Part shown: positions 1 through 64,000 of the stretch, one piece after another
How positions within the stretch are numbered: position 1 is the stretch's first letter
Layout of the letters: each line of letters begins with the position of its first letter
Assembly: GCF_013204845.1 (NCBI RefSeq)
Contig: NZ_JABMKY010000017.1
Coordinates: 1 to 64,000, forward strand
Length of the DNA: 64,000 bases
Reading direction: 5' to 3'
From: Paenibacillus qinlingensis
GTDB lineage: Bacteria; Bacillota; Bacilli; Paenibacillales; NBRC-103111
Notes under the pieces: model-generated
What the model was told of the DNA's origin: nothing
The model's database searches: none
Seen by the model: only the letters and a program-made list of their open reading frames with translations
Translations under genes and position numbers: made by a program

Positions 1-4
1 AGTA

Positions 5-83
5 GAGCGTCCTCCTGGATGATGGAATTAAAGGGCTTTTGACCCGTAGCGTACTTCCATCGTACAGAGGCGCTCCTTTTTTT
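5..83 (+). terminator. Nested stem-loop ending in a T-run
   Basis: The outer stem pairs GAGCG-CCTC (5-14, one bulged T) with GAGGCGCTC (67-75). Inside it GATGGAA (21-27) pairs with TTCCATC (55-61) and GGG (33-35) with CCC (43-45). Seven T residues follow at 77-83. It would end transcription coming from left of the window. The three-tier structure is richer than a simple intrinsic terminator, so it could be the 3' part of a structured RNA whose 5' part is outside the window. Confidence 0.6.
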
Positions 84-116
84 ACAAAGCTGAAATTTAT
101 CCATCTACAGGAATCT

Positions 117-137
117 AACGGGTAACTATAGTTCAAT
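117..137 (+). repeat. Dispersed hairpin-linked motif, copy 1
   Basis: This stretch reads AACGGGTAACTATAG then TTCAAT. Related copies lie at 1052-1071 and 2232-2252, and each is followed within about 25 bases by a G+C-rich hairpin. No function is known to me. Confidence 0.5.
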
Positions 138-140
138 CCA

Positions 141-180
141 AGACAAGGCAACTGACTTACAATCAGTTGCCTTTGTCTTT
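141..180 (+). terminator. Intrinsic terminator hairpin
   Basis: AGACAAGGCAACTGA (141-155) pairs with TCAGTTGCC-TTTGTCT (163-178, one bulged T) around a 7-nt loop and is followed by a short T-rich tail. It directly follows motif copy 1. Confidence 0.6.
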
Positions 181-278
181 TAAAGTAACGAAAAGTTGAA
201 TAAGATAATTCTCTACCAAGTATGCTGATGAAATATTAATTTATAATAAACATAAAAGAGCTGTAGGGGGTTCCTATA

Positions 279-530
279 ATGACGAAGAATATAGAAAATA
301 ACCCTTTCACGGATTTGGATGATCAAACGCAAAGTCAATTGAAAATACTTGGTGAGCTAGCTGTGGTTTTCTCTTCAATTCATGCATATTTCTAGCTGCG
401 CGGAGGTTGGGCAATAGACTTTTTGCTCGGAAGGGTTACCCGACTTCATAAGGACCTAGATCTAGTTACATGGGTACGGCATAGAGAGGAGCTAGAACAA
501 GTGCTAAATTTCATGAACAATTACATCTAA
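279..530 (+). pseudogene. Nucleotidyltransferase remnant (aminoglycoside/lincosamide type)
   Basis: An ATG at 279 behind a G-rich ribosome binding site opens a frame that is cut by TAG at 393-395 (codon 39) and then continues to TAA at 528-530. The downstream part contains LRGGWAIDFLLG and LHKDLDLVTW, the G-G-W and D-L-D patterns of LinB/AadA-like nucleotidyltransferases, whose intact members modify antibiotics or small molecules. The reading frame is unchanged across the stop, so the lesion is one base change. At about 83 codons it also lacks the C-terminal half of the family. I regard it as inactive. Confidence 0.65.
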
Positions 531-577
531 AAAATGGTAATATCTTAAGTAAAAGCTAACAGAAAGGGGCTCTTACT

Positions 578-1033
578 TTGGAATTTTGGAATCAGGAAAG
601 TGATTACTTCAAGTTACAACCCCTTACAAAAGAAATGGTAGCAAATGCAGAAAAATAATTAAAAGTCAAACTACCCGAATCCTTAATAGCCTTACTGGAG
701 AAGCAAAACGGAGGATACATTAATTTTGATGCACATCCCACTTCGCTTCCAACTAAATGGGCGGATGATCATATCAAGGTTGATCACATATATGGGATAG
801 CTCCGAATGAGGGATTACTACAAAGTTCTTACTTAATCAGTGAATGGGGACTACCAAAGAAACTTATCATCATATCAGGCGATGGTCACTGGTGGATTGC
901 TTTAGATTACCGCAATTGCAACGAAGAACCTCCAGTAATATATATTGAGAGCGATGGCGGATTCACGATTCAGTTGGCTAATAACTTCGACTCATTTCTA
1001 ACGGGTTTATGTAATTGGGAATATGAAGATTAA
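578..1033 (+). pseudogene. SUKH/SMI1-KNR4 family gene with an in-frame stop
   Basis: A TTG start at 578 sits behind GAAAGGGGC. The frame is interrupted by TAA at 656-658 (codon 27) and then runs open for 124 codons to TAA at 1031-1033. The product contains LPESLIALLEKQNGG and a later ISGDGHWWIALDY, the pattern of SMI1/KNR4 (SUKH) proteins, many of which are immunity proteins of contact-dependent toxins. No plausible restart codon lies soon after the stop. The break therefore removes the N-terminus or needs read-through. No toxin gene is visible next to it. Confidence 0.65.
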
Positions 1034-1051
1034 AAGATTTATTTTATTACG

Positions 1052-1071
1052 ACGGGTAACGTTTGTTCAAT
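1052..1071 (+). repeat. Dispersed hairpin-linked motif, copy 2
   Basis: This stretch reads ACGGGTAACGTTTG then TTCAAT. It differs from copy 1 at a few central positions. It precedes the perfect 15-bp hairpin at 1082-1115. Confidence 0.5.
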
Positions 1072-1081
1072 ATAAAACGAA

Positions 1082-1115
1082 AACGAGGCAGCCGATATGA
1101 ATCGGCTGCCTCGTT
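1082..1115 (+). terminator. Perfect 15-bp hairpin
   Basis: AACGAGGCAGCCGAT (1082-1096) is the exact reverse complement of 1101-1115 around a 4-nt loop. No T-run follows, so it may act as a bidirectional terminator or only stabilise the transcript 3' end of the preceding SUKH pseudogene. Confidence 0.5.
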
Positions 1116-1139
1116 GACGTAACGGTAGACTATAGTTAA

Positions 1140-1162
1140 GGATCAGCCTATGTGGCTGATCC
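1140..1162 (+). terminator. Second hairpin after the SUKH remnant
   Basis: GGATCAGCC (1140-1148) pairs with GGCTGATCC (1154-1162) over a 5-nt loop. It lies 24 bases after the first hairpin and is preceded by ACTATAGTTA, a partial version of the dispersed motif. The interval 1163-1455 holds no other feature I can support. Confidence 0.4.
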
Positions 1163-1455
1163 ACTTTAGTATATTAGCTAACGATCAAACGATTAACATC
1201 CATATAAAGGATATGCTTTATTAGAAACGAATATTAAAGATACAATAATTTATCCAAAGTATTAATTCCTTTTTGTTAGCAGACGTAAGCAGGAGATTCT
1301 TTAAGACAGGAAGGAAAGTATGAATGTTAGAAACACGATGGCTAATAGCAAGGAACTTCCTGCAATAGGATTGGCTTTGACTTTTTGGAATTTAAGATAA
1401 GTGTTTTGAAATTATTAGTGTGCAACGGCACGAACTCGCTATCGGAGGCTTGAAT

Positions 1456-2196
1456 ATGAAAAGATATATTATGTTAATTTGCTTATTAGTCCTAATATCA
1501 ATAATATGTTTAACCGCTGGTGTCATTGCTTCCCCGGGGATAAAACTTTTTATCAATGGAAAAGAGGTAATAACGGATGTTAGGGTTGTAGATGGAAGTA
1601 GCTATATTCCTATTAGTGATGTTGCTAATTGGATAGGGCATGAAAATACTTGGATAGATGGTGAAAAAAGCGAGTTGTACATTGGCAAGAAGGGCTCCTC
1701 GACCTTTGGTAAATCTTTTCAGAACCCTGCGCCTATTCATACAGAAGTTGTTTTTGAAAAGTCTACTCCCTTTGAACAGTACCAAGGCGCTATCCAATTA
1801 GATGCAGTTGTGAGAGGAAACAAAGCCCTTAGTATGTTGAAAGAAGTAGAAGACTTACAGCAAGGTGTTTGGGTTGAAACATCGGATACCTCTAAGGTTG
1901 ACCCTGAAGAGAGAGAGATTCTTCTTGCAAAAGTCACCATCAAGCTTACGAGTACTTCTGATAAAAATCAATCACTTCGAATTAGTAATAATGATTTTCA
2001 GCTTGTCTCTTCCAATGGAAAGAACTATAGACCAATACTCGTTACTCCCCCAAGTCCATCCATATCTACAAACTTAGTACTTGGAAATCAACATACTGGA
2101 TGGGTCGCTATGCAGATTGATAAAAACGAAAGCACACCTATCTTAGTATTTGGTTCAATCTTGGTTGATGGTGCATGGTTAACAACGAATGAATGA
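1456..2196 (+). CDS. Secreted protein with stalk domain and DUF4352-like domain
   Basis: The start at 1456 is chosen because GGAGG (1444-1448) lies just upstream, giving 246 residues. Residues 1-26 form a signal peptide or membrane anchor (MKRYIMLICLLVLIS, then a hydrophobic run). Next comes a short copper-amine-oxidase-N/stalk-like module with the pattern LFINGKEV...VRVVDGSSYIPI. The C-terminal half (about residues 105-245) has the beta-rich pattern of DUF4352-like extracellular domains. It is probably an exported or surface-tethered protein with a structural or ligand-binding role. No catalytic motif is visible. It is a single gene with decayed genes on both sides. Confidence 0.7.
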   Translation: MKRYIMLICLLVLISIICLTAGVIASPGIKLFINGKEVITDVRVVDGSSYIPISDVANWIGHENTWIDGEKSELYIGKKGSSTFGKSFQNPAPIHTEVVFEKSTPFEQYQGAIQLDAVVRGNKALSMLKEVEDLQQGVWVETSDTSKVDPEEREILLAKVTIKLTSTSDKNQSLRISNNDFQLVSSNGKNYRPILVTPPSPSISTNLVLGNQHTGWVAMQIDKNESTPILVFGSILVDGAWLTTNE

Positions 2197-2231
2197 TTAG
2201 TTCCATAAAAAACAGGCGAATATGAGATACT

Positions 2232-2252
2232 ACGGAGGAACGTTTGTTCAAT
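2232..2252 (+). repeat. Dispersed hairpin-linked motif, copy 3
   Basis: This stretch reads ACGGAGGAACGTTTG then TTCAAT. The last 13 bases are identical to copy 2. A hairpin follows at 2269. Confidence 0.45.
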
Positions 2253-2268
2253 ATACAAAACATTGGGA

Positions 2269-2293
2269 GCTGCCGGCACGATGGGCAGCCTTT
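2269..2293 (+). terminator. Terminator after the secreted-protein gene
   Basis: GCTGCC (2269-2274) pairs with GGCAGC (2284-2289), followed by CTTTC. It ends the transcript of the gene at 1456-2196. Confidence 0.45.
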
Positions 2294-2435
2294 CGCTCAG
2301 CTATTCCAGCTAATAGCTTGTCAATATTTAATTATTAATAGTAGTTTCATGAGATGGTATACTTTAAAAAGTGCATGGGAAAGAACCGTCCTATTAAGCA
2401 CGGATATAGATTCCATATATTTCTATTTTTGTTAT

Positions 2436-3639
2436 TCACTCTAAACGGAATGCTTCCTTAGTAGTTAAGATGGCAAAAATCCAGTGAATGAGTTTATTCA
2501 CACATGCAATTACTGCTACTTTGAATAGCTTTCCTTCAGCACGTTTCTTATCATAATAAGTCCTTAATTTCTTATTTCTATTACTACGAATACCGCATCT
2601 TACAGCTTGATACAAGGCAGTACGAAGCCTCCTGGAGCCGTGCTTAGTGATTTTATTTTGGGTAGCTACAAACTTACCTGAAGAAAAAACACTTGGATCA
2701 ACACCAGCAAAGGCCACCAGTTTCTTTGCGTGATCAAACCGATCGATCTCACCAATCTCAGCTAAAATTGTTGCAGCAATCTTAGTGCCAATTCCGGGTA
2801 TCGATTGAATTAAATCATATTCAAGTAGCTCTTCAGCCAGGCCATCTACCGATTTATTAAGGGTTGATAGATGATCCTGGTATTGAAGAAGCAATTTGAT
2901 GAGCAGATGCATAGAGATTAAATGGCTTGAAAAAGCCGTCTCCTTAAAGGGATTTCGCTTTGCTGCCGCTACTAAGACTTGAGCACGTTCCAAGCTCCAT
3001 GAGACGGATTTGCCGCGTCCAGTAAAACTTTGAATTGCATTAGTAATCTCCAACTCAGACATTTCTAGGACTTCTTTTGATGTTGGGTGTAAAGCCAAAA
3101 ATCGAAGGGACACCTTTGAATAAAGATCACCAAACACGCCATGATATTCAGGGAAAACTTGATCAAGAATAGCCTGAAACTGTAGTTTTGCTTGGACATA
3201 CATACCTGTTAAAGCTTCATATTGGCGTGTTAGAAAGCGTAAATTCATGAGATGCTGCCCCCCGCTTTTTGTAGGGTTCAAACTCTTCTTTATAGAACAG
3301 TGTCCCTAATAAATGGGCATCTGCGGCATCCGTCTTTAACCGTCGCAAATTGGTTTTCTTAGCGTTATGTGAGATTAAAGGATTAATGACGATGTTCAAA
3401 TACTGGTGCTCATCCAGAAACTGAACAACGGGGCTTTGATAATGACCTGTTGCTTCCATAACAATGGCAGGACGAATCCCCGCTACCGATTCGACACTTC
3501 TAATATAACTTAGAAAAGACGCTAGACCTTCTAGATCATGATTAAATCTAAAGATCTTCCCATGAGGTACTCCACGGTCTAAAAAAGCTTGTGCATGGCT
3601 CTCTCCCTTTGAAACATCCACACCAATGACTGGATTCAT
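2436..3639 (-). pseudogene. IS110-family transposase, frameshifted in a G-run
   Basis: The start at 3639 gives MNPVIGVDVSKGES, the DEDD/RuvC-like N-terminal domain of IS110 recombinases, with EATGHYQ and TDAADAHLLG downstream. The second half is the Transposase_20 domain, with IPGIGTKIAATILAEIGEI and FAGVDPSVFSSGK. The halves are in different frames: the N-terminal frame runs to 3217 and the C-terminal frame opens before 3281. The switch lies in a run of six G on the coding strand (plus-strand C-run near 3258-3263). Five G would restore KKRGQHLMNLR, so one inserted G explains the break. IS110 elements are not known to need programmed frameshifting. The element is probably inactive unless slippage restores the frame. 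Confidence 0.85.
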
Positions 3640-3960
3640 GACATCACTCCTGTAATATTTTTCACCGGTAACCCCTAACCTTCTTGTCTTCCACACTATC
3701 GCATGTGATACGGGATTCATTTCCCAACCAGCCTAACCATGGTTGAACAAGTAGGGGGGATGAACTGAATAGCTCTCGGAATCCAAGTCCCACGGGCAGA
3801 AACGTTCGATCCCCGGCTACCGCTATAATAAGACCATACAAAAATGAGGTCTACCAGAAAGATCTGGTGACCTCATAATACGATCGGGCAGAAGAGCGTG
3901 GCTGTATTTCCAGTACTTAGGCAGTAGAAAGTAATTCTTGACCTCATGATACGAACGGGA
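3640..3960 (-). ncRNA. Candidate IS110 bridge-RNA region
   Basis: IS110 elements encode a structured guide (bridge) RNA in the non-coding stretch beside the transposase, and here that stretch lies upstream of the start at 3639. It contains a nested hairpin: TGAGGTC (3845-3851) with GACCTCA (3869-3875), and inside it ACCAG (3853-3857) with CTGGT (3864-3868). A 20-base segment starting TGACCTCAT near 3868 recurs near 3939 with two differences. The family context is established knowledge. The assignment of this RNA and its boundaries is inference, because I could not place the element ends. Confidence 0.3.
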
Positions 3961-4086
3961 GGAAAGCGTAATCCCTCCACGAATACATTAGTTAGGGTCT
4001 TCTTTACAAAGTCCGCAATAAGAATGTTCTACGACATCACAGAACGAATTAGTTTAGTAAAACTCTCAGACCAAGGGAGAATAACC

Positions 4087-4102
4087 ATTGGCCATGGCCA
4101 AT
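4087..4102. repeat. Perfect 16-bp palindrome
   Basis: ATTGGCCATGGCCAAT is its own reverse complement. It lies between the IS110 left side and the gene at 4224. It may be a protein-binding site, but nothing else points to a function. Confidence 0.4.
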
Positions 4103-4223
4103 AATAGCTCTCTAAATAGCAACCCTTTTATATAAAAAGATATATAGAGTGCACTTGGTTTGCTTTATAACGATATTTTAAGTATGAAATAAATGGTTTA
4201 GTTTTCACGGGAGGGGGCTAAAG

Positions 4224-4568
4224 ATGGTTAGAAAACAAATTTGGAAAGTAAAAATTGAAACATTAACTATATTGACTAATCAGAAGAATGTACCCTTAGT
4301 CTCATTTGTTTATATTCCTGGTATTGCTTGCGATGAAGTCCTAAAAAATCTAGTAAAGAGGTTCAAAAATGCAGATGTCAAGGTACGGACGCTAACATCT
4401 AAAGCCATGCCAGCATGCAGAGTTACAAAGTGTGGAATTTCAACTCGAAATCGACTTGTGAAATATTTGGAAAAAGGAAAAACAGAACCGTTTGGTCTCG
4501 TTTCTCACAATCTTGCGGAACAATCAGCTCTTGTTTTCGAGAGATACAAGTATATGCTAAAGGACTAA
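4224..4568 (+). CDS. Hypothetical protein, 114 residues
   Basis: The ATG at 4224 follows a strong GGGAGGGGG site. I do not recognise the product. It is basic, with no signal peptide or membrane segment. It has a VSFVYIPGIACDEVLKNLVKRF stretch suggestive of an alpha/beta fold, and two cysteines near the middle (PACRVTKCG). The broken small gene at 4602 follows 33 bases later and may have been its operon partner. Confidence 0.5.
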   Translation: MVRKQIWKVKIETLTILTNQKNVPLVSFVYIPGIACDEVLKNLVKRFKNADVKVRTLTSKAMPACRVTKCGISTRNRLVKYLEKGKTEPFGLVSHNLAEQSALVFERYKYMLKD

Positions 4569-4601
4569 ATAAATTATTTATTTAATGAGGGGATATTAGG
4601 T

Positions 4602-4819
4602 ATGAATAAACAACTAATTAAAGGTTTGAAAACCCAGCAGTTTGGATCAAAAAAGGCCACTTAGGATGTGCTATAAGAGTACGTACTGCCTCAATTATTT
4701 TACGCCGTTCTTTATCGAAAGCTGTCTATATTGGGCCATCAATTGATGGTGTAGACAAAGAATATTTTAAAATTGTGAGTGGAAAAGTAACTGGTCGTAA
4801 ACCATCTTTTGTTAAATAA
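4602..4819 (+). pseudogene. Small gene broken by a one-base frameshift
   Basis: ATG at 4602 behind GAGGGGATA opens MNKQLIKGLKTQQ, which stops after 20 codons. The +1 frame then reads WIKKGHLGCAIRVRT and continues to TAA at 4817-4819, ending KVTGRKPSFVK. Joining the two frames near 4640 would give a protein of about 72 residues. The family is not recognised. It could also be two unrelated short frames. Confidence 0.4.
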
Positions 4820-4937
4820 AGATATGTCATTGTGCTTTATATTTGTTACTTATTTTGATATAAGATTTAAATTCTCTTCCTACGATATTATGAGCGCGGA
4901 GAAATAGGATGACTTGAGTACAAGATAAATTCAGTAG

Positions 4938-4961
4938 ATGCCGCGACGTTGCGGCATTTTT
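4938..4961 (+). terminator. Intrinsic terminator
   Basis: ATGCCGC (4938-4944) pairs with GCGGCAT (4951-4957) over a 6-nt loop, followed by a T-rich tail. It would end the transcript of 4224-4819. Confidence 0.65.
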
Positions 4962-5066
4962 ATTTTGAAGCAATGAGTTCTTGTTAAAAGTCAGTGGAAT
5001 TATTGCTTTATCCAAATTATAGAAACTACATTTTGTTAGCGAGTAATAAGTACCCTATCTTGATTA

Positions 5067-5252
5067 CTAGTAGGCCGGTATAGGTTTAATTAAAAAGAAA
5101 TAAATAATACCAGAAATTATCACAACTTTAATGATAAACTTTACTTTGTTTTTGAGTTGAGTTCGAATCTTACGTCTAGATAATTCCATAATAGTGGAAT
5201 GGGAGTAAGAGTCATTCATAAATTCTTTAATTGTAAATGTTTGAGATCTCAT
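5067..5252 (-). CDS. Small single-span membrane protein, 61 residues
   Basis: The ATG at 5252 is preceded on the minus strand by a GGGGGG ribosome binding site. Residues 1-37 are polar and basic. Residues 38-56 are hydrophobic (VKFIIKVVIISGIIYFFLI), giving one membrane helix near the C-terminus with a cytosolic N-terminus likely. The family is not recognised. The site and helix make it more credible than a chance frame, but it could be a remnant. Confidence 0.4.
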   Translation of the reverse strand: MRSQTFTIKEFMNDSYSHSTIMELSRRKIRTQLKNKVKFIIKVVIISGIIYFFLIKPIPAY

Positions 5253-5474
5253 TTTTAACCCCCCCAGAAGTTTAGTACTAAGTTCATTTTATGTTAAAGT
5301 TACGTTGTCCTAAAACAAACAACTGATAATAAATTGTAAGGTTCTGGTTCTGAAGTAGTTACATCTGCTCAGGAAGGGAGCTGTATTGAAAAAACTCTTT
5401 TTGCATTTCATTAGAGTAAATAGCAACTGTTAAATCGTTGATTAGAGTTCCGAGTTCAAGGAATTTTGTATTGT

Positions 5475-5600
5475 GGTTTCAGTGAAGAGGTGCTTGAAGT
5501 GCTGCAGGCAGGGAAAAACATCCAAAATGATCGAGGTGAGCATACTGGCATTTGGAACGTAGGGCGGCCGTTATACTCGCGACTTAAACTTGTATACCTA
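5475..5600 (+). pseudogene. YesM-type histidine kinase fragment (HATPase end)
   Basis: The frame reads GFSEEVLEVLQAGKNI, then GEHTGIWNV and RLKLVY. This is the G2-box and C-terminal end of YesM-like sensor kinases common in Paenibacillus. Only about 40 codons survive, with no start, so it is a remnant. It runs head-on into the glycosyltransferase fragment on the other strand, marking a past deletion junction. The stretch 5253-5474 upstream holds no gene I can support. Confidence 0.55.
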
Positions 5601-5800
5601 TTTCCTTCAGCCATTTTTTGATTATCTTACCAACGTCCACAGGCGAGTAACCGTTTCGAATCGTCTGTTGTCCTTGCCGTGCTGTTGCATTTCGATACGA
5701 CGGATCGTTTACCAATTTACGCATATTGTAGGTCGCATGATCGATGTCAGGTTCTGCCAAGCTGCTCAGTCAAATGTATATCTGGGCTGTAAACGTAGGT
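5584..5800 (-). pseudogene. Glycosyltransferase C-terminal remnant
   Basis: The minus-strand frame reads LAEPDIDHATYNMRKLVNDP, then QGQQTIRNGYSPVDVGK, and ends with KKWLKEIG and TAA at 5584-5586. This is the typical tail of GT4-type glycosyltransferases. An in-frame TGA precedes it and no start is present, so only the tail remains. It overlaps the kinase remnant at its 3' end. Confidence 0.5.
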
Positions 5801-5995
5801 ATATTAAACTGAATATGGACATCCGGAATACTGCATTCGGCCGATCCAGCGTGATATGCTACATAGTAAAATTATTGTTCGCCTAAAAGATTACATCGAT
5901 CAAATTGTGAACAAAATTAACTATTAAATTGAATTTATGTAATTTTAAAATGTACAATGGGATTGTGAAATACCATATCCCATAAGGCATGCATA

Positions 5996-6379
5996 TTGCA
6001 TTTGAAAGGAAATGAAGCAGATTTGTATAAATCGGTCATAAGAGACAAAAAGTTTTTTGTTCTTGTTGTTGACGGAGTCTACGAAACTTCATTAATGGAA
6101 TTACCAACTGAAGGGCTTGCAGATAAAGTTGCATATGAACTTCAAACTGCGTGGGATCAAGGTGTAGATTGGGGAGCTTATCAAAAGCAAAGAGAAATTG
6201 ATAATGCTGGCAGCGATAAAGAAATGGCTGATGCTCTTCAGAAAATTAGAAGCATGGATGCTGAAGAGAGAGAAGCTTTACAGTTAAGAAAAAATAAGCG
6301 ATTTAACCGAATTCAAAAAGTTGTTGAAGCGAGAAGATGGAGAAATGTATTAAGTTGGAAAACCGACGAGTTAAAATAG
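5996..6379 (+). CDS. Hypothetical protein, 127 residues
   Basis: A TTG at 5996 with AAGG eight bases upstream is the best start. I do not recognise the product. It is highly charged and mostly helical, with a DAEEREALQLRKNKRFNRIQKVVEARRW segment near the C-terminus. It lies 58 bases upstream of the AlbA_2 gene in the same direction and may be co-transcribed with it. Confidence 0.5.
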   Translation: MHLKGNEADLYKSVIRDKKFFVLVVDGVYETSLMELPTEGLADKVAYELQTAWDQGVDWGAYQKQREIDNAGSDKEMADALQKIRSMDAEEREALQLRKNKRFNRIQKVVEARRWRNVLSWKTDELK

Positions 6380-6437
6380 GTTTGAGAATTATTTTTAAAA
6401 TTATTTGAATTCAGCAAATTAAGGATGTGAGTACGCA

Positions 6438-7516
6438 TTGAGGCACAATCTTAAAGAAGAAATATTGAATCTTATGGAATCTAGACAAGAAGATAGTTTC
6501 TGGGATTTCAAGCAGAAGTTTCATTCAAATTCAGCTGCACTACTTCATGACATAATTTGTATGGCTAATAATCTTGTTGACCGGGACGCATATATCATTT
6601 TTGGTGTTGCTGATAAAACTTTCGAGGTAGTCGGGGTAGAGAATGATGAAAATCGAAGAAATCAACAACACATGATTGATTTGTTGAAACACAAAAAGTT
6701 TGTATCCGGGATTAGGCCAAGGGTGGAGGTAAAGACTTTAATTTTATCCAAGCATGAAGTTGATGTATTAATAATTAAGAATAGCATTGATACACCACAT
6801 TTTTTAATTGAAGATTTCTCTGAAAATGGAAAAAGGATCGAGCAAATTACATCTACACCCGGGTTGGTGACACTAACACTGATATTGATAGAAGTGCGGA
6901 TATTAATAATATTGAGTATCTCTGGAGAAAACGTTTCTTGCTGACAAGATCTCCGTTGGATCACATCATTAGGAGTCTGGAAAACAAAAACGAATGGAAT
7001 AGCGATGAAAATATTTACTTCAACATTTATAAACCGGAGTATACAATTACGCTGGAGGATTATGAAGATAATCGGAAATTGATTCCCGAGTTCTATTCCT
7101 ATGCGGTAAGTAATCCATCAACTATGTACCATTTACTAAGTATTAAATATCATGGAACTCAACTTTTCGGGAGCCAAGTCGTGATACTTGATAGCGGAAG
7201 GTATATTACGCCTACGCCTGATTGGGAGTTTATTCATTTTGGGGAATATCGAGTACATTCAGGTTACGGACTAAAATATTTTATTGAAGATAGTCCAACA
7301 TATAAGTTAAACGAATTCTTATATTACGAAGATAATTCTGAGGCTAGTTTTGCACGAAAGAGATTCTTTGAGGTCGTTCTCTTATTTAAGGATTGTTTGG
7401 AAAAGGAAACGTTTCTTGAGTACGTCCGTATTTATAAAGACGATTTCTTTCTTAAAATGGAAGCCTTAGAAGGTGAATGGTCATGGATTGAGTCAAGCAC
7501 CCAGCGACAGCAGGAG
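6438..7516 (+). pseudogene. Schlafen/AlbA_2-domain protein: frameshifted, then interrupted by a transposon
   Basis: TTG at 6438 follows AAGGA and starts an AlbA_2 (Schlafen-like ATP-binding) domain: EDSFWDFKQKFH, MANNLVDRDAYIIFGV, FEVVGVENDENRR. About one base is missing near 6848, because the continuation YTRVGDTNTDIDRSADINNIEYLWRKRF is in another frame. That frame runs to 7516, where an IS21-type end supplies the stop TGA (7517-7519). The natural tail resumes in frame at 14714. Members of this family are regulators or parts of defence islands. The original role here is unknown, and the gene is broken twice. Confidence 0.75.
7513..7516 (+). repeat. Target-site duplication GGAG, left copy
   Basis: GGAG at 7513-7516 is repeated at 14710-14713. 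The bases between carry inverted IS21-type ends, TGAGTATTTCGGTGC on the left and the complement of TGAATATTTCGGTGC on the right. Confidence 0.75.
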
Positions 7517-7611
7517 TGAGTATTTCGGTGCGGCAGAGCCGCTGGGTTAATGAGTGAGAGCCACGTTGTTAATGAAATAGAGCAACCCTCTCGGAGGTGA
7601 GAGCCACCGCG
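7517..7611 (+). repeat. Solo IS21-type end (left)
   Basis: It begins TGAGTATTTCGGTGC and shares GTTAATGAGTGAGAGCCAC with the right end in inverted orientation. AGAGCC-type repeats recur several times. No transposase gene is attached. Confidence 0.75.
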
Positions 7612-8635
7612 AATAGATCTCCAAAGATATAAATATGGTCCCATTCACGATACAAATAGAGTCGTTCAACCAATGATGATACGAAGCAGATCTGTTTATT
7701 GCCGAATATCGTCGTTGTGAATTTGCCCCCAAGGGTAAAGTATATGATTTTTCATTTTCTTAAAGTTAATTGTTCGCAAAAGCAAATCGGTGCAAATGAA
7801 AAAGCGATTGAACTATAGTTCACAACTTTTTCGCTACTTTTTATTAAAATTTTTTAAAATTGAAATGGCTTGTTGGTTTGTAGGGACCAAATCACCTGCT
7901 ACTGATCGTAGATAAATAATAGGGATGTATCAAAGAACGTCCATTAACTAAAATAAGAAAATATGTCTTGACTATTTGTCCTTTTTTTTGTTGAATCAGG
8001 TGTAATAGTAATACAGCGTCTGAATATTAACCTTAGTCTAATACATTATTTTTTACTTTACCCGTAAGTTTGCCGCGTGGCATTGTTATGCTTCCTATAA
8101 AGCGAACGCCATTACTCTTTATGAGTATTGGCATTTTTTACGTTTTAGGGAAATTTTTAAATCTAAAAAAAATTACTATTTTAAGCGGTAAATAGCAAAC
8201 GGCAAGCATTTACTTCCAAATTCTGATTGAGTAATTAACTTTGTAAGATTCTGATGTGTTATAAAATAGATTTGTTAATTTGTTAGTCATAGCTCATCTT
8301 CCGTGAAAGTAATTGGTCAGTACATCAACTTTCTTTTTGGTAAACTTCTATAAAATCTAAGTCAATCTGCATCTGCTTGCCGGTGTTCGCTTCAAGCTTG
8401 TGAAAGCATTCCATCAGCGGCGACTCCCCTTAGTTTTCTCAGCGTTTAACGAATAGTCCCTTAATTTTCACCTAGGTCAGATCAATACTGTTTCAATAAT
8501 AAATGACAAATCAAATAACAAAATTGGGATAATATGCCTATGGTATTCATGCCTAGTAAAAGGTATGATTTGGAAGTTGCTTGTATTAATATACAAGTAT
8601 TCTATCAATCTACTATTTTTTAGGAGGATTTAAAG
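7612..8635. other. Gene-free stretch upstream of the bacteriocin
   Basis: There is no convincing gene in this kilobase. It holds GAACTATAGTTC, a 12-bp palindrome near 7793-7804, and a terminator-like hairpin near 8107-8140. It also holds a short minus-strand open stretch near 8340-8420 that could be a coding remnant. The last 150 bases are AT-rich and probably carry the bacteriocin promoter. Confidence 0.5.
8107..8140 (+). terminator. Terminator-like hairpin
   Basis: GCCATTACTC pairs with GAGTATTGGC with one mismatch over a 5-nt loop, and is followed by ATTTTTTAC. No intact gene precedes it inside the transposon, so it may be left over from a lost gene. Confidence 0.5.
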
Positions 8636-9073
8636 ATGAAAAAAAGTATTAAAATGATTCTGGGTACTTCCGTATTAAGCCTTTCACTTTTAGCTAGTGC
8701 AATTCCTGGTTTTGCTTCCACTGTTACAGAGCAAAATGCTTCAGGAGGTTGGAGTGAATCTGGAGGCTATTATACCAATTCCCCAGTGGGTATAAGTGCT
8801 TTCTCAAGTACTTCTCCCGAAGAGCACCATGGTGAGCGTAAGTCCCGAGATGTTAATCCGGGTGGAGAGCCAGTATATGAGTATGCATCATATGGATATA
8901 CTGTTTGGCAAGGGGAATATCATTATACAACCGCTCAGATAGAAAAAACCAATGGCACTGTTAAAACGACAAGCGGTAGACAGTGGGGGACAGGTGGCAC
9001 AACGGCGTTGTCACCATATTATTTACCTGGTATTTTTGAAAACATTGAAGCTAGAACGTATTGGGGCAATTAG
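8636..9073 (+). CDS. Lactococcin-972-like bacteriocin precursor
   Basis: ATG at 8636 follows AGGAGG. The 145-residue product has a Sec signal peptide (MKKSIKMILG, hydrophobic core, cleavage near SAIPGFAS, about residue 28). The C-terminal part (WQGEYHYTTAQI, SGRQWGTGG, IEARTYWGN) matches the pattern of the lactococcin 972 family: a secreted, unmodified beta-rich bacteriocin reported to bind lipid II. The mature part of about 117 residues is longer than lactococcin 972 (66 residues). An ABC locus with two MacB/DUF1430-like membrane proteins follows, which is the usual context. Assignment rests on signal peptide, composition and neighbours, since the family is weakly conserved. Confidence 0.6.
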   Translation: MKKSIKMILGTSVLSLSLLASAIPGFASTVTEQNASGGWSESGGYYTNSPVGISAFSSTSPEEHHGERKSRDVNPGGEPVYEYASYGYTVWQGEYHYTTAQIEKTNGTVKTTSGRQWGTGGTTALSPYYLPGIFENIEARTYWGN

Positions 9074-9180
9074 TAAGCATACCTTAACTTCTTAAATTGG
9101 ATTTATACTTTACTATAAGCAAATTGAAGTAGACCAATGAGGATGATATGAATGAGTATCTGATTCATAAATATGAGGAA

Positions 9181-9217
9181 TAAAAGCTACTTTATCTATT
9201 AAAGTAGCTTTTACCTT
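9181..9217 (+). terminator. Attenuator between bacteriocin and ABC genes
   Basis: TAAAAGCTACTTTA (9181-9194) is the exact inverse of 9200-9213 over a 5-nt loop. Its position suggests partial termination, giving more bacteriocin transcript than transporter transcript. Confidence 0.65.
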
Positions 9218-9243
9218 TATTTCAGTGAAATGAGGAAAGTAAC

Positions 9244-10218
9244 ATGTTTACACTCAAAAGAAAAGACATCGTATTTACTTTTGTTTTTATTTGTCTTTAT
9301 TCCCTATGTTTTTGTTTTCTAATATATACGGATAAACAAGAAAAATTTCACGAATTGTCAAATGAACTGTATACCAATCACCATGCTGTTTTAATGAATA
9401 AAGACGATGATCAGGATTTGTTAACAACAAACCAACTTTCAAAAGCAAATTACAGAATTTTTATAGAATATAACGATACATATCGTTTGTTATATGAAAA
9501 CTTGGGTGACTGGTCGCCTCCAATAATATCTGGGCGCTTCTTTTCAAACACTGATAAAGGAGCAAAAGCGGTTATTGGAAAAGAAATGGAGAAATTTATT
9601 AAAGAATATAACGGAAAAAAATATATAACTTTTCAAGGAGAAGACTTTGAAGTGAATGGTATTATGGGAGCTCCATTCGCAAGTTCGACAGATTATCTTA
9701 TTTTACTTTATAAACCCAATCCAATTCCTATACAATCTGGCACAAGAATAATTATAGATAGTGATAAAAAATCAATAGTTACTGAAATTGCAAATAATAT
9801 TTTAAATACAAATTCATCGGTTATGCTTAAAGAAAGTACACAAAAGGGACTATCCAGAACGGCAAATATACCCTTCATTTACAAATTGCTAATTTTTGAG
9901 TTTTATCTTCTTTTGTTCCTTAGCATTATAGCCTGTTTAAGATATTGGTACGAAAAAGAAAAGCATATCATGTACGTTTTATTCTTATTAGGTTTTTCGA
10001 AGAGAAAAATAAATGGCCAGTTATTCTTGAAAGTGTTTTTGAATATAGTTGCTTCAGGATGTATTACTGTTACTTTATTTTTAATTTCAGATTCAAAATC
10101 TATCATTTTACTTAAACAAATGGTATGGATAATTATTCTATTTATTTCTAGCGCATGTCTTTCATTGGGAATATTTTTACGGTCAAGTAATTCTAATCGA
10201 GGTGTAAATAGACTGTGA
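9244..10218 (+). CDS. Bacteriocin-associated ABC permease subunit A (FtsX/MacB-like)
   Basis: The product is 324 residues. One N-terminal membrane helix (IVFTFVFICLYSLCFCFLIY) is followed by an extracytoplasmic domain of about 180 residues. Three C-terminal helices follow (KLLIFEFYLLLFLSII, about 260-280, about 288-308). This is FtsX/MacB-type topology. In related lactococcin-972 loci a single protein of about 650 residues (bacteriocin-associated membrane protein, DUF1430) fills this role, whereas here two shorter proteins are encoded. It overlaps the next gene by 4 bases. Likely role is export or self-immunity, which cannot be told apart from sequence. Confidence 0.6.
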   Translation: MFTLKRKDIVFTFVFICLYSLCFCFLIYTDKQEKFHELSNELYTNHHAVLMNKDDDQDLLTTNQLSKANYRIFIEYNDTYRLLYENLGDWSPPIISGRFFSNTDKGAKAVIGKEMEKFIKEYNGKKYITFQGEDFEVNGIMGAPFASSTDYLILLYKPNPIPIQSGTRIIIDSDKKSIVTEIANNILNTNSSVMLKESTQKGLSRTANIPFIYKLLIFEFYLLLFLSIIACLRYWYEKEKHIMYVLFLLGFSKRKINGQLFLKVFLNIVASGCITVTLFLISDSKSIILLKQMVWIIILFISSACLSLGIFLRSSNSNRGVNRL

Positions 10219-11510
10219 ATATTAATGAACTTAAATTTTATTTTAAGAAGTATAAAATTCTAACAATGTGTCTTTATCTGCAGATCACTTTGTTTTTTAT
10301 TGTATTGGGAACTTTTATTGCATTTGTGGAGGAATTGGACTATGAAAGCAAAAGTCTTCAGCAAATTTATGAAGGAAAAGCCATATTTCAGTTACTTGAT
10401 GGTTATTATGATGGCAATAAATATAAAGAATTCATTAGTCAACCTGATTACCTAAATCGATTGAAAAAATATTACACTGAGCTTAATACTACAACTGACT
10501 TTCGATATCTTGCAATGTTTGATCACCATATTCTATTAAAGGATAATGGAATACCTCAAGAGTTTATTGAAGGTTATGAAAGCGGTAGTAAAAAGCATCA
10601 GGAAAAAATAAATAATACTTCATATACAGCAGTTAAATCTTTTCAGATGAACAAGCAAGCTCTGGAATATTTCGGATTAACTACAATTGAAGGATCAACA
10701 TGGAACGAAAATGATTTTAAAGAATCAAAAATAATGCCTGTTTTGCTAGGTTCCTCATATCGGAGTGTATATAGTATTGGTGATGAAACAACAATAAATT
10801 ATTATAATAAAACTTTAACTATAAAAATCACTGGATTTTTAAAGGAAAATAGTAAGCTTTACTTCAAAAATAACACTGAGTTTTACCTGGACAAATACAT
10901 AATTCTTCCTTATAGAGACTATGGAGATCCGGCTTCAAAAACTGATGAGTTATTTCAACAAATTAGTTATTTTGCTATGATCAATGGTTATATTGTAACA
11001 GACAATAGTCCATCAATAATCCAAAACATGATGCAAAGAATAGAAGCAATCGCTAAAAAAACTTCTTTTGAAAATTATTCATTTATTGGTCTGAACCCAC
11101 ATTTCCAAAAATATAGAGGCTTAATGACAGTAATACAAGAAGATAAAATTTTAATACAATCTATATTTGTTTCTACATTCATTTTAAATTTAATTATTAT
11201 TATCATAATTTTGTTATTACAGCAAAAAAGGAGGCTATCATCCTTTGCTATACATTATATAAATGGAGCAACTAAAATAAAACTTGTAAAAATGCTATGG
11301 ATAGAGATCAGCACTATCTTATTTGCTGCTTATCTAACTAACTTTATAGTTCTAGATAAAATATTAAAAATCGGAGATTATAAAACGCAATTTTACTTGT
11401 TACTCCTTTGTATTACTATGAGTCTAATAATTTGTATTTTGCCAGCTCGACAGCTTATTTTTAATCCAATTACAGATTACTTACATAATGAATATGAAGG
11501 AGGTAAATAA
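10215..11510 (+). CDS. Bacteriocin-associated ABC permease subunit B
   Basis: The GTG at 10215 overlaps the previous stop. The 431-residue product has an N-terminal helix (LTMCLYLQITLFFIVLGTFI) and an extracytoplasmic domain to about residue 310. Three C-terminal helices follow, with the arrangement of MacB/FtsX permeases. It is translationally coupled to the subunit upstream and to the ATPase downstream. The two permeases probably form a heterodimer with the ATPase at 11515. The sequence is AT-rich like the rest of the cargo. Confidence 0.6.
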   Translation: MNINELKFYFKKYKILTMCLYLQITLFFIVLGTFIAFVEELDYESKSLQQIYEGKAIFQLLDGYYDGNKYKEFISQPDYLNRLKKYYTELNTTTDFRYLAMFDHHILLKDNGIPQEFIEGYESGSKKHQEKINNTSYTAVKSFQMNKQALEYFGLTTIEGSTWNENDFKESKIMPVLLGSSYRSVYSIGDETTINYYNKTLTIKITGFLKENSKLYFKNNTEFYLDKYIILPYRDYGDPASKTDELFQQISYFAMINGYIVTDNSPSIIQNMMQRIEAIAKKTSFENYSFIGLNPHFQKYRGLMTVIQEDKILIQSIFVSTFILNLIIIIIILLLQQKRRLSSFAIHYINGATKIKLVKMLWIEISTILFAAYLTNFIVLDKILKIGDYKTQFYLLLLCITMSLIICILPARQLIFNPITDYLHNEYEGGK

Positions 11511-11514
11511 ATAT

Positions 11515-12189
11515 ATGTTACTTGAACTATCTGGGATAAACAAAAGCTTTAAAAATGGAGGGCAGTACGAAAACATTTTAGAAGATTTAGATCTTAAGAT
11601 ATTTGAAGGGGAATCAATTGCTATTAAGGGGAAAAGCGGTTGTGGAAAATCGACTTTATTAAATATCTTAGGAGGGTTGCTTCCACTAGATAGTGGACAA
11701 ATGATGTTTAATGGTACAGATATATCAAAATTGACTGAAAATGAACAGGCAGAGTATCGTAGAAAGAATGTCGCTTTTGTAACGCAAAATTTTCATTTGC
11801 TTGATGATAGAAATGTTTACGATAATATTGCGCTTCCTTTGCTATATCTTAGAATACCAAAAAAACAAATAAAAAGTAGAGTTGAAAAAGTATTGCACGA
11901 TTTGGAAATTGAACATGCTATGAAACGAAATATTTCAACATTGTCAGGTGGTGAACGCCAGCGAGTTGCGATCGCACGTGCCATTGTAAAAGAACCATCT
12001 ATACTTCTTGCAGATGAACCTACGGGCTCATTGGATGAGAAGACCGAGGAATCCATATTGAGTATTTTTGATACTCTACATCAAAAAGGAATGACGCTTG
12101 TTATTGTTACCCACGATGATTCAGTTTCAAGTCATTGCCAGCATATTTATGAACTACATCATAAAAAATTGCATTTTGTGAGTTGCTGA
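11515..12189 (+). CDS. ABC transporter ATP-binding protein (MacB/LolD type)
   Basis: The start at 11515 is preferred because GAAGGAGG ends 11 bases upstream, giving 224 residues (an upstream ATG at 11488 overlaps subunit B). Walker A is GKSGCGKST, the signature LSGGERQRVAIARA, and Walker B ILLADEPTGSLDE. This is the cytoplasmic ATPase of the LolD/MacB class that drives FtsX-type permeases. It completes the exporter or immunity transporter of the bacteriocin locus. Confidence 0.85.
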   Translation: MLLELSGINKSFKNGGQYENILEDLDLKIFEGESIAIKGKSGCGKSTLLNILGGLLPLDSGQMMFNGTDISKLTENEQAEYRRKNVAFVTQNFHLLDDRNVYDNIALPLLYLRIPKKQIKSRVEKVLHDLEIEHAMKRNISTLSGGERQRVAIARAIVKEPSILLADEPTGSLDEKTEESILSIFDTLHQKGMTLVIVTHDDSVSSHCQHIYELHHKKLHFVSC

Positions 12190-12248
12190 TATTTTTTCAA
12201 GTTTGACTGTATTAATTGATTTAATTAATCCAATGCTGATTCAAAAAA

Positions 12249-12300
12249 GAAGCACAATTGACCAGGAGAGTAGACTCTCCTGGTCAATTGTGCTTTTTTG
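12249..12300 (+). terminator. Strong terminator of the bacteriocin operon
   Basis: AGCACAATTGACCAGGAGAGT (12251-12271) is the exact inverse of 12274-12294 around only 2 nt, with T-rich and A-rich flanks. It can terminate in both directions, separating the cargo from the convergent ist genes. Confidence 0.8.
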
Positions 12301-12311
12301 CTTTGCAACAA

Positions 12312-12340
12312 TGAATACTGGCGGTGTGGAAGAACCAAAA
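12312..12340 (+). repeat. Possible inner IS21-type end
   Basis: TGAATACTGGCGGTG followed by an AGAACCA resembles the outer tips (TGAATATTTCGGTG, AGAGCCA) and is inverted to the end at 14709. If real, it is the istB-side end of the IS copy, giving an IS of about 2.4 kb. The match is partial. Confidence 0.4.
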
Positions 12341-12477
12341 TCGAAATCAGAAAAATTTAATAAGCTAATGGTTGACCACCCAGCAGGAAGTGCTGTATCG
12401 AATTTAGATTGATCAACACCTTCGTTAACATGAATGTCAAGAGACCGAATTTGTGTCGCTGGATTGCAATGCTGAGC

Positions 12478-13221
12478 TTAAATCAACTGTGCTTTTCGCT
12501 TTCTCATCGAATCTTCGCCGTCGATGAGTATGTGATAGGAATTATGAACGATACGGTCTAATATAGCGTCTGCCATGGTGTGTTCTCCGATTTTATCGTG
12601 CCATCCTTCGGGAGCGAATTGAGAGATGAAAATCGTTGAAGCATTCTGATGCCGAGCCTCAATGATTTCCAGCAGATCTCTAGACTCTGTTATGGTCAAA
12701 GGAACCAGAAGCCATTCATCAATGATGAGAAGACTCACTTTCTTGTAGTTGGCGATAACTTTTTTGTAATTCCCTTCTCCTCGGGCTATGGCCAGGTCAG
12801 TTAATAGCTCCGGTAAGCGAATATACTTGGTTGCATAAAGATGGCGACAGGCGCCGTTTCCAAGCGCACAGCCGATAAAAGTTTTACCAGCGCCTGATGC
12901 CCCCATGAGAATGACGTTTAACTTTTCATGAATGTAATTACCCGTTGCGAGCCTTAGGATTTGGGATTGCTCTAAACGTCTGTCGGTATGATACTCAATG
13001 TCCTCCACACAAGCGTTTGGATAACGAAGCGTTGCTTTCTTGATGAGTCTGTTTAATTGGTTTGACTTACGCCTTGCCCATTCCGCATCTACTACTAGTC
13101 CGAATCGTTCTTCAAACGACAAACTGGCGTATGAGGGATTTTTCATCTGTTCACGCAAGGATTCTGCCATGGCACTTAGCCGCATTTCATTGAGTTTGGT
13201 GATCGTTGTGTTGGTTAGCAT
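12478..13221 (-). CDS. istB: IS21-family transposition helper ATPase IstB
   Basis: The product is 247 residues, the usual IstB length. It has the AAA+ Walker A ILMGASGAGKTFIG, Walker B LLIIDEW, and typical segments NPSYASLSFEERFGLVVDAEW and LDRIVHNSYHI. IstB loads onto target DNA and stimulates the IstA transposase. The ATG at 13221 directly follows the istA stop, with GGGAGG upstream inside istA, so it is coupled to istA. It appears intact. Confidence 0.92.
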   Translation of the reverse strand: MLTNTTITKLNEMRLSAMAESLREQMKNPSYASLSFEERFGLVVDAEWARRKSNQLNRLIKKATLRYPNACVEDIEYHTDRRLEQSQILRLATGNYIHEKLNVILMGASGAGKTFIGCALGNGACRHLYATKYIRLPELLTDLAIARGEGNYKKVIANYKKVSLLIIDEWLLVPLTITESRDLLEIIEARHQNASTIFISQFAPEGWHDKIGEHTMADAILDRIVHNSYHILIDGEDSMRKRKAQLI

Positions 13222-14549
13222 TTATGATTTCCTCCCATAGTAGGTTGAGCCGCGAGTCAAGCCATGCGGACTAACGGATGGAGGGTTTGGCTTTTCGATT
13301 GTGGCGGCTTCCTCAAGTGTGTCTTGGCCTGATTTGAGTATGGTGCTGATTTGTTTGTAGCTTGGATTCGGCGTGTAGCTGAGAGCCCGTGCACAAGCGG
13401 ACTCGAGCCGAATCAGCGAGTACCGGTCTGCTAATTTTAGTACGCCCATGCACGCTTTAAATCCTTGTTGCTCCACACGATGGCCAGCGAGAATAGCCTG
13501 GATTGTGGCGCTTGCATGGGGGCCTACTTGTTTAGCCCACGATACAAAGCGTTCTGCATTCCATTCTACAAATTGTTTATGCTTTTGTACGCAGTAAGGG
13601 GTAGCGGCTGCAGGGTGTGCTTCTCCTCGTCAAGAAATGCACTATGCCTGCTGCCCGGCTTTTTCTGGAAGGGTTTGCGATTGAATGCATCCAGTTTGTC
13701 TGCGATGGCCTCATTCAATTCACTGAGAGAGAAGAATGTATTCTTGCGTAAAGCAGCGAGGATCCAAGTCGATATGATACCAACGGTTCCCTCTACACTT
13801 GGCTTATCTTTCGGCTTTCGAACACGAGCTGGAATGACGGCTGTATCGTAATGCTCAGCCATTTCTTGATAAGTTTTGTTAATGACAGGGGAATACCAGG
13901 AGGATTGTTCTACACCGGTTTTAAGGTTGTCCGGCACTAGAATTTTGGGGACGCCTCCAAAATGAGTAAAGGCATTTACGTGGGCAGAAATCCAACTCTC
14001 TTGATTCTGAGATAGGAAGCCCTCTACATAAGCATATTGGCTGCACGGAAGTGCGGCGACAAAGATGTACACAGGAAGTATTTCTCCCGTATCTCGGTCC
14101 ACTAAAGTGGCGGTCTGACCGGCCCAGTCGACTTCCATTTGCTCGCCTGGCTTACGCTGAATATGCATCGTAGCCTTTGTCGTGGCAGCATATTTACGGT
14201 AGTAATTACAATATTGGGTGTACATGAGGGGGATCTCTCCGCCTAAGCGACAGTTCTCACAATATTCGCTCCAGAGCAAGCTAAGAGTAACGCCGCTCTT
14301 GGCTAATTCCCGATGCATATATTCGCAATCTGGAACTTTTCGCGAAGATGCCTGAGCCTTCTCAGGAAACAAGAGATACTGAAGGTCAGCTTCTACCACA
14401 TCCTCCGGTAGTGGCCATGATAGCTCCTTTTCATTTGCACGTTGTAACACCTCGGAGACGGTGTTGCGTGAGCATTGAATACTTGAAGCGATACTACGCT
14501 GGCTCAGCCCCATGCTATTGAGCCTTAAAATTTCTCGATACTTGGTCAT
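13222..14549 (-). pseudogene. istA: IS21-family transposase IstA with internal deletion
   Basis: The start at 14549 follows GGGAGG. The N-terminal HTH (MGLSQRSIASSIQCSRNTVSEVL) and the DDE core are present: MEVDWAGQT, VPDNLKTGV and KDKPSVEGTVG. After LPLTAYK the frame is lost. Just downstream another frame reads HKQFVEWNAERFVSWAKQVGP, then VEQQGFKACMGVLKLADRYS, the normal IstA C-terminus. The part linking these in the family (roughly 80 residues including the YSVPYEY-type segment) is absent, so an out-of-frame deletion near 13590 inactivated the gene. Confidence 0.85.
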
Positions 14550-14599
14550 TTCGATGACCTCCCGTTGGTATTTGTGCACTTGCTAGGCAGACGCACATC

Positions 14600-14709
14600 T
14601 GTACATTCTACCAACGGGGTGGCTCTCTCTACTAACATAGTGGCTCTAATAGATTAACGTGGTGGCTCTCACTCATTAACTCGATGGCTCTATGGCACCG
14701 AAATATTCA
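14600..14709 (-). repeat. IS21-type end (right), istA side
   Basis: Read on the minus strand it starts TGAATATTTCGGTGC and carries four AGAGCCA(C) repeats within about 90 bases, matching the solo end at 7517 in inverted orientation. Confidence 0.75.
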
Positions 14710-14713
14710 GGAG
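14710..14713 (+). repeat. Target-site duplication GGAG, right copy
   Basis: This repeats the four bases at 7513-7516 immediately outside the right IS21-type tip. Confidence 0.75.
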
Positions 14714-14782
14714 CAAGTAGTTAGTAGATTGAAAACGGGAAAAGTACTGAATCAGATGCTTAAAGAATATAGACAAAAATAC
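14714..14782 (+). pseudogene. Displaced C-terminus of the AlbA_2 gene
   Basis: Directly after the duplicated GGAG the frame reads QVVSRLKTGKVLNQ and MLKEYRQKY, then TGA at 14780-14782. Joined to 7516 without the insert it continues SSTQRQQE in frame. It restores a helical, basic C-terminus of 22 residues to the interrupted protein. Confidence 0.7.
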
Positions 14783-15154
14783 TGATTTTTTTGTTTTTGA
14801 TAATTAAAACAAAGTAGCACGTAACTCAACTTATTACAGTGCACCAATAAGATTAGACATTGGAAAACCCAATTGGGAAGTCCTGTGGCGATTCTATTTG
14901 GTGTGTTTTCTGTTTATAAGGGATTATCAGCTGTCCTAGTAACTTTAAAAATTGTGCCTAATCAGTCTCATTTCATAGACGAAAATAATTAAGTAAAGAT
15001 ATATTTAGACAGTATAATTTTATGATTATAGCAGCATGTAGACATAGTATATAAACATATTTCTACACATGTCATAGAGAAGAGGAAATATTTTATCATG
15101 GAGAATTAGCTAAGAATAGTTTTATTATTAATCTCGAAGGGAGGAACGAGGCGA
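14783..15154. other. Gap that should hold the tnsA-side end of the Tn7-like element
   Basis: This AT-rich stretch has no gene. TGTTTTTGATAATTAAAACA at 14792 and an AGTAAC...TTGTGCC stretch near 14939 weakly resemble the reverse complement of the far-end repeats. No clear inverted terminal repeat or 5-bp duplication was found. GGGAGGAACGAGG just before 15155 is the ribosome binding site of the first tniQ. Confidence 0.4.
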
Positions 15155-16567
15155 ATGGAACGTCTAACAATTAGATTGAAAATTGATCCAGGGGAAGCTT
15201 TGCTGAGTTTGATTCATCGTGCAGCTAAAGCAAATGGAATTAAATTTCTTACTTTGTTAAATATGCTGAAGAGAAACAAATATAGAATGCATTCTGGAGA
15301 CTCACATAAGATTGATATATTCCCTGAGAGTGTTTTAGATGTTAAAAAGGTTTCTTATATTTTAGGATTAGAGGAATCTGAGATAAAGAGAGCTAGCTTT
15401 ACTAATGTTTTAAGAAGTTTCAAAGGTTCAAGTAAAGAAGTACACTGTAGATTTTTAAATGGAATCATTCGGGACCATCTTTTTTATTGTCGAGATTGTT
15501 TATCAAATAAAATGGTATTGAATTTGATGTGGAAAGTTAAGGGGGTTGATACTTGTTTAATACACAAAAGGAAACTAAGCAATGAGTGTAGTAATTGTCG
15601 AAACGAACTATTGATTAAAGATACTAATCAAATTGGTATATGTCCATATTGTAAATATTGTTTTAATAAAAGGAATATAAATCCAATCTTGGTCTCAGAT
15701 GATCATTTCAAATTACAAACTAGAATACAAAGTGACTGGCATACCATCATAAGAGGTTTAATAAACAAAGAATTAAATGAAAAAGAGATTGCAATAAGAG
15801 TTTTGTATGTATTGGGCGGGAAAGAAGAGACATTCTGTAAGCTGAAAATTTTAACACTACTTGAGGATACAAAGCTCATTCATTTGCTTCAAATTGCTCG
15901 AGGTACAATGAAAAAGCGTACAATAGATTTTAAAACTTTATCGGATTACTTAACTGAAAAAAGTACGAGTATTACTGAGTTTTTATTAATGAAAGTTCCC
16001 CCTGATTTCACTCTATCTTTAGATTCTAATCGCGTGAAGATGGAAATAACTGCATGCAGTGCACCATGGTGTGAAAATTTTGATGTAAATAACTCTCTTG
16101 TACAGACAACATCCAAAAATGTTCGTAAAAAAGTAGAGGTTTTGAAACGTTATTATATTTGCCCTGCATGTGGATGCGAATATGCAACTAATAAGAAAAA
16201 CGAACTTGTCGAAAGGTCATATTTTATTAATGCTTATAAAGTATTATCAAATAGAAGTGTAAGTACATTGACCTGGATGGAAAGGGAAAAAGTGTTTGGA
16301 TTAAAACGAAATAAGATTATTCGTATTCAAGCATATTTTTATTCGAGAGCACTCTTTATTGATCTAATAAATGAAAGTAAGTATTCGGTCGAGGCAAACT
16401 TACTTGAATCGGTAAAGATTTCAATTAGGAATGGTGAGGCGATTTATACGATTCGTCATTGGGAAAAATGGCGAAGTGAAGAAGAGTATCTTTTGTATAG
16501 GTATCATCCTCAAATAATCTTTGAAATTTTCAAAGAAAGGTACAAATTTTTACCGCGGCAGGGATAA
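15155..16567 (+). CDS. tniQ: TniQ/TnsD-family target-selection protein 1
   Basis: The product is 470 residues. The N-terminal TniQ region (GEALLSLIHRAAKANG) is followed by a zinc-finger cluster: YCRDCL, W-VKGVDTCLIHKRKL, CSNCRNE, CPYCKYC (about residues 113-170). A second cysteine pair set (APWC, YICPACGCEYA, about 305-345) precedes a helix-turn-helix-like tail. TniQ/TnsD proteins recognise a DNA site and recruit TnsC and the transposase. Unusually, this copy sits upstream of the regulator and of tnsA, apart from the second tniQ at 21541. The shared second zinc finger (C--PWC) suggests the two are distant paralogues with different targets. Confidence 0.85.
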   Translation: MERLTIRLKIDPGEALLSLIHRAAKANGIKFLTLLNMLKRNKYRMHSGDSHKIDIFPESVLDVKKVSYILGLEESEIKRASFTNVLRSFKGSSKEVHCRFLNGIIRDHLFYCRDCLSNKMVLNLMWKVKGVDTCLIHKRKLSNECSNCRNELLIKDTNQIGICPYCKYCFNKRNINPILVSDDHFKLQTRIQSDWHTIIRGLINKELNEKEIAIRVLYVLGGKEETFCKLKILTLLEDTKLIHLLQIARGTMKKRTIDFKTLSDYLTEKSTSITEFLLMKVPPDFTLSLDSNRVKMEITACSAPWCENFDVNNSLVQTTSKNVRKKVEVLKRYYICPACGCEYATNKKNELVERSYFINAYKVLSNRSVSTLTWMEREKVFGLKRNKIIRIQAYFYSRALFIDLINESKYSVEANLLESVKISIRNGEAIYTIRHWEKWRSEEEYLLYRYHPQIIFEIFKERYKFLPRQG

Positions 16568-16629
16568 GTTGAATTGGAAAATATTAATTAGAAGTGGTCT
16601 TAAATAAAAAGTTTTTTTTTAGCATAATA

Positions 16630-16666
16630 ATATCCGTATATCTATAAATAATACCATTACGGATAA
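16630..16666. promoter_or_regulatory. Inverted TAACGGAT-like operator pair before the 126-residue gene
   Basis: ATATCCGTATA (16630-16640) and ATTACGGATAA (16656-16666) are inverted copies of the motif found three times upstream of tnsA. They lie just before the ribosome binding site at 16675. The likely ligand is the Xre protein encoded at 17024-17542. Confidence 0.55.
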
Positions 16667-16687
16667 ATTTGATTGGGAGGTACGCTG

Positions 16688-17068
16688 TTGGAGGAACTTA
16701 TTAATGAAGTTAGCGCCAGAAAAAAAATGTATGAAATAAAGCTTATGAGACTGAAGAAAGGGCATGATTACTCCTTCACAAGTGATACAGCCCATTATTA
16801 TAGTTTAATACTTGCACAAAATACACACGATGCTTGGCAGCAGATTAATGAATTACTTCTTAAATATAAAAGGATCCGAGTGGATCCCACAATAGTTTTT
16901 AAAAGTGATGTATTTGAGAAAATGATGACTTTCGAACGGAATAGTTCCCCTGGGTTTATTACGATAAGAACTCAAGCAGAAATGATCAAATACATGAAGC
17001 AACTTGAATGGAAAGTTAATGAGTTAGAAGCCAAACTGTCGTGTGAGAGTATCGTTGCTCCAAACTAA
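16688..17068 (+). CDS. Unknown 126-residue Tn7-like element protein
   Basis: The TTG at 16688 is chosen because GGGAGG (16675-16680) lies 7 bases upstream. The product is not recognised. It is helical (LEELINEVSARKKMYEIKLMRL), with a C-terminal segment MIKYMKQLEWKVNELEAKL that could be a short coiled coil. Its 3' end overlaps the convergent xre gene by 45 bases. Shared operator motifs suggest co-regulation with the transposition genes, so it may be an accessory transposition or regulatory factor. Confidence 0.55.
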   Translation: MEELINEVSARKKMYEIKLMRLKKGHDYSFTSDTAHYYSLILAQNTHDAWQQINELLLKYKRIRVDPTIVFKSDVFEKMMTFERNSSPGFITIRTQAEMIKYMKQLEWKVNELEAKLSCESIVAPN

Positions 17069-17542
17069 TTTGGTTTCTGTTACTGATTCTGCCTGGTAAA
17101 CAAGATCATCAATTGTATTCCTAATAGCGTTAATAACGAAACTAATTTGTTGGATTAAAAGTGCTCGTTCTCTGTTTGTCAAAGTATACCCATTGTACGT
17201 GACTGAATAACGGGACATGAGAAGTTTCTCTAAATCAAAAGATAGATGGTCTACGGGAGATGGAAACAAATCATCGGGGAGATCTTGTCCCTTCAAAATT
17301 TCAATTCTATCTGCCATGTTAAGATCATCACTAAAGATATCCTCTTCTCTTCCTGTTAAAGAGTCAATACTTGTTCGAAACAAGTCTGCTAATTTTCGTA
17401 AGTCACTGAGGACAGGTGTGCTGTAACCGCGCTCCCAATTTGATATAACTTGTGTTGAAACACTTGCAAGGTCAGCTAACTCTTTTTGTGTCCATTTTTT
17501 TTCTTTGCGTAAATTTTTGATTTTTATCCCAGTTTTTGACAT
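17024..17542 (-). CDS. Xre-family transcriptional regulator
   Basis: ATG at 17542 follows AAGGAGG. The product is 172 residues, with an N-terminal HTH_3 domain (KIKNLRKEKKWTQKELADLASVSTQVISNWERG, residues 6-60) and a helical C-terminal part likely used for oligomerisation. It is divergent from tnsA and convergent with the 126-residue gene. TAACGGAT-type motifs on both sides suggest it represses itself, tnsABC-tniQ and the small gene. Repressor-controlled transposition is common in Tn7-like elements. Confidence 0.8.
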   Translation of the reverse strand: MSKTGIKIKNLRKEKKWTQKELADLASVSTQVISNWERGYSTPVLSDLRKLADLFRTSIDSLTGREEDIFSDDLNMADRIEILKGQDLPDDLFPSPVDHLSFDLEKLLMSRYSVTYNGYTLTNRERALLIQQISFVINAIRNTIDDLVYQAESVTETKLVWSNDTLTRQFGF

Positions 17543-17566
17543 GTGACCTCCTTAAAGCATCATATC

Positions 17567-17669
17567 TAACGGATTTATTATATATAACTAACGGATATTT
17601 GTAAAACTCCTTGACATTAATATATTTGGATGTTTATATATAACGTATAGTTTTACTTTTATAACGGAT
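17567..17669. promoter_or_regulatory. Divergent xre/tnsA promoter region with three operators
   Basis: TAACGGAT occurs at 17567-17574, 17589-17596 and 17662-17669. A tnsA promoter can be read as TTGACA at 17611-17616 with TATATA at 17635-17640 (18-bp spacing). Two operators lie upstream of this promoter and one downstream of its -10. GGAGGTG precedes the tnsA start. Confidence 0.6.
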
Positions 17670-17691
17670 TTATTTATTTTGGAGGTGTTAG

Positions 17692-18312
17692 ATGGATTGG
17701 AGTAAAAAGGACTGGGAAATAGAAGATAGTTTATTTGAAGCAAAACGAAGAGTAGATAATAAAATAAGCTGGCAACACCCACACATTATAGGTACTTTTC
17801 CAAGCGTAAAAATGGAAAGAGATGTTGAATTTCACTCTCTGAACGAAAGACTATTTTATTATCTTCTTGAGTTAGACACTGAAGTAACTCGCTATTATGT
17901 TCAACCTATTGAGGTTGAAATGGAGTATCTTGATTCAGAAGGCCAAAAGAAAGTTTGGCACCATGTTCCAGATGTACTGGTGTTCAGACAAGGAGTTGAG
18001 CCTCAACTATTTCAAATTAAAGATTTATCAGCTGAACAGACAAAAACTTTTTTACTGTGTAACAAGAAATGTGAGATGTACGCTGCTCAGATGGAATGGT
18101 CCTATAAAGTAATTTATCCGAAGCAAATGCCTGAAAAAATCCAATCAAATATCAATTTCTTGGTTGGATTTCTAAAGAAAAGAAAGTCTTTTAGTAAATG
18201 GATAGATTTAGTTCTAAATAAAATGGAGAGTTTACAAGAATGTAAAATTATTCTTCTCGCAAAGAGCTTTCAATCTCACGTTGATTATCACGCAATTCTT
18301 CCCCTTATATAG
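17692..18312 (+). CDS. tnsA: TnsA-like endonuclease, shortened by an in-frame amber codon
   Basis: The product is 206 residues. The nuclease core has E52 (LNER), D94 (VPDVLVF) and Q108-x-K110 (QIKD), the restriction-like fold residues of TnsA, which cuts the 5' ends of the transposon. The frame stops at TAG 18310-18312, then continues open for 42 codons (HLIAIGLLEVSIKDP, then QVVRIGSIMKQL) to TAA at 18439-18441, overlapping the tnsB start by 14 bases. That overlap and coding content indicate the original gene was about 248 codons. The missing piece corresponds in position to the C-terminal domain through which Tn7 TnsA contacts TnsC. It is either a nonsense mutation or low-level read-through. 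Confidence 0.8.
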   Translation: MDWSKKDWEIEDSLFEAKRRVDNKISWQHPHIIGTFPSVKMERDVEFHSLNERLFYYLLELDTEVTRYYVQPIEVEMEYLDSEGQKKVWHHVPDVLVFRQGVEPQLFQIKDLSAEQTKTFLLCNKKCEMYAAQMEWSYKVIYPKQMPEKIQSNINFLVGFLKKRKSFSKWIDLVLNKMESLQECKIILLAKSFQSHVDYHAILPLI

Positions 18313-18427
18313 CACTTAATTGCAATTGGTCTTCTTGAAGTAAGCATTAAGGATCCGATCTCTGAGCAGCAGGTAGTTAGAATTGGGAGCATTATGAAGC
18401 AGTTAAACTCATATCAGGAGGTATTAG

Positions 18428-20479
18428 ATGAGACTAAATAAATTAAAGGAGAACATGGAATTCCATCTACACGGTATTAGACATCAGGTAGTTTCTATTG
18501 ATCCACCTAAAGTCTATGTAATAAGGGGAAAAAGCTCTCGAGAGGAGGAGTACGATTATTTTGAATTGATTAATGACCCAAGTTTTCAATCTTTAGATGT
18601 GGTTGTACAAAAAGTCGTTGAAGAAAAAAAAGGACAACATTATTCTCCTCTTGATTTATTGTTACCTGGACAAAGAGTGATTGTAACTAAGCGAAGTGAG
18701 ATGATTAAGCCAATACTACTATTACTGAAATTAAAAGCCGGTGATTTAAAGGCACGGATAGAGTTTACTGCACGATTTAAGCATCTTATTTTAAAACACG
18801 AAAAACCTGAGAAAATTAGCCAAGAATCATTAATTCATCGAATAGCTAAAATTTATAATGTGCATGAAAGAACAATTCATAGAAGATTGGCCGAGTATAA
18901 AAAACATGAAACAGCCCTGCCCAATCAAGGTCTTGTGGCATTAATTCCAAAAACTACTCGGCAAAATTTATCTCGTAAAGATTGTCATTTACTTGAAATA
19001 TGTCATCCAAAGAAGAAAGATCTAATTTTAGATGTAGTTAGGGTTAGAATTCCTTCTGCATGTCACACAATTATTAAAGAGGTTATTGAAACAGAGTTCC
19101 TTACATTAAAGAATGATTCTGCAAAAGCCATTTTTGATTTGATAGAAGCTAGATGCATTCTTCAGGATATCGATCCTCCTAAGTACGATACAATTTATAA
19201 ATTACTGAATAGGATAAATCCAGAAGTCCGAGCGAGAATGCGAGAAGGGAAAGTGGGAAGTGAGAAGTTCACGGAAGTTGAACGTGGTTTCTCAAACTAC
19301 GAAGCCAAGTATCCATTGCATATTGTTGAAATTGACCATACTGAATTTGATATGGATGTAATTGACGAGAAAACAGGTTATGTGATAGGACGTCCATATA
19401 TTACTTTGGGTATTGATGTGTTTAGTCGCAAAATTTGGTGTATGGAAATATCATTCGAACCACCTTCTGCAGATAAAGTTAGAAGGGCGATTATGCATGG
19501 CATCTTTTTTAAAGACGCAAAAAAGAAATATGACACAGTCTATGATTGGGATGTCTATGGGATCCCAACTATAATTTACATGGATAATGGACCAGAATTT
19601 AAAAACGCTGAGGTTAAACGAATGATTAATGAAACTCTTCAATCACAAGTTCAATATCGCCCGGTAAAGACACCAAGATATGGTGGTACAATTGAACGTT
19701 ATTTTGGAACTATTAACTCCGAATTAATTCACCGATTGCATGGTACTCGCAAAGGGAGCGTGAAACAAAAGGGTGATTATGATTCGGAGAAAGAGGCAGT
19801 TTTTACTCTAGAGGATATAAGAGAATTGTTAACTTTCTATATCACTAATTATCATTATGAACCACATTCAGGCCTCCCTATCCAATTTCCAACTACAGCA
19901 GCACGGTATTATGCGGGGCTAGAGATGGTCGGATTTCCAGAGTGGATTGATAAAGAAGACGAGGATTACTATAAAATGGAGTTACTTCCGGTTATTGTGA
20001 AACCCTACACGCGAGATGGTGTTCGTTTTGAGAATGTTCGTTATAAAAATTCTTCACAACATAAACTGGTTATGCCAAGAGAGTATAAGTACAAAGTTAA
20101 GTACGACTCGGATGATGTTTCAAAGCTTTTTTTACAGTTGCCAGAAACGGGTGAATACATTGAGTTAGTCGTTGCCGATAGATCTGTACTTGAAGAAATC
20201 GAGGGTTTGAATAGGTATACGTATAAAAAGGTAATGGAGGTACTGAGGGAACAAGGCAATCTTCTAGTAAAGCAAATTCCAGGTGCTGAGCTTATTAAAA
20301 AGGCGAAGGCAACACTTTTGGATCGTATTCAAAAATTAGTGAAAACCCGTAGGAAGGCAAGAGCTCAAGCAGAAAGGATGGCATTGGAAGTGGGAATTAA
20401 TGTAGCAATACCTCCACAGCCTAGTAAGCCAAAAACTGCTATTTCTTTAAGTGATATGTTTGATCAATTGGATGAATAG
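18428..20479 (+). CDS. tnsB: TnsB-like DDE transposase
   Basis: The product is 683 residues, close to Tn7 TnsB (702). An N-terminal DNA-binding region includes an HTH (RIAKIYNVHERTIHRRLAEY, about 137-157). The rve/DDE core has D303 (IDHTEFD), D386 (MDNGPEF) and E423 (GGTIERYFG). A beta-barrel follows, then a C-terminal basic tail (TRRKARAQAERMALE) and DMFDQLDE, which probably binds TnsC. It binds the end repeats and joins 3' ends to target DNA. It overlaps the extended tnsA frame and lies 13 bases before tnsC. Confidence 0.93.
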   Translation: MRLNKLKENMEFHLHGIRHQVVSIDPPKVYVIRGKSSREEEYDYFELINDPSFQSLDVVVQKVVEEKKGQHYSPLDLLLPGQRVIVTKRSEMIKPILLLLKLKAGDLKARIEFTARFKHLILKHEKPEKISQESLIHRIAKIYNVHERTIHRRLAEYKKHETALPNQGLVALIPKTTRQNLSRKDCHLLEICHPKKKDLILDVVRVRIPSACHTIIKEVIETEFLTLKNDSAKAIFDLIEARCILQDIDPPKYDTIYKLLNRINPEVRARMREGKVGSEKFTEVERGFSNYEAKYPLHIVEIDHTEFDMDVIDEKTGYVIGRPYITLGIDVFSRKIWCMEISFEPPSADKVRRAIMHGIFFKDAKKKYDTVYDWDVYGIPTIIYMDNGPEFKNAEVKRMINETLQSQVQYRPVKTPRYGGTIERYFGTINSELIHRLHGTRKGSVKQKGDYDSEKEAVFTLEDIRELLTFYITNYHYEPHSGLPIQFPTTAARYYAGLEMVGFPEWIDKEDEDYYKMELLPVIVKPYTRDGVRFENVRYKNSSQHKLVMPREYKYKVKYDSDDVSKLFLQLPETGEYIELVVADRSVLEEIEGLNRYTYKKVMEVLREQGNLLVKQIPGAELIKKAKATLLDRIQKLVKTRRKARAQAERMALEVGINVAIPPQPSKPKTAISLSDMFDQLDE

Positions 20480-20492
20480 GAGTTAATGAATT

Positions 20493-21518
20493 ATGACAAA
20501 TAAATTAATAGATGAAAAATTAGAACATTTCGATGAGGTAGACACATTTGCCAAAAGAGTCGCTGCACTTCATATTGTCCATCCGAAGGTGCAGAAGATT
20601 AGAGAAGCATTGAACTCTATTAGAAGATTAAATCAATACCGCGGCGGAAGCAATTCTCCACGACACCGTTTTGTTATTGGATTGTCTGGAGTAGGTAAAA
20701 CACAAATGATGAGAAGATATGCGGATCAGTGTGGAAATTATGTAGATGTTAATAAAGATGGAGATGAAATTGAAATTCGGCCAGTAGTTTATGTTAATCT
20801 TCCGGATCCATTTACGATAATGGAACTGTATCGAAGTATTATACATGGTTTGCGTGCACCACAACTTAATAGCAGAGCAAGCATTGGTGATGTTAAACAA
20901 CAGGTATTTACACTGCTTGAAGTTCAAAAAGTAGAAATGCTCATTTTAGATGAAATGGATCATATTTTAAATACAAGATATGTAACTGATGATGAGGCAA
21001 TGGGGGCTATAAAGCATATTACAAATCATGGGCAAGTATCTGTAATTTGTGTTGGAACTCCAGAAATTGAAAGATTGCGAAAATTGGATTCTCAGCATTT
21101 TAGAAGATACCCGCCTACAAAATTGGAACGATTTCTGAATTGTGATGACAATTTTTACGATTTACTGGCTTTAATTGAGGAGCAACTTGCTCCTCCGACC
21201 CCGATTGGATTTCAAATGCGGAAAGCAAGGTTATTAGAAGATGACAGTATTAAGGAAAATCAAAAATCTGATGACAGCGAAGCTAAATTGATTAAATCAG
21301 CTGAAAAAATTGCAAACACTCTGCATAGAAGTACATTTGGTCTGGTCGGTTATTTAACACCGATTCTACAAGAGGCATATAGCTTATTGGGGGTATTCGA
21401 AGCGTACTTCGATGAAGATACTGCTGATTTAAACCTTAGAAGAGTACTAAAACAAGCATATCAAAATATTGTTGGTGATGTTTCAGAGGAAGAATTAAAT
21501 AAGATGATTACAAGCTAA
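20493..21518 (+). CDS. tnsC: TnsC-like AAA+ ATPase
   Basis: The product is 341 residues. Walker A is GLSGVGKT (G63-T70), Walker B LILDEMDH (D153-E154), and a sensor-like TPEIERLRK follows. TnsC-type AAA+ proteins polymerise on DNA and link the TniQ target selector to TnsA/B. It is shorter than Tn7 TnsC (555), as in many Tn7-like elements. It is preceded by AGGAG and lies between tnsB and the second tniQ in one operon. Confidence 0.9.
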   Translation: MTNKLIDEKLEHFDEVDTFAKRVAALHIVHPKVQKIREALNSIRRLNQYRGGSNSPRHRFVIGLSGVGKTQMMRRYADQCGNYVDVNKDGDEIEIRPVVYVNLPDPFTIMELYRSIIHGLRAPQLNSRASIGDVKQQVFTLLEVQKVEMLILDEMDHILNTRYVTDDEAMGAIKHITNHGQVSVICVGTPEIERLRKLDSQHFRRYPPTKLERFLNCDDNFYDLLALIEEQLAPPTPIGFQMRKARLLEDDSIKENQKSDDSEAKLIKSAEKIANTLHRSTFGLVGYLTPILQEAYSLLGVFEAYFDEDTADLNLRRVLKQAYQNIVGDVSEEELNKMITS

Positions 21519-21540
21519 GACCAAGAGGAGGTAGGAAATA

Positions 21541-23514
21541 ATGAATGAAAGTTTCACTATTATACCAAGAGAAATAGAGCACGAGTCGTTGAGTGGTTAT
21601 TTAGATAAGGTATTTACTAAAAATAAGTTTTCTTTCGAATCACTTAAAAAAATAGAGGGTCTATTTCTCAATAATAAAGTTAACCATATCAAACAGCACC
21701 ACAGACTTGATTATTACCCTGAAACAGTAATTAATTTGCAACTGTTAGCTCGTCTGCTAGGTAGTGATATTCAAAATATTAAGAAAAAAACATTTTCCTA
21801 TCTCCTCGATTCATTCTCCAAAGTTTCAGGAACTAATAATCCTTTTGGAAAATCCGTTATGCATCAGTTGATTACAACTACGCGTAGATTTTGTACTGTT
21901 TGCTTATCAGAAGGAGTTACTCACAAATTGATGTGGCAAGTAAAAGAAATTAAAATTTGCAATATTCATAAGATCCCATTGGTGAATACTTGTAATAAAT
22001 GCGGGAAACAACAAACTTATCAGAACAGATGGGGCTTACACAGACGCTATTGTAATTATTGTACATTTGATCTATCAAAAAACATCGTTTTTCAAGTCGT
22101 TGTTGAAGATCAAGATTTAATTAGTGAACAATTAAATAGATATGAGGATTGGAGCGTATTACTTGATCCAAAACTTAGTGAATATAATTTGTTTAGAGGC
22201 AATAAGCAAAATTATATAGCCGCTCTTTATTATGTCAGTCAAGGGATGCCAGAAGTTTATAATAAGTCACTTGGAAATTTGGAGAGAAGGGAAGAAACTT
22301 TATTTAATTGTTCCTTGTTTAATAAGGAACGAGCACCAGAAAATATTGTCACATTAGAAAGAACCTTTAAATATACCAGAACCAAAAAAGTAGGGTTAAA
22401 AGAGTTTTTTGATCTAATAATACCGAGTGAATATATTAGATTGCTACTTTTAGACAAACATGCAAATAATATTACTCCTAGAAAATGCTTCAGTCCGTGG
22501 TGCAATTATTATCAAGATTCGAGTGGTTTAAAAACTGTTCATTTATCCCGTAAAAAATTAAAAACATTGTTGTATTTTTGTCGAGGGTGTCAGTTGACAT
22601 ATCGTTACGATTCAAACAAAAATTGGATTGAAGAAAAGGGCTATATACAGACAGGTTATGAGCAAGTGCTTCCACTTGTGAACAAAGGATACTCAGTTTA
22701 TAAGATTAGTAGGATACTAAGTATCCCTACCTCATTTATACAAAGGTCTACAGGGTATTTTGCCAACCATGATATGCTTAAGGGAGAAGCAAAAAATAAA
22801 TTTACACCGTTACATCTTCAAAATAATGTTTTAGACAAGTTTAAGCATATTGATAACATTCGAGGATCAATGTTTCTTGAAGCAAGACGGTTATACGGTT
22901 GGAGTTCAGCTGATTATTACTTTTATTTAGCGAATCATGAAGTTCAAGAGTATTTTATTAGTAATGATGTAACACAAAGTGCAGCTAGACAACAAATGGA
23001 GCCAAAAGTTATAAAAGCTGTACAGGATTTATATCAAAATAAGGTGTTAATCACTCATCAAAAAGTAGCAGACATTCTTGGTATTACTCCAAGTTTATTG
23101 GGAATATACAAATTTCAAGAGTACATAAGTGATTTTCAAAAAATACAGATCCAGCAAAAAATAGAAAACTTTTATGAAGAAGCTGAAATATACATAGATA
23201 GTGTTAAAGAGGAACCAACCTTTAGTAAGGGCGCAATTTATAAAATCACTGGATGTGATCGTAAGTGGACAGAAAAGTACATTGTGGATTTTGAAAACTG
23301 GTATAATACGAAAAAGAATGAGCACATGTCACAGTATTTGGTTTTTAAGGAAGAGCAGCTAAAAATTAAAATTTCCAATATTGTAAAAGAAAATAAATTA
23401 ATAGGACAGAAATTAACAGTTCGAGAATTTGCTGCTAAGTTAGGAACTAATAATACTTCATTATGGAGAATGAAAATTAACAATACTAAAATACAAGAAT
23501 TATTTCATAATTGA
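21541..23514 (+). CDS. tniQ: TniQ/TnsD-family target-selection protein 2
   Basis: ATG at 21541 follows GAGGAGG. The product is 657 residues, TnsD-sized. It has the N-terminal TniQ domain (HESLSGYLDKVF), a first zinc finger (CTVCLSEG, W-VKEIKICNIHKIPL, CNKCGKQ, CNYC, about 118-175) and a second one (CFSPWC, YFCRGCQLTYRY). A long C-terminal region with repeated HTH-like segments follows (KISRILSIPTSFIQR, VADILGITPSLLG), suited to reading a specific site. It probably directs insertion to a chromosomal attachment site. The target cannot be inferred from the flanks. Confidence 0.87.
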   Translation: MNESFTIIPREIEHESLSGYLDKVFTKNKFSFESLKKIEGLFLNNKVNHIKQHHRLDYYPETVINLQLLARLLGSDIQNIKKKTFSYLLDSFSKVSGTNNPFGKSVMHQLITTTRRFCTVCLSEGVTHKLMWQVKEIKICNIHKIPLVNTCNKCGKQQTYQNRWGLHRRYCNYCTFDLSKNIVFQVVVEDQDLISEQLNRYEDWSVLLDPKLSEYNLFRGNKQNYIAALYYVSQGMPEVYNKSLGNLERREETLFNCSLFNKERAPENIVTLERTFKYTRTKKVGLKEFFDLIIPSEYIRLLLLDKHANNITPRKCFSPWCNYYQDSSGLKTVHLSRKKLKTLLYFCRGCQLTYRYDSNKNWIEEKGYIQTGYEQVLPLVNKGYSVYKISRILSIPTSFIQRSTGYFANHDMLKGEAKNKFTPLHLQNNVLDKFKHIDNIRGSMFLEARRLYGWSSADYYFYLANHEVQEYFISNDVTQSAARQQMEPKVIKAVQDLYQNKVLITHQKVADILGITPSLLGIYKFQEYISDFQKIQIQQKIENFYEEAEIYIDSVKEEPTFSKGAIYKITGCDRKWTEKYIVDFENWYNTKKNEHMSQYLVFKEEQLKIKISNIVKENKLIGQKLTVREFAAKLGTNNTSLWRMKINNTKIQELFHN

Positions 23515-23568
23515 GTAAATATGGGGATTTTGTAAATTAACTAATTAGTGGTGAATGTTTAGAAAAGG

Positions 23569-23597
23569 TCGATGCAAATCTGAGCATCGATTTTTTT
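23569..23597 (+). terminator. Terminator after the tns operon
   Basis: TCGATGC (23569-23575) pairs with GCATCGA (23584-23590), followed by seven T residues. An open frame belonging to the ATPase remnant also runs through here, but the hairpin plus T-run is well placed for the tns operon. Confidence 0.6.
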
Positions 23598-24032
23598 GTT
23601 CTTGTAGAGACCATTAGAAAAAATGCAAAATTAATTCAAGCCAAAAATGAAAGGATTATTACAGCGAAAGGCGAGGACAATCAGCGATGGGATTTGGTTA
23701 ATAAGTGGTCAGAAGGGGAAAAGTATGCAGTCTATATGATGATGTTCATGATAATCGTTAATTATGTCAGGAAACAGGCGGATGCAAGATTCAGTGTGAT
23801 GAAAACAATTGTAGCTGACAATCCTTTCGGAAAAGCATCTTCCGGTCATATCTTAAAACCGATATTCGAAATTGCGAAAAAGAACCAAGTGAAACTTATT
23901 TGTTTCACCGCTCATAGGGCGGAGGAAATCTTAAGAAACTTTCCAACGTGCTACAGCATTATAGGGAGAAATGTTTATGGCAAGGCAGTTATGATCGCAT
24001 CAAAATTAGAAGTGGCTTATGTGAAGAAATAA
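23598..24032 (+). pseudogene. C-terminal remnant of an SMC/Rad50-like ATPase
   Basis: The frame has no start of its own and is open from before 23598. It reads KWSEGEKYAVYMMMF (ABC signature type), then TIVADNPFGKASSGHIL (Walker B and D-loop) and LICFTAHRAEEI (H-loop). This is the C-terminal half of a large SMC/SbcC-like ATPase. The N-terminal Walker A half and coiled coil are missing. Such ATPases are common in defence and repair systems, so this may be the trace of an earlier cargo system replaced or deleted behind the tns operon. Confidence 0.6.
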
Positions 24033-24152
24033 TTGTAGCATACAGGATGATTATTGGTCATTAGCTAGGAACTGCATCAAGGATTCACTTGCTTCTCATG
24101 GGGTTCTATACGTAAAGTAAGATACCAACTAACGAGTTGGCATGAAAGTGCA

Positions 24153-24186
24153 AAAGGCATTCTCATTTTCTGAGGGAATGCTTTTT
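24153..24186 (+). terminator. Terminator upstream of the kinase-helicase gene
   Basis: AAAGGCATTCTC pairs imperfectly with GAGGGAATGCTTT across an ATTTTCT-type loop and is followed by a T-run. It isolates the downstream operon from the ATPase remnant. The remaining interval to 24342 should hold the operon's promoter. Confidence 0.55.
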
Positions 24187-24342
24187 AACTTCTTAAAGAT
24201 ACTCTTTATCTAGGGTGAATGCCGTATTTAATACTAATTGAATAGAATGGGAGGTATTGGTATAATCGATGAATGGGCGAACATTTATTCCGCTATTTGA
24301 GGTTGGAAATAGCCCTTATATAATACGGAATAGAGGCTAGAT

Positions 24343-27300
24343 ATGGGGAACAATTTAGAAGAAGTTGAGATTTTATATGAAAACCAGTTTACTGTTGTTA
24401 GGAAGATGAAAGATACTACGAAAAATAATTTTGTGGTTGTAAAAGAAATTAAGAATATGGATCACTTAACTAAATTATTCTTTGATAGAGAAATAAATGC
24501 GTTGAAGAAACTTAACAACTGCACATCAATCGTTAAAATGAATCATTACGAAGTAATTCCTATTAACGAGAATCATTCGGTAGGTAAAATATTTCTTGAG
24601 TTTCTTGAAGGGCAAAGTTTAGCAAACGTAGATCTAGCTCTGATTGATATTAGAGAAAGATATGGGATTTTGAAGCAGATTATTGACGCTGTTGAATCAG
24701 CACATTCAAATAACATCATACATAGAGATATTAAACCAGATAATATAATGATAACTGACTATAGATATGCAAAATTAATTGATTTTGGGATTTCTAAAAT
24801 AAAGGGGATGGTGACAAGGGCAACCGTAGGAAACTTTTCAAGCAATTTCTATACGGCTCCAGAGGTTGGCTATCATCAAGAAAATGCAACATTTCAAAGC
24901 GATTTGTTTTCTTTAGGAGTGACATTATTTTATTTGTTGACAAATTGCGAACCCCGATTACCAACTGAATTTCAAACTCAGTTATTAGAAACTACTGGAA
25001 TAAATCCAACATTGAAACAAATTCTTATGAAGGCTACTCAATTAGATCCAAAAGATAGATATGAGAATATAACTGATTTAAAAAGAGATGTAATGGTAAG
25101 TCTAGGTGAACTATTTAATGTATCTAAATTCTTAATTTCAGTGCCTACTACGATTCTTCAAAAGGCTAAAAGCAGAAGATTTATTCCCAACGGGATTAGT
25201 TTCCAAGAATTTATAGACAAGCATTTACCTCAATGGTTTAAAGGCTCTTTTGCTTTTATTGAATCTAGTTTAAATGGTAATTCACGTCTAGAGGAAAATC
25301 ATGATGTTATTTTTTATGCAAATCAATATAAATTGCGTTGTACATATAATGAAAAAGAAGAATATTTTATCATTGAAGACATAATTCATGTAGCACCAAA
25401 AGTAAGGAATTATCTCTCGGAAACATATATGAAAGTAAATGGCATAATTAGCTTTATAGCTTCTGGTAGCCGCTATACGACAGAACATAGTACATATGAG
25501 TTAGCGACGGAGTTGACTGAGCATCGGATGGCGTATGAATCTGATGATAGTAAACGAAATGCTTTCGATCGGTTTTTTAGCATCTGGATTGATTACTTGA
25601 ATAAAGAGAAGGAATTACTCAAATCTTCAGCAAAAACAATAGACTACAAATCAATACAAAAAAATGCAAATACAGTGGAGCTTGAGCTTGACTTTGATAT
25701 AGAAGTGGATCAATTAGACTTTAATCATGAAACAAATCTAATATATGATCCAACTTATTTAAATACAAAAGCGCGCGAAAAAATAACTCAGATTGGTAAT
25801 TATAAAGATATCAGGTATGCTGATGGTAAAATCATTCTAACTTTAGAATCTGCAAAAGGATTTAAACCAAGTACAATTCCTCAGGTTGGTTTTGTAGTAA
25901 CTGACTATAAGTCCTCTTCTTTTGTTATTGAGAAGCAAATTAAGGCATTACAACTGTTGAGAAGAAATGAATCTGAATGTAATGAAAACTTGAGGGATCT
26001 TATACTGGGATTTGAAAAACCAACTAACTATGAAAATTTAACAGAGATATCTTTCTTTAATAAAGATCTTGATATAAATCAAAGAGACGCTGTGAAAAAA
26101 GCTTTGAATACATCATCTGTTTGTGTTATTCAAGGACCACCTGGTACTGGGAAAACTTCAGTAATTCGAGAGTTTGTTAATCAGATAATTAAAAGAAACA
26201 GCGATGAGATTGGCTTAAGGAAAAATAGAATACTAATCGTATCTCAATCACACACTGCTGTAGACCATGTTTTAGAAGGATTAGAATTGAATGACAAGTT
26301 GAATACCAAAGTAATAAGGATTGGCAAAAGTGCTAATGTATTAGAAGGAATTTGGAAAAAATTTAGCGTTGAAAATTCTCATACTAATTGGGTAATTAAT
26401 ACAACCAAAGCATCTAACACAAGAATGGCTGAAATTACTTCGTATTATGGTATAGATCAATCGGATCTAGATAAATATTGTGAAATAATCTTTAAGCAAA
26501 AAAGGCAGGAATTTATTGACGAGGCATGTATAGCATTTATTGAGGAATTCGAAAGAACTCTGGATGAAGAAAAATGGCGTATAGTTAGAACAACACAAAT
26601 ACAAAAAGAGTGGGTTGCTAGACTCAAGCTTGCAAAAGATTCAGAAGAAAGGGTAGTGGAAAACTCAACAATAGTTGCAGGAACTTGTACTGGATTCAAT
26701 TCAAATTCAATTGTGAAATCAATGGCTTTTGATTATGTTATTGTGGATGAGGCTGCAAAAGCTAGTGTACCTGAGATATTAATACCACTGCTCAGAGGTA
26801 GTAGGTTGATACTTGTTGGTGACCATAATCAACTTCCGCCAATAATAAAAGATGAAGTAATAAAGAATTGCTATAATAAAGACAAAAAAAACTATGAAAA
26901 CGGCTTGTTTGCTCATTTATTTGAACAATTTCCCTCTTCAAATCGTGTTCAATTATCTATGCAATATAGGATGCATAGAACGATAGGGAAAATGATAAGT
27001 GAGGTTTTCTATGATAGTCGAATAGATACTGGTATAGAAGATTCTAAACGTAGTCATCAAGTAATTCCATTTATAGATAAACAAATTGTGTGGGTTTCGA
27101 CGAGTGATTACCCGTTAGAAAAAAAGAAGGATTCAGAAGGTGTAGGACGCTCATTCGTTAATATACTTGAGATACGTGAGATTAAAAATTTGCTTATTAA
27201 ACTAGATCAGGAAGCATCTAAGGATTTTGAAGTAGCCGTAATTACCGGATATAGTGCACAAAAGTTCGCAATTGCCGAGGCTATCAAGGTTCTACGTTTT

Positions 27301-27600
27301 AAGCATCTTTCCTTAAATAATATCGAAGTTAACACAGTTGATGCTTACCAAGGTAGAGATAAGGATATTGTAATTTATAGCACAGTGAGAAGTAATATAA
27401 AGGATGAAATAGGTTTTCAGCGGTCCGAAAAGCGTGTGAATGTTGCTTTATCTCGTGCGAGAAGACTGCTGATACTTGTTGGAGACCACCTGATGTTTGG
27501 TAGAAATAAAGAGGTAACAAACAGATTCCCAGGAATTATTAATTATATGAATAGACATGTTGAGTGCAGTATCCAGAGATTAGAGGTGAAAAATGATTAA
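24343..27600 (+). CDS. Ser/Thr kinase fused to SF1 UPF1-like helicase
   Basis: The product is 1085 residues. The N-terminal Hanks-type kinase has K34 (VVKEIK), the catalytic loop HRDIKPDN (H127-N134) and DFG (D147), all intact. Residues about 265-580 are a linker with no recognised domain. The C-terminal UPF1-like SF1 helicase has GPPGTGKT (598-605), VDEAAK (D802-E803), GDHNQLPP, the Q-Y-R region MQYRMH, DAYQGRDKD and NVALSRARR. Both enzymatic parts look active. The domain order recalls MkoA of type I Mokosh anti-phage systems, from memory of the published architecture. The next gene overlaps by 8 bases. Location in Tn7-like cargo fits a defence role, which is inference. Confidence 0.85.
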   Translation: MGNNLEEVEILYENQFTVVRKMKDTTKNNFVVVKEIKNMDHLTKLFFDREINALKKLNNCTSIVKMNHYEVIPINENHSVGKIFLEFLEGQSLANVDLALIDIRERYGILKQIIDAVESAHSNNIIHRDIKPDNIMITDYRYAKLIDFGISKIKGMVTRATVGNFSSNFYTAPEVGYHQENATFQSDLFSLGVTLFYLLTNCEPRLPTEFQTQLLETTGINPTLKQILMKATQLDPKDRYENITDLKRDVMVSLGELFNVSKFLISVPTTILQKAKSRRFIPNGISFQEFIDKHLPQWFKGSFAFIESSLNGNSRLEENHDVIFYANQYKLRCTYNEKEEYFIIEDIIHVAPKVRNYLSETYMKVNGIISFIASGSRYTTEHSTYELATELTEHRMAYESDDSKRNAFDRFFSIWIDYLNKEKELLKSSAKTIDYKSIQKNANTVELELDFDIEVDQLDFNHETNLIYDPTYLNTKAREKITQIGNYKDIRYADGKIILTLESAKGFKPSTIPQVGFVVTDYKSSSFVIEKQIKALQLLRRNESECNENLRDLILGFEKPTNYENLTEISFFNKDLDINQRDAVKKALNTSSVCVIQGPPGTGKTSVIREFVNQIIKRNSDEIGLRKNRILIVSQSHTAVDHVLEGLELNDKLNTKVIRIGKSANVLEGIWKKFSVENSHTNWVINTTKASNTRMAEITSYYGIDQSDLDKYCEIIFKQKRQEFIDEACIAFIEEFERTLDEEKWRIVRTTQIQKEWVARLKLAKDSEERVVENSTIVAGTCTGFNSNSIVKSMAFDYVIVDEAAKASVPEILIPLLRGSRLILVGDHNQLPPIIKDEVIKNCYNKDKKNYENGLFAHLFEQFPSSNRVQLSMQYRMHRTIGKMISEVFYDSRIDTGIEDSKRSHQVIPFIDKQIVWVSTSDYPLEKKKDSEGVGRSFVNILEIREIKNLLIKLDQEASKDFEVAVITGYSAQKFAIAEAIKVLRFKHLSLNNIEVNTVDAYQGRDKDIVIYSTVRSNIKDEIGFQRSEKRVNVALSRARRLLILVGDHLMFGRNKEVTNRFPGIINYMNRHVECSIQRLEVKND

Positions 27601-28960
27601 CTTAAGCATAGAGAAGCAAATTGCAAAGATAAAGAAAAGAATAGATGGGGCAACGTACATTAAATCTGTGACTGTTGGAATTCCATATGCCATTATTAAT
27701 CTAGATATATCCGTTAGAAAAGAAATAACTATTTCATTTTTTCATGAAATTGTATTGAAGTTCATCGGAGAAAATTGGAACAACTATGATGAACTACTGA
27801 AAGTTTTAGGAATAGATCAAGACTTTTTAGATAACATCCTGTTAGAGTTAGGAAGAAGTGATTATATTGTTCACTCTGGCAAACAGTTATTTCTGACAAG
27901 TAAAGGGAAAAATATCCTCATAGAACTAAAGTCTGTGTTGATAGAGCCAGACTTTTTAAATAACATCTTTGTTAATTTGATGGATGGGTCAATTCATACA
28001 GATCTTTTACTAAAAGAATCTAACCATACAGATGTTTGTCTAAATAACATTTGGGAAGTTGATCTCAGTTTTTTTATTAATAAAGAAGATAAATTAAGGG
28101 ATATTTTTCTAATTCAACAACGAAAGGAAGAAGAATCCATAAGCTCAGAATTTAATCAACGAACCGAGCTCTATCGAATTATGGACATTCAAAGGAACAG
28201 AATTATTTTTCATGAAGTAGATTTGGATATATATTACGCTGAGGACGATAAGTCTCTATTATTTGAATTCAATATGGGATCTAATAATACTCATCAAGAC
28301 TTTTTAGTTAAGTCTATTAGGGAACAGATTGATACTCATCCGAAAACTGTAGATCGTTTGTTCGATACTGAATATTATAAAAGAAATAAATGGTTCAATT
28401 TAAATGCTGGAGAAATAGTTGATCTACCTAATTTAGTTGAATTGAAGAAGGAATTCTTACAGTATGAGGACACCTTAATTAGTTCTAAAGAAGGCGCAAG
28501 AGATGGCCGCGAGTTAGTAAATCATCAAAATACTCTAAATAACAGATTAATGTTATATAAGGAATATAAAGATTGGATGCAATTATTACCTGATTTATCA
28601 AATAATGAATGTTTAATTATTTCAGATAAATTCCAACAAATAACTGATGATGATACTATTTTTACAATTATTAATAAAATAAGTGAGAAGAATAAAATAA
28701 TATTAAAATACAAAGTTGGAGATAATAATACCAAGAAATTTATCGATAAGATTCAAAGGGATTCCTCAAAAAATAAAAACATTGTAACTTCCATATCTGC
28801 TAATCAAATAATGGGAACTACAATTATAGTTAAAAAAACAGTTATGATAAAAGTGTTTTATAACCCAATTATAGTAATGAACGAAATAATCTTTGAGGAA
28901 ATTCCTTATATTTCGTTTGATGAGCAAGAAATTAATGCTGAGTTTGACAGGTTATTGTAA
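27593..28960 (+). CDS. Unknown 455-residue partner of the kinase-helicase
   Basis: ATG at 27593 overlaps the kinase-helicase gene, with GAGGTG upstream. I do not recognise the product. An N-terminal segment (about residues 60-115: LKVLGIDQDFLDNILLELGRSDYIVHSGKQLFLTSKG) looks like a winged helix. The rest is acidic and lysine-rich with a helical centre and a beta-rich end (IIVKKTVMIKVFYNPIIV). A phospholipase-D HxK motif, expected in a Mokosh partner, is not visible. It may bind nucleic acid or act as a substrate or effector of the kinase. The overlap makes joint function likely. Confidence 0.6.
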   Translation: MINLSIEKQIAKIKKRIDGATYIKSVTVGIPYAIINLDISVRKEITISFFHEIVLKFIGENWNNYDELLKVLGIDQDFLDNILLELGRSDYIVHSGKQLFLTSKGKNILIELKSVLIEPDFLNNIFVNLMDGSIHTDLLLKESNHTDVCLNNIWEVDLSFFINKEDKLRDIFLIQQRKEEESISSEFNQRTELYRIMDIQRNRIIFHEVDLDIYYAEDDKSLLFEFNMGSNNTHQDFLVKSIREQIDTHPKTVDRLFDTEYYKRNKWFNLNAGEIVDLPNLVELKKEFLQYEDTLISSKEGARDGRELVNHQNTLNNRLMLYKEYKDWMQLLPDLSNNECLIISDKFQQITDDDTIFTIINKISEKNKIILKYKVGDNNTKKFIDKIQRDSSKNKNIVTSISANQIMGTTIIVKKTVMIKVFYNPIIVMNEIIFEEIPYISFDEQEINAEFDRLL

Positions 28961-29065
28961 TTGCTTTAAGATCCATATGTTTCTCTAGTCATACTTTGTT
29001 GTTTCCTCATTAACTCTAAAATAGCCTACTCTTAATAATGCTTAGAATGAGCTAATTACGTTTAG

Positions 29066-29137
29066 TGCCAAAAGACATTACAGAAAAAAACGATTTATGA
29101 CAATTATCATTACAGTGTATGCCAAGTAATCGTTACA
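29066..29137 (+). repeat. Three TnsB-site-like repeats at the far Tn7-like end
   Basis: TGCCAA-N6-TTACA at 29066-29082, TGACAA-N6-TTACA at 29098-29114 and TGCCAA-N7-TTACA at 29120-29137 form a direct array, ending in ACA as Tn7-like termini do. Tn7 ends carry 3-4 such sites for TnsB. They lie past the last cargo gene, so the far end is probably at 29137 or within a few bases. No matching duplication was found on the other side. Confidence 0.5.
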
Positions 29138-29161
29138 AAACACCTCGAAAAGGGGTGTTTT
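29137..29161. terminator. Hairpin adjoining the transposon end
   Basis: AAAACACC (29137-29144) pairs with GGTGTTTT (29154-29161). A-rich and T-rich arms allow termination in both directions. It abuts the last TnsB-like repeat. Confidence 0.55.
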
Positions 29162-29215
29162 CAATGACAAAGTGAATTACAACTCACATGGAAAGTGAAT
29201 TTCACAAATAAGATG

Positions 29216-29256
29216 ATCCCGATGTGGCTTAAAGCCTTAGTACATCGGGATTTTTT
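29216..29256 (+). terminator. Terminator facing the exporter operon
   Basis: ATCCCGATGT (29216-29225) is the inverse of 29242-29251, followed by six T. It blocks transcription leaving the Tn7-like element toward the convergent ABC operon. Confidence 0.7.
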
Positions 29257-29273
29257 ATATTTATATCATGTAT

Positions 29274-30041
29274 TTACACGCGGTTTTTATATACTCTCAT
29301 TGCAAAGAAATATGCGACCAACATAATCCCAACGCACCACGCAAGTGCAATCCATATCTCGTTGCCCACCGGCTGCTCCGCCAGTAACGCTCGGATAGCG
29401 TTCACGATCGAGGTCACCGGCTGGTTTTCGGCAAAGACGCGAACGACCGTCGGCATCGACTCGGTTGGCACAAACGCTGAACTGATAAACGGCAGGAAGA
29501 TAAGAGGGTAGGAAAACGCGCTTGCACCTTCAATCGTTTTGGCAGTCAGTCCAGAAATCGCTGCGACCCAAGTTAAGGCCAGTGTAAACAATGTGAGTAT
29601 GCCTGCTACGGCAAGCCATGGCAGTATGCCCGCGGAAGAACGAAAGCCCATAATCAATGCGACGAGAATGATGACGAGAAGCGATAGGGCGTTGGACACC
29701 AGAGAAGTCAGGACATGCCCCCAAAGCAAGGCGGAACGTGAAATCGGCATAGTATGAAACCTCTCAAATATACCCCGCTGCTTATCCATAAACAGGCGGT
29801 AAGCCGTATAGGCGATTCCGCTTGCAATTGCCATAAGCAGTATGCCTGGTAAGAGGTAATTCACATAGTTATCCGTTCCGGTTTGAATGGCACCGCCCAA
29901 CACATAGACGAACAGCAGCATCATGGCAATTGGCGTGATACAGACCGTGATAATGGTGTCCAAACTGCGGAAAATATGGCGCATGGAACGTCCAAGCATA
30001 ACGCTAATATCGGTGAAGAAATGACTCTTTGCCGTTTCCAT
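29274..30041 (-). CDS. ABC-2 type permease (DrrB-like)
   Basis: The product is 255 residues with about six membrane segments, typical of ABC-2/DrrB permeases. It has the segment GIFERFHTMPISRSALLWGHVL, common to the daunorubicin-resistance class. It is adjacent to the ATPase gene with no gap, and AAGGAGG lies within the ATPase 3' end. It is likely an exporter of a hydrophobic drug or metabolite. Base composition is visibly G+C-richer than the Tn7-like cargo, marking a return to chromosomal sequence. Confidence 0.88.
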   Translation of the reverse strand: METAKSHFFTDISVMLGRSMRHIFRSLDTIITVCITPIAMMLLFVYVLGGAIQTGTDNYVNYLLPGILLMAIASGIAYTAYRLFMDKQRGIFERFHTMPISRSALLWGHVLTSLVSNALSLLVIILVALIMGFRSSAGILPWLAVAGILTLFTLALTWVAAISGLTAKTIEGASAFSYPLIFLPFISSAFVPTESMPTVVRVFAENQPVTSIVNAIRALLAEQPVGNEIWIALAWCVGIMLVAYFFAMRVYKNRV

Positions 30042-30803
30042 TTACTTCGCCTCCTTTTTGCCGACGATGGAGAGGAATATGTCCTCTAATGACGGCTGTT
30101 TTTCAATATATTCAACCTTTGCGGATGGGAATAGTTTCTTTAGATCCGAGAGTGTGCCGCTGGCGATAATTTTACCCTCGTGCAGAATAGCAATTCGGTC
30201 GGCAAGCTGTTCAGCTTCCTCCAAATACTGCGTGGTTAGCAGCACTGTCGTGCCACCGTCAGCAAGCTCTTTGACAATCTTCCAAACTTCGATGCGTGCT
30301 TCGGGGTCAAGCCCAGTGGTCGGCTCGTCAAGGAAAATGATCTGTGGTTTTCCCACGAGACTCAAGGCGATGTCGAGCCTGCGCCGCATACCACCCGAAT
30401 ACGTAGACGCTCTGCGGTCGGCGGCTTCTGTCAGGCCGAAGCGTTTAAGCAAGTCGTCCGCAACCAGACGCGGATCCTTGAGGTATCGCAGCTTGGCAAT
30501 CATGATCAGATTTTCCCGTCCGGTTAAGATTTCGTCCACCGCGGCAAATTGACCGGTTAGAGAGATCGCCTGCCTAACATCATCCGGTTTTGACGCGACG
30601 TCGAATCCGTTTACGGTAGCGGTTCCGCTGTCTTGTTTGAGCAGCGTGGTGAGGATTTTGACAACTGTTGTTTTACCAGCCCCATTGGAGCCGAGCAGGG
30701 CGAAAATACTGCCCTTTTCCACTTCGAAATCAACGCCCTTTAGGACTTGCTGCTGCTTGTAGGACTTTTGCAGGCCGATGACTTGAATCGCATTGTTTGG
30801 CAT
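30042..30803 (-). CDS. ABC transporter ATPase (DrrA-like)
   Basis: The ATG at 30803 is chosen because AGGAGGGG lies 8 bases upstream, giving 253 residues. Walker A is GSNGAGKTTVV, the signature YSGGMRRRLDIALSLVG, and Walker B IIFLDEPTTGLDP. It is the ATPase of a drug-type exporter with the permease downstream. It is the third gene of a four-gene PadR-controlled operon. Confidence 0.9.
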   Translation of the reverse strand: MPNNAIQVIGLQKSYKQQQVLKGVDFEVEKGSIFALLGSNGAGKTTVVKILTTLLKQDSGTATVNGFDVASKPDDVRQAISLTGQFAAVDEILTGRENLIMIAKLRYLKDPRLVADDLLKRFGLTEAADRRASTYSGGMRRRLDIALSLVGKPQIIFLDEPTTGLDPEARIEVWKIVKELADGGTTVLLTTQYLEEAEQLADRIAILHEGKIIASGTLSDLKKLFPSAKVEYIEKQPSLEDIFLSIVGKKEAK

Positions 30804-30819
30804 AAGTTTCCCCTCCTTC

Positions 30820-31689
30820 TTATCGAACAGTAACTTTAGACAAATCGGCTCCCATACCTTTAAGCGAAGCATAAGTCAGTTTATCCATGACTGCGCCGTC
30901 AAAGCAGATCGTTTTGAAGGCACGGTAGTACTTATTGGTTAACGAAAAGAACGCTTGGAAAGATACATTTTTGAAAATAGCGCCTTTAAATGAAACTTCG
31001 TTTACTGCCGATTTATCAAACTTAACGCCGATAAAGGTTTGCCCGTCAAAACATACCCCGCTCAAGTCGGATAATTCAAAGTCCACGCCGTCAAAGATAC
31101 AATTTTCAAAGGTCGTTTTTCTAAGGTCGATCTTGCTAAGTGTGACGTCGGTCATTTTTACACCTGAGAATTTGGCTCCATCCAGTCCCGAAACGCTGAA
31201 GTTGGTACGTACAAGGGTCGATTCTTTGAAGCTTACATTCGAAAGGTCAGTTGCAGTGAGGACACAATCCGTTAAATTTGCGCCGTCAAAATTGGCTTCA
31301 CGTAGATCACTCGTCTTAAACGAACTTCCGGTCAAGTCAGCACCTGCAAAGTCAGCGCCGCGTAAAGCACTAGCATTAAACTGACCTTTATGAGCCTTAA
31401 CGCCTGCAAAGTCACTCATTACCAGGTTGCTTGCGCTAAAATTGGTCACCACTTGACGCTCTAGCGAGCGGGAGAGGTTGGCGACTTCTAGGATTGTTTG
31501 TTCGATGTCGCCGATGCTCTCAATGGTCATTTGAAACGCTGTTTCATCGTCTTTGCCCTCAGCTTTGAGTTCACGGTAGCGCTCCTGCAAATCGGAGTGC
31601 AGATCCGTCTTTAATTCGGTAACACTTTTTACCCCATCGTAAGGTGTAAACACGCCGTTCAAATAGTTCGTCAATTTTGGATTCATCAT
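30820..31689 (-). CDS. Pentapeptide-repeat protein with N-terminal prefix domain
   Basis: The product is 289 residues. Residues 1-70 resemble the permease-prefix region often encoded with PadR regulators (DLHSDLQERYRELKAEGKDDETAFQMTIE). From about residue 90 it is built of A(D/N)LXX pentapeptide units (GADFAGADLTGSSF, REANFDGANLTDCVL, VDFELSDLSGV), which form a right-handed quadrilateral helix. It lies between padR and the ABC genes. Pentapeptide proteins can protect gyrase, but nothing here shows that. A role in sensing or resistance with the exporter is inferred from the operon. Confidence 0.8.
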   Translation of the reverse strand: MMNPKLTNYLNGVFTPYDGVKSVTELKTDLHSDLQERYRELKAEGKDDETAFQMTIESIGDIEQTILEVANLSRSLERQVVTNFSASNLVMSDFAGVKAHKGQFNASALRGADFAGADLTGSSFKTSDLREANFDGANLTDCVLTATDLSNVSFKESTLVRTNFSVSGLDGAKFSGVKMTDVTLSKIDLRKTTFENCIFDGVDFELSDLSGVCFDGQTFIGVKFDKSAVNEVSFKGAIFKNVSFQAFFSLTNKYYRAFKTICFDGAVMDKLTYASLKGMGADLSKVTVR

Positions 31690-31702
31690 ATAAATCTCTC
31701 CC

Positions 31703-32032
31703 TTATAATAAATTTTCTAGTATTCGTTTTGAATATTCCCAGTTGTTTTTGTTGCGTACGTAAGCACTCTTGCCTTTTTCGGTAATTCTAAAATACTTGC
31801 GTCGTCCACCCTGAGATTCATCGCCCCAATACCACTCGATGTCACCGTCTGTCTCAAGCCTTCGTACGCTGGAATACATCGTGGCTTCTTTTAATTCGTA
31901 TTCGCCGCCCGAGCGCTCGGCAATCAATTTGACAATCTCGTACCCGTAGCGGTCAGCTTCGGACAAGAGCCGTAAAATCATTGTATCGGTATGTCCGCGC
32001 AGCAGGTCGGATGTAATTTTGTTCTCGCTCAT
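31703..32032 (-). CDS. PadR-family transcriptional regulator
   Basis: The start at 32032 (MSENKITSDLLRGH) fits the GAGGTGATG site. The product is 109 residues, as in small PadR proteins. The winged helix includes ILRLLSEADRYGYEIVKLIAER, the EATMYSSVRRLETDG recognition part and the wing GGRRKYFRITEKG. It heads an operon with the pentapeptide and exporter genes. PadR repressors of this layout typically derepress an exporter when they bind its drug. Confidence 0.9.
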   Translation of the reverse strand: MSENKITSDLLRGHTDTMILRLLSEADRYGYEIVKLIAERSGGEYELKEATMYSSVRRLETDGDIEWYWGDESQGGRRKYFRITEKGKSAYVRNKNNWEYSKRILENLL

Positions 32033-32051
32033 ATCATCACCTCGCACCTTT

Positions 32052-32080
32052 ATAATACGACATAGTACTGTGACTGTCAA
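32052..32080 (-). promoter_or_regulatory. padR operon promoter
   Basis: On the minus strand TTGACA (32075-32080) and TATTAT (32052-32057) are separated by exactly 17 bases. An AGTAC-N13-GTACT inverted repeat spans the -35, a plausible autoregulatory PadR site. The stretch from here to 32428 holds no gene I can support. Confidence 0.75.
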
Positions 32081-32428
32081 GGTACTGTTTTAAATAAAAT
32101 ACTTTGTTTGGAAAGTAGTTATTCACAAACGTATGCACCATGGCAAAAATAAATGAAAGAGTAACGAAATTCTGAGACGCTCAGCAGGCTGTAGAGAAGT
32201 AAACTAGGGGGAAGGAGAGTGTATATATGCCGTCTATGGGCTACCTCACCTTTAGGGCAGCTGGCCACGATAAGGAATATCATGAGAAGAGGTTAAGCGT
32301 AGTTTCCGCGGCTATTTCTAACGATTAGTGAGGTACGGCAACTAGGGTGCTAGCGTATCTACGATCCGTTTTGAGGCATTTTCAACGAATATGGCGAAAC
32401 AGAAGTCTACTCTTAGTTCATTAACGAA

Positions 32429-32478
32429 TAAGAGGATGTCTCAAGGTCTAAATAGACCTTGAGACATCCTCTTATATT
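32429..32478. terminator. Perfect 21-bp terminator hairpin
   Basis: The arms 32429-32449 and 32454-32474 are exact inverses around a 4-nt loop, with TATATTT following. A TAGTTCATTAACG stretch just upstream (about 32415-32427) is a degenerate form of the dispersed motif seen at 117, 1052 and 2232. Confidence 0.75.
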
Positions 32479-32534
32479 TCCCCTTGAGGTAAATGGCAGG
32501 AATGTGACATTAGATGCCTGTGGCGGCTGGCGAT

Positions 32535-35500
32535 TTATTCGTTTAAGATGAAAAAACCTAAATAATCCACTTGGTTTTCTTGACCATTTATCGTATAAGT
32601 TAATCCACTCAAATCGTAATGATTAGAGAGATAATAAGGATTCAGTTTCGAAATAAATGGAATTTCTAAATAAGTAACTCCGTTATCTACGATAAGTTTC
32701 CCTGCTAAATTATTCACCACGCCTAGAATATTGACAGTTAGCATCGTTGCATCTAATTGTCCTTTGAGTCTAGCGGCACCTTGATTCGGTATATAATCAG
32801 CATCAGCCAACGCTATGCGCAAAATGTCCGCTGAAGCCGTTTTGGTTGGTACTATATAAGCACCAGTTGCATTCTGTTGCACTAAGGTATCATACACGGT
32901 ATTCGTTACTGTATCCGTATCGATTGGCACGATCTCACTTATTTTCAGAGATATCGAGGTACGTACGTTAATTTCAACAGGTTCGGAACAGCCCACATCA
33001 TTACACGCTTTAATACTAAATGTATAGCTAGTTCCTGGTTGCAAGTTACCTATGGTTGAGCTAACGCCTTCGGTTCTTTGAACTTCAACCCCATTATTAT
33101 AAATAACATACTCGACGATGCCGCCGTTATATGACTGCGGTAACCATAGTAAGAATACAGAATTGCTTTTAACAAGTTGTGTTATAAATTCAGTTACTTG
33201 TTTTGGCTTTGTATGCATAATCAACATACCTGCAAAATAAGGCTCTCCAGAAGCTAATGTGAATTGTGCTGTAGATGCAGAAGAATATCCTTCTTTTGTA
33301 ACCTCAACCTTATAGGGAATACCCGGATCAACTTGATCAAATTGAAAATGACCATCAAGATCTGTATGTGTAGTTCGATTCGTTCCCACTAATTTGACTA
33401 GGGCATTTTGAATACCAGTCAACCCGTTTGAAGTATATTCTTTAGTGTCTCCGATGATTCTACCAGGAATCATTACTCCAGGTAACGGTATAAGATAAGA
33501 GATTGGATACAAAGTAATTTTGCAATCCGTTTCAGAGCACTTGTTATCCGTGTTTCCAGTAAGTGTAACATTGTTTCTATCTAAATATTGTAATTGATAG
33601 GTCTCGCCGCTAACTTGTCCGTTAATCGTTAAAAGTACAAATTCCTTCAGGTATGGGTATTGCGTAACGTTCGTCACTTGTACCCCTTTATCAATTAAAA
33701 AGTCAGATACTTTCGAATTGACAACAGGATGATCAAATTTGATTAGAATTAGATCCGATCGAACACTCTGAACTACCTCTACCTTAGAGTTATATTCTTT
33801 TATTCGAATTGTAACAGTCTTGGTAGCGGATGATGGACCTTTGAATAACGTAAGTGTTAGATGGACTTCGGCATCTCCTTCGCCTGCTGCCGGACGACCA
33901 AAACTCCAAGGTGATATGAGATCGGTTCGATCAGAATTCCATATGTAAACTACACTCGGATCCGTAGAAGTAGGAAAAATAGGCATTTGAGTAACGGATA
34001 GCGCGTTGTCACCAGGCTTGTATTGAATTTCTACACTGTTTAACAGAGATTGAATTGCATTAAAAGAATCTTTTACAAAATTATAATAGGATGGGTTTAA
34101 CTCAGAATCAGTAACTCCCAGCGCCTTAGCGTTCGTTATCGCTTTATCGGCTTGATTAAACAGCGTATTCTGCTCTGAACTACCAGTCATCGAACTATTT
34201 ATTGCCTTTTCCATGGCTTGTTTGGCTTCTTCAATGGCTCTCGTCTTCAGCGTATCGTTCACTTGTCCAATCGGATACTGATCTAGTAGTTTCAACACGG
34301 TATCAATATCGCCTTGTAATGTAATTGGTGTAACCGAAACGATCGATTGTATCTCTACATCTTTCCCAACGGTTAATTCGCCGTTAGCGATACCATCAGC
34401 ATAATGAATTGAATGGATGACGGTAGGCTGTGTATTGCCAGTAGTCGGTGGTTCAATCTGAAGATGTGAATTTGACGCTTCATTTAAGATATTGCCATTC
34501 AAATTCCCTCTAAAAGCAATGTTCTTCCCACCTGCTGCGGGTTTGATTGTTATGTTGCCTAATGTTCCGCTCGTTGTTGCAGATTCAAGAATAACTTGTG
34601 AAAGTACTTCTGTATTCGTAATTACCGCGCCGTCTAACACAACAATTCGAACCATTTGACCATTGTTATTAATAGCATTAACGACTAGTAAACTAACCGA
34701 TGAATTCGTTAATTTGACAGAATTCACAGCACCTGACTTCACCTCAAGATGATCAGCGTGAATGTTCTTTAATGTAATTTCACCTTGTGTACCTGGATCA
34801 AGTACCAAGTTCTTTACTGTTGTGGTTCCAGACGTAGGCCCGTAAGTGCCTGATTGGCTTACGATTATTGAGTCAATCTCCTTACCGCTAGCTAATTGTT
34901 GTGCGATCGTTGTACCACCGCCACCACCACCACCACCGCCTCCAAATAATCCGGCAACTCCTGTTACGACGAGATCAATGGCTTTTCCTCGGAATGACAA
35001 ATGATAGTCTGTACCCAAAATTTGAGCAGATGTCGTTAATATAACGACGGATTTACTGCCTGTTTGATAAGCAGCTTCAACGACCAGCAATGTTTTATCA
35101 AAAGCAAAATCATTTTTATTCAAGCTAGTAAGATTTTGATCAAATGTCACTGAAATACTCGTATTACTAACAACTTCAATTTTCGTAATCCCTGGATGGG
35201 CTTCACTCGTTGAAAGTTTGTTAGCTTTATCCTTATATACTTCATGATGAGTCTGTAGTTCAAACGCTAATCTAGCGATAGCTTGTCGGTCTGCTAACCC
35301 TTTTGGCGAAAATATAAGTCCCTGATCTGGCGTTTCGATGCCTTGAACCAACTGAATTTCTGTTGCTAAAGAAACAGCACTCTGCGCCCAAGTGGCAATA
35401 TTCTCTTGATCCGAGAATACCTTGCTTACAGCTCGATTTGCTGCAAGCTTGTCCAATTGGAGAGCGCGAATAATAAAGACAATCAGCTCTTCTCGTGTCA

Positions 35501-35897
35501 CATTGGCATTAGGCGAGAATGTTCCTGTTGAAGTACCCTCTGTAATTCCCGCTGCTACTAATGTTTTGACGTAATCGGAGTACCAGCTTGATGAGTCTAC
35601 ATCCTGAAACGATGGAGAAGTCCGCTGCGAAGAGTCTATTTTCAAACCAAGAGACAGTACGAGAATTTTAGCCAATTCTGCTCTTGTCACCGACTTGGTT
35701 GGCTGAAACGTGCCATCTTCATATCCTGCAAGTACGCCAGAATTAACTAATGCTTCAATTTCAGCCTTTGCATAAGATTGATTGATGTCTGATAGTGCAC
35801 TTTTTGGCAGTTCTTCTCCTTGAACGACTCCTGCGCAACTACAAATCAAAGCGCAAACAAGCATTAGAGATGTAAAACGTTTGATGAAGTATTTCAC
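32535..35897 (-). CDS. Large SLH-domain surface protein
   Basis: The product is 1120 residues. A signal peptide (residues 1-28) is followed by three SLH domains (about 35-87, 97-150, 163-215) that anchor to secondary cell-wall polymer. A glycine run lies near 318-328. Next come a beta-rich region of parallel-helix-like character (about 330-510), a FIVAR-like helical part with TRAIEEAKQAMEKAINSS (about 545-600), Ig-like segments and a carboxypeptidase-regulatory-like domain (LVGTNRTTHTDLDGHFQF). An FN3 domain (VFLLWLPQSYNGGIVEYVIY) is near 930-1020. No catalytic domain is seen, so it is a structural or adhesive surface protein. It is a single gene with its own terminator. Confidence 0.85.
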   Translation of the reverse strand: MKYFIKRFTSLMLVCALICSCAGVVQGEELPKSALSDINQSYAKAEIEALVNSGVLAGYEDGTFQPTKSVTRAELAKILVLSLGLKIDSSQRTSPSFQDVDSSSWYSDYVKTLVAAGITEGTSTGTFSPNANVTREELIVFIIRALQLDKLAANRAVSKVFSDQENIATWAQSAVSLATEIQLVQGIETPDQGLIFSPKGLADRQAIARLAFELQTHHEVYKDKANKLSTSEAHPGITKIEVVSNTSISVTFDQNLTSLNKNDFAFDKTLLVVEAAYQTGSKSVVILTTSAQILGTDYHLSFRGKAIDLVVTGVAGLFGGGGGGGGGGTTIAQQLASGKEIDSIIVSQSGTYGPTSGTTTVKNLVLDPGTQGEITLKNIHADHLEVKSGAVNSVKLTNSSVSLLVVNAINNNGQMVRIVVLDGAVITNTEVLSQVILESATTSGTLGNITIKPAAGGKNIAFRGNLNGNILNEASNSHLQIEPPTTGNTQPTVIHSIHYADGIANGELTVGKDVEIQSIVSVTPITLQGDIDTVLKLLDQYPIGQVNDTLKTRAIEEAKQAMEKAINSSMTGSSEQNTLFNQADKAITNAKALGVTDSELNPSYYNFVKDSFNAIQSLLNSVEIQYKPGDNALSVTQMPIFPTSTDPSVVYIWNSDRTDLISPWSFGRPAAGEGDAEVHLTLTLFKGPSSATKTVTIRIKEYNSKVEVVQSVRSDLILIKFDHPVVNSKVSDFLIDKGVQVTNVTQYPYLKEFVLLTINGQVSGETYQLQYLDRNNVTLTGNTDNKCSETDCKITLYPISYLIPLPGVMIPGRIIGDTKEYTSNGLTGIQNALVKLVGTNRTTHTDLDGHFQFDQVDPGIPYKVEVTKEGYSSASTAQFTLASGEPYFAGMLIMHTKPKQVTEFITQLVKSNSVFLLWLPQSYNGGIVEYVIYNNGVEVQRTEGVSSTIGNLQPGTSYTFSIKACNDVGCSEPVEINVRTSISLKISEIVPIDTDTVTNTVYDTLVQQNATGAYIVPTKTASADILRIALADADYIPNQGAARLKGQLDATMLTVNILGVVNNLAGKLIVDNGVTYLEIPFISKLNPYYLSNHYDLSGLTYTINGQENQVDYLGFFILNE

Positions 35898-36162
35898 TTG
35901 CTCTCCTCCAAATAATCAAATAATGATCTATAATTGCTAAATTATTACTCTAAAATATCATGAACTTAATGTAATAGAAAGGTAAATTTGTGTAAATTGG
36001 AAGAAAAGGAAAACCGTGTCGAAATGTTAATTTACCCCATGAGAATCAGTTAACCGCTCCTATGGATGAGGAGATGTAATTAACGGTAACGTCTAGTATG
36101 TTAATCGGTTATCCAACAGTTTAAAGTATAAGCTAATTCTAAATGTGCATGGAGAGTAAAGA

Positions 36163-36210
36163 ATAAGCCACAATAACTAGATAGATATTGATCCTGTTAT
36201 TGTGGCTTAT
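36163..36210. terminator. Hairpin between SLH and ROK genes
   Basis: ATAAGCCACAATAAC (36163-36177) is the exact inverse of 36196-36210 with an 18-nt loop. It follows the ROK gene on the minus strand. The interval 35898-36162 is AT-rich and holds the SLH gene's upstream region. Confidence 0.6.
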
Positions 36211-36250
36211 CTATGGATAGTAAACATGCTATATAAACTCAAAAGACTCC

Positions 36251-37453
36251 CTACACTTTCGGTTGCTCCAGCAACGAATGCTCAATAATCATTCCGGACA
36301 GATGCCGTAATACCATGGAGACGCCACCGTGAGCAATGCCAAGCTCGCCTAGATCCGAACAGTAGATCTCTAGGTTCAGGAGGAAGCGCTCGGGGATCAT
36401 TTCGCGCAACGTGTTCCAAATGGAGTTGATCAGCGTTGGACCAAGCAGCGCCAGCAGTCCTCCGATGCAGATGACTTTCGGATTGTAGGCGTTGACTACA
36501 TTAGCGAGACCGATGCCTTGGTAGTGGCCAAGCTCGTGCACAGCACTGGTCATTCTGGAATCTCCGCGCTTGATGCCCTCCACGATTTCGGCAAAAGACA
36601 GCGCCTGAGGCGTAGTGTCAAGCAGCTCATACAACGCCTTGATGGAGGCGTACATTTCCCAGCAGCCCCTGCTTCCGCAGGTGCATTTTTTGCCGTTCAT
36701 ATGGATGGTGGAATGCCCTAAACGCCCCGCAGTACCCGTCGATCCAGTGAATAATTCTCCCTTGCTGTATACCCCGGCTGATAACCCCCACGAGCTAGTC
36801 ACATAAACCAAATGATGGGCAGATTTGGCTCCGCCGAAATGCACTTCTCCCATAGCCCCAGCATAAGGAGCGGGATTGATGTAGAAAGCTGTATCCGGGA
36901 CTCTCTTGGATAGCTCGGCCCGCAAAGGGAAGTCGTTCCACTCCTGCAGATTGGCGCTGAAATCGACGACATCCGTTCGGATGTTGTAATAGCCTGGGAT
37001 GACGATACCGACTCCGACTATGCCTAATTGGCGTGTACCATGGTCTCTCACGATGTCTCTCAATACAATTGAGATCTTTTCGACGAAAAAGAAGGGATCT
37101 TTGCTTTGCAGCGGAAATACCTTGCTATCTAGCCTTTTTCCTAATAAATCGGTAATAAGGACGGTGAAATGGTTAATTTCAATATCGACCCCGACGCAAA
37201 TGCCCGCTTTCTCATTTAGGTCGACCAGCGTAGGCGGGCGTCCTCTTGACGTTCCAGTCGTTCCCAACTCCACGACAAAGCCTTTCTGCACGAACAGATC
37301 CACACAACTAGAAACGGTCATTTTGTTGAGACCTGTGAGCGATGCAATTTTGGCACGAGACAAGGGGCGGTACTGTAGAATCGTTGAGAGAGCATGTTCC
37401 ATGTTTATTTTCTTTACTAAATCAAAATTGCCAATGGGTCCAAGGGATGGCAT
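36251..37453 (-). CDS. ROK-family transcriptional repressor (NagC/XylR type)
   Basis: The product is 400 residues. The N-terminal winged helix (SRAKIASLTGLNKMTVSSCVDLFVQKGFV, about 32-60) is followed by a ROK sugar-kinase-like domain. That domain has the zinc-binding GH...CTCGSRGCWE motif and GVGIVIPG. It is divergent from the sugar ABC-sulfatase operon at 37790. Two matching palindromes in the shared upstream region are its probable operators. It likely represses the operon and responds to a sugar from the substrate glycan. Confidence 0.88.
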   Translation of the reverse strand: MPSLGPIGNFDLVKKINMEHALSTILQYRPLSRAKIASLTGLNKMTVSSCVDLFVQKGFVVELGTTGTSRGRPPTLVDLNEKAGICVGVDIEINHFTVLITDLLGKRLDSKVFPLQSKDPFFFVEKISIVLRDIVRDHGTRQLGIVGVGIVIPGYYNIRTDVVDFSANLQEWNDFPLRAELSKRVPDTAFYINPAPYAGAMGEVHFGGAKSAHHLVYVTSSWGLSAGVYSKGELFTGSTGTAGRLGHSTIHMNGKKCTCGSRGCWEMYASIKALYELLDTTPQALSFAEIVEGIKRGDSRMTSAVHELGHYQGIGLANVVNAYNPKVICIGGLLALLGPTLINSIWNTLREMIPERFLLNLEIYCSDLGELGIAHGGVSMVLRHLSGMIIEHSLLEQPKV

Positions 37454-37564
37454 CGCTTCACAACCTTACTTAGTTACGTTGGTGGTAATTAGTAAGAATA
37501 ATATACAAAATAAGTTTTTATGTCAAAAACATTCCGATATTGCACAAATTTCTCGTGCTATTAT

Positions 37565-37585
37565 TTAGTATAACGTATATACTAA
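37565..37585. promoter_or_regulatory. ROK operator 1
   Basis: TTAGTATA (37565-37572) and TATACTAA (37578-37585) are inverted halves around ACG-centred bases. The operator 2 site at 37741 has the same layout with three base differences. Confidence 0.65.
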
Positions 37586-37596
37586 ATATACGTTTA

Positions 37597-37610
37597 TGTA
37601 AGCGCTTAAT
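37597..37610 (+). promoter_or_regulatory. cre-like site (CcpA)
   Basis: TGTAAGCGCTTAAT closely matches the CcpA cre consensus (TGWAARCGYTWNCW). It suggests carbon catabolite repression of the sugar operon or of the ROK gene. Confidence 0.6.
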
Positions 37611-37740
37611 TAATGGTGTGAGAGGTGTTTTTCACAGGTAATAAGCTTGAATACTACTTCTTTATACCTAAAGAAAAACTAATTATTGACAGATCACGCT
37701 GTTGGTATTACATTAAAAACACCTAATCCTAGTTAATTAC

Positions 37741-37761
37741 TTGGTATTACGTTTATACTAA
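37741..37761. promoter_or_regulatory. ROK operator 2
   Basis: TTGGTATTACG joined to TTTATACTAA repeats operator 1 just upstream of the lipoprotein gene's ribosome binding site at 37772, where a bound repressor would block transcription. Confidence 0.65.
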
Positions 37762-37789
37762 ATAAGTTGAAAAGGGAGTGTTTTGTTGT

Positions 37790-39142
37790 ATGAAAAGAAT
37801 GAAATTCATGAATTATCTACTCATTGGTTTAACTGTCCTAATGGTGTTGTCTGCTTGCTCCTCGCAAACGGCAAGTACGACGCCAGCACCGTCAGGGGAT
37901 GTGAAGGCAGCTGCCACGCAGAAGTCTGAAGAGATTACAGGCGAAATTTCGTTCTGGTCTTGGTCGCCAGAAGATAACGTTTGGCAACCATTAATTAAAG
38001 CTTTTAACGAGAAATATCCCAAAATCAAAGTAAATTATGTACGCACGCCATCTGCGGATTACGACAAGAAAATTCAAGTCGCGATCCAAGGGGGAGAAGT
38101 TCCGGATGTGATGGCTTTCTCCAACGGGCCGATGATCAAAAACTATACACCGATTCTAGAGCCATTAGCGCCGCTTGCTGAGAAATCACTCGGGAAGGAT
38201 TGGCAGAAGTTGTTCAAAACAACGCCGATGGAATCGTCCAAGAAGAACGATTATAAAACAATACCGACTGGCGTTGCGGTAACACCGTTTCTTTCTTACG
38301 ATGTTGATTTGTTCAAGAAAGTAGGCGCTGAGCCGCCTAAAACGTACGACGAGTTGAAGCAGGTCGTGAAGAAGTTCGAGGATGCCAAATTGCCTGGCAT
38401 TGTACCTCGTCTAGGCTTCGCCGGAGGGAAAAGCACGACGGTTACGGATGTCTTTTATACACTAGTGAACCAAATCGCACCAGGGAAATTATACGAAGCT
38501 GACGCGGGCAAAGCGAAGTTTACTGATCCTGTGTTCATCCAAGCAACGAATGCGTTTAAACAATTTTACACGGATAAACTCTTCCAAGATGGCAACCTGA
38601 CGACGAAGTTCGATCCCGATTTGCGCGATATGTACGAACAGAAGAGACAACTGCCGATGATTCTTGTTGGCGCTTGGATCATGACGGATGTGGCGAACAA
38701 AGATGGGCTGAAAATCGGCGACCGTACTTTCGGTCTAGTGCCAATGCCGACGATTGCCGGCGGTAAAACGAGTGTCCTTATCAACGGCGATGTACCGCTA
38801 GGTATTAGCAAAGATTCGAAGCATAAAGAAGCAGCTTGGAGATTCGTTGAGTTCATGGCTACTGGCGAATACCAGACGATCTTGAGCAAAGCGCTGCAGT
38901 TCCTTCCCGTGAAAGAGGGGCTGTCGATGGATAAAGCGAATCTGAAAACGGACATTGAGAAGCAGTCGGTTGATGTCATTCTGAACGCGCTGACGAATAA
39001 TGTTGGAGGAATTCGTTTCTTGGATAATGCTTCTATTGAACAAGCGCTGTTTGCTAATTTACAAAAGGTGGCTACTGGATCCGCAACGCCAGAGCAGGCA
39101 ATGGCCGAGGTGCAGAAGGCATCTGATGCCGTGAAACGCTAA
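37790..39142 (+). CDS. Sugar ABC transporter solute-binding lipoprotein
   Basis: ATG at 37790 follows AAGGGAG (37772-37778), giving 450 residues. A lipoprotein signal ends in VLSACSS (lipobox LSAC), so the mature protein is lipid-anchored outside the membrane. The body is a family-1 extracellular binding protein, with EITGEISFWSWSPED, FNEKYPKIKVNYV and a KEAAWRFVEFMATGEYQ segment. It delivers a sugar to the permeases at 39261 and 40178. The ATPase is not encoded here and is probably a shared MsmX-type protein. Confidence 0.92.
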   Translation: MKRMKFMNYLLIGLTVLMVLSACSSQTASTTPAPSGDVKAAATQKSEEITGEISFWSWSPEDNVWQPLIKAFNEKYPKIKVNYVRTPSADYDKKIQVAIQGGEVPDVMAFSNGPMIKNYTPILEPLAPLAEKSLGKDWQKLFKTTPMESSKKNDYKTIPTGVAVTPFLSYDVDLFKKVGAEPPKTYDELKQVVKKFEDAKLPGIVPRLGFAGGKSTTVTDVFYTLVNQIAPGKLYEADAGKAKFTDPVFIQATNAFKQFYTDKLFQDGNLTTKFDPDLRDMYEQKRQLPMILVGAWIMTDVANKDGLKIGDRTFGLVPMPTIAGGKTSVLINGDVPLGISKDSKHKEAAWRFVEFMATGEYQTILSKALQFLPVKEGLSMDKANLKTDIEKQSVDVILNALTNNVGGIRFLDNASIEQALFANLQKVATGSATPEQAMAEVQKASDAVKR

Positions 39143-39191
39143 CCGACAGACACATCCGTACGATAGTTGGTTTCATTAAAATGGCAATCAT

Positions 39192-39239
39192 TCACGGGGG
39201 AACCTCTTTCCTTGGAAGATGAGGTTCCCTCCTCCGTGA
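39192..39239 (+). promoter_or_regulatory. Intergenic stem-loop after the binding-protein gene
   Basis: TCACGG-GGGAACCTC (39192-39206) pairs with GAGGTTCCC...CCGTGA (39221-39239). Such hairpins commonly protect the binding-protein message and let fewer transcripts continue into the permease genes. Confidence 0.6.
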
Positions 39240-39260
39240 GGCATGGAGAGGAGGAACATT

Positions 39261-40178
39261 GTGGAGCTCGTTTACTCACAGACGAATGTTGAAACAGTCC
39301 GATCTAAAAAGAAGAAGCGAGGACGCTTTACCGGATTATTTTTTGCGCTGCCTTTACTAATTTTCGTCTCGGTATTCACGTTTTTCGGTATTTTTTATAA
39401 TGTGTATATTAGTTTTTTCGAATGGTCGGGTATTGGAAGTAAATTGTTTATCGGATTCGGCAACTACGTAAATTTATTGCAGGACCCGAATTTCTATCAA
39501 GCTTTGGGCAATACAGTGATCTTCCTAGTGATGACCATTCCCCTTTCAATGGCGTTTGGACTCTTGCTGGCTACCTTGTTAAACGGCGTATGGGCCGCTA
39601 GCAGTCTGTTCAAATCGATTTTCTTTCTTCCTCACATCATTGCGGTCGTTACAGTAGGAACTACGTTTGCCGGTATTTATGAACCGAATTTCGGTTTATT
39701 GAACTCCGTTTTGCGGTACGTTGGTTTGGAAAGCTTGGCACATTCCTGGCTATCCGAGCCTGCTACCGCTCTAAATGCTATTGCTGTCGTTTATGTCTTC
39801 GCCAATAGCGGGTTTTACATGCTGATTTATTACACAAGTCTCCTTAATATTGATCAGGAAATATTCGATGCATCCAAGATGGACGGGGCCGGCGTGTCGA
39901 AGCAGTTCCGGTATATTATTTTCCCTATGCTTAGCGGGACGCATATTACCTTGCTGATTTTAGGAATTATTCATGCACTTAAGGTGTTCGACTTAATCTG
40001 GATCATGACAGAAGGCGGTCCTGGAGGAGAAACAGAGCTCATCTCGACGTTTCTTTTTCGGGAGTCACTGCTCAAATACAAAGTGGGATACAGCGGAGCG
40101 GTGTCAGTTATTCTGCTTTTAATTGCTTTCGGCTACACGGCATTCCAGCTGCGCGTTTATAACAGGATTAGGAGGTAA
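39261..40178 (+). CDS. Sugar ABC permease 1 (MalF/UgpA type)
   Basis: GTG at 39261 is preferred because GAGGAGG ends six bases upstream (an ATG at 39243 precedes that site), giving 305 residues. There are six membrane segments and the EAA loop DASKMDGAGVSKQFRYIIFPML, which docks the ATPase. It ends with TAA overlapping the next gene's start region. It forms a heterodimer with permease 2. Confidence 0.9.
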   Translation: MELVYSQTNVETVRSKKKKRGRFTGLFFALPLLIFVSVFTFFGIFYNVYISFFEWSGIGSKLFIGFGNYVNLLQDPNFYQALGNTVIFLVMTIPLSMAFGLLLATLLNGVWAASSLFKSIFFLPHIIAVVTVGTTFAGIYEPNFGLLNSVLRYVGLESLAHSWLSEPATALNAIAVVYVFANSGFYMLIYYTSLLNIDQEIFDASKMDGAGVSKQFRYIIFPMLSGTHITLLILGIIHALKVFDLIWIMTEGGPGGETELISTFLFRESLLKYKVGYSGAVSVILLLIAFGYTAFQLRVYNRIRR

Positions 40179-40972
40179 TGACATTGTTCGGACGCATGCA
40201 AGTTTCGGAGAAGATCACGATGAATCTCCTGCTCTTCCTATTGGCTGCTGTTTGGGTCATTCCCCTGATTGATCTTGTCCTGTATTCATTCGAAGGCGCT
40301 GGATGGGAGAACTATCAAGCCGTACTCAGTCTGGACTTGTTTCCGCATTTTCTAATTAACAGTTTTATTGTCTCTGTTTCGGTCGTTGTGCTCCTACTCA
40401 TTGTAGTTGCATTAGCGGCCTTCGGTTTCAGTAAGCTGAGATTTCCCGGGGATTCCTCAGTATTTGCGATTTGTTTGATCGGACTCATGATCCCACCTGT
40501 CGCGATGCTCGTTCCCTTGTTTCAAACGGTGAAGTCGTTTCACTGGATGAATACGTATATGTCCTTAATCGGTCCAGAAGTGGCGATGTGTATTCCATTC
40601 TCGCTGCTGCTGGCCAGGAATAGTTTCGACGAGGTGCCGAGCGAGCTTATGGAAGCAGCTGAAATTGATGGCTCTAGCGTATGGGGAAGATTCATACATG
40701 TGATGCTCCCGCTGTCCATTCCGGTGCTGTCAACCATTGGTATTCTCGCTTTTCTCAACTCGTGGAATCAATATGTGCTGCCGCTTGTTTTCATCAGCAA
40801 GGAAACGATGCTGACGGTGACGATGGCGCCTAAATTTTTCATTAAGGAATATACCTCAGATTATCACAAAGTGTTTGCAGCGCTTGTCCTGATTACGATT
40901 CCCGTTGTCATTCTCTATATCTTCGGTCAGAAGTATATGCAGCGGGGCTTAACGAGCGGCGCCATCAAATAA
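40178..40972 (+). CDS. Sugar ABC permease 2 (MalG/UgpE type)
   Basis: The product is 264 residues with six membrane segments and the EAA loop MEAAEIDGSSVWGRFIHVMLPLS. ATG at 40178 is only two bases from AGGAGG, so TTG at 40184 (eight bases) may be the true start. It is the second half of the membrane channel. The sulfatase gene begins 23 bases after its stop. Confidence 0.9.
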   Translation: MTLFGRMQVSEKITMNLLLFLLAAVWVIPLIDLVLYSFEGAGWENYQAVLSLDLFPHFLINSFIVSVSVVVLLLIVVALAAFGFSKLRFPGDSSVFAICLIGLMIPPVAMLVPLFQTVKSFHWMNTYMSLIGPEVAMCIPFSLLLARNSFDEVPSELMEAAEIDGSSVWGRFIHVMLPLSIPVLSTIGILAFLNSWNQYVLPLVFISKETMLTVTMAPKFFIKEYTSDYHKVFAALVLITIPVVILYIFGQKYMQRGLTSGAIK

Positions 40973-40994
40973 ATGCCGGATTCTGGAGGTACTC

Positions 40995-42389
40995 ATGAGA
41001 GAAGAGAAAACTGGTAAGAAGCCGAATATTGTATTTCTGATCGCGGATGATCATCGATTCGATGGGATTGGTGCTTATGGTAATGAGGTGGTTCGAACAC
41101 CTGTTCTGGATGATTTGGCGGCAAAAGGAGTTCGATTTTCATCCATGTATACAATGGGTGGTCAAACAGCGGCGCTCTGTGTGCCAAGTCGAGCCTCACT
41201 GCTGACTGGGACGAATATCTTCAAAGCGACTGTATCCGAGAAGGAAGTGACGCTCGGGCAGACGGAAAATCAGCAACTGTGGGAGCTGAACCCCGTTTTA
41301 CCAACCTTGCCTGAGGTATATCGGGGAGACGGGTATAAGACCTACGGCATCGGCAAATGGCATAATGGCAGAGCAAGCTATGCTAGAAGCTTTGCAGGCG
41401 GTGCCAACATTTTCTTTGGGGGTATGGGCAATCATATCGGACTACCGGTGCATGACTATGACCCCTCAGGAATTTTCTATGCGGATGACGCCAAGCCTAG
41501 TGAGAAGTTTTCTACGGAACTTTTTGCGGATAGCGCTGTTGACTTTATACAACAACATCACGGTGAAGAGCCGTTCTTCTTGTATGTGGCTTTTACGGCA
41601 CCGCACGACCCACGGACACCTCCACAGTCCCATCTTGATCAATATCCGCTGGAGGGGATACCGCTTCCTGACAATTTCATGACGGAGCATCCTTTTGATA
41701 ATGGAGAGCTGTCTGTGCGGGATGAATGTTTGGCATCCTTCCCACGCAAGCCGGACGAGATACGCCAGCACCTTGCTGAGTATTATAGTATGATCACGCA
41801 TATGGATGAGCAGATTGGACGTATTGTACAGGCTTTACAAGACAGCGATCAAGATGAACATACGATTATCGTGTATACCGCGGATCATGGGATTGCACTT
41901 GGGCAGCATGGACTCCTTGGTAAGCAAAATTTATACGAACACAGCCTTCATATCCCGCTCATTATGCGGGGGCCGGGTTTGCCGGAAGGTGTGGAGGTTC
42001 GCGGACTTGGTTGCCAAATGGATATATATCCGACCTTGTGTGAGTTAACGGGGAACGCGAGTAGACCCCAGGTTGAAGGCAGGAGTTTGGTGCCGCTGCT
42101 TGAAGGCAATGAGGGTGCGGTAAGGAAGAGTGTATTTGGCGCTTACAAAAATGTGCAACGCATGGTCAGCGACGGCCGCTGGAAGCTCATTCACTATTTT
42201 CGCTGTGAAGAGGTCGGTTCTAACCGGACCCAGCTGTTCGATTTGCAAGCTGACCCATGGGAATTGAGTAATTTAGCTAAAGATTCTGCTAAGAAAGAGC
42301 ACTTGCAGCGGCTTGAGGAAGAACTGCTAGCATGGCAAGTAGCGGTGAAGGATCCGATGAAGCTAGTCAGCGAGAGGAGTCCAGAATAG
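40995..42389 (+). CDS. Sulfatase 1 (formylglycine type)
   Basis: ATG at 40995 follows TGGAGG. The product is 464 residues. C62 in CVPSRASLLTG is the site converted to formylglycine. Metal-binding residues are seen in LIADDHRFD and YTADHGIALGQHG. There is no signal peptide, so it is cytoplasmic. It probably removes sulfate from imported sugars. It overlaps functionally with sulfatase 2 one base downstream. No formylglycine-generating enzyme is in the window, so maturation depends on a gene elsewhere. Confidence 0.9.
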   Translation: MREEKTGKKPNIVFLIADDHRFDGIGAYGNEVVRTPVLDDLAAKGVRFSSMYTMGGQTAALCVPSRASLLTGTNIFKATVSEKEVTLGQTENQQLWELNPVLPTLPEVYRGDGYKTYGIGKWHNGRASYARSFAGGANIFFGGMGNHIGLPVHDYDPSGIFYADDAKPSEKFSTELFADSAVDFIQQHHGEEPFFLYVAFTAPHDPRTPPQSHLDQYPLEGIPLPDNFMTEHPFDNGELSVRDECLASFPRKPDEIRQHLAEYYSMITHMDEQIGRIVQALQDSDQDEHTIIVYTADHGIALGQHGLLGKQNLYEHSLHIPLIMRGPGLPEGVEVRGLGCQMDIYPTLCELTGNASRPQVEGRSLVPLLEGNEGAVRKSVFGAYKNVQRMVSDGRWKLIHYFRCEEVGSNRTQLFDLQADPWELSNLAKDSAKKEHLQRLEEELLAWQVAVKDPMKLVSERSPE

Positions 42390-42390
42390 G

Positions 42391-43734
42391 ATGACGCGTC
42401 CCAACTTTTTATTTCTATTTCCAGATACGCACCGCGGGGATTGGATGCCTTATGATGCTGCAACTTTAGCTGCGCTCGGAATGGATGAATTGCCGCTGAG
42501 CATGCCCTACATTGAATCGCTGATGAAAGAGGGTGTCACCTTTACGAAGGCGGTCACTTCTTCACCGCTTTGCGCGCCAGCGCGAGCTTGCCTAGCATCG
42601 GGGTTGCGATATAATAAGCCAGAAGTGACCGGCAATCATGAGAATTATGATATTTCCCGGAAAACCTTTTATTCCGTATTAAAAGAGAATGGTTACCGCG
42701 TCGGCGGCGTCGGCAAATTCGATCTCCACAAAGCGACGCATTGGTGGGGACTGGATGGCTGGATCGATGAACTCGGCGATCTAGGCTTTACGGATGCCAT
42801 TGATAACGCGGGCAAAATCGACGCAATCATTTCAGGTGAAAATTCGCCCCAAGACCCGTACATGGCGTATCTGTATCGCGAAGGTTTAGCCGCTATCCAT
42901 CTAGCCGATATGAAGGATCGCGGCAGGCGAACGGAGGCAACCGCGCTTCCTGATGAAGCATATTGCGACAATTGGTTGACGCGGGGCGGAGTTCAGATGC
43001 TGGAATCATTCCCGCAGGGGCAGCCATGGTTGCTGCAGGTCAACTTTGTGTGCCCACATGAGCCATTTGACATTACGTCTCGGATGAAAGCGGAATGGGA
43101 GCATGTTGATTTCGCCGAACCTAATCGTTGTTCACTGCCTCAAGAGGAGTGGAACCCGATCCGGCAAAATTACGCAGCGATGCTGGCCAATATCGACCGT
43201 AACATTGGATTATTGCTCGATACCGTCAGGCAGCGCGGCGAGTTAGACAATACGGTAATCATCTATTCCTCGGATCATGGGGATATGTTGGGCGACTTTG
43301 ATAAATTCGGGAAATGTAAGCCTGAACGCGGGTCGGTGCATATTCCATTGGTGATTAGCGGTCCAGGGATCCAAAAGGGGACGTACAGCGAGGAACTGGC
43401 TGAGTTGCAGGATGTGACCCGTACGATCCTCGACTTTGCTGGTTTAGCAATGCCCGAAGCGGAGGATTCCCTTTCGCTCAAACGCATTCTGCAGGGGGAA
43501 GCCGAAGCGTCGTTACCATTACGCAAGGTGCAGATTGCAGGCTTGGACGAAGGGCCGCAGCATCCGAGTTCTTGGCGGCTCGCTTCGGATGGGGAGTGGA
43601 AGCTGATCGTGGAACGGAACCAACCGGATCGTCTGTATCATCTGTCCAGCGATCCTTGGGAGAACCGAAACGTGGCGGATGATCATCCAGAAGTGACGGT
43701 GAGGCTGAAGGCTGAGCTGCACGGGTATCTATAG
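42391..43734 (+). CDS. Sulfatase 2 (formylglycine type)
   Basis: The product is 447 residues. C61 in CAPARACLASG is the predicted formylglycine site, with A in place of the usual S of CxPSR. Metal ligands are in LFPDTHRGDW and YSSDHGDMLGDF. There is no signal peptide. It differs clearly from sulfatase 1, so the two probably act on different sulfate positions of one sugar. It is the last gene before the terminator at 43746. Confidence 0.9.
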   Translation: MTRPNFLFLFPDTHRGDWMPYDAATLAALGMDELPLSMPYIESLMKEGVTFTKAVTSSPLCAPARACLASGLRYNKPEVTGNHENYDISRKTFYSVLKENGYRVGGVGKFDLHKATHWWGLDGWIDELGDLGFTDAIDNAGKIDAIISGENSPQDPYMAYLYREGLAAIHLADMKDRGRRTEATALPDEAYCDNWLTRGGVQMLESFPQGQPWLLQVNFVCPHEPFDITSRMKAEWEHVDFAEPNRCSLPQEEWNPIRQNYAAMLANIDRNIGLLLDTVRQRGELDNTVIIYSSDHGDMLGDFDKFGKCKPERGSVHIPLVISGPGIQKGTYSEELAELQDVTRTILDFAGLAMPEAEDSLSLKRILQGEAEASLPLRKVQIAGLDEGPQHPSSWRLASDGEWKLIVERNQPDRLYHLSSDPWENRNVADDHPEVTVRLKAELHGYL

Positions 43735-43745
43735 GGAAGAAATGT

Positions 43746-43780
43746 AAAGGAGCTGAAGCGTGTTTGCGCTTAGCTCCTTT
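43746..43780 (+). terminator. Terminator of the sulfatase operon
   Basis: AAAGGAGCT-GAAGCG pairs with CGCTT-AGCTCCTTT over a 6-nt loop, followed by GTTGTACTTT. Confidence 0.7.
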
Positions 43781-43917
43781 GTTGTACTTTCGCACGCATT
43801 TGCGATCGAGAGAGGTCAATGGGAGAAAAAGGTTGCACTTTTGCACTTTCACACACGCATAACGCAATCAATGCCCTATAATGAAGTCGAATGAAGACAT
43901 AAATGGGGGATGATTTT

Positions 43918-44445
43918 GTGCAATTGATCAGAAAAATCACAGATAACGATATCCTAGGAAGTCCACTCGAATTACTAGATACCATCTCTCGACACGGATC
44001 AAGAGGCGTTTTAGTAGATAGCCAGTTACAAGTTGCCATGATGTATATGTCCAAAACGAATCTGTACAAGCTGCCTGGCGGTGGGGTAGATAAAGGAGAA
44101 AATTCAAAGGATGCTTTTCTACGTGAAATCCAAGAAGAGACGGGTTACGATGCAGAAATTCTTCATGAATTGGGGTATATCGAAGAGCATAAAAACAGAA
44201 ACAAGTTTTTGCAATTCTCCTACTGCTACATAGCAAAAGCACACGCTAGCTTCCGCGATACGATGCTTACTGACAACGAAATTCAGCTAGGGATGGTCGT
44301 TCAATGGATGACACTCCACCAAGCTTTGGCAGTGATGCAGGAGTCGGTGCTAAATTGTACCGATTACTCAGCCAAATTTATGCTTTTGCGAGATAAGACA
44401 ATACTTGAAGAGGCCGCGCGCATATTAACTGGAGAGGCTGTATAG
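43918..44445 (+). CDS. Nudix hydrolase
   Basis: GTG at 43918 with GGGGGATG nine bases upstream gives 175 residues; ATG at 43903 is an alternative. The Nudix box GGGVDKGENSKDAFLREIQEETGY contains the G-x5-E-x7-REU-x-EE-x-GU pattern. It hydrolyses a nucleoside diphosphate linked to an unknown group. No operon partner is apparent, and the LysR gene converges on it. Confidence 0.88.
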   Translation: MQLIRKITDNDILGSPLELLDTISRHGSRGVLVDSQLQVAMMYMSKTNLYKLPGGGVDKGENSKDAFLREIQEETGYDAEILHELGYIEEHKNRNKFLQFSYCYIAKAHASFRDTMLTDNEIQLGMVVQWMTLHQALAVMQESVLNCTDYSAKFMLLRDKTILEEAARILTGEAV

Positions 44446-44453
44446 AAGGACGC

Positions 44454-45335
44454 TCAAGAGCCGGTTATTCCCTTTTTCAAAAGTTGTACGAACAATTGCT
44501 TATGCGAGAAAGGGGGCGTGTGCTGTCTACGAAGCATCAAGATTCCGATGGGGATAACTGGTTCATCCCATACAACATCCATTCTCACCAATTCCGGGAT
44601 CAAAGGAGTCGAATCCAGAACGAGACCCACTGCCAGGGTTCCTTTAGCAAAATGAGGGATGGCTGAAATTTGGTTTATGGTATGAAGATTGGGAAGCGTT
44701 ACTTCGTAATGAGATAGTCGTTTTGTTATTTGAGAAAAATAGAGACAGGTGGGTCCCCCTGAGATAATGGGGTATTGTAGAAGCTCACGGAATGGTACTT
44801 GATTTCGTTCCAGAAGTGGATGACTTCGATCAACGACAATAGCAACTTTCTCTTGATAAAGAGGCTCGAAAAAGAAAGGCGATGAATCGGATGGTTCTCC
44901 GCAAATTGCGAAATCGAGCTCTTTTTTTATAATCGCCTGTGCCAAAGTGTCGGTATTTCCCATCGTGAATTGACAGGAGATTCGTGGCTTCTGTTCGTGA
45001 AATAGCCGCATAATGCTTGGGAGTAACGTCTGCATGGCAGATTCGATTCCGCCTATGTACAAGTTGCCGATCTCATCCTGCTGCAAAGCTTTGGTTAAAT
45101 TGGCTACATCGTTCCAATGTTGAATGAGTTTATCAATCTCCGACGCGAATCGTTCCCCTGCGCTTGTCAGTTCTACGTCCCATCCTCTGTTGAAAAGTTG
45201 TATGCCAATTTCCTTTTCTAGTCGTTGCATTTGGTTCGATATCGTAGATTGCGCATAATTCAATTTTTCCGCTGCACGAGAGAAGGTCCCCTCTTTAAGA
45301 ATCGTTTGGAAAGTGATTAATTCTTTTAAATCCAA
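44454..45335 (-). CDS. LysR-family regulator
   Basis: The TTG at 45335 (LDLKELITFQTILKEG) with GGAGG ten bases upstream is the likely start, giving 293 residues. The N-terminal winged HTH (FSRAAEKLNYAQSTISNQMQRLEKEIG) is followed by a LysR substrate-binding domain. It is divergent from the tautomerase and decarboxylase-like pair at 45449, which it probably activates. Confidence 0.88.
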   Translation of the reverse strand: MDLKELITFQTILKEGTFSRAAEKLNYAQSTISNQMQRLEKEIGIQLFNRGWDVELTSAGERFASEIDKLIQHWNDVANLTKALQQDEIGNLYIGGIESAMQTLLPSIMRLFHEQKPRISCQFTMGNTDTLAQAIIKKELDFAICGEPSDSSPFFFEPLYQEKVAIVVDRSHPLLERNQVPFRELLQYPIISGGPTCLYFSQITKRLSHYEVTLPNLHTINQISAIPHFAKGTLAVGLVLDSTPLIPELVRMDVVWDEPVIPIGILMLRRQHTPPFSHKQLFVQLLKKGITGS

Positions 45336-45448
45336 ATCCCTCAAACCTCCATCGATAAATGTGATTAAGATCATTATTTTATTCCATTATATAGATTGAG
45401 ATTCACGGAGTACAATGTAGCTATCTCAACAAGGGAGTGATGCATGGT

Positions 45449-45850
45449 ATGCCATTCATAAGAGTCGGCTACTACGAGAACCAATATGATCGAAACAAGT
45501 TAGGAAAGATCAGTCGAACAATTGGGAAGGCGTTGGTGGAGTACTTCAATGTACCGGAAGACGATGTATTTCAAGTATTTCATTCTCATAAGGAAGGTGA
45601 GTTTTATTACAGTTCTAACTATCTAGGTGTCGAAAGAAGCGATGGACTGCTATTCATTCAAATAACACTAAAATCAGGGAGAACGACTTCGCAGAAGAAA
45701 GGTTTTTATCGAGCGCTAGCTGAACGTTTATCCAATGAGCTTCCGATGCGGAAAGAAGATGTGTTTGTGGTATTAGTGGATAACGAATTCGAGGATTGGT
45801 CATTCGGTAATGGAGAAGCACAGATGCTCCAGATCGGTAGTGACCTATGA
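45449..45850 (+). CDS. Tautomerase-superfamily protein
   Basis: ATG at 45449 is chosen over upstream starts because it yields MPFIRVGYYE, where Pro-1 after methionine removal is the catalytic base of tautomerases. The product is 133 residues. The pattern KEDVFVVLVDNEFEDWSFGNGEAQ is typical of the malonate-semialdehyde-decarboxylase/cis-CaaD-like group. It overlaps the next gene by 4 bases, suggesting joint catabolism of an aromatic or unsaturated acid. Confidence 0.78.
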   Translation: MPFIRVGYYENQYDRNKLGKISRTIGKALVEYFNVPEDDVFQVFHSHKEGEFYYSSNYLGVERSDGLLFIQITLKSGRTTSQKKGFYRALAERLSNELPMRKEDVFVVLVDNEFEDWSFGNGEAQMLQIGSDL

Positions 45851-46179
45851 CTCATCGGAAAATAGCGTCTACCGCAAGGGAAGCTTACGGTGAAATCGCG
45901 CCAGCATTCGTTGCATACTCGGATGATGTGCTTTTCGGAGATTTGTGGCGAAGGGAGCAACTTTCTCTTCGGGATCGAAGCTTAGTCACCATTGCGGTGC
46001 TGGCAGCGGGAGGTATGACAGAACAACTACCGTATCACTTAGGGTTGGCTATAGAGAATGGCCTAAGCATAGAAGAATTAGTAGAAGCTATTACACATAT
46101 GGCCTTCTATGCAGGATGGCCTCGAGCGGCTTCGGCTCTTGGTATCGTAAAGGGGATCAGCGAGTCGATAGAGCGGTGA
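45847..46179 (+). CDS. Carboxymuconolactone decarboxylase-like protein
   Basis: The product is 110 residues with the CMD fold pattern: LSLRDRSLVTIAVLAAGG, LPYHLGLAIENGLSIEELVEAITHMAFYAGWP. The paired cysteines of AhpD-like peroxidases are absent, so a decarboxylase or lactonase-like role is likelier. It is coupled to the tautomerase by an ATGA overlap. Confidence 0.85.
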   Translation: MTHRKIASTAREAYGEIAPAFVAYSDDVLFGDLWRREQLSLRDRSLVTIAVLAAGGMTEQLPYHLGLAIENGLSIEELVEAITHMAFYAGWPRAASALGIVKGISESIER

Positions 46180-46323
46180 TTTGGCGAATGTCGCAATCTT
46201 ACACTTCCGATGGCATCAATATGAACTAAAAAATCGTCCTTCTATATGCTATTGTCAATCTATATTGAAATGAAGCGGAAGTTCGGACTTCATACACTTT
46301 CATAGAGAGAAGGATTGACGACG

Positions 46324-47406
46324 ATGAGCAAGAAGCTGCGTATTGGGATAATCGGAACTGGGGGCATTGCCAAGTCCCATATATCCGCGTATAAAAAGCT
46401 TGATTATGTGGAGATTGTAGGTGTGGCCGATGTCATCCCCGGCAAGGCGTCAGCATTCGCACAGAAGGAAGGATTAACGGAAGCCGCTTTATTTGATAGC
46501 CATACAGGTTTATTGCAATTAGATTTGGATGGGGTTAGCATTTGTACGCCGAACGTTTCCCATCACGTAACGACTGTGGATTCTTTACGCTCAGGAAAGA
46601 ATGTGTTACTTGAGAAACCGATGTCGGTAACACTTCAAGAAGGTATCGATATGACACAGGCGGCCAAAGAGAGCGGGAAGATGCTAACACTAGGTTTCCA
46701 GCCTCGTTATGATCCGAATATGAAGCTCTTGCAAACGATTGTGCAGTCAGGACGCCTTGGCAATGTCTATTACGTAGAGACGGGAGGCGGGCGTCGCCGG
46801 GGTATGCCGGGCGGTACATTCATCAGTAAACAACTCGCCGGAGCAGGTGCGATGGCGGATATTGGTTGTTACTCATTAGACATGGCGCTTAATACGCTTG
46901 GATATCCTCGTCCGCTAACGGTGTCCGCATTTACGTCTAACCATTTCGGCACGAACTCCTTATATCATCCGGAAGCGAGTAAATTCGAAGTCGAAGATTT
47001 CGGGGTTGCGATGGTGCGTTTCGAGAATGATCTTGTGCTGCAATTCAAAATATCGTGGGCCATGCACATGGATACCCTTGGAGCAACGATGTTTCTCGGT
47101 ACGGATGCGGGTCTTAAAGTGACGCCGTCCGGTACTGGGCCTTGGTCAGGGGTATGGGATGGCTCCGTAGGTTCTATCACGCTATTCCATGATGAATTCG
47201 GTGGACATACAGCGACGCCAGTTCCACTTGTCGAGCATAAATTGAATCTGTTCGATCAGAAAGTACACGATTTTGCCGAAGCGATTCGAGATGGTCGACC
47301 AGCGCCAATACCTGGTGAGCAGATTCTTATCCAACAAGCGATTATTGATGGCGTACTGCGCTCTGCGGCGGCCCGTCGTGAGGTATCTGTGGAGTTGCCT
47401 CGCTAA
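46324..47406 (+). CDS. Gfo/Idh/MocA-family oxidoreductase
   Basis: ATG at 46324 (after GAGAGAAGG) gives 360 residues. The N-terminal Rossmann fold GIIGTGGIAKSH binds NAD(P), and EKPMSVTLQEG carries the conserved E-K-P. The C-terminal domain matches sugar or inositol dehydrogenases. Substrate cannot be told. It is a single gene with its own terminator. Confidence 0.9.
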   Translation: MSKKLRIGIIGTGGIAKSHISAYKKLDYVEIVGVADVIPGKASAFAQKEGLTEAALFDSHTGLLQLDLDGVSICTPNVSHHVTTVDSLRSGKNVLLEKPMSVTLQEGIDMTQAAKESGKMLTLGFQPRYDPNMKLLQTIVQSGRLGNVYYVETGGGRRRGMPGGTFISKQLAGAGAMADIGCYSLDMALNTLGYPRPLTVSAFTSNHFGTNSLYHPEASKFEVEDFGVAMVRFENDLVLQFKISWAMHMDTLGATMFLGTDAGLKVTPSGTGPWSGVWDGSVGSITLFHDEFGGHTATPVPLVEHKLNLFDQKVHDFAEAIRDGRPAPIPGEQILIQQAIIDGVLRSAAARREVSVELPR

Positions 47407-47435
47407 AATTGTGATATACATGAAATAAAGAAAGG

Positions 47436-47458
47436 CAGCCAATGATGGCTGTTTTTTT
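47436..47458 (+). terminator. Terminator of the oxidoreductase gene
   Basis: CAGCCA (47436-47441) pairs with TGGCTG (47446-47451), followed by seven T. Confidence 0.75.
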
Positions 47459-47472
47459 ATTTTCAAGTTTTA

Positions 47473-47503
47473 TGTCACAGATGGATATCGCCAGTTGTCT
47501 TAT
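47473..47503 (+). promoter_or_regulatory. ECF-type promoter of the sigma gene
   Basis: TGTCACA (47473-47479), 17 bases, then GTCTTAT (47497-47503). The promoter of the AhpD-like gene at 52849-52879 has the same elements and spacing, plus identical CAGTT before GTCTTAT. TGTCACA is the -35 type reported for ECF41 sigma factors, so autoregulation is likely. Confidence 0.75.
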
Positions 47504-47565
47504 CAAAGACGCACGTTTGTGTCAGAACGGCTGAAGTATCTCTTTAGGAATGAAGGAGGGTTATT

Positions 47566-48474
47566 ATGCAAAGTTTTACAATGGATCAACCCACAACGAG
47601 TATGGAGGATTTGTATACAACCTATAAGCCTCATTTGTTTTCCATTGCGTACCGGATGCTTGGTTCTAGATCGGATGCAGAAGATATGGTTCAAGACTTA
47701 TTCCTAAGCATCCATGGTCATATCAATGAGAATATTCATAATACCAAGTCATACTTAAGTAAAATGATGGTCAACCGATGTTTGAATGAATTAAAGTCAG
47801 CGCGGAAAAAAAGAATTAGCTATGTAGGAAATTGGCTGCCAGAACCAATGGTGCGGATGAACGAGGATAGTCCGTTGGAAAGCGCAGAGCGCCATGATAC
47901 GATTTCTTATGCTTTTCTTATTCTGATGGATAAGCTGACTCCATTGGAGAGAGCTGTGTTTATTCTTCGCGAAGTTTTTGCGTATGAACATAATGAAATT
48001 AGTGAAATGTTTAATAAAACGGAAGTGAATTGCCGGAAAATATTCAGTCGTGTCAAGAAGAAGGTAGATCTGTCTTCAGAAAAGCAGGGGAATCCATCCG
48101 CCCGTCTAGTTGAGGAAAAGGAACTAGTGACACGATTCATTGCGGCAATTTCGAATGGTAACATTCAATCCTTGGTGGATATGTTAACAGAAGATGTCAT
48201 CCTGATTGCAGATGGTGGAGGGAAAGTGTCGGCAGCTATCCGTCCTATATATTGGAAAGAACGTGTGCTCAAGTTGTTGCGTGCGCTCTCTGACAGTCGT
48301 TTCCCCGTTTCGAAAGCTCAGCTTGTCCAGGTCAATGAGCGCCCTGGGGTGCTGTTATCGCAAGATGATATCCCAACGGGTGTCATTTGTTTTGAATGGG
48401 ATGACCAAACCATGAGCATTCAACGTATTTACATTATTGTGAATCCAGACAAACTACAACATTTAGCTGTTTGA
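47566..48474 (+). CDS. sigJ: ECF41/SigJ-like sigma factor with SnoaL-type C-terminus
   Basis: ATG at 47566 follows GAAGGAGGG. The product is 302 residues. Sigma region 2 (LFSIAYRMLGSRSDAEDMVQDLF, about 22-45) and region 4 (LTPLERAVFILREVFAYEHNEISEMF, about 120-145) are followed by a long SnoaL-like extension. That extension has ADGGGKV, the DGGGK signature of ECF41 factors, whose own extension regulates activity instead of an anti-sigma factor. Its target is probably the AhpD-like gene at 52338, which shares its promoter. Confidence 0.9.
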   Translation: MQSFTMDQPTTSMEDLYTTYKPHLFSIAYRMLGSRSDAEDMVQDLFLSIHGHINENIHNTKSYLSKMMVNRCLNELKSARKKRISYVGNWLPEPMVRMNEDSPLESAERHDTISYAFLILMDKLTPLERAVFILREVFAYEHNEISEMFNKTEVNCRKIFSRVKKKVDLSSEKQGNPSARLVEEKELVTRFIAAISNGNIQSLVDMLTEDVILIADGGGKVSAAIRPIYWKERVLKLLRALSDSRFPVSKAQLVQVNERPGVLLSQDDIPTGVICFEWDDQTMSIQRIYIIVNPDKLQHLAV

Positions 48475-49575
48475 GGTTTTACGGCGAAGTCGAATACTGC
48501 CAATTGCCCATAAAATTAAGGGAATAACAAGGTAGACGGCAGGATAAAAGAAGCTAATCAGAAACATGTTCTTAAGTGTAAACGAAAGCCGAAGATGGTG
48601 TGTGCTATAGATGACGTATATCAACAAGATGAAAGCCATGACGTACGAAATAAGCTTCCAGTTCTTAATTCCTGTCCACTCCGATAAACCATAGCTTAGG
48701 ATAAATAAGCATACGGCTAATTTAATGAAAGCACCAAGCAGCCAAAGTGGGATAAAAAAAGCATCGATATTTTGAACAAAATTAAGAATGGATATGAATT
48801 TAGTTAGTGAATAGACAGGAGCAATTAATTTAGCAGCCACGTTGGGTCCAGTCACAAAGAGCAGAACCAGCGTGGTCAGAACACCCCATACCATCGCTAC
48901 CGCTGTGCCCCATAGGATTGCTCTTGTAGCGGTGCGCTTATTCTCGGCGAAAAAGAACAGCATGAGAATGATCGAAGGATCCATCATATAACTGTAAGAA
49001 CGAAACGTGCCCTCCAGAATAGGAGCCCAACCTGAATCTGCATAAATGGGCAGAATCCGATTTACCTCCATATCCTGAGGATTCAAGAATAGCTGCACGA
49101 ATAACATGCCTACGAAGAAGGGCCCAATCATTTCGGCACAGCGGCTGATTGTCGTAATCCCACCTTTATAAATCGCAAAGGCAAGTAGAAATAACATACA
49201 CATGACGATGGTGATCATCGGTGTGTTATGGACGAGTACTAAATTAACAAATTCGGCCATACCTCTCAAGATTGTAGACATTTGCATAAACCATAGTAGG
49301 AAATACACGGTGATGATAATTTTCCCAAGCAAAGTACCAAATAGGTCTTTCATGAAATTGACCAACGTTTTATCCTTGTTCTGCATGCAAACGCGGAGCA
49401 TCATCCACGTGGTCGCCATCATGATGATGCCGCCGAGTAGAATAGAAATCCAACAGTCCTGACGTGACTGCTCCGCGGCTAATTGGATGGGGAGGTAGGA
49501 AACCACGATGATGGAAGAAATACTAACTAACCAAAACATTTGATAGCCGCTTACTTTCATACCCCTCGTTGTCAC
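48463..49575 (-). CDS. Spore germination permease (GerAB family)
   Basis: The product is 370 residues with about ten membrane segments of the GerAB/APC-type transporter family, including QLFLNPQDMEVNRILPI. It is the B subunit of a germinant receptor in the inner spore membrane and likely binds the germinant. It is the last gene of the operon (A-C-B order) and overlaps the sigma gene's 3' end by 12 bases on the other strand. Confidence 0.9.
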   Translation of the reverse strand: MTTRGMKVSGYQMFWLVSISSIIVVSYLPIQLAAEQSRQDCWISILLGGIIMMATTWMMLRVCMQNKDKTLVNFMKDLFGTLLGKIIITVYFLLWFMQMSTILRGMAEFVNLVLVHNTPMITIVMCMLFLLAFAIYKGGITTISRCAEMIGPFFVGMLFVQLFLNPQDMEVNRILPIYADSGWAPILEGTFRSYSYMMDPSIILMLFFFAENKRTATRAILWGTAVAMVWGVLTTLVLLFVTGPNVAAKLIAPVYSLTKFISILNFVQNIDAFFIPLWLLGAFIKLAVCLFILSYGLSEWTGIKNWKLISYVMAFILLIYVIYSTHHLRLSFTLKNMFLISFFYPAVYLVIPLILWAIGSIRLRRKTSNS

Positions 49576-49587
49576 CCCTTACCTTTC

Positions 49588-50745
49588 TTATTCTAATTGA
49601 GCACCAATCACTCCGACGGATCTGAGTTGTATATTCGCTTGGACATGGACTTCGACTTTCTTGAAATTTTCATCCCAATCGTTCCTTTGCGCCTTCCACC
49701 AGTAAGGATATTTGCGATGAAGATAGGCACCGATACCAAAAACATCAGGTCCCCATTGCTGAACTTTCCCTAATGCAAGTTGTAATCTTGACTGGATTTG
49801 TTCATTGAGGTACTTCTTGACCTCTGACATGTTAGCTACTTCGGACATATCTAGGGAGGTTGTGTTTTCAAGAAGATAGGCTTGTGCCTTGACCGTTATG
49901 ACAACCTGACGCGGATCATGACTACGGACAGATTGAATATGACGCCCAAGATGAGTTAGTCGAAACGATAGGACGCCATTGCCGTCCTTCCATGGAATAG
50001 TCACACCTATTGAGCTACCTTTCCCAGACAACCAAGCGACATCTTCGCCTTCGGAATTGTCCAGTGCGCCATCGACTTTCAGTTTTTTGTTTATAACAGC
50101 GTATCCGGATAATAAAGCTATCGGACCCGCCTTTTGGGTGTTCACCTTCACATTCTTGATTTGGAGAATCGGTACAAGAGAGCAGGTTTCCTGTGTTACG
50201 CTATCAATAATAAATTGCCTAGTAGAGAAACTCTTCAATCCGTTAATGTGCAATTCTTTGCCGGCAGCGATACTCGAGATATTTTCCATAGGATGCTTAA
50301 TCATCAGGAACTCCTTGGCATTGTTTCCTTTGATCATGATGGTGACATCTCGTTGATTGTTCGCAGGATCTCTCCCCAGTTTATCGAATAATTGGCTAAC
50401 GTCATTCTTGTTAAAAAATTCCTCGCTGATCGCAATTAGTATGCGATGGCTCGTCATCAATCGACGGGACATCTCCCTCTGTACTTTTTGAGTGGCTTCA
50501 AAAACATCTTTTCCTATGGCCGAGATGACGATAAAGCTATCGGAATCACTGGATCCGCTTTTATATGTATTCATCTTAGAGGGGATTGCGATCTGATAGC
50601 TAACTTCCATATTCCCGTTCTCCGCATGATCAATCGCGGTCCCCATAACGAAAGCTAGTTGGTTCGGTTCTACAAAATCTGTGCAGCTGGTCAAAAGCAT
50701 AAGGAGAAATAATAACATGCATGTTTGGAAGACAACACGGATCAT
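49588..50745 (-). CDS. Spore germination lipoprotein (GerAC family)
   Basis: The product is 385 residues. The lipoprotein signal MIRVVFQTCMLLFLLMLLTSC has lipobox LTSC. The body matches Ger(x)C proteins (QLAFVMGTAIDHAENG, KVQREMSRRLMTSHRILIA). It is the outer-face subunit of the germinant receptor, lipidated before assembly. Its start overlaps the GerAA stop by 4 bases. Confidence 0.92.
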   Translation of the reverse strand: MIRVVFQTCMLLFLLMLLTSCTDFVEPNQLAFVMGTAIDHAENGNMEVSYQIAIPSKMNTYKSGSSDSDSFIVISAIGKDVFEATQKVQREMSRRLMTSHRILIAISEEFFNKNDVSQLFDKLGRDPANNQRDVTIMIKGNNAKEFLMIKHPMENISSIAAGKELHINGLKSFSTRQFIIDSVTQETCSLVPILQIKNVKVNTQKAGPIALLSGYAVINKKLKVDGALDNSEGEDVAWLSGKGSSIGVTIPWKDGNGVLSFRLTHLGRHIQSVRSHDPRQVVITVKAQAYLLENTTSLDMSEVANMSEVKKYLNEQIQSRLQLALGKVQQWGPDVFGIGAYLHRKYPYWWKAQRNDWDENFKKVEVHVQANIQLRSVGVIGAQLE

Positions 50746-52190
50746 GTTGAACGTCCTTTCTTGTTGCGACCGTTCTTGATCCAGAAGGGATATCGAATAA
50801 GCAGATCTCTAATCCGTTTTCCATCGAATGGGGCTACTGGGCTTAAGTACGGTGTTCCAAAGGATTCCAGGGATACTAAATGGATCAACAAGAAAATAAT
50901 GCCGAAAGCAAAGCCAACAAACCCTAAGAACCCAGAGATGAACAGCATTAGATACCGGATTAATCGAAAAGGGAGCGTGGCGCTGTATCTGGGTATTGTA
51001 TATGCTGCTACGCCTGTTAACGAAATGACGATGATGATCGGCGTGGAGATGATACCGGCTTCGACAGCGGCTTGCCCGATGACCAAGGCACCGATAATGC
51101 TGACGACAGGCCCGAGTTGATTAGGGAGATGAACACCAGCCTCTTGTAATCCATCAAAAATAAACATCATAAGGAATACCTCAATAACGGTGGGGAATGG
51201 CGTGTTTTCCCTTGCTGTTGCTATACCAATCATAAGGTAACTCGGAACCATTTCGGGATGGAAGGTGGACAGTGCGACGTAGATAGCAGGTAATGCGAAT
51301 GAAATGAACGTCATAATGTATCGGATCAGCCGAGTTATGATGACAAATATAAACCGCTCGAAATAGTCGTCTGCGGATTGAAGACCTGACCAGAGGGTAA
51401 CAGGCAGAATAAGAGCAAAGGGGGTTCCGTTCGTGAGCAGAGCGACCTTTCCCTCTATTAAACTTGCAGCTACGATATCAGGCCTCTCGGTATTCTGGAT
51501 TTGCGAGAAGATGGAGAAGGAACTATTCTCCAGCCATTCTTCGATATATGCGGAATCAATGATGCCGTCCATTTCGATTTTACCGAGCTTTTCTCTTACT
51601 TCTGTTAAAACTTTTTCATCTGCAAGCCCCTTCATATAAGTAAGAATGACATCCGTTTGTGTGTATTTGCCAATTGTAAAAGATTCCATTTTCAGAAGCG
51701 GGTGAATGATCCTGCGTCTAATTAACGTCGTATTCGTGCGGATATGTTCCACGAAGCCTTCCTTGGAGCCACGCAATGTCGCTTCTTTCATTGGCTCTTG
51801 AATACCTCTTGTCTCATATCCTTGGACTTGAGCAATGAGCGCAGAAGCATCCCCGTCGATCAATATAGCTAAGCTGCCGTGCAGGATATGGTTAACCAAA
51901 TGCTCCATGGATTTGTCGGTCTTGATATCAGTTAGTGGCAACCATTCACGTCTGAACATCTCAGTAAGAGATTGGATACGATCAATACCTTGCGGCAAGC
52001 CGCTGAAGATTAATGGTTTCAGAATGTTATCTTCTACGCTTTGTAGGCGAGTCATCCCGTCCAAATACACGAGTAGAAGTTGGCTTTCATCCGTTAACGT
52101 AAAGGAGCGTATGACAATATCGGAGCAATCCTTGAACTGTTCGCTGAGGTAGTCTTCATTCACTTCTATACTCGTGCTAATTGCATCCAT
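50742..52190 (-). CDS. Spore germination protein (GerAA family)
   Basis: The product is 482 residues. It has a soluble N-terminal domain and a C-terminal half with 5-6 membrane segments, including MIGIATARENTPFPTVIEVFLM and the conserved PFD(G/A) near the end (VAPFDGKRIRD). It is the A subunit of the nutrient germinant receptor. It is the first gene of the operon and is preceded by a sigma-G-like promoter. Confidence 0.92.
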   Translation of the reverse strand: MDAISTSIEVNEDYLSEQFKDCSDIVIRSFTLTDESQLLLVYLDGMTRLQSVEDNILKPLIFSGLPQGIDRIQSLTEMFRREWLPLTDIKTDKSMEHLVNHILHGSLAILIDGDASALIAQVQGYETRGIQEPMKEATLRGSKEGFVEHIRTNTTLIRRRIIHPLLKMESFTIGKYTQTDVILTYMKGLADEKVLTEVREKLGKIEMDGIIDSAYIEEWLENSSFSIFSQIQNTERPDIVAASLIEGKVALLTNGTPFALILPVTLWSGLQSADDYFERFIFVIITRLIRYIMTFISFALPAIYVALSTFHPEMVPSYLMIGIATARENTPFPTVIEVFLMMFIFDGLQEAGVHLPNQLGPVVSIIGALVIGQAAVEAGIISTPIIIVISLTGVAAYTIPRYSATLPFRLIRYLMLFISGFLGFVGFAFGIIFLLIHLVSLESFGTPYLSPVAPFDGKRIRDLLIRYPFWIKNGRNKKGRST

Positions 52191-52222
52191 GGACGATCCC
52201 TCCAGGCCTACGATCTCAAAGA

Positions 52223-52252
52223 TAGTATGAACAGAGCGGAAAGTGCTTATGC
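52223..52252 (-). promoter_or_regulatory. Sigma-G-type promoter of the ger operon
   Basis: On the minus strand GCATA (52248-52252), 18 bases, then CATACTA (52223-52229). This fits the forespore sigma-G consensus (GMATR-N18-CATnMTA). gerA-type operons are known to be transcribed by sigma G. Confidence 0.75.
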
Positions 52253-52295
52253 AGAAATTGGAATGAATGAGAATGGAGTCAGGAGGAAATAGAAA

Positions 52296-52317
52296 AAGAA
52301 CCCTTCGCAGGGTTCTT
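52296..52317 (-). terminator. Terminator of the AhpD-like gene
   Basis: AAGAACCCT (52296-52304) pairs with AGGGTTCTT (52309-52317) around TCGC, with a T-rich tail on the minus strand. Confidence 0.7.
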
Positions 52318-52337
52318 AGTGGGTGCTTGGAATGAGA

Positions 52338-52817
52338 TTAACTCAATCCAGCTTTTGTTAGTCCAAATGCTACATCTGCAGAGCCTGGTACGTTCTTAAA
52401 AGCAACATTAATTCGATTCCATGCATTAATAGCCATTACGGAGAAAGTCAGATCTGAGATTTCTTTTTCAGAAAATTGGCCACGAACGCGATCATACAAT
52501 TCGTCAGGCACACCATGTTCAGGTAGCTTAGTCAGGATCTCTGTCCAAGCCAACGCAGCACGTTCGCGTGGTGCAAATAGCGTGGATTCACGCCAGATTG
52601 CAATGTGGTAGAGACGAAGCTCGCCTTCCCCATGGATCTTCGCTTGCTTAACGTGCATGTCTAGACAGAATCCGCAACCATTCATCTGTGAAGCTCGAAT
52701 GTGAACAAGATCAAGAATCTTTTCTTCGATGGCACTATCCTGCTCCGCGGTGCTGAATTCCAGCATTTTTTTGAAAAGCTCAGGAGATTGCTGCATATAA
52801 TTTAAACGTTGTGTCAT
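52338..52817 (-). CDS. AhpD-like carboxymuconolactone decarboxylase-family protein
   Basis: The product is 159 residues. QMNGCGFCLDMHVKQAKIHGE contains the C-x-x-C and histidine of AhpD-like alkylhydroperoxidases. WRESTLFAPRERAALAWTE is typical. It probably acts in oxidative defence or redox chemistry. Proteins of this class are the usual partners of ECF41 sigma factors, and its promoter matches that of sigJ. Confidence 0.9.
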   Translation of the reverse strand: MTQRLNYMQQSPELFKKMLEFSTAEQDSAIEEKILDLVHIRASQMNGCGFCLDMHVKQAKIHGEGELRLYHIAIWRESTLFAPRERAALAWTEILTKLPEHGVPDELYDRVRGQFSEKEISDLTFSVMAINAWNRINVAFKNVPGSADVAFGLTKAGLS

Positions 52818-52848
52818 AAGTGATTACCTCCAATTTTTTTTGACACTT

Positions 52849-52879
52849 ATAAGACAACTGAGGGCATTCATGTGTGACA
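52849..52879 (-). promoter_or_regulatory. ECF-type promoter of the AhpD-like gene
   Basis: On the minus strand TGTCACA (52873-52879), 17 bases, then GTCTTAT (52849-52855), as at the sigma gene. The spacer end CAGTT is also shared. Confidence 0.75.
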
Positions 52880-52975
52880 TCAAACTGATTATTATTTATT
52901 GTTTACCGTGGGAAACAGTTACCAATAGGCAGAAAGTTCATAGTGAAGTATCATTTAACTCAGGGTGATAATAAT

Positions 52976-53821
52976 ATGTTCATTTCTCCTATGATGCTGT
53001 ACAATGCCAAGAATAACCAACCGTTTTACAGCAAGAATCATATTGCGGAATTAAAATTAGATGGTTTACGATGTATTCTTTCCAATATGGATAAACTGTA
53101 TGTGTATACGAGAAACAATGACTTAATTACGCATAAATTTCCTGAGTTACTAAGATGCCCTGTACCGGAAGACACCATACTTGATGGTGAATTAGTCGTG
53201 CTGGATGATCAAGGGAAACCTGATTTCGAAGCCATGTCCGCAAGGTTTTTATCACCAAAAAATAAGAAACCTGTGGTTTTTTGTGCTTTTGACATTTTGC
53301 GATACAAAGGAATTGACGTCACGGGTTTAAGTTTGCTGAAGCGTAAAGAACTATTGAACCAGGCTTTTAAAGAAAATGAAAATTATAAAAAAATTGAAAT
53401 GTTTGAAGGAAATGCAATTGATTATTATGAACAAGTTCGTGGCCGCGGGCTTGAGGGCATTATTATAAAGTCAAAAAAAGAAAATTCCATATACGAAATA
53501 AACAAACGCTCCATCCGCTGGCAAAAAGTAATTAATTGGACGTATGCCGATGTTTACATTTCTGGTTATAGAAAAAACAATTTTGCCTTACTTGCTTCCA
53601 TAGATGGAGCAGATGGATCTAAGTTGCCAGTAGGCATCATTGAATCAGGCGTGTCCGCTCTTCATATGAAGGCCATAGAAGGTGTGAAGAGGCGATTAGT
53701 TTTCAAGGAAGATAAGAACTTTGCTTATATGGAACCGCGGATCATGGCCAGGATTAAGACGAGGAGTTGGACCCAAAGCGGAAGACTTCGTTCACCGGAA
53801 TTTATTGAATTTGTTATTTAA
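52976..53821 (+). CDS. ATP-dependent DNA ligase-like protein
   Basis: ATG at 52976 with GGGTGATAA upstream gives 281 residues (a GTG at 52943 is possible). The nucleotidyl-transfer motif is AELKLDGLRC with K27 as the predicted AMP-linked lysine. Further ligase motifs are LDGELVVLD, FCAFDILRYKG, EGIIIKSKKE and WQKVI. An OB-fold-like C-terminus follows. This is the small LigD/ligase-D-like type, possibly used in spore DNA repair. It is a single gene. Confidence 0.85.
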   Translation: MFISPMMLYNAKNNQPFYSKNHIAELKLDGLRCILSNMDKLYVYTRNNDLITHKFPELLRCPVPEDTILDGELVVLDDQGKPDFEAMSARFLSPKNKKPVVFCAFDILRYKGIDVTGLSLLKRKELLNQAFKENENYKKIEMFEGNAIDYYEQVRGRGLEGIIIKSKKENSIYEINKRSIRWQKVINWTYADVYISGYRKNNFALLASIDGADGSKLPVGIIESGVSALHMKAIEGVKRRLVFKEDKNFAYMEPRIMARIKTRSWTQSGRLRSPEFIEFVI

Positions 53822-53832
53822 TTATATGGAAG

Positions 53833-53868
53833 GCTGAAGTCACCAGGGAAGGTGGTTTCAGTCTTTTT
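53833..53868 (+). terminator. Terminator of the ligase gene
   Basis: GCTGAAGTCACC pairs with GGTGGTTTCAGT (with G-U pairs) over a 6-nt loop, followed by CTTTTT. Confidence 0.65.
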
Positions 53869-54027
53869 ACGTATTGTCCGTATCCCTTCATTTTCATAAT
53901 TTACACGGTTCTAGCACACAATAGTCGTACATTTATAGGAAACGACTAATATTACAGTGTACATTAGAGCAAAGAGCAATTACATTTAGAGGATATAGAC
54001 AGAAGAAATAAAGGAGAACATACATGC

Positions 54028-56376
54028 ATGAATATAAAATCTTTTTTAGGAGCAAAAGCTTATTTCATAAAAATGGTGTTATGGATCAGCATGGCCATTC
54101 TTATACTTGTGGTTGTTCTTTCCACGGTTGTTTATATTAATTCGCAAAATCTATTGGTTAAAAATGAATATGCATCCAATCAAAAAATACTGTATCAAGT
54201 CAAGTATAATATGTCGTTCATGGATCAAACGATTTCCAATTTATCGAAATTTCTTTACTTAAATAGCGATGTAACCGCTATCATGTATGCGAAGCAGGAA
54301 GATATGATTGCAGTGTCAAGCCACTTGGCGAAAGTCGTCAGTTCTGTCACTTCAGCAAATCCTTATATTCATTCCATTGGCATTTATAATCGGAATTTGG
54401 ATCAATCATATAGTTCGGGTTTTCCTTTGTTTTTTAAAGATCAGATGCTCTACGATTTTATTAATTCGAATCAAGCCCTGCCGAAGTTGAAACCGATTTT
54501 TCGTGATATCAAAAAACTGGTAAACGGGGTAACCGAGCCTGAGTATGTATTCTCCTATTTCATCTACGAAACTACATCGAGTGAGGCTAAGCCGGACGGC
54601 GTTGTCGTTATTAACGTTAAACCGCAGTGGTTGCTAGAGAATATTAATCAAATTAATATGATTGATAAGAAAAAAGGCGATAATGTTTTTATTTTGGACC
54701 AGTATGGTAAGTACTTGGATGATGGCACCAATGACCCGACGATTAAGGAGTGGCTGAAAAGTGACTTTTTGGGGTATAAAACTGAACATCCACAGGCACA
54801 ACGAGATGGTTTTTTTCAAAGCAAGCATGGCGGAACGCAATATTTAGTGACGTACACGAATGTCGATAACACGGGGATGACCCTGCTAAAAACACAGCCA
54901 ATCCTTGAAATCTATACCTATATCAATAGATTAAGAAATAGTATTATCATCATCACGCTCATTTTTCTTGTCATGGCCATTGTGATATCCATTGGTATTT
55001 CCCGGAAAATATATGGGCCCGTGGGGAAACTGGTGAATTCTATCATGTTGGACCGGATCCGGAGATCGGACAAAGACGAGGTCGTCGATGAGATCTCTTA
55101 TTTAAACACCGTCTACAGACAATCTATGGAGATGCTTGATCATTTTGATAAGGAAAAGGTGCAGTTTAAAGATGTTATGAAGCATTATTGGTTAAGCAGG
55201 CTGCTCACAGAGAGTTTATCCATCGGCAGATCTGAATTAGAAAATATTTTTAAAGAAATGAGAATTTCATTATCCTTGGAAGGTTCATATGCCATATGTG
55301 TATTGAAAATCGATAACTATAAGGAATTTCAGCATTCGTTCCATGCCAAGGATAAAGATACGATTCGCTTTGCTATGATCAATATTGCTTCCGAAATTAT
55401 GGCCAAAAAGTTCCCTAACGAAGGTCTGGATATGAAAGACGATCATGTCGTGTTGATTGTAAGTATTCCAGAGGCGGATGAGCAGTTCCCTCATCATATC
55501 GTTCCTCTCCTTAAAGAAGCTCAGGAGAACGTTTCCCGATACTTTAAAATTTCCTTCACGGCATCGATCAGTGAGAAGACGACTCACATGCAGGAATTAC
55601 ACGGATTGTATAATAAGGCGCTGGATCAAGCGATGTATCGCTTATTATTAGGGCATTCAGCTGTCATGACTTATGAAACGGTTAAGAAAAATGTGGAGAG
55701 TAAAAAAACAGGGCATCCCAAAAGTCTTGAGGATCGGTTTCTGGAAACGATGAAAACGGGTGATATCACAGCGATGGAGGGGGTATTAGCCCATATATTT
55801 GAGGAGTTGGGCACGCTAAACTATCACAATGCGTTGGTCTCTATCATAAGACTCGTGGATGCCGTCATAGAGACGCTCGAAGAAATGAAAGTGACGGTAG
55901 CGCCATCTTTGCATATTTCATCCATTAGCCGCAATATTTTAGAGAAAGAGACGATTGTCGATATCCATCGAATTATTTTAGGTGCCCTGCAAGATTCGTT
56001 CAAAAAAGATCACGAGGGAAATACCAATAAACTCAACTATTTCTTAGTGGATGCGGTTACGGAATACATTCAAAATCATTTCCAAGATCCGTCTTTAAGC
56101 CTGACTTCGATCGCTTCGATCATGAAAATTTCCACAAGAAATTTAAGCAAAATATATAAGGAAGCTACGCAGATATCGATTCCTGATTATATTAATGAGT
56201 TTCGTTTAGCCAAAGCGGCAGAGCTGCTTATCCAAGATAACCTGAGTGTATATGAAATAGTTGAAAAGGTGGGCATCATGAATGAAACCTATTTTTTCAG
56301 TATGTTCAAAAAGAAATACAAGGTCACACCGAAGGAGTATGCCTTGCGCAGAAATATGACGAAATTGAATCAGTAG
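54028..56376 (+). CDS. Membrane-bound Cache-AraC regulator
   Basis: The product is 782 residues. A helix at 15-37 (MVLWISMAILILVVVLSTVV) and another near 305-325 enclose an extracytoplasmic Cache-like sensor domain. The cytoplasmic part ends in an AraC HTH (about 675-775: LSLTSIASIMKISTRNLSKIYKEA, VYEIVEKVGIMNETYFFSMFKKKY, TPKEY). This one-component layout is frequent in Paenibacillus and controls nearby sugar genes. It probably regulates the convergent GH2 operon or an operon elsewhere. Confidence 0.88.
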   Translation: MNIKSFLGAKAYFIKMVLWISMAILILVVVLSTVVYINSQNLLVKNEYASNQKILYQVKYNMSFMDQTISNLSKFLYLNSDVTAIMYAKQEDMIAVSSHLAKVVSSVTSANPYIHSIGIYNRNLDQSYSSGFPLFFKDQMLYDFINSNQALPKLKPIFRDIKKLVNGVTEPEYVFSYFIYETTSSEAKPDGVVVINVKPQWLLENINQINMIDKKKGDNVFILDQYGKYLDDGTNDPTIKEWLKSDFLGYKTEHPQAQRDGFFQSKHGGTQYLVTYTNVDNTGMTLLKTQPILEIYTYINRLRNSIIIITLIFLVMAIVISIGISRKIYGPVGKLVNSIMLDRIRRSDKDEVVDEISYLNTVYRQSMEMLDHFDKEKVQFKDVMKHYWLSRLLTESLSIGRSELENIFKEMRISLSLEGSYAICVLKIDNYKEFQHSFHAKDKDTIRFAMINIASEIMAKKFPNEGLDMKDDHVVLIVSIPEADEQFPHHIVPLLKEAQENVSRYFKISFTASISEKTTHMQELHGLYNKALDQAMYRLLLGHSAVMTYETVKKNVESKKTGHPKSLEDRFLETMKTGDITAMEGVLAHIFEELGTLNYHNALVSIIRLVDAVIETLEEMKVTVAPSLHISSISRNILEKETIVDIHRIILGALQDSFKKDHEGNTNKLNYFLVDAVTEYIQNHFQDPSLSLTSIASIMKISTRNLSKIYKEATQISIPDYINEFRLAKAAELLIQDNLSVYEIVEKVGIMNETYFFSMFKKKYKVTPKEYALRRNMTKLNQ

Positions 56377-56400
56377 AACAAAAGAAAGGCCATCGATAGG

Positions 56401-57369
56401 TCACATCACCTGATATTCGGCAACAGATAGACTGGCGTAATCACCCACATGTTCACCTAAACCTGATGGAACTACGCGGCATACACGAAGCGCATGAGGG
56501 AGCGCTTCCCTCTGAAGTTCATGAAGTGTGTGAGCTTCAAGCAGGTCGCGCTGTCTGGCATAAATGCTGCCAATGACGATCAACTCAGGGTTGAGAATGT
56601 CCACTAGGACAGATAGCCCTCTTCCAAGCTGTACACCAACAGTGCGAAACACTTCTAAGGCTGCAATGTCCCCTAATTGCGCGGCCTCCGATATCTGCTG
56701 TGCCGTAATCGATGCCAATTGCGATTCGGATCGGCAATAGCTGGGAGGCTGCCCAAACGCCAAAGCCTCCTTGGCTTTCATTTGTCCCAGTTGAACAATG
56801 CCGCCTCCGCTGCAGAAGCCTTCGAAGGACCCCGGTTTGCCATAACCGATGGGCCCAGTAGGTTCAAGCCTCATATGACCAATTTCACCAGCCATATCAT
56901 TCGTCCCTGCGTACAGCTTTCCATCCAAAATAAGTCCAGCACCCATGCCCGTACCGAAAGTTAGGAAGATCATATTCCGTGTTCCCACGCCAGCACCCCA
57001 ACGCCATTCCGCCAAAGCACAAGCATTCGCATCATTCTGCAAGCCAACAGGAACACCAAACCGTTCCTTAATTAACGTAACGATGGGGATGTGATCCCAC
57101 CCAGGCAAATTCGGTGGTGAGAGAATGATCCCTTGTTTGCTGTCCAGCGGCCCCCCGCAGCTGATGCCAATTGCTGCGAGTGAACCGCCTTGCTCAAGCA
57201 ATAATTGCTCTAGGATAGATTGAAGCTTCGTAATGGTCTGGTACGGATCTTTGGGCGTGGGAAATTGAACTTTTCCAAGTAGGGTAATCTCGTGATGATC
57301 CATCCTTTTTCCGACCGTAACGGCACACTTGGTTCCTCCAATATCGAAGCCAGCAAGAATTGTCATCAT
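56401..57369 (-). CDS. ROK-family sugar kinase
   Basis: ATG at 57369 overlaps the SIS gene stop and has AAAGGGAG upstream, giving 322 residues. The ATP-binding motif is GFDIGGTKCAV. It also has LQNDANACALAEWRWG, FGTGMGAGLILDG and EIGHMRLEP, plus a short cysteine region (EGFCSGGG). There is no DNA-binding domain, so it is a kinase (glucose, mannose or fructose type). It probably phosphorylates the sugar released by the GH2 enzyme in the same operon. Confidence 0.9.
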   Translation of the reverse strand: MMTILAGFDIGGTKCAVTVGKRMDHHEITLLGKVQFPTPKDPYQTITKLQSILEQLLLEQGGSLAAIGISCGGPLDSKQGIILSPPNLPGWDHIPIVTLIKERFGVPVGLQNDANACALAEWRWGAGVGTRNMIFLTFGTGMGAGLILDGKLYAGTNDMAGEIGHMRLEPTGPIGYGKPGSFEGFCSGGGIVQLGQMKAKEALAFGQPPSYCRSESQLASITAQQISEAAQLGDIAALEVFRTVGVQLGRGLSVLVDILNPELIVIGSIYARQRDLLEAHTLHELQREALPHALRVCRVVPSGLGEHVGDYASLSVAEYQVM

Positions 57370-58016
57370 CCGAAAAACTCCCTTTCCAACATTATGCATA
57401 GGGTGTGATAAATCGGCAGGTGGCGCTCCTGGATATCCGGTGTTTGCTCCCAAGGCACCGTTATGGTCACGTCGCATAGGTCCTTTAATCGGCCGCCTTG
57501 TTTCCCGGTTAATCCGACGGTAGGCATACCCATTGCTCTCGCGATCTGGACAGCCCGAATCACATTCGTGGAATTACCGGAAGTCGAGAGAGCCAGGAGG
57601 ATATCTCCCTTTTTACCATAGCCATACACTTGTTGTGCAAAAATCATTTCCGGTTCTACATCATTGCCGAAGGCTGTTACCAAGGCAGAGTGATTGGTAA
57701 GTGAAATGGCGGGGAGCGCTTGCTGCAGACGATCGGCTAAGTAGTCTCCATTCAGTTCATCCCATTCTTGGACTAAGGAATTACGAAAAGATGAGGGGAC
57801 AGGCCTTTTGGATAGAAAGCCTTTCATGAGCTCGCCGACAATATGATCACAATCAGAGGCGCTCCCCCCATTGCCGCATAGCAGCATTTTTCCATCGGAA
57901 TGGAACGCTTCCGCACATAATTGGAATGCCGCTATAATATCATGCGTACATATGTCTAAGTCTGGATAACGGGTTACAAGCTGCTGCATATGGTTTTCCA
58001 GGACCATTTTCTCCAT
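57366..58016 (-). CDS. SIS-domain phosphosugar isomerase (GmhA-like)
   Basis: The product is 216 residues. LLCGNGGSASDCDHIVGELMKGF and LALSTSGNSTNVIRAVQIARAMG are the phosphosugar-binding loops of the SIS/GmhA family. It lies 12 bases after the GH2 gene and overlaps the ROK kinase start, giving a hydrolase-isomerase-kinase operon. The actual substrate is probably a hexose phosphate of that pathway. Confidence 0.85.
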   Translation of the reverse strand: MEKMVLENHMQQLVTRYPDLDICTHDIIAAFQLCAEAFHSDGKMLLCGNGGSASDCDHIVGELMKGFLSKRPVPSSFRNSLVQEWDELNGDYLADRLQQALPAISLTNHSALVTAFGNDVEPEMIFAQQVYGYGKKGDILLALSTSGNSTNVIRAVQIARAMGMPTVGLTGKQGGRLKDLCDVTITVPWEQTPDIQERHLPIYHTLCIMLEREFFG

Positions 58017-58028
58017 CGTAAAATTCCC

Positions 58029-60362
58029 CTATCTACCGATCTCATCGGCTCGAAAATCATTAGAAATAGCGGCAATTTGAGGCAACCAGCTCTTATATGT
58101 TTCCAAAGAGAATGCGGGGAAGCCAAGCAGGTAGTGATTGCCATAGGTTCGTCCCTGAATGTTCCATTCAATGAGCAGTAATTGCTGCTTGGCATGGGAA
58201 ATCGAGATTTTCCCTAGCTCAGAAGTGCCGTTAGCCTCGACCTCAAAGCTCCCTGCCATAAGCGTTTCTTTGGAATCAGCATCCCAAATGCGATAAGATC
58301 CAACAGCGGATTCCCGGGAGTCATTGCCTGCGGCTACACGCACATGCCAATTCTCAGGTTCATCGATCATTATGCAGACGGGGACTTGGCTTCTTTGGAT
58401 ATAATGAAAGGCCAACTTCTTGCCATAGTAATAATCAACGACGCTATCAGAGAATTGGGGCCAGCCGTCGATCATATTCCACCAGATGATGCCTGTTTTC
58501 CGCCATTTTTTGAGTCTGGCCGTCTCGATGAAGAACTTCTTGGCCTCAGCTTGGGAAATTTGCGATGCGAGTATAAAGTCTTCGATAGATTCGGGAACGG
58601 CACCGAATAACTCCTTAATTTGGTTCGCCATTAATTGGATCCGTGTCGCGTTATGTCCTTGATAGCCGCTAACTGCCGTTGCGTGCGCGACCCATTGCTC
58701 ATCCTTACTGTTAAATGGCCATAGATGATCGGGTTCGATAAACTTTTGGATTGACGATAGATTCGGACAGCCATGATACCCAATTTCAGAGATAAAATGG
58801 TCACTACTCGTCTTATAATAGGAACTTTTATAGTAATCCCGCGGGCCCCAAAGATGCCGTTCGGGAGCTAGGTTCATGTTGCCTGAACGGATCACCTCAG
58901 GTGACAGGTAGGGAGAACTTGGCAAATAAGCACGGTGAGGATCATACTGCTGAATCACTTGCGGAAGCAAGCTTCGTGTGATCTGATTCACGCCAGGATC
59001 AGGCAGACCATACCACCCATAAGCCTCGTCACATTCGTTATCCCCGCACCATAGAACAAGCGAGGCGTGGTTCCGTAATTTGCGGACAACAGCGCTTGCT
59101 TCAAGTCGCATGGACTCGCTGAACTCGGGCGTTTGTGGATAGACAGCGCAAGCCATGGCAAAGTCCTGCCAGACCATTAACCCATGACGGTCGCAGAAGT
59201 TAAAAAAGGCATGATCCTCATAGACATTGCCTCCCCAGCAACGAACGATGTTGCTGCCTGTTTCAGTGAACAGCTGGAGAGCCTTCTCGTAGCGACTGGC
59301 GTCTCGGCTATGAAACGCATCCATCGGCACCCAATTTGAGCCTTTGCACATGATCGGGGTATGGTTTACTTTAAATAGGAATTCGCCGCCCGCTTCAATC
59401 GTGGTTGTTTCGGTCCGAATCAATTGAACATGACGAATGCCGATTTGCTCTGTACGTGAAGCGAGTATACGTCCCTGATGAATTAATTCGGTCGTCATCT
59501 CATAGAGATGGGGATCCCCATATCCATTCGGCCACCAGAGCAGGGGGTTCTCGATGGAAACGGTAAGGGAGCCGACGTTGAATAAGACGGGCCTACTCAG
59601 CTGAAACTGAGATGCTCCTGACCTGCCGCTCACCCGAATCTCCAATCCATGATAAAAATAAGCAGGATCTGTGGTCACTCGGTAAAATAATCCGATTTGG
59701 GCAGCTGAAAGATTTTTATCTACAGATAGGGTATAGAAATATAGATCGGTCAGGGCATGATCCTCACATGCGACCAACGATACGGATCGCCAAATGCCCG
59801 CAGACACTGCGCGGGGCATAATATCCCATCCGAAGCTATGAGCAGCCTTGCGTACGAATAATTGCTCGCCATTGGTGGCCTGTCCATAGCAAATCACATC
59901 GGTGCTGCGCTGCCCTGCCTCGATAATCGGCGAACGCAACCGGACAAATAGCGTATTCTCACCATCGTACAGGAGTGTATTTGTTGTTTCGAGACTCACT
60001 TCAATGAACATATTGTCGCTGGAGCCAAGCTCTTCGCCGTTCAACCAGTAAGTTGCGCAGCAGTCAACCCCTTGAAACACCAGCTCGGTTCGCTTGCCCG
60101 CCATCGTTGGCGGAGCGGTGAACGTTAAGCTGTACCACCACTCATAGAGCTCGTAAGGGCGAAGTTCATTAATATTGGTTCCTACGAAGGGCTCAGGAAG
60201 CAGGTCGCTCCCTACTAAGTCGAGCTCGACATTCCCCGGTACTTGAGCGTTAATACAAGGCAAATCTAAGTTGTTCAATTCATCTGGATGGTGGACCTGC
60301 CATTCTCCTTGCGGAAAATAAACAAGCTTCCATTGACCGTCCAGGCACAGTTCTTTTGTCAT
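58029..60362 (-). CDS. GH2 glycoside hydrolase, beta-mannosidase-like
   Basis: The product is 777 residues, intracellular, with no signal peptide. The N-terminal sugar-binding domain (about 1-190), an Ig-like domain and the TIM barrel (about 300-620) match GH2 beta-mannosidases. It has GSNWVPMDAFHSRDA, NIVRCWGGNVYEDHAFF, the acid/base in WCGDNECDEA and the nucleophile in FISEIGYHG. It would remove non-reducing mannose or a related sugar. It is the first gene of a three-gene operon divergent from the FAD oxidoreductase gene. Confidence 0.9.
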   Translation of the reverse strand: MTKELCLDGQWKLVYFPQGEWQVHHPDELNNLDLPCINAQVPGNVELDLVGSDLLPEPFVGTNINELRPYELYEWWYSLTFTAPPTMAGKRTELVFQGVDCCATYWLNGEELGSSDNMFIEVSLETTNTLLYDGENTLFVRLRSPIIEAGQRSTDVICYGQATNGEQLFVRKAAHSFGWDIMPRAVSAGIWRSVSLVACEDHALTDLYFYTLSVDKNLSAAQIGLFYRVTTDPAYFYHGLEIRVSGRSGASQFQLSRPVLFNVGSLTVSIENPLLWWPNGYGDPHLYEMTTELIHQGRILASRTEQIGIRHVQLIRTETTTIEAGGEFLFKVNHTPIMCKGSNWVPMDAFHSRDASRYEKALQLFTETGSNIVRCWGGNVYEDHAFFNFCDRHGLMVWQDFAMACAVYPQTPEFSESMRLEASAVVRKLRNHASLVLWCGDNECDEAYGWYGLPDPGVNQITRSLLPQVIQQYDPHRAYLPSSPYLSPEVIRSGNMNLAPERHLWGPRDYYKSSYYKTSSDHFISEIGYHGCPNLSSIQKFIEPDHLWPFNSKDEQWVAHATAVSGYQGHNATRIQLMANQIKELFGAVPESIEDFILASQISQAEAKKFFIETARLKKWRKTGIIWWNMIDGWPQFSDSVVDYYYGKKLAFHYIQRSQVPVCIMIDEPENWHVRVAAGNDSRESAVGSYRIWDADSKETLMAGSFEVEANGTSELGKISISHAKQQLLLIEWNIQGRTYGNHYLLGFPAFSLETYKSWLPQIAAISNDFRADEIGR

Positions 60363-60469
60363 TTGAAAACCTCCTTCAATTAAGTGCCAATGGATTCATT
60401 GTAAAAGGGAGGCCGTAATAAAACTTGCCGTATGTTCAGAATACTTGCACGATTATCGGATATGACTCA

Positions 60470-60503
60470 TTTTGAAGGAAAATGCACAATGTGTAATATA
60501 CTT
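60470..60503 (+). promoter_or_regulatory. 34-bp promoter element, copy 1
   Basis: TTTTGAAGGAAAAT, twelve less similar bases, then TAATATAC. It aligns without gaps to 63967-64000 at about 26 of 34 positions. It lies about 70 bases before the FAD oxidoreductase start. The AraC protein encoded at 62965 is a candidate ligand. Confidence 0.5.
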
Positions 60504-60571
60504 TGCCGTAAGTATCACCTAAAGTTGAAATGTAATATGAAGTGATTTATATGGGGAATGGGGTTTGTCAC

Positions 60572-61822
60572 ATGCCTACGAATCAATATGAGCTTCACCG
60601 CCAAGTTCCAGTTTACGATCGTGCTGATTTGGTAGTCATTGGGGGAGGGCCCGCTGGTGTTGCTGCAGCCATAGCTGGAGCCCGTTGCGGGAAAAGGGTG
60701 ATTCTGCTTGAACACTCCGCTCAGCTCGGGGGGATGGGAACACTTGGAAATGTGAGTATTTTTATGAAGGTTGGCAATTGCACAGGCATTTATAGGGAGC
60801 TCATTGCTGAGTTTGCTTCTGCACATCTGCCGAATGGCCATGAGGAAGGTTTAGAGCATCAATTTAATCCATTTCGTCTCCGCTATTACTTAAATGAAAA
60901 GTTGGAACGCGAGCATGTAAAGGTCTGCTATCATACGAGTTTTGTTTCCTCTGTTCTCATCGAGAATCAGTTGAAGGCAGTAATCATCAACACCCGGGAA
61001 GGATTACGAGCTGTTGAAGGGGGAATATTTCTCGATTGCACGGGAGATGCGCGCGTAGCGATTGATGCTGGGGCTGCTTACACATCAGGGCGCGAATCTG
61101 ATGGGATGACACAGCCCATGACGCTGATGTTTATGATGCAGAATACCGGGGCGCCTGTACAAGCCTATTTGCCAGAGGGATGCTATTCCTATGAGACGCC
61201 AGCGGATTTGCCCCAAGGGCGGCACTTATATTGGGAGCGAATGGGCGATGGCACGTTGCTGGTGAATATGAGTCGGGTAAAAGGGAATGGCGCAAAAATC
61301 GATGATGTTAATTTTGCAGAGAAGGAGTGTCTTCGACAGGTTTTCTCTATCGCGAATTATTTACAGCGAAATGGTTTTGAGACCTACACGATTTCCCATA
61401 TTGCATCGCAAACAGGAGTCAGAGAAACGAATCAGCACGTAGGATTATATACACTGACGGAAGAGGACTTAATGACAGGTCGCCGCTGCGCAGATGTGGT
61501 GGCGCAAACGAACTACGAGATCGATATCCATAGTCCTGACGGCGCAAAGGTTACCGATGAGAGGCACATCGATGGTTATGACATTCCTTATCGCTGCATG
61601 GTACCGGCAAGTATTGAGGGAGTATTGGTAGCCGGGCGCGCTATATCCGCCACCCATGTAGCGATGTCATCCATGCGTATTCAGGCTACGTGTTACGCGC
61701 TAGGCCAAGCGGCAGGGATAGCTGCTTCGATTGCGATAGACAGCAATTCCAAGTTGAGAGACGTTCCTATCGAAAAGCTTCATGAAGAATTAAAGAAGCA
61801 AGGTGTTCATTTTGTTCAATGA
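60572..61822 (+). CDS. FAD-dependent oxidoreductase (FAD_oxidored family)
   Basis: ATG at 60572 (MPTNQYEL) follows GGGG; an earlier start at 60542 is possible. The product is 416 residues. The dinucleotide-binding motif is ADLVVIGGGPAGVAAAIAGARCG, and LDCTGDARVA and GVLVAGRAISATHVA fit the FAD_oxidored family common in polysaccharide-use loci of Paenibacillus. The substrate is unknown. It is followed by the SGNH hydrolase. Confidence 0.85.
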   Translation: MPTNQYELHRQVPVYDRADLVVIGGGPAGVAAAIAGARCGKRVILLEHSAQLGGMGTLGNVSIFMKVGNCTGIYRELIAEFASAHLPNGHEEGLEHQFNPFRLRYYLNEKLEREHVKVCYHTSFVSSVLIENQLKAVIINTREGLRAVEGGIFLDCTGDARVAIDAGAAYTSGRESDGMTQPMTLMFMMQNTGAPVQAYLPEGCYSYETPADLPQGRHLYWERMGDGTLLVNMSRVKGNGAKIDDVNFAEKECLRQVFSIANYLQRNGFETYTISHIASQTGVRETNQHVGLYTLTEEDLMTGRRCADVVAQTNYEIDIHSPDGAKVTDERHIDGYDIPYRCMVPASIEGVLVAGRAISATHVAMSSMRIQATCYALGQAAGIAASIAIDSNSKLRDVPIEKLHEELKKQGVHFVQ

Positions 61823-61893
61823 ATGATCCAAGGATATGAACTGAAGCTGACCTCAGATGAATATGATTTTACAATTGAAGGAGTTGCGTGCCC

Positions 61894-62934
61894 ATGAATC
61901 CAGAGAGCCGCCGACAGACTGCGGAAGCATTTATTTTTGTCCGAGAAGAGAACGTGTCTATCCGGTACCGTCCTTTAGTCAAGCATCCTATGGTATTGCG
62001 GAGTCATGCGGATGAGGATCATCCGGACAATATCCTTTACGCAGAGGGAATAGATTATGTCGTCGATTACGATCGCGGTGTCATTCGCCGGACAACGCAA
62101 AGCGGGATCCCTGATTGGTCCCGTCACGAATTATACAGCCAAACGGAGTTTGATCATACCGTATTCAAAAATTGCAGCAATCGTGAATTTACCGTGTATG
62201 GGGATTATGTGTATGAGAACGATCCGTTAACAGACGGCTTCGTTGCCCATGATAAAAGCGAAAATCGAGCCGGAGTGGAGCGCTGGTTTTCCAAATTGCG
62301 AACCAGCGAGGAGAGTTCAATCGTTGTTTTTGGCGACAGCATTAGTGCAGGCGGGGAGGCGAGCGAAGAAAAGTTTATGTACTTCAACCGAGTTCATCAA
62401 TTTCTCAATGATCACTATCCGAGCAGCCGAATCCGTCTGTTGAATAAATCAGTCGGAGGTGAAACGAGCAAAGATGGAAAGAATCGCCTAGAGCGCGATG
62501 TCATTCCTTTGCGGCCTGATCTCGTAATCATCGGATTCGGGATGAACGATCAGAACAAATATGGGGAAGGAGTAGGTGTTTCGCCGGCGGATTTTGAAAG
62601 CAATCTACGTCAAATGATCGAGGCCATTAAGAAGTTGGGCAACAGCGATATTGTGCTCGTTACGCCTTGCCTGCCGAATCCGAAATGGTGGTATGCCAGC
62701 GGATGGACTGGCCGGTATGCGGAAGTCATCCGCCGGCTGGGCCGGGAATATGGTGTCGGCGTAGCTGACGTCACTGCGCTTTGGGAGCAGGAACTGGCAG
62801 CCGGCAAATCACCGGAAAGTCTGCTCCTGAACAACATCAATCATCCGAATGATTATGGGCACTGGCTTTATTTCCAAGCTTTTGTCCCGCTGCTAAGGGA
62901 TAACTTAAATATAATCGAAACGGGAAAAGCTTGA
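61894..62934 (+). CDS. SGNH/GDSL-family hydrolase
   Basis: ATG at 61894 (ten bases after AAGGAG) gives 346 residues; a GTG at 61888 is possible. An N-terminal beta-rich domain (about 1-130) precedes the SGNH domain: block I VVFGDSISAGGE, block II GGETS, block III GFGMNDQN, block V NHPNDYGH. It has no signal peptide. It probably removes acetyl or other ester groups from imported sugars, working with the FAD enzyme and the GH2 operon. Confidence 0.85.
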   Translation: MNPESRRQTAEAFIFVREENVSIRYRPLVKHPMVLRSHADEDHPDNILYAEGIDYVVDYDRGVIRRTTQSGIPDWSRHELYSQTEFDHTVFKNCSNREFTVYGDYVYENDPLTDGFVAHDKSENRAGVERWFSKLRTSEESSIVVFGDSISAGGEASEEKFMYFNRVHQFLNDHYPSSRIRLLNKSVGGETSKDGKNRLERDVIPLRPDLVIIGFGMNDQNKYGEGVGVSPADFESNLRQMIEAIKKLGNSDIVLVTPCLPNPKWWYASGWTGRYAEVIRRLGREYGVGVADVTALWEQELAAGKSPESLLLNNINHPNDYGHWLYFQAFVPLLRDNLNIIETGKA

Positions 62935-62950
62935 GAAATCAAGCTTTTTT
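62925..62950 (+). terminator. Terminator overlapping the SGNH stop codon
   Basis: AAAAGCTTGA (62925-62934) pairs with TCAAGCTTTT (62939-62948) around GAAA, with T-rich tail. The stop TGA is part of the 5' arm. Confidence 0.75.
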
Positions 62951-62964
62951 GTATTTGGACTCCT

Positions 62965-63816
62965 TCACAAAACCGGCCGTCCAGCACTCGGAGAAAACCC
63001 ATACTTCCTTTTAAAACAACGAATAAAATAAGGCAAAGAATTAAAGCCCGACGCCAGAGCTATTTCCGTAACAGGTAAGCTGGAATTATGCAGCAGCCTA
63101 TGAGCGTATTGAAGTCTGTGCTCCTGCACATATTGCTGAAACGATTGACCGATGATGCTACTAAATTTTTCGCTAAAATAGTTCGGGCTCCATGTTGTGT
63201 GTGCTGCTGCTTGTTTCAATGTAATGGGTTCACGAAAATGAAAATCGATATAGTTCAAGGCTTTGCGCAGTTTGATTCGTTCAGGGACATCGCTGGAAGA
63301 AGTCTCTATAGTAGTGTGGAGATCCGTCGGAATCATACGCAGCAGATCAACAAGCAATCTGTCCAATGTGGCACGGATGGCTTGTTTTTTGCCGATTCTG
63401 GATGCTGTGCACTCCGCTAATAATCGGCGGCACTCCATTTCGATATAAATCAAATATTCACCCTCGCAGCGGACGGATAAACGATTAGGCTGCCTAAAGA
63501 GAAAGAGTCGCAGCTCCTCATCGAGCCATTCCTCAGTAAATTTCAAATTGATTAAACGAAGCGGGAAACCTGGGTCAGGAATAATGGTATGGAAATCAAC
63601 AGGGGTTAAAAGGTAAACCGAGCCTGGGACGAGTTGGGACGACTCACCGTTTAAGATTTGCGTACCTCTTCCAGATAGAATAATCTCCATCTCAAAAAAT
63701 TCATGGCCATGCAAATCGTGAAACCGGCTTACCTCATACTCAGAGATGCTGAAATGAAAGGATGGTGTGAGAAATTCATCGATCATATACCGATAGGGTG
63801 CTGGCGCTTTTCGCAT
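62965..63816 (-). CDS. AraC-family regulator with cupin sensor domain
   Basis: ATG at 63816 (MRKAPAPYRYMIDEF) follows GGAGAGGAG, giving 283 residues. The N-terminal cupin (HDLHGHEFFEMEIILSGRG) binds a ligand. The C-terminal AraC HTH pair (ITLKQAAAHTTWSPNYFSEKF, VTEIALASGFNSLPYFIRCFKRKYG) binds DNA. It converges on the SGNH gene. It probably controls the promoters that share the 34-bp element at 60470 and 63967. Confidence 0.88.
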   Translation of the reverse strand: MRKAPAPYRYMIDEFLTPSFHFSISEYEVSRFHDLHGHEFFEMEIILSGRGTQILNGESSQLVPGSVYLLTPVDFHTIIPDPGFPLRLINLKFTEEWLDEELRLFLFRQPNRLSVRCEGEYLIYIEMECRRLLAECTASRIGKKQAIRATLDRLLVDLLRMIPTDLHTTIETSSSDVPERIKLRKALNYIDFHFREPITLKQAAAHTTWSPNYFSEKFSSIIGQSFQQYVQEHRLQYAHRLLHNSSLPVTEIALASGFNSLPYFIRCFKRKYGFSPSAGRPVL

Positions 63817-63966
63817 AACTACGCTCCTCTCCTTACTTCCCATGTGTGTAGTATACAATATCAAGCGCATTCGTAGGTGGGGACAACTCTGTTTTCCTGC
63901 GAAGCTTACCAAGGTTAGAGGAAAACACGTGATTTGGAGGATTCTAACTCAATGGAACCTACACTT

Positions 63967-64000
63967 TTTTGGAGGAAAATACCTAGTTTATAATATACAT
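63967..64000 (+). promoter_or_regulatory. 34-bp promoter element, copy 2, at the window edge
   Basis: TTTTGGAGGAAAAT, twelve bases, then TAATATAC, matching 60470-60503. TATAAT at 63989-63994 would be a -10 for a gene beginning past the window. Confidence 0.5.

What the first reader, a model, noticed from the sequence alone, without database searches (positions are those of the whole stretch)
24343..28960. Kinase-helicase fusion with an unrecognised coupled partner as Tn7-like cargo: candidate defence system
One 1085-residue protein joins a complete Hanks kinase (K34, HRD 127-129, DFG 147) to a complete UPF1-like SF1 helicase (Walker A 598-605, DEAA 802). An overlapping gene encodes a 455-residue protein of no family I know. 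The fusion recalls MkoA of type I Mokosh (from memory). The partner shows no phospholipase-D HxK motif, and a 300-residue linker between kinase and helicase has no recognised domain. This could be a diverged Mokosh or a distinct two-gene system. Its place behind tniQ next to another ATPase remnant fits a cargo slot that turns over defence modules.
Basis: partly seen in the sequence, partly recalled or inferred. Interest (0 to 1): 0.8.

Follow-up and report, generated by a model that had tools for sequence, protein, structure and literature searches.

The report
Mokosh defence with a dead nuclease
A transposon-like element in a bacterium carries a known kind of anti-virus defence, called Mokosh, in which the part that should cut nucleic acid seems to keep its shape but has lost its cutting residues, which suggests that some Mokosh systems work in another way.

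Summary
In detail: an intact 1085-aa kinase-helicase gene (24343-27600) overlaps a 455-aa gene (27593-28960). The pair is not a new system. The first protein matches MkoA along its length (E 3.9e-178), the second MkoB (E 1.8e-26): the subunits of type I Mokosh. More than half of the 'unrecognised linker' is stalk and 1B barrel of a UPF1-type helicase. The MkoB C-terminus is predicted to have a phospholipase-D fold, but H, K and D of HxKxxxxD are M407, T409 and K414. The motif is absent from all 23 full-length MkoB gathered for this Bacillota lineage. Among 20 other MkoA loci read it is present in 10; the 10 without are two of this lineage and eight with shorter partners. On MkoA trees the five lineage pairs form one well-supported clade; a Bacillus-type lineage lost the site separately. 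So this is a pseudo-PLD variant of Mokosh, whose output is probably not MkoB cleavage. The cargo reading is supported: the pair lies between tniQ, a JetC (Wadjet) remnant and a putative transposon right end, and a sister element carries Gabija and a UG31 reverse transcriptase in that slot. Defence activity was not tested.

The parts
24343..27600 (+). mkoA, 1085 aa: Hanks-type Ser/Thr kinase (residues 1-258), unassigned alpha/beta segment (about 263-400), UPF1/IGHMBP2-like SF1 helicase with stalk and 1B barrel (about 401-1085)
   Evidence: PADLOC MkoA PDLC03920 E 3.9e-178 over residues 17-1078; Pfam Pkinase, AAA_11, AAA_12; model pLDDT 85.5 and fold matches
25129..25542 (+). MkoA residues 263-400, the only part of the 'linker' without an assigned fold
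   Evidence: Predicted alpha/beta segment; one Pfam hit below cut-off; barely tested by the fold search
27593..28960 (+). mkoB, 455 aa, overlaps mkoA by 8 bp: N-terminal strands, winged helix, middle domain, C-terminal PLD-fold domain
   Evidence: PADLOC MkoB PDLC03923 E 1.8e-26 and PDLC03922 6.4e-14; model pLDDT 72.8
27731..27934 (+). MkoB residues 47-114, winged helix-turn-helix
28526..28957 (+). MkoB residues 312-455, phospholipase-D fold without its active site
28811..28834 (+). Site of HxKxxxxD: M407-G-T409-T-I-I-V-K414, so H to M, K to T, D to K
   Evidence: MAFFT alignments and hhalign agree
23694..24032 (+). Remnant of JetC (Wadjet), C-terminal part only
   Evidence: PADLOC JetC PDLC00585 E 2.5e-29, profile positions 1340-1427 of 1457
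15155..16567 (+). tniQ-family gene, first copy
   Evidence: Pfam TniQ E 4.1e-11
17692..18312 (+). tnsA-like gene
   Evidence: Pfam Tn7_TnsA-like_N E 4.2e-5, below curated cut-off; position before tnsB
18428..20479 (+). tnsB-like DDE transposase gene
   Evidence: PADLOC TnsB E 5.8e-38
20493..21518 (+). tnsC/tniB-like AAA+ gene
   Evidence: Pfam TniB E 2.8e-33
21541..23514 (+). tniQ/tnsD-like gene, second copy
   Evidence: Pfam TniQ E 5.6e-9, PADLOC TniQ E 4.6e-12
29066..29188 (+). Putative transposon right end: four TnsB-site-like repeats (29066, 29098, 29120, 29165), ending CTCACA at 29188
   Evidence: Repeats; the terminal 24 bp equal the left terminus of a sister element in G039, whose right end is 80% identical over 99 bp

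Best explanation
A two-gene anti-mobile-element operon of the Mokosh kind, carried as cargo of a Tn7-like element. SHOWN (by sequence and predicted fold): MkoA joins a kinase and a UPF1-like helicase, both with their catalytic residues; MkoB has a winged helix and a PLD fold that lacks H, K and D of the PLD active site, and the MkoB sampled from its Bacillota lineage share this state. INFERRED: the helicase engages RNA (or an RNA-containing intermediate) of the invader; MkoB acts as a non-catalytic nucleic-acid-binding or scaffold subunit; the signal is executed by MkoA, most likely by its kinase phosphorylating a host or phage target and stopping growth or replication. Part confidences: Mokosh kind 0.95; MkoB catalytically dead as a PLD 0.85; anti-phage role 0.85; kinase as output 0.35 (lowered slightly after one search showed a relative with neither kinase nor PLD end).
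For: Full-length MkoA match and MkoB match. Kinase and helicase residues invariant in 36 of 36 aligned MkoA. PLD fold by Foldseek and VIA-align, and homology of the four Paenibacillus-type C-termini to HKD-bearing ones (hhalign E 1.2e-5; 0 of 60 shuffles as good). HxKxxxxD absent in 23 of 23 full-length MkoB gathered for the lineage and in 3 short ones. The 5 pairs with MkoA known form one clade, 100/99 support, on two MkoA trees. Both genes are intact in the window and in the four other pairs read, which argues against decay. Precedent: the PLD-fold DUF1669 of FAM83 proteins lacks PLD activity and binds CK1 Ser/Thr kinases (PMC6008594, abstract); FAM83B is among the structural matches.
Against: No direct evidence that the kinase is the output. 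HKD-bearing Mokosh also keeps the kinase, so its retention does not single it out; a cyanobacterial relative (L014) has no kinase hit and a short MkoB without PLD end, so neither part is universal. 20 of the 23 MkoB were query members of, or found by, a profile made of site-less sequences, or both, so the 23 are not an unbiased sample. The MkoB model came from 15 sequences (pTM 0.45) of which 9 bear HKD, so the fold may lean on them. For the gut (Clostridia-type) members the direct profile match to HKD domains is inconclusive (E 0.0069; 1 of 57 scored shuffles as good).
Confidence: 0.5

Rival explanations
1. Ordinary nuclease Mokosh: MkoB still cuts nucleic acid, through a different or cryptic active site in the PLD fold or elsewhere.
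For: MkoB is kept beside MkoA in all five lineage loci read; type I Mokosh is described as helicase plus PLD nuclease (PMC11672841, passages). R318, E324 and D327 are conserved in 22 of 23.
Against: H, K and, in the window, D of the motif are all replaced; no conserved cluster of catalytic-type residues stands at the active-site position. E324 is nearly invariant in HKD-bearing MkoB too, so it is not a replacement site.
Confidence: 0.2
2. Helicase-only output: MkoAB blocks or strips phage RNA or R-loops; the kinase only regulates the complex.
For: UPF1/IGHMBP2/SETX-like helicase with intact motifs. A cyanobacterial relative (L014) matches MkoA in its helicase but shows no kinase hit, and its MkoB is 302 aa without PLD end.
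Against: The kinase catalytic residues are invariant in the 36 aligned MkoA; that is also compatible with a regulatory kinase.
Confidence: 0.2
3. A decaying cargo: the transposon is a relic and mkoAB no longer functions.
For: JetC remnant beside it, PDC-S50-like gene split in two frames, insertion-sequence genes upstream, no left end found that pairs with the right end.
Against: Both genes are open over their whole length, overlap, and keep kinase and helicase residues; the loss of the site is shared by relatives and so is old.
Confidence: 0.1

Closest known systems
Type I Mokosh (MkoA + MkoB)
   Same: Gene order, full-length MkoA match, MkoB match
   Different: MkoB lacks the PLD catalytic motif of the described nuclease
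Type II Mokosh (MkoC)
   Same: UPF1-like helicase; a PLD fold in the system
   Different: Two genes, a kinase is present, and the window MkoB gives no hit to the MkoC model at E 0.1, unlike HKD-bearing MkoB
Bacillus-type Mokosh with 585-588 aa MkoB (L157, L158)
   Same: MkoA family, HKD also lost (NxKxxxxD in L158)
   Different: Separate MkoA clade and an added C-terminal stretch with RNxxxH or RHxxxH, HEPN-like by eye only
Cyanobacterial MkoA-like loci (L014, L018, L022, L027, L053)
   Same: UPF1-like helicase protein followed by a protein matching the MkoB N-terminus, no HxKxxxxD
   Different: Partner only 300-346 aa; the one large protein scanned (L014) shows no kinase
FAM83 DUF1669 pseudo-PLDs and TrmB/TrmBL2
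   Same: PLD-like fold; FAM83 without PLD activity; TrmBL2 matched across winged helix and PLD-like part
   Different: No sequence relationship shown; likeness of fold only
Tn7-like transposons with defence cargo (PMC8649781, passages and search listing)
   Same: tnsABC and tniQ, defence genes as cargo
   Different: Left end of this element not found; the listing counts no occurrence of Mokosh in that paper

Membership tests
Type I Mokosh | MkoA with Ser/Thr kinase and UPF1-like (COG1112) helicase in one protein | tested here: met
Type I Mokosh | Adjacent mkoB homologue | tested here: met
   PDLC03923 E 1.8e-26; relatives in G093 and G663 likewise, 8.4e-29 and 8.2e-62
Type I Mokosh | MkoB has a PLD fold | tested here: met
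Type I Mokosh | PLD nuclease active site HxKxxxxD in MkoB | tested here: not met
   M407, T409, K414 in its place; absent in 23 of 23 of the lineage. Hence filed as a variant, not as type I Mokosh proper
Type I Mokosh | Protects against phages | not testable with these tools
   No experiment possible
Type II Mokosh | Helicase and PLD nuclease in one protein | tested here: not met
   Two genes
Wadjet | jetABCD | tested here: not met
   Only a C-terminal JetC piece between tniQ and mkoA
Tn7-like transposon | tnsA, tnsB, tnsC and tniQ-family genes | tested here: met
   tnsA below its curated Pfam cut-off
Tn7-like transposon | Paired ends with target-site duplication | tested here: inconclusive
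   Putative right end at 29188; left end not found at up to 3 mismatches. The G039 sister has both ends and a 5-bp duplication ACATC

The most novel reading that the evidence does not exclude
Mokosh is a helicase sensor with exchangeable outputs: in this Bacillota branch the nuclease subunit has become a catalytically dead PLD scaffold, in the way FAM83 pseudo-PLDs hold CK1, so that the MkoA kinase rather than nucleic-acid cutting executes immunity; a second branch lost the same site separately and took on an added RNxxxH-bearing module as a replacement effector; a cyanobacterial branch dropped the PLD end and perhaps the kinase.
Probability: 0.3. Interest if true: 0.65.

Novelty: new variant of a known kind. 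Interest (0 to 1): 0.45.

Why it matters
Mokosh is described as a helicase with a PLD nuclease effector (PMC11672841, passages). A natural branch without the nuclease site makes the role of the kinase and of MkoB directly testable: if such systems protect, cutting by MkoB is not the general mechanism. The PADLOC models label this branch MkoB like the others, so automatic annotation may credit it with an activity it lacks.

Tried and rejected
Distinct new system: rejected, both proteins match Mokosh models. MkoB search in 398 genomes drawn from the phylum gave 65 'hits', but all except the window's own had E of 5e-6 or weaker and spanned only a short stretch, mostly in the winged-helix part, so I count 1 of 398; 2 of 104 in the family, own included. 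MkoA at E 1e-80 or better: 3 of 296 genomes of the order, own included. P0034 (Bacillus-type MkoA) at E 1e-60: 5 of 398 of the class, own included. No match to MkoA in plasmids at E 1e-60 or phages at E 1e-40. MkoB alone found nothing in genome contigs. A search round another genome of the phylum gave 0 of 20. P0018, an apparent kinase-VWA protein, looks like an assembly chimera on a 2.5-kb contig and was left out.

What was counted and dropped: the MkoA search of genome contigs was capped and kept 80 loci; I read gene order in 20 of them, chosen because the match reached well beyond the helicase or the locus looked alike. All 20 partners match an MkoB model, the weakest L027 at E 3.2e-5. HxKxxxxD is in 10 of 20: L006, L008, L009, L010, L012, L023, L028, L029, L032, L045. 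It is not in L004 and L005 (window's lineage), L007 (355 aa), L014, L018, L022, L027, L053 (cyanobacteria, 300-346 aa), L056, L058 (Chloroflexota, 414-420 aa; their large ORFs as cut show no DFG). So the missing motif is not unique to this lineage; what marks the window's lineage is a near full-length PLD-fold domain without it. itself compared 9 HKD-bearing partners; L010 was added. Three further loci: L157 and L158 without it, L159 with HEKVLLVD. Left out of the second tree: L028, L056, L058, P0010, P0012, P0023, P0029, P0040, P0041, partly for long branches. Of 60 shuffles for the gut group 57 gave a score.

tns-like genes were sought by tblastn beside 16 other Mokosh loci: found only near L158, through its flank L177. 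A link between the window's right end and the left-end-like site at C23:52722 of the same genome was considered; the bases beside the two ends do not match, so no pairing is claimed. The not-in-print statement rests on searches 8 (279 papers, 30 listed), 74, 75, 78, 117, 118 and 121 of one open-access library; the original Mokosh paper is not held and the naming of the system is from recall and the papers cited.
Full report
OBSERVATION. The two ORFs exist as described. mkoA runs 24343-27600 and mkoB 27593-28960, overlapping by 8 bp, with AGAGGTG upstream of the second ATG. They sit in a low-GC stretch (2-kb windows from 22 to 29 kb: 30.5-33.1%; windows right of 29 kb mostly 39-51%).

IDENTITY. 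Against PADLOC the first protein matches MkoA along residues 17-1078 (E 3.9e-178); the second matches two MkoB models (1.8e-26 over residues 20-444, and 6.4e-14). Pfam and NCBIfam show kinase and helicase families for the first and none above cut-off for the second. Relatives with about 50% identical MkoA in G093 and G663 have the same two-gene arrangement. In 20 further MkoA-like loci read for gene order, the partner matched an MkoB model in all 20, from E 3.3e-79 down to 3.2e-5. So the pair is of the Mokosh kind.

LOSS OF THE ACTIVE SITE. HxKxxxxD (D or E allowed last) occurs in none of 23 full-length MkoB of the window's lineage (window, P0002, G093, G663, L004, L005, P0123-P0139), nor in three shorter ones. 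P0123-P0139 were found with a profile of the six others, so this sample shows uniformity within the lineage, not its share of all MkoB; the MkoA partners of P0002 and P0123-P0139 were not seen. At that place P0002 reads NxTxxxxD, and G093 and G663 read RxTxxxxD. Of the 20 other loci read, 10 have the motif (Actinomycetota, Bacteroidota, a Verrucomicrobia bin, an unnamed rumen bacterium) and 10 do not: the lineage members L004 and L005, a 355-aa partner (L007), five cyanobacterial partners of 300-346 aa and two Chloroflexota ones of 414-420 aa. Loss of the PLD function therefore looks wider than this lineage; a nearly full-length PLD-fold domain without the motif is what marks it.

TREES. On an IQ-TREE tree of 31 MkoA-like proteins, the five with partners known to be of the site-less lineage fall in one clade (100/99). 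In a second tree of 25, with three more Bacilli-class loci, the clade stays (100/99), and two Bacillus-type MkoA (kin of P0034 from Bacillus cereus), whose MkoB also lack H, form a separate clade (100/100), while a third from the same class keeps HEKVLLVD. By the simplest count, with no regain, the site was lost separately in these two. Both trees carry warnings of uneven letter make-up, the first also of long branches. PADLOC model PDLC03923 matches the site-less G663 protein over nearly its whole length (E 8.2e-62), so the existing family probably already holds such proteins.

THE SECOND LINEAGE. In L157 and L158 MkoB is 588 and 585 aa, with a longer C-terminus that bears RNSVQH and RHSTEH. 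By recall R-polar-xxx-H is the HEPN RNase motif; no Pfam family was matched there, so this is a lead only. Residues 467-575 of the L158 protein match a hypothetical protein on an Enterococcus plasmid (37.6%, E 7e-13), which fits an exchangeable module. L158 lies near a tnsA-like gene and, in its flank, a tnsB-like one.

THE CARRIER. tniQ, tnsA, tnsB, tnsC and a second tniQ precede the pair. Behind mkoB lie four repeats of the type TGMCAA-N-TTACA and a terminus ending at 29188. In same-genus genome G039 a sister element (TnsB 65% identical, tns genes 71-72% identical in DNA over the aligned parts) has a left terminus identical to it over 24 bp and a right end 80% identical over 99 bp, from C9:181485 to 220487 (39.0 kb), with the 5-bp duplication ACATC on both sides. 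Between its tniQ and its right end it carries GajA (4.3e-216), GajB (3.6e-129), a patatin-like protein (named by eye; weak PADLOC phospholipase-effector hit, 3.7e-5) and an RT of class UG31 (2.9e-98). The same slot in the window holds the JetC piece and mkoAB. This supports a slot that exchanges defence modules. The window element's left end was not found: the genome has one other copy of the terminus, at C23:52699-52722, whose flank does not pair with it. After 29188 follow bases that resemble the inside of a left end, so the right junction may be rearranged. Mokosh is not generally tied to Tn7-like elements: tblastn with the window's Tns proteins found kin beside 1 of 16 other Mokosh loci.

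MECHANISM. Shown: kinase and helicase residues in place, PLD fold (predicted), no PLD active site, conserved pairing. Inferred: the helicase senses invader RNA, MkoB holds nucleic acid or the kinase without cutting, and MkoA is the executor, most likely through phosphorylation. Against a general kinase output stands the cyanobacterial L014 locus, whose large protein matches MkoA only in its helicase and shows no kinase hit, and whose MkoB has no PLD end. Five lineage loci (window, L004, L005, L116, L117) show no recurring third gene in their ORF lists, judged by eye over the stretches held. FAM83 proteins are a precedent for a PLD fold that lost catalysis and binds Ser/Thr kinases (PMC6008594, abstract and outline); that is a likeness, not kinship.

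LITERATURE. PMC11672841 (passages) describes type I Mokosh as RNA helicase and PLD nuclease in separate genes with an added kinase domain. PMC11291487 (passages) says Mokosh degrades viral transcripts; PMC12926258 (passages) lists its mechanism as unknown. PMC8649781 (passages) lists defence cargo of Tn7-like elements, with Wadjet in 34 transposons of Proteobacteria and Actinobacteria. PMC12839542 (passages) discusses catalytically inactive nuclease domains in BREX-related systems and has no occurrence of Mokosh. PMC12278908 (one passage) counts MkoA and MkoC among SF1/SF2 defence helicases. Searches showed no paper reporting MkoB without its PLD site; they cover one open-access library and partly capped lists.

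VERDICT. Not a new system; a new variant of Mokosh with a dead PLD, in a mobile defence slot. Interest moderate.

Noticed in passing
window 6438-7519: Two neighbouring ORFs in different frames match the first and second halves of one PADLOC candidate defence protein, PDC-S50 (E 1.7e-60 and 3.5e-48): apparently one gene split.
   Followed up: partly
L157:4238-6001 and L158:3867-5621: Bacillus-type MkoB with HKD lost and an added C-terminal stretch with RNxxxH/RHxxxH, possibly HEPN; the stretch also matches a protein on an Enterococcus plasmid.
   Followed up: partly
L014:8461-13669 and the like loci L018, L022, L027, L053: Cyanobacterial MkoA-like proteins of 1434-1444 aa followed by 300-346 aa proteins matching only the MkoB N-terminal part; L014 shows no kinase.
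   Followed up: partly
G039:C9:181485-220487 (L170-L172): Complete 39-kb sister Tn7-like element with ACATC duplication, carrying Gabija, a patatin-like protein and a UG31 reverse transcriptase.
   Followed up: yes
window 29189-29262: A hairpin (TCCCGATGTGG...ACATCGGGA) next to the right end recurs in same-genus genomes and lies inside left ends of related elements.
   Followed up: partly
G000:C23:52699-52722: A left-end-like terminus downstream of a TrkA-like and an rRNA-methyltransferase-like gene (named by eye); in G039 the sister element sits behind the same two genes, suggesting a fixed attachment site.
   Followed up: partly
window 12478-14579: IstB-like gene and an rve-type transposase gene, IS21-like, directly left of the first tniQ; this may have damaged the element's left side.
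   Followed up: no
L117:8156-9325: DUF4062 protein (E 2.5e-13) divergent from mkoA in G663, with a transposase-like and an integrase-like gene nearby (named by eye).
   Followed up: no
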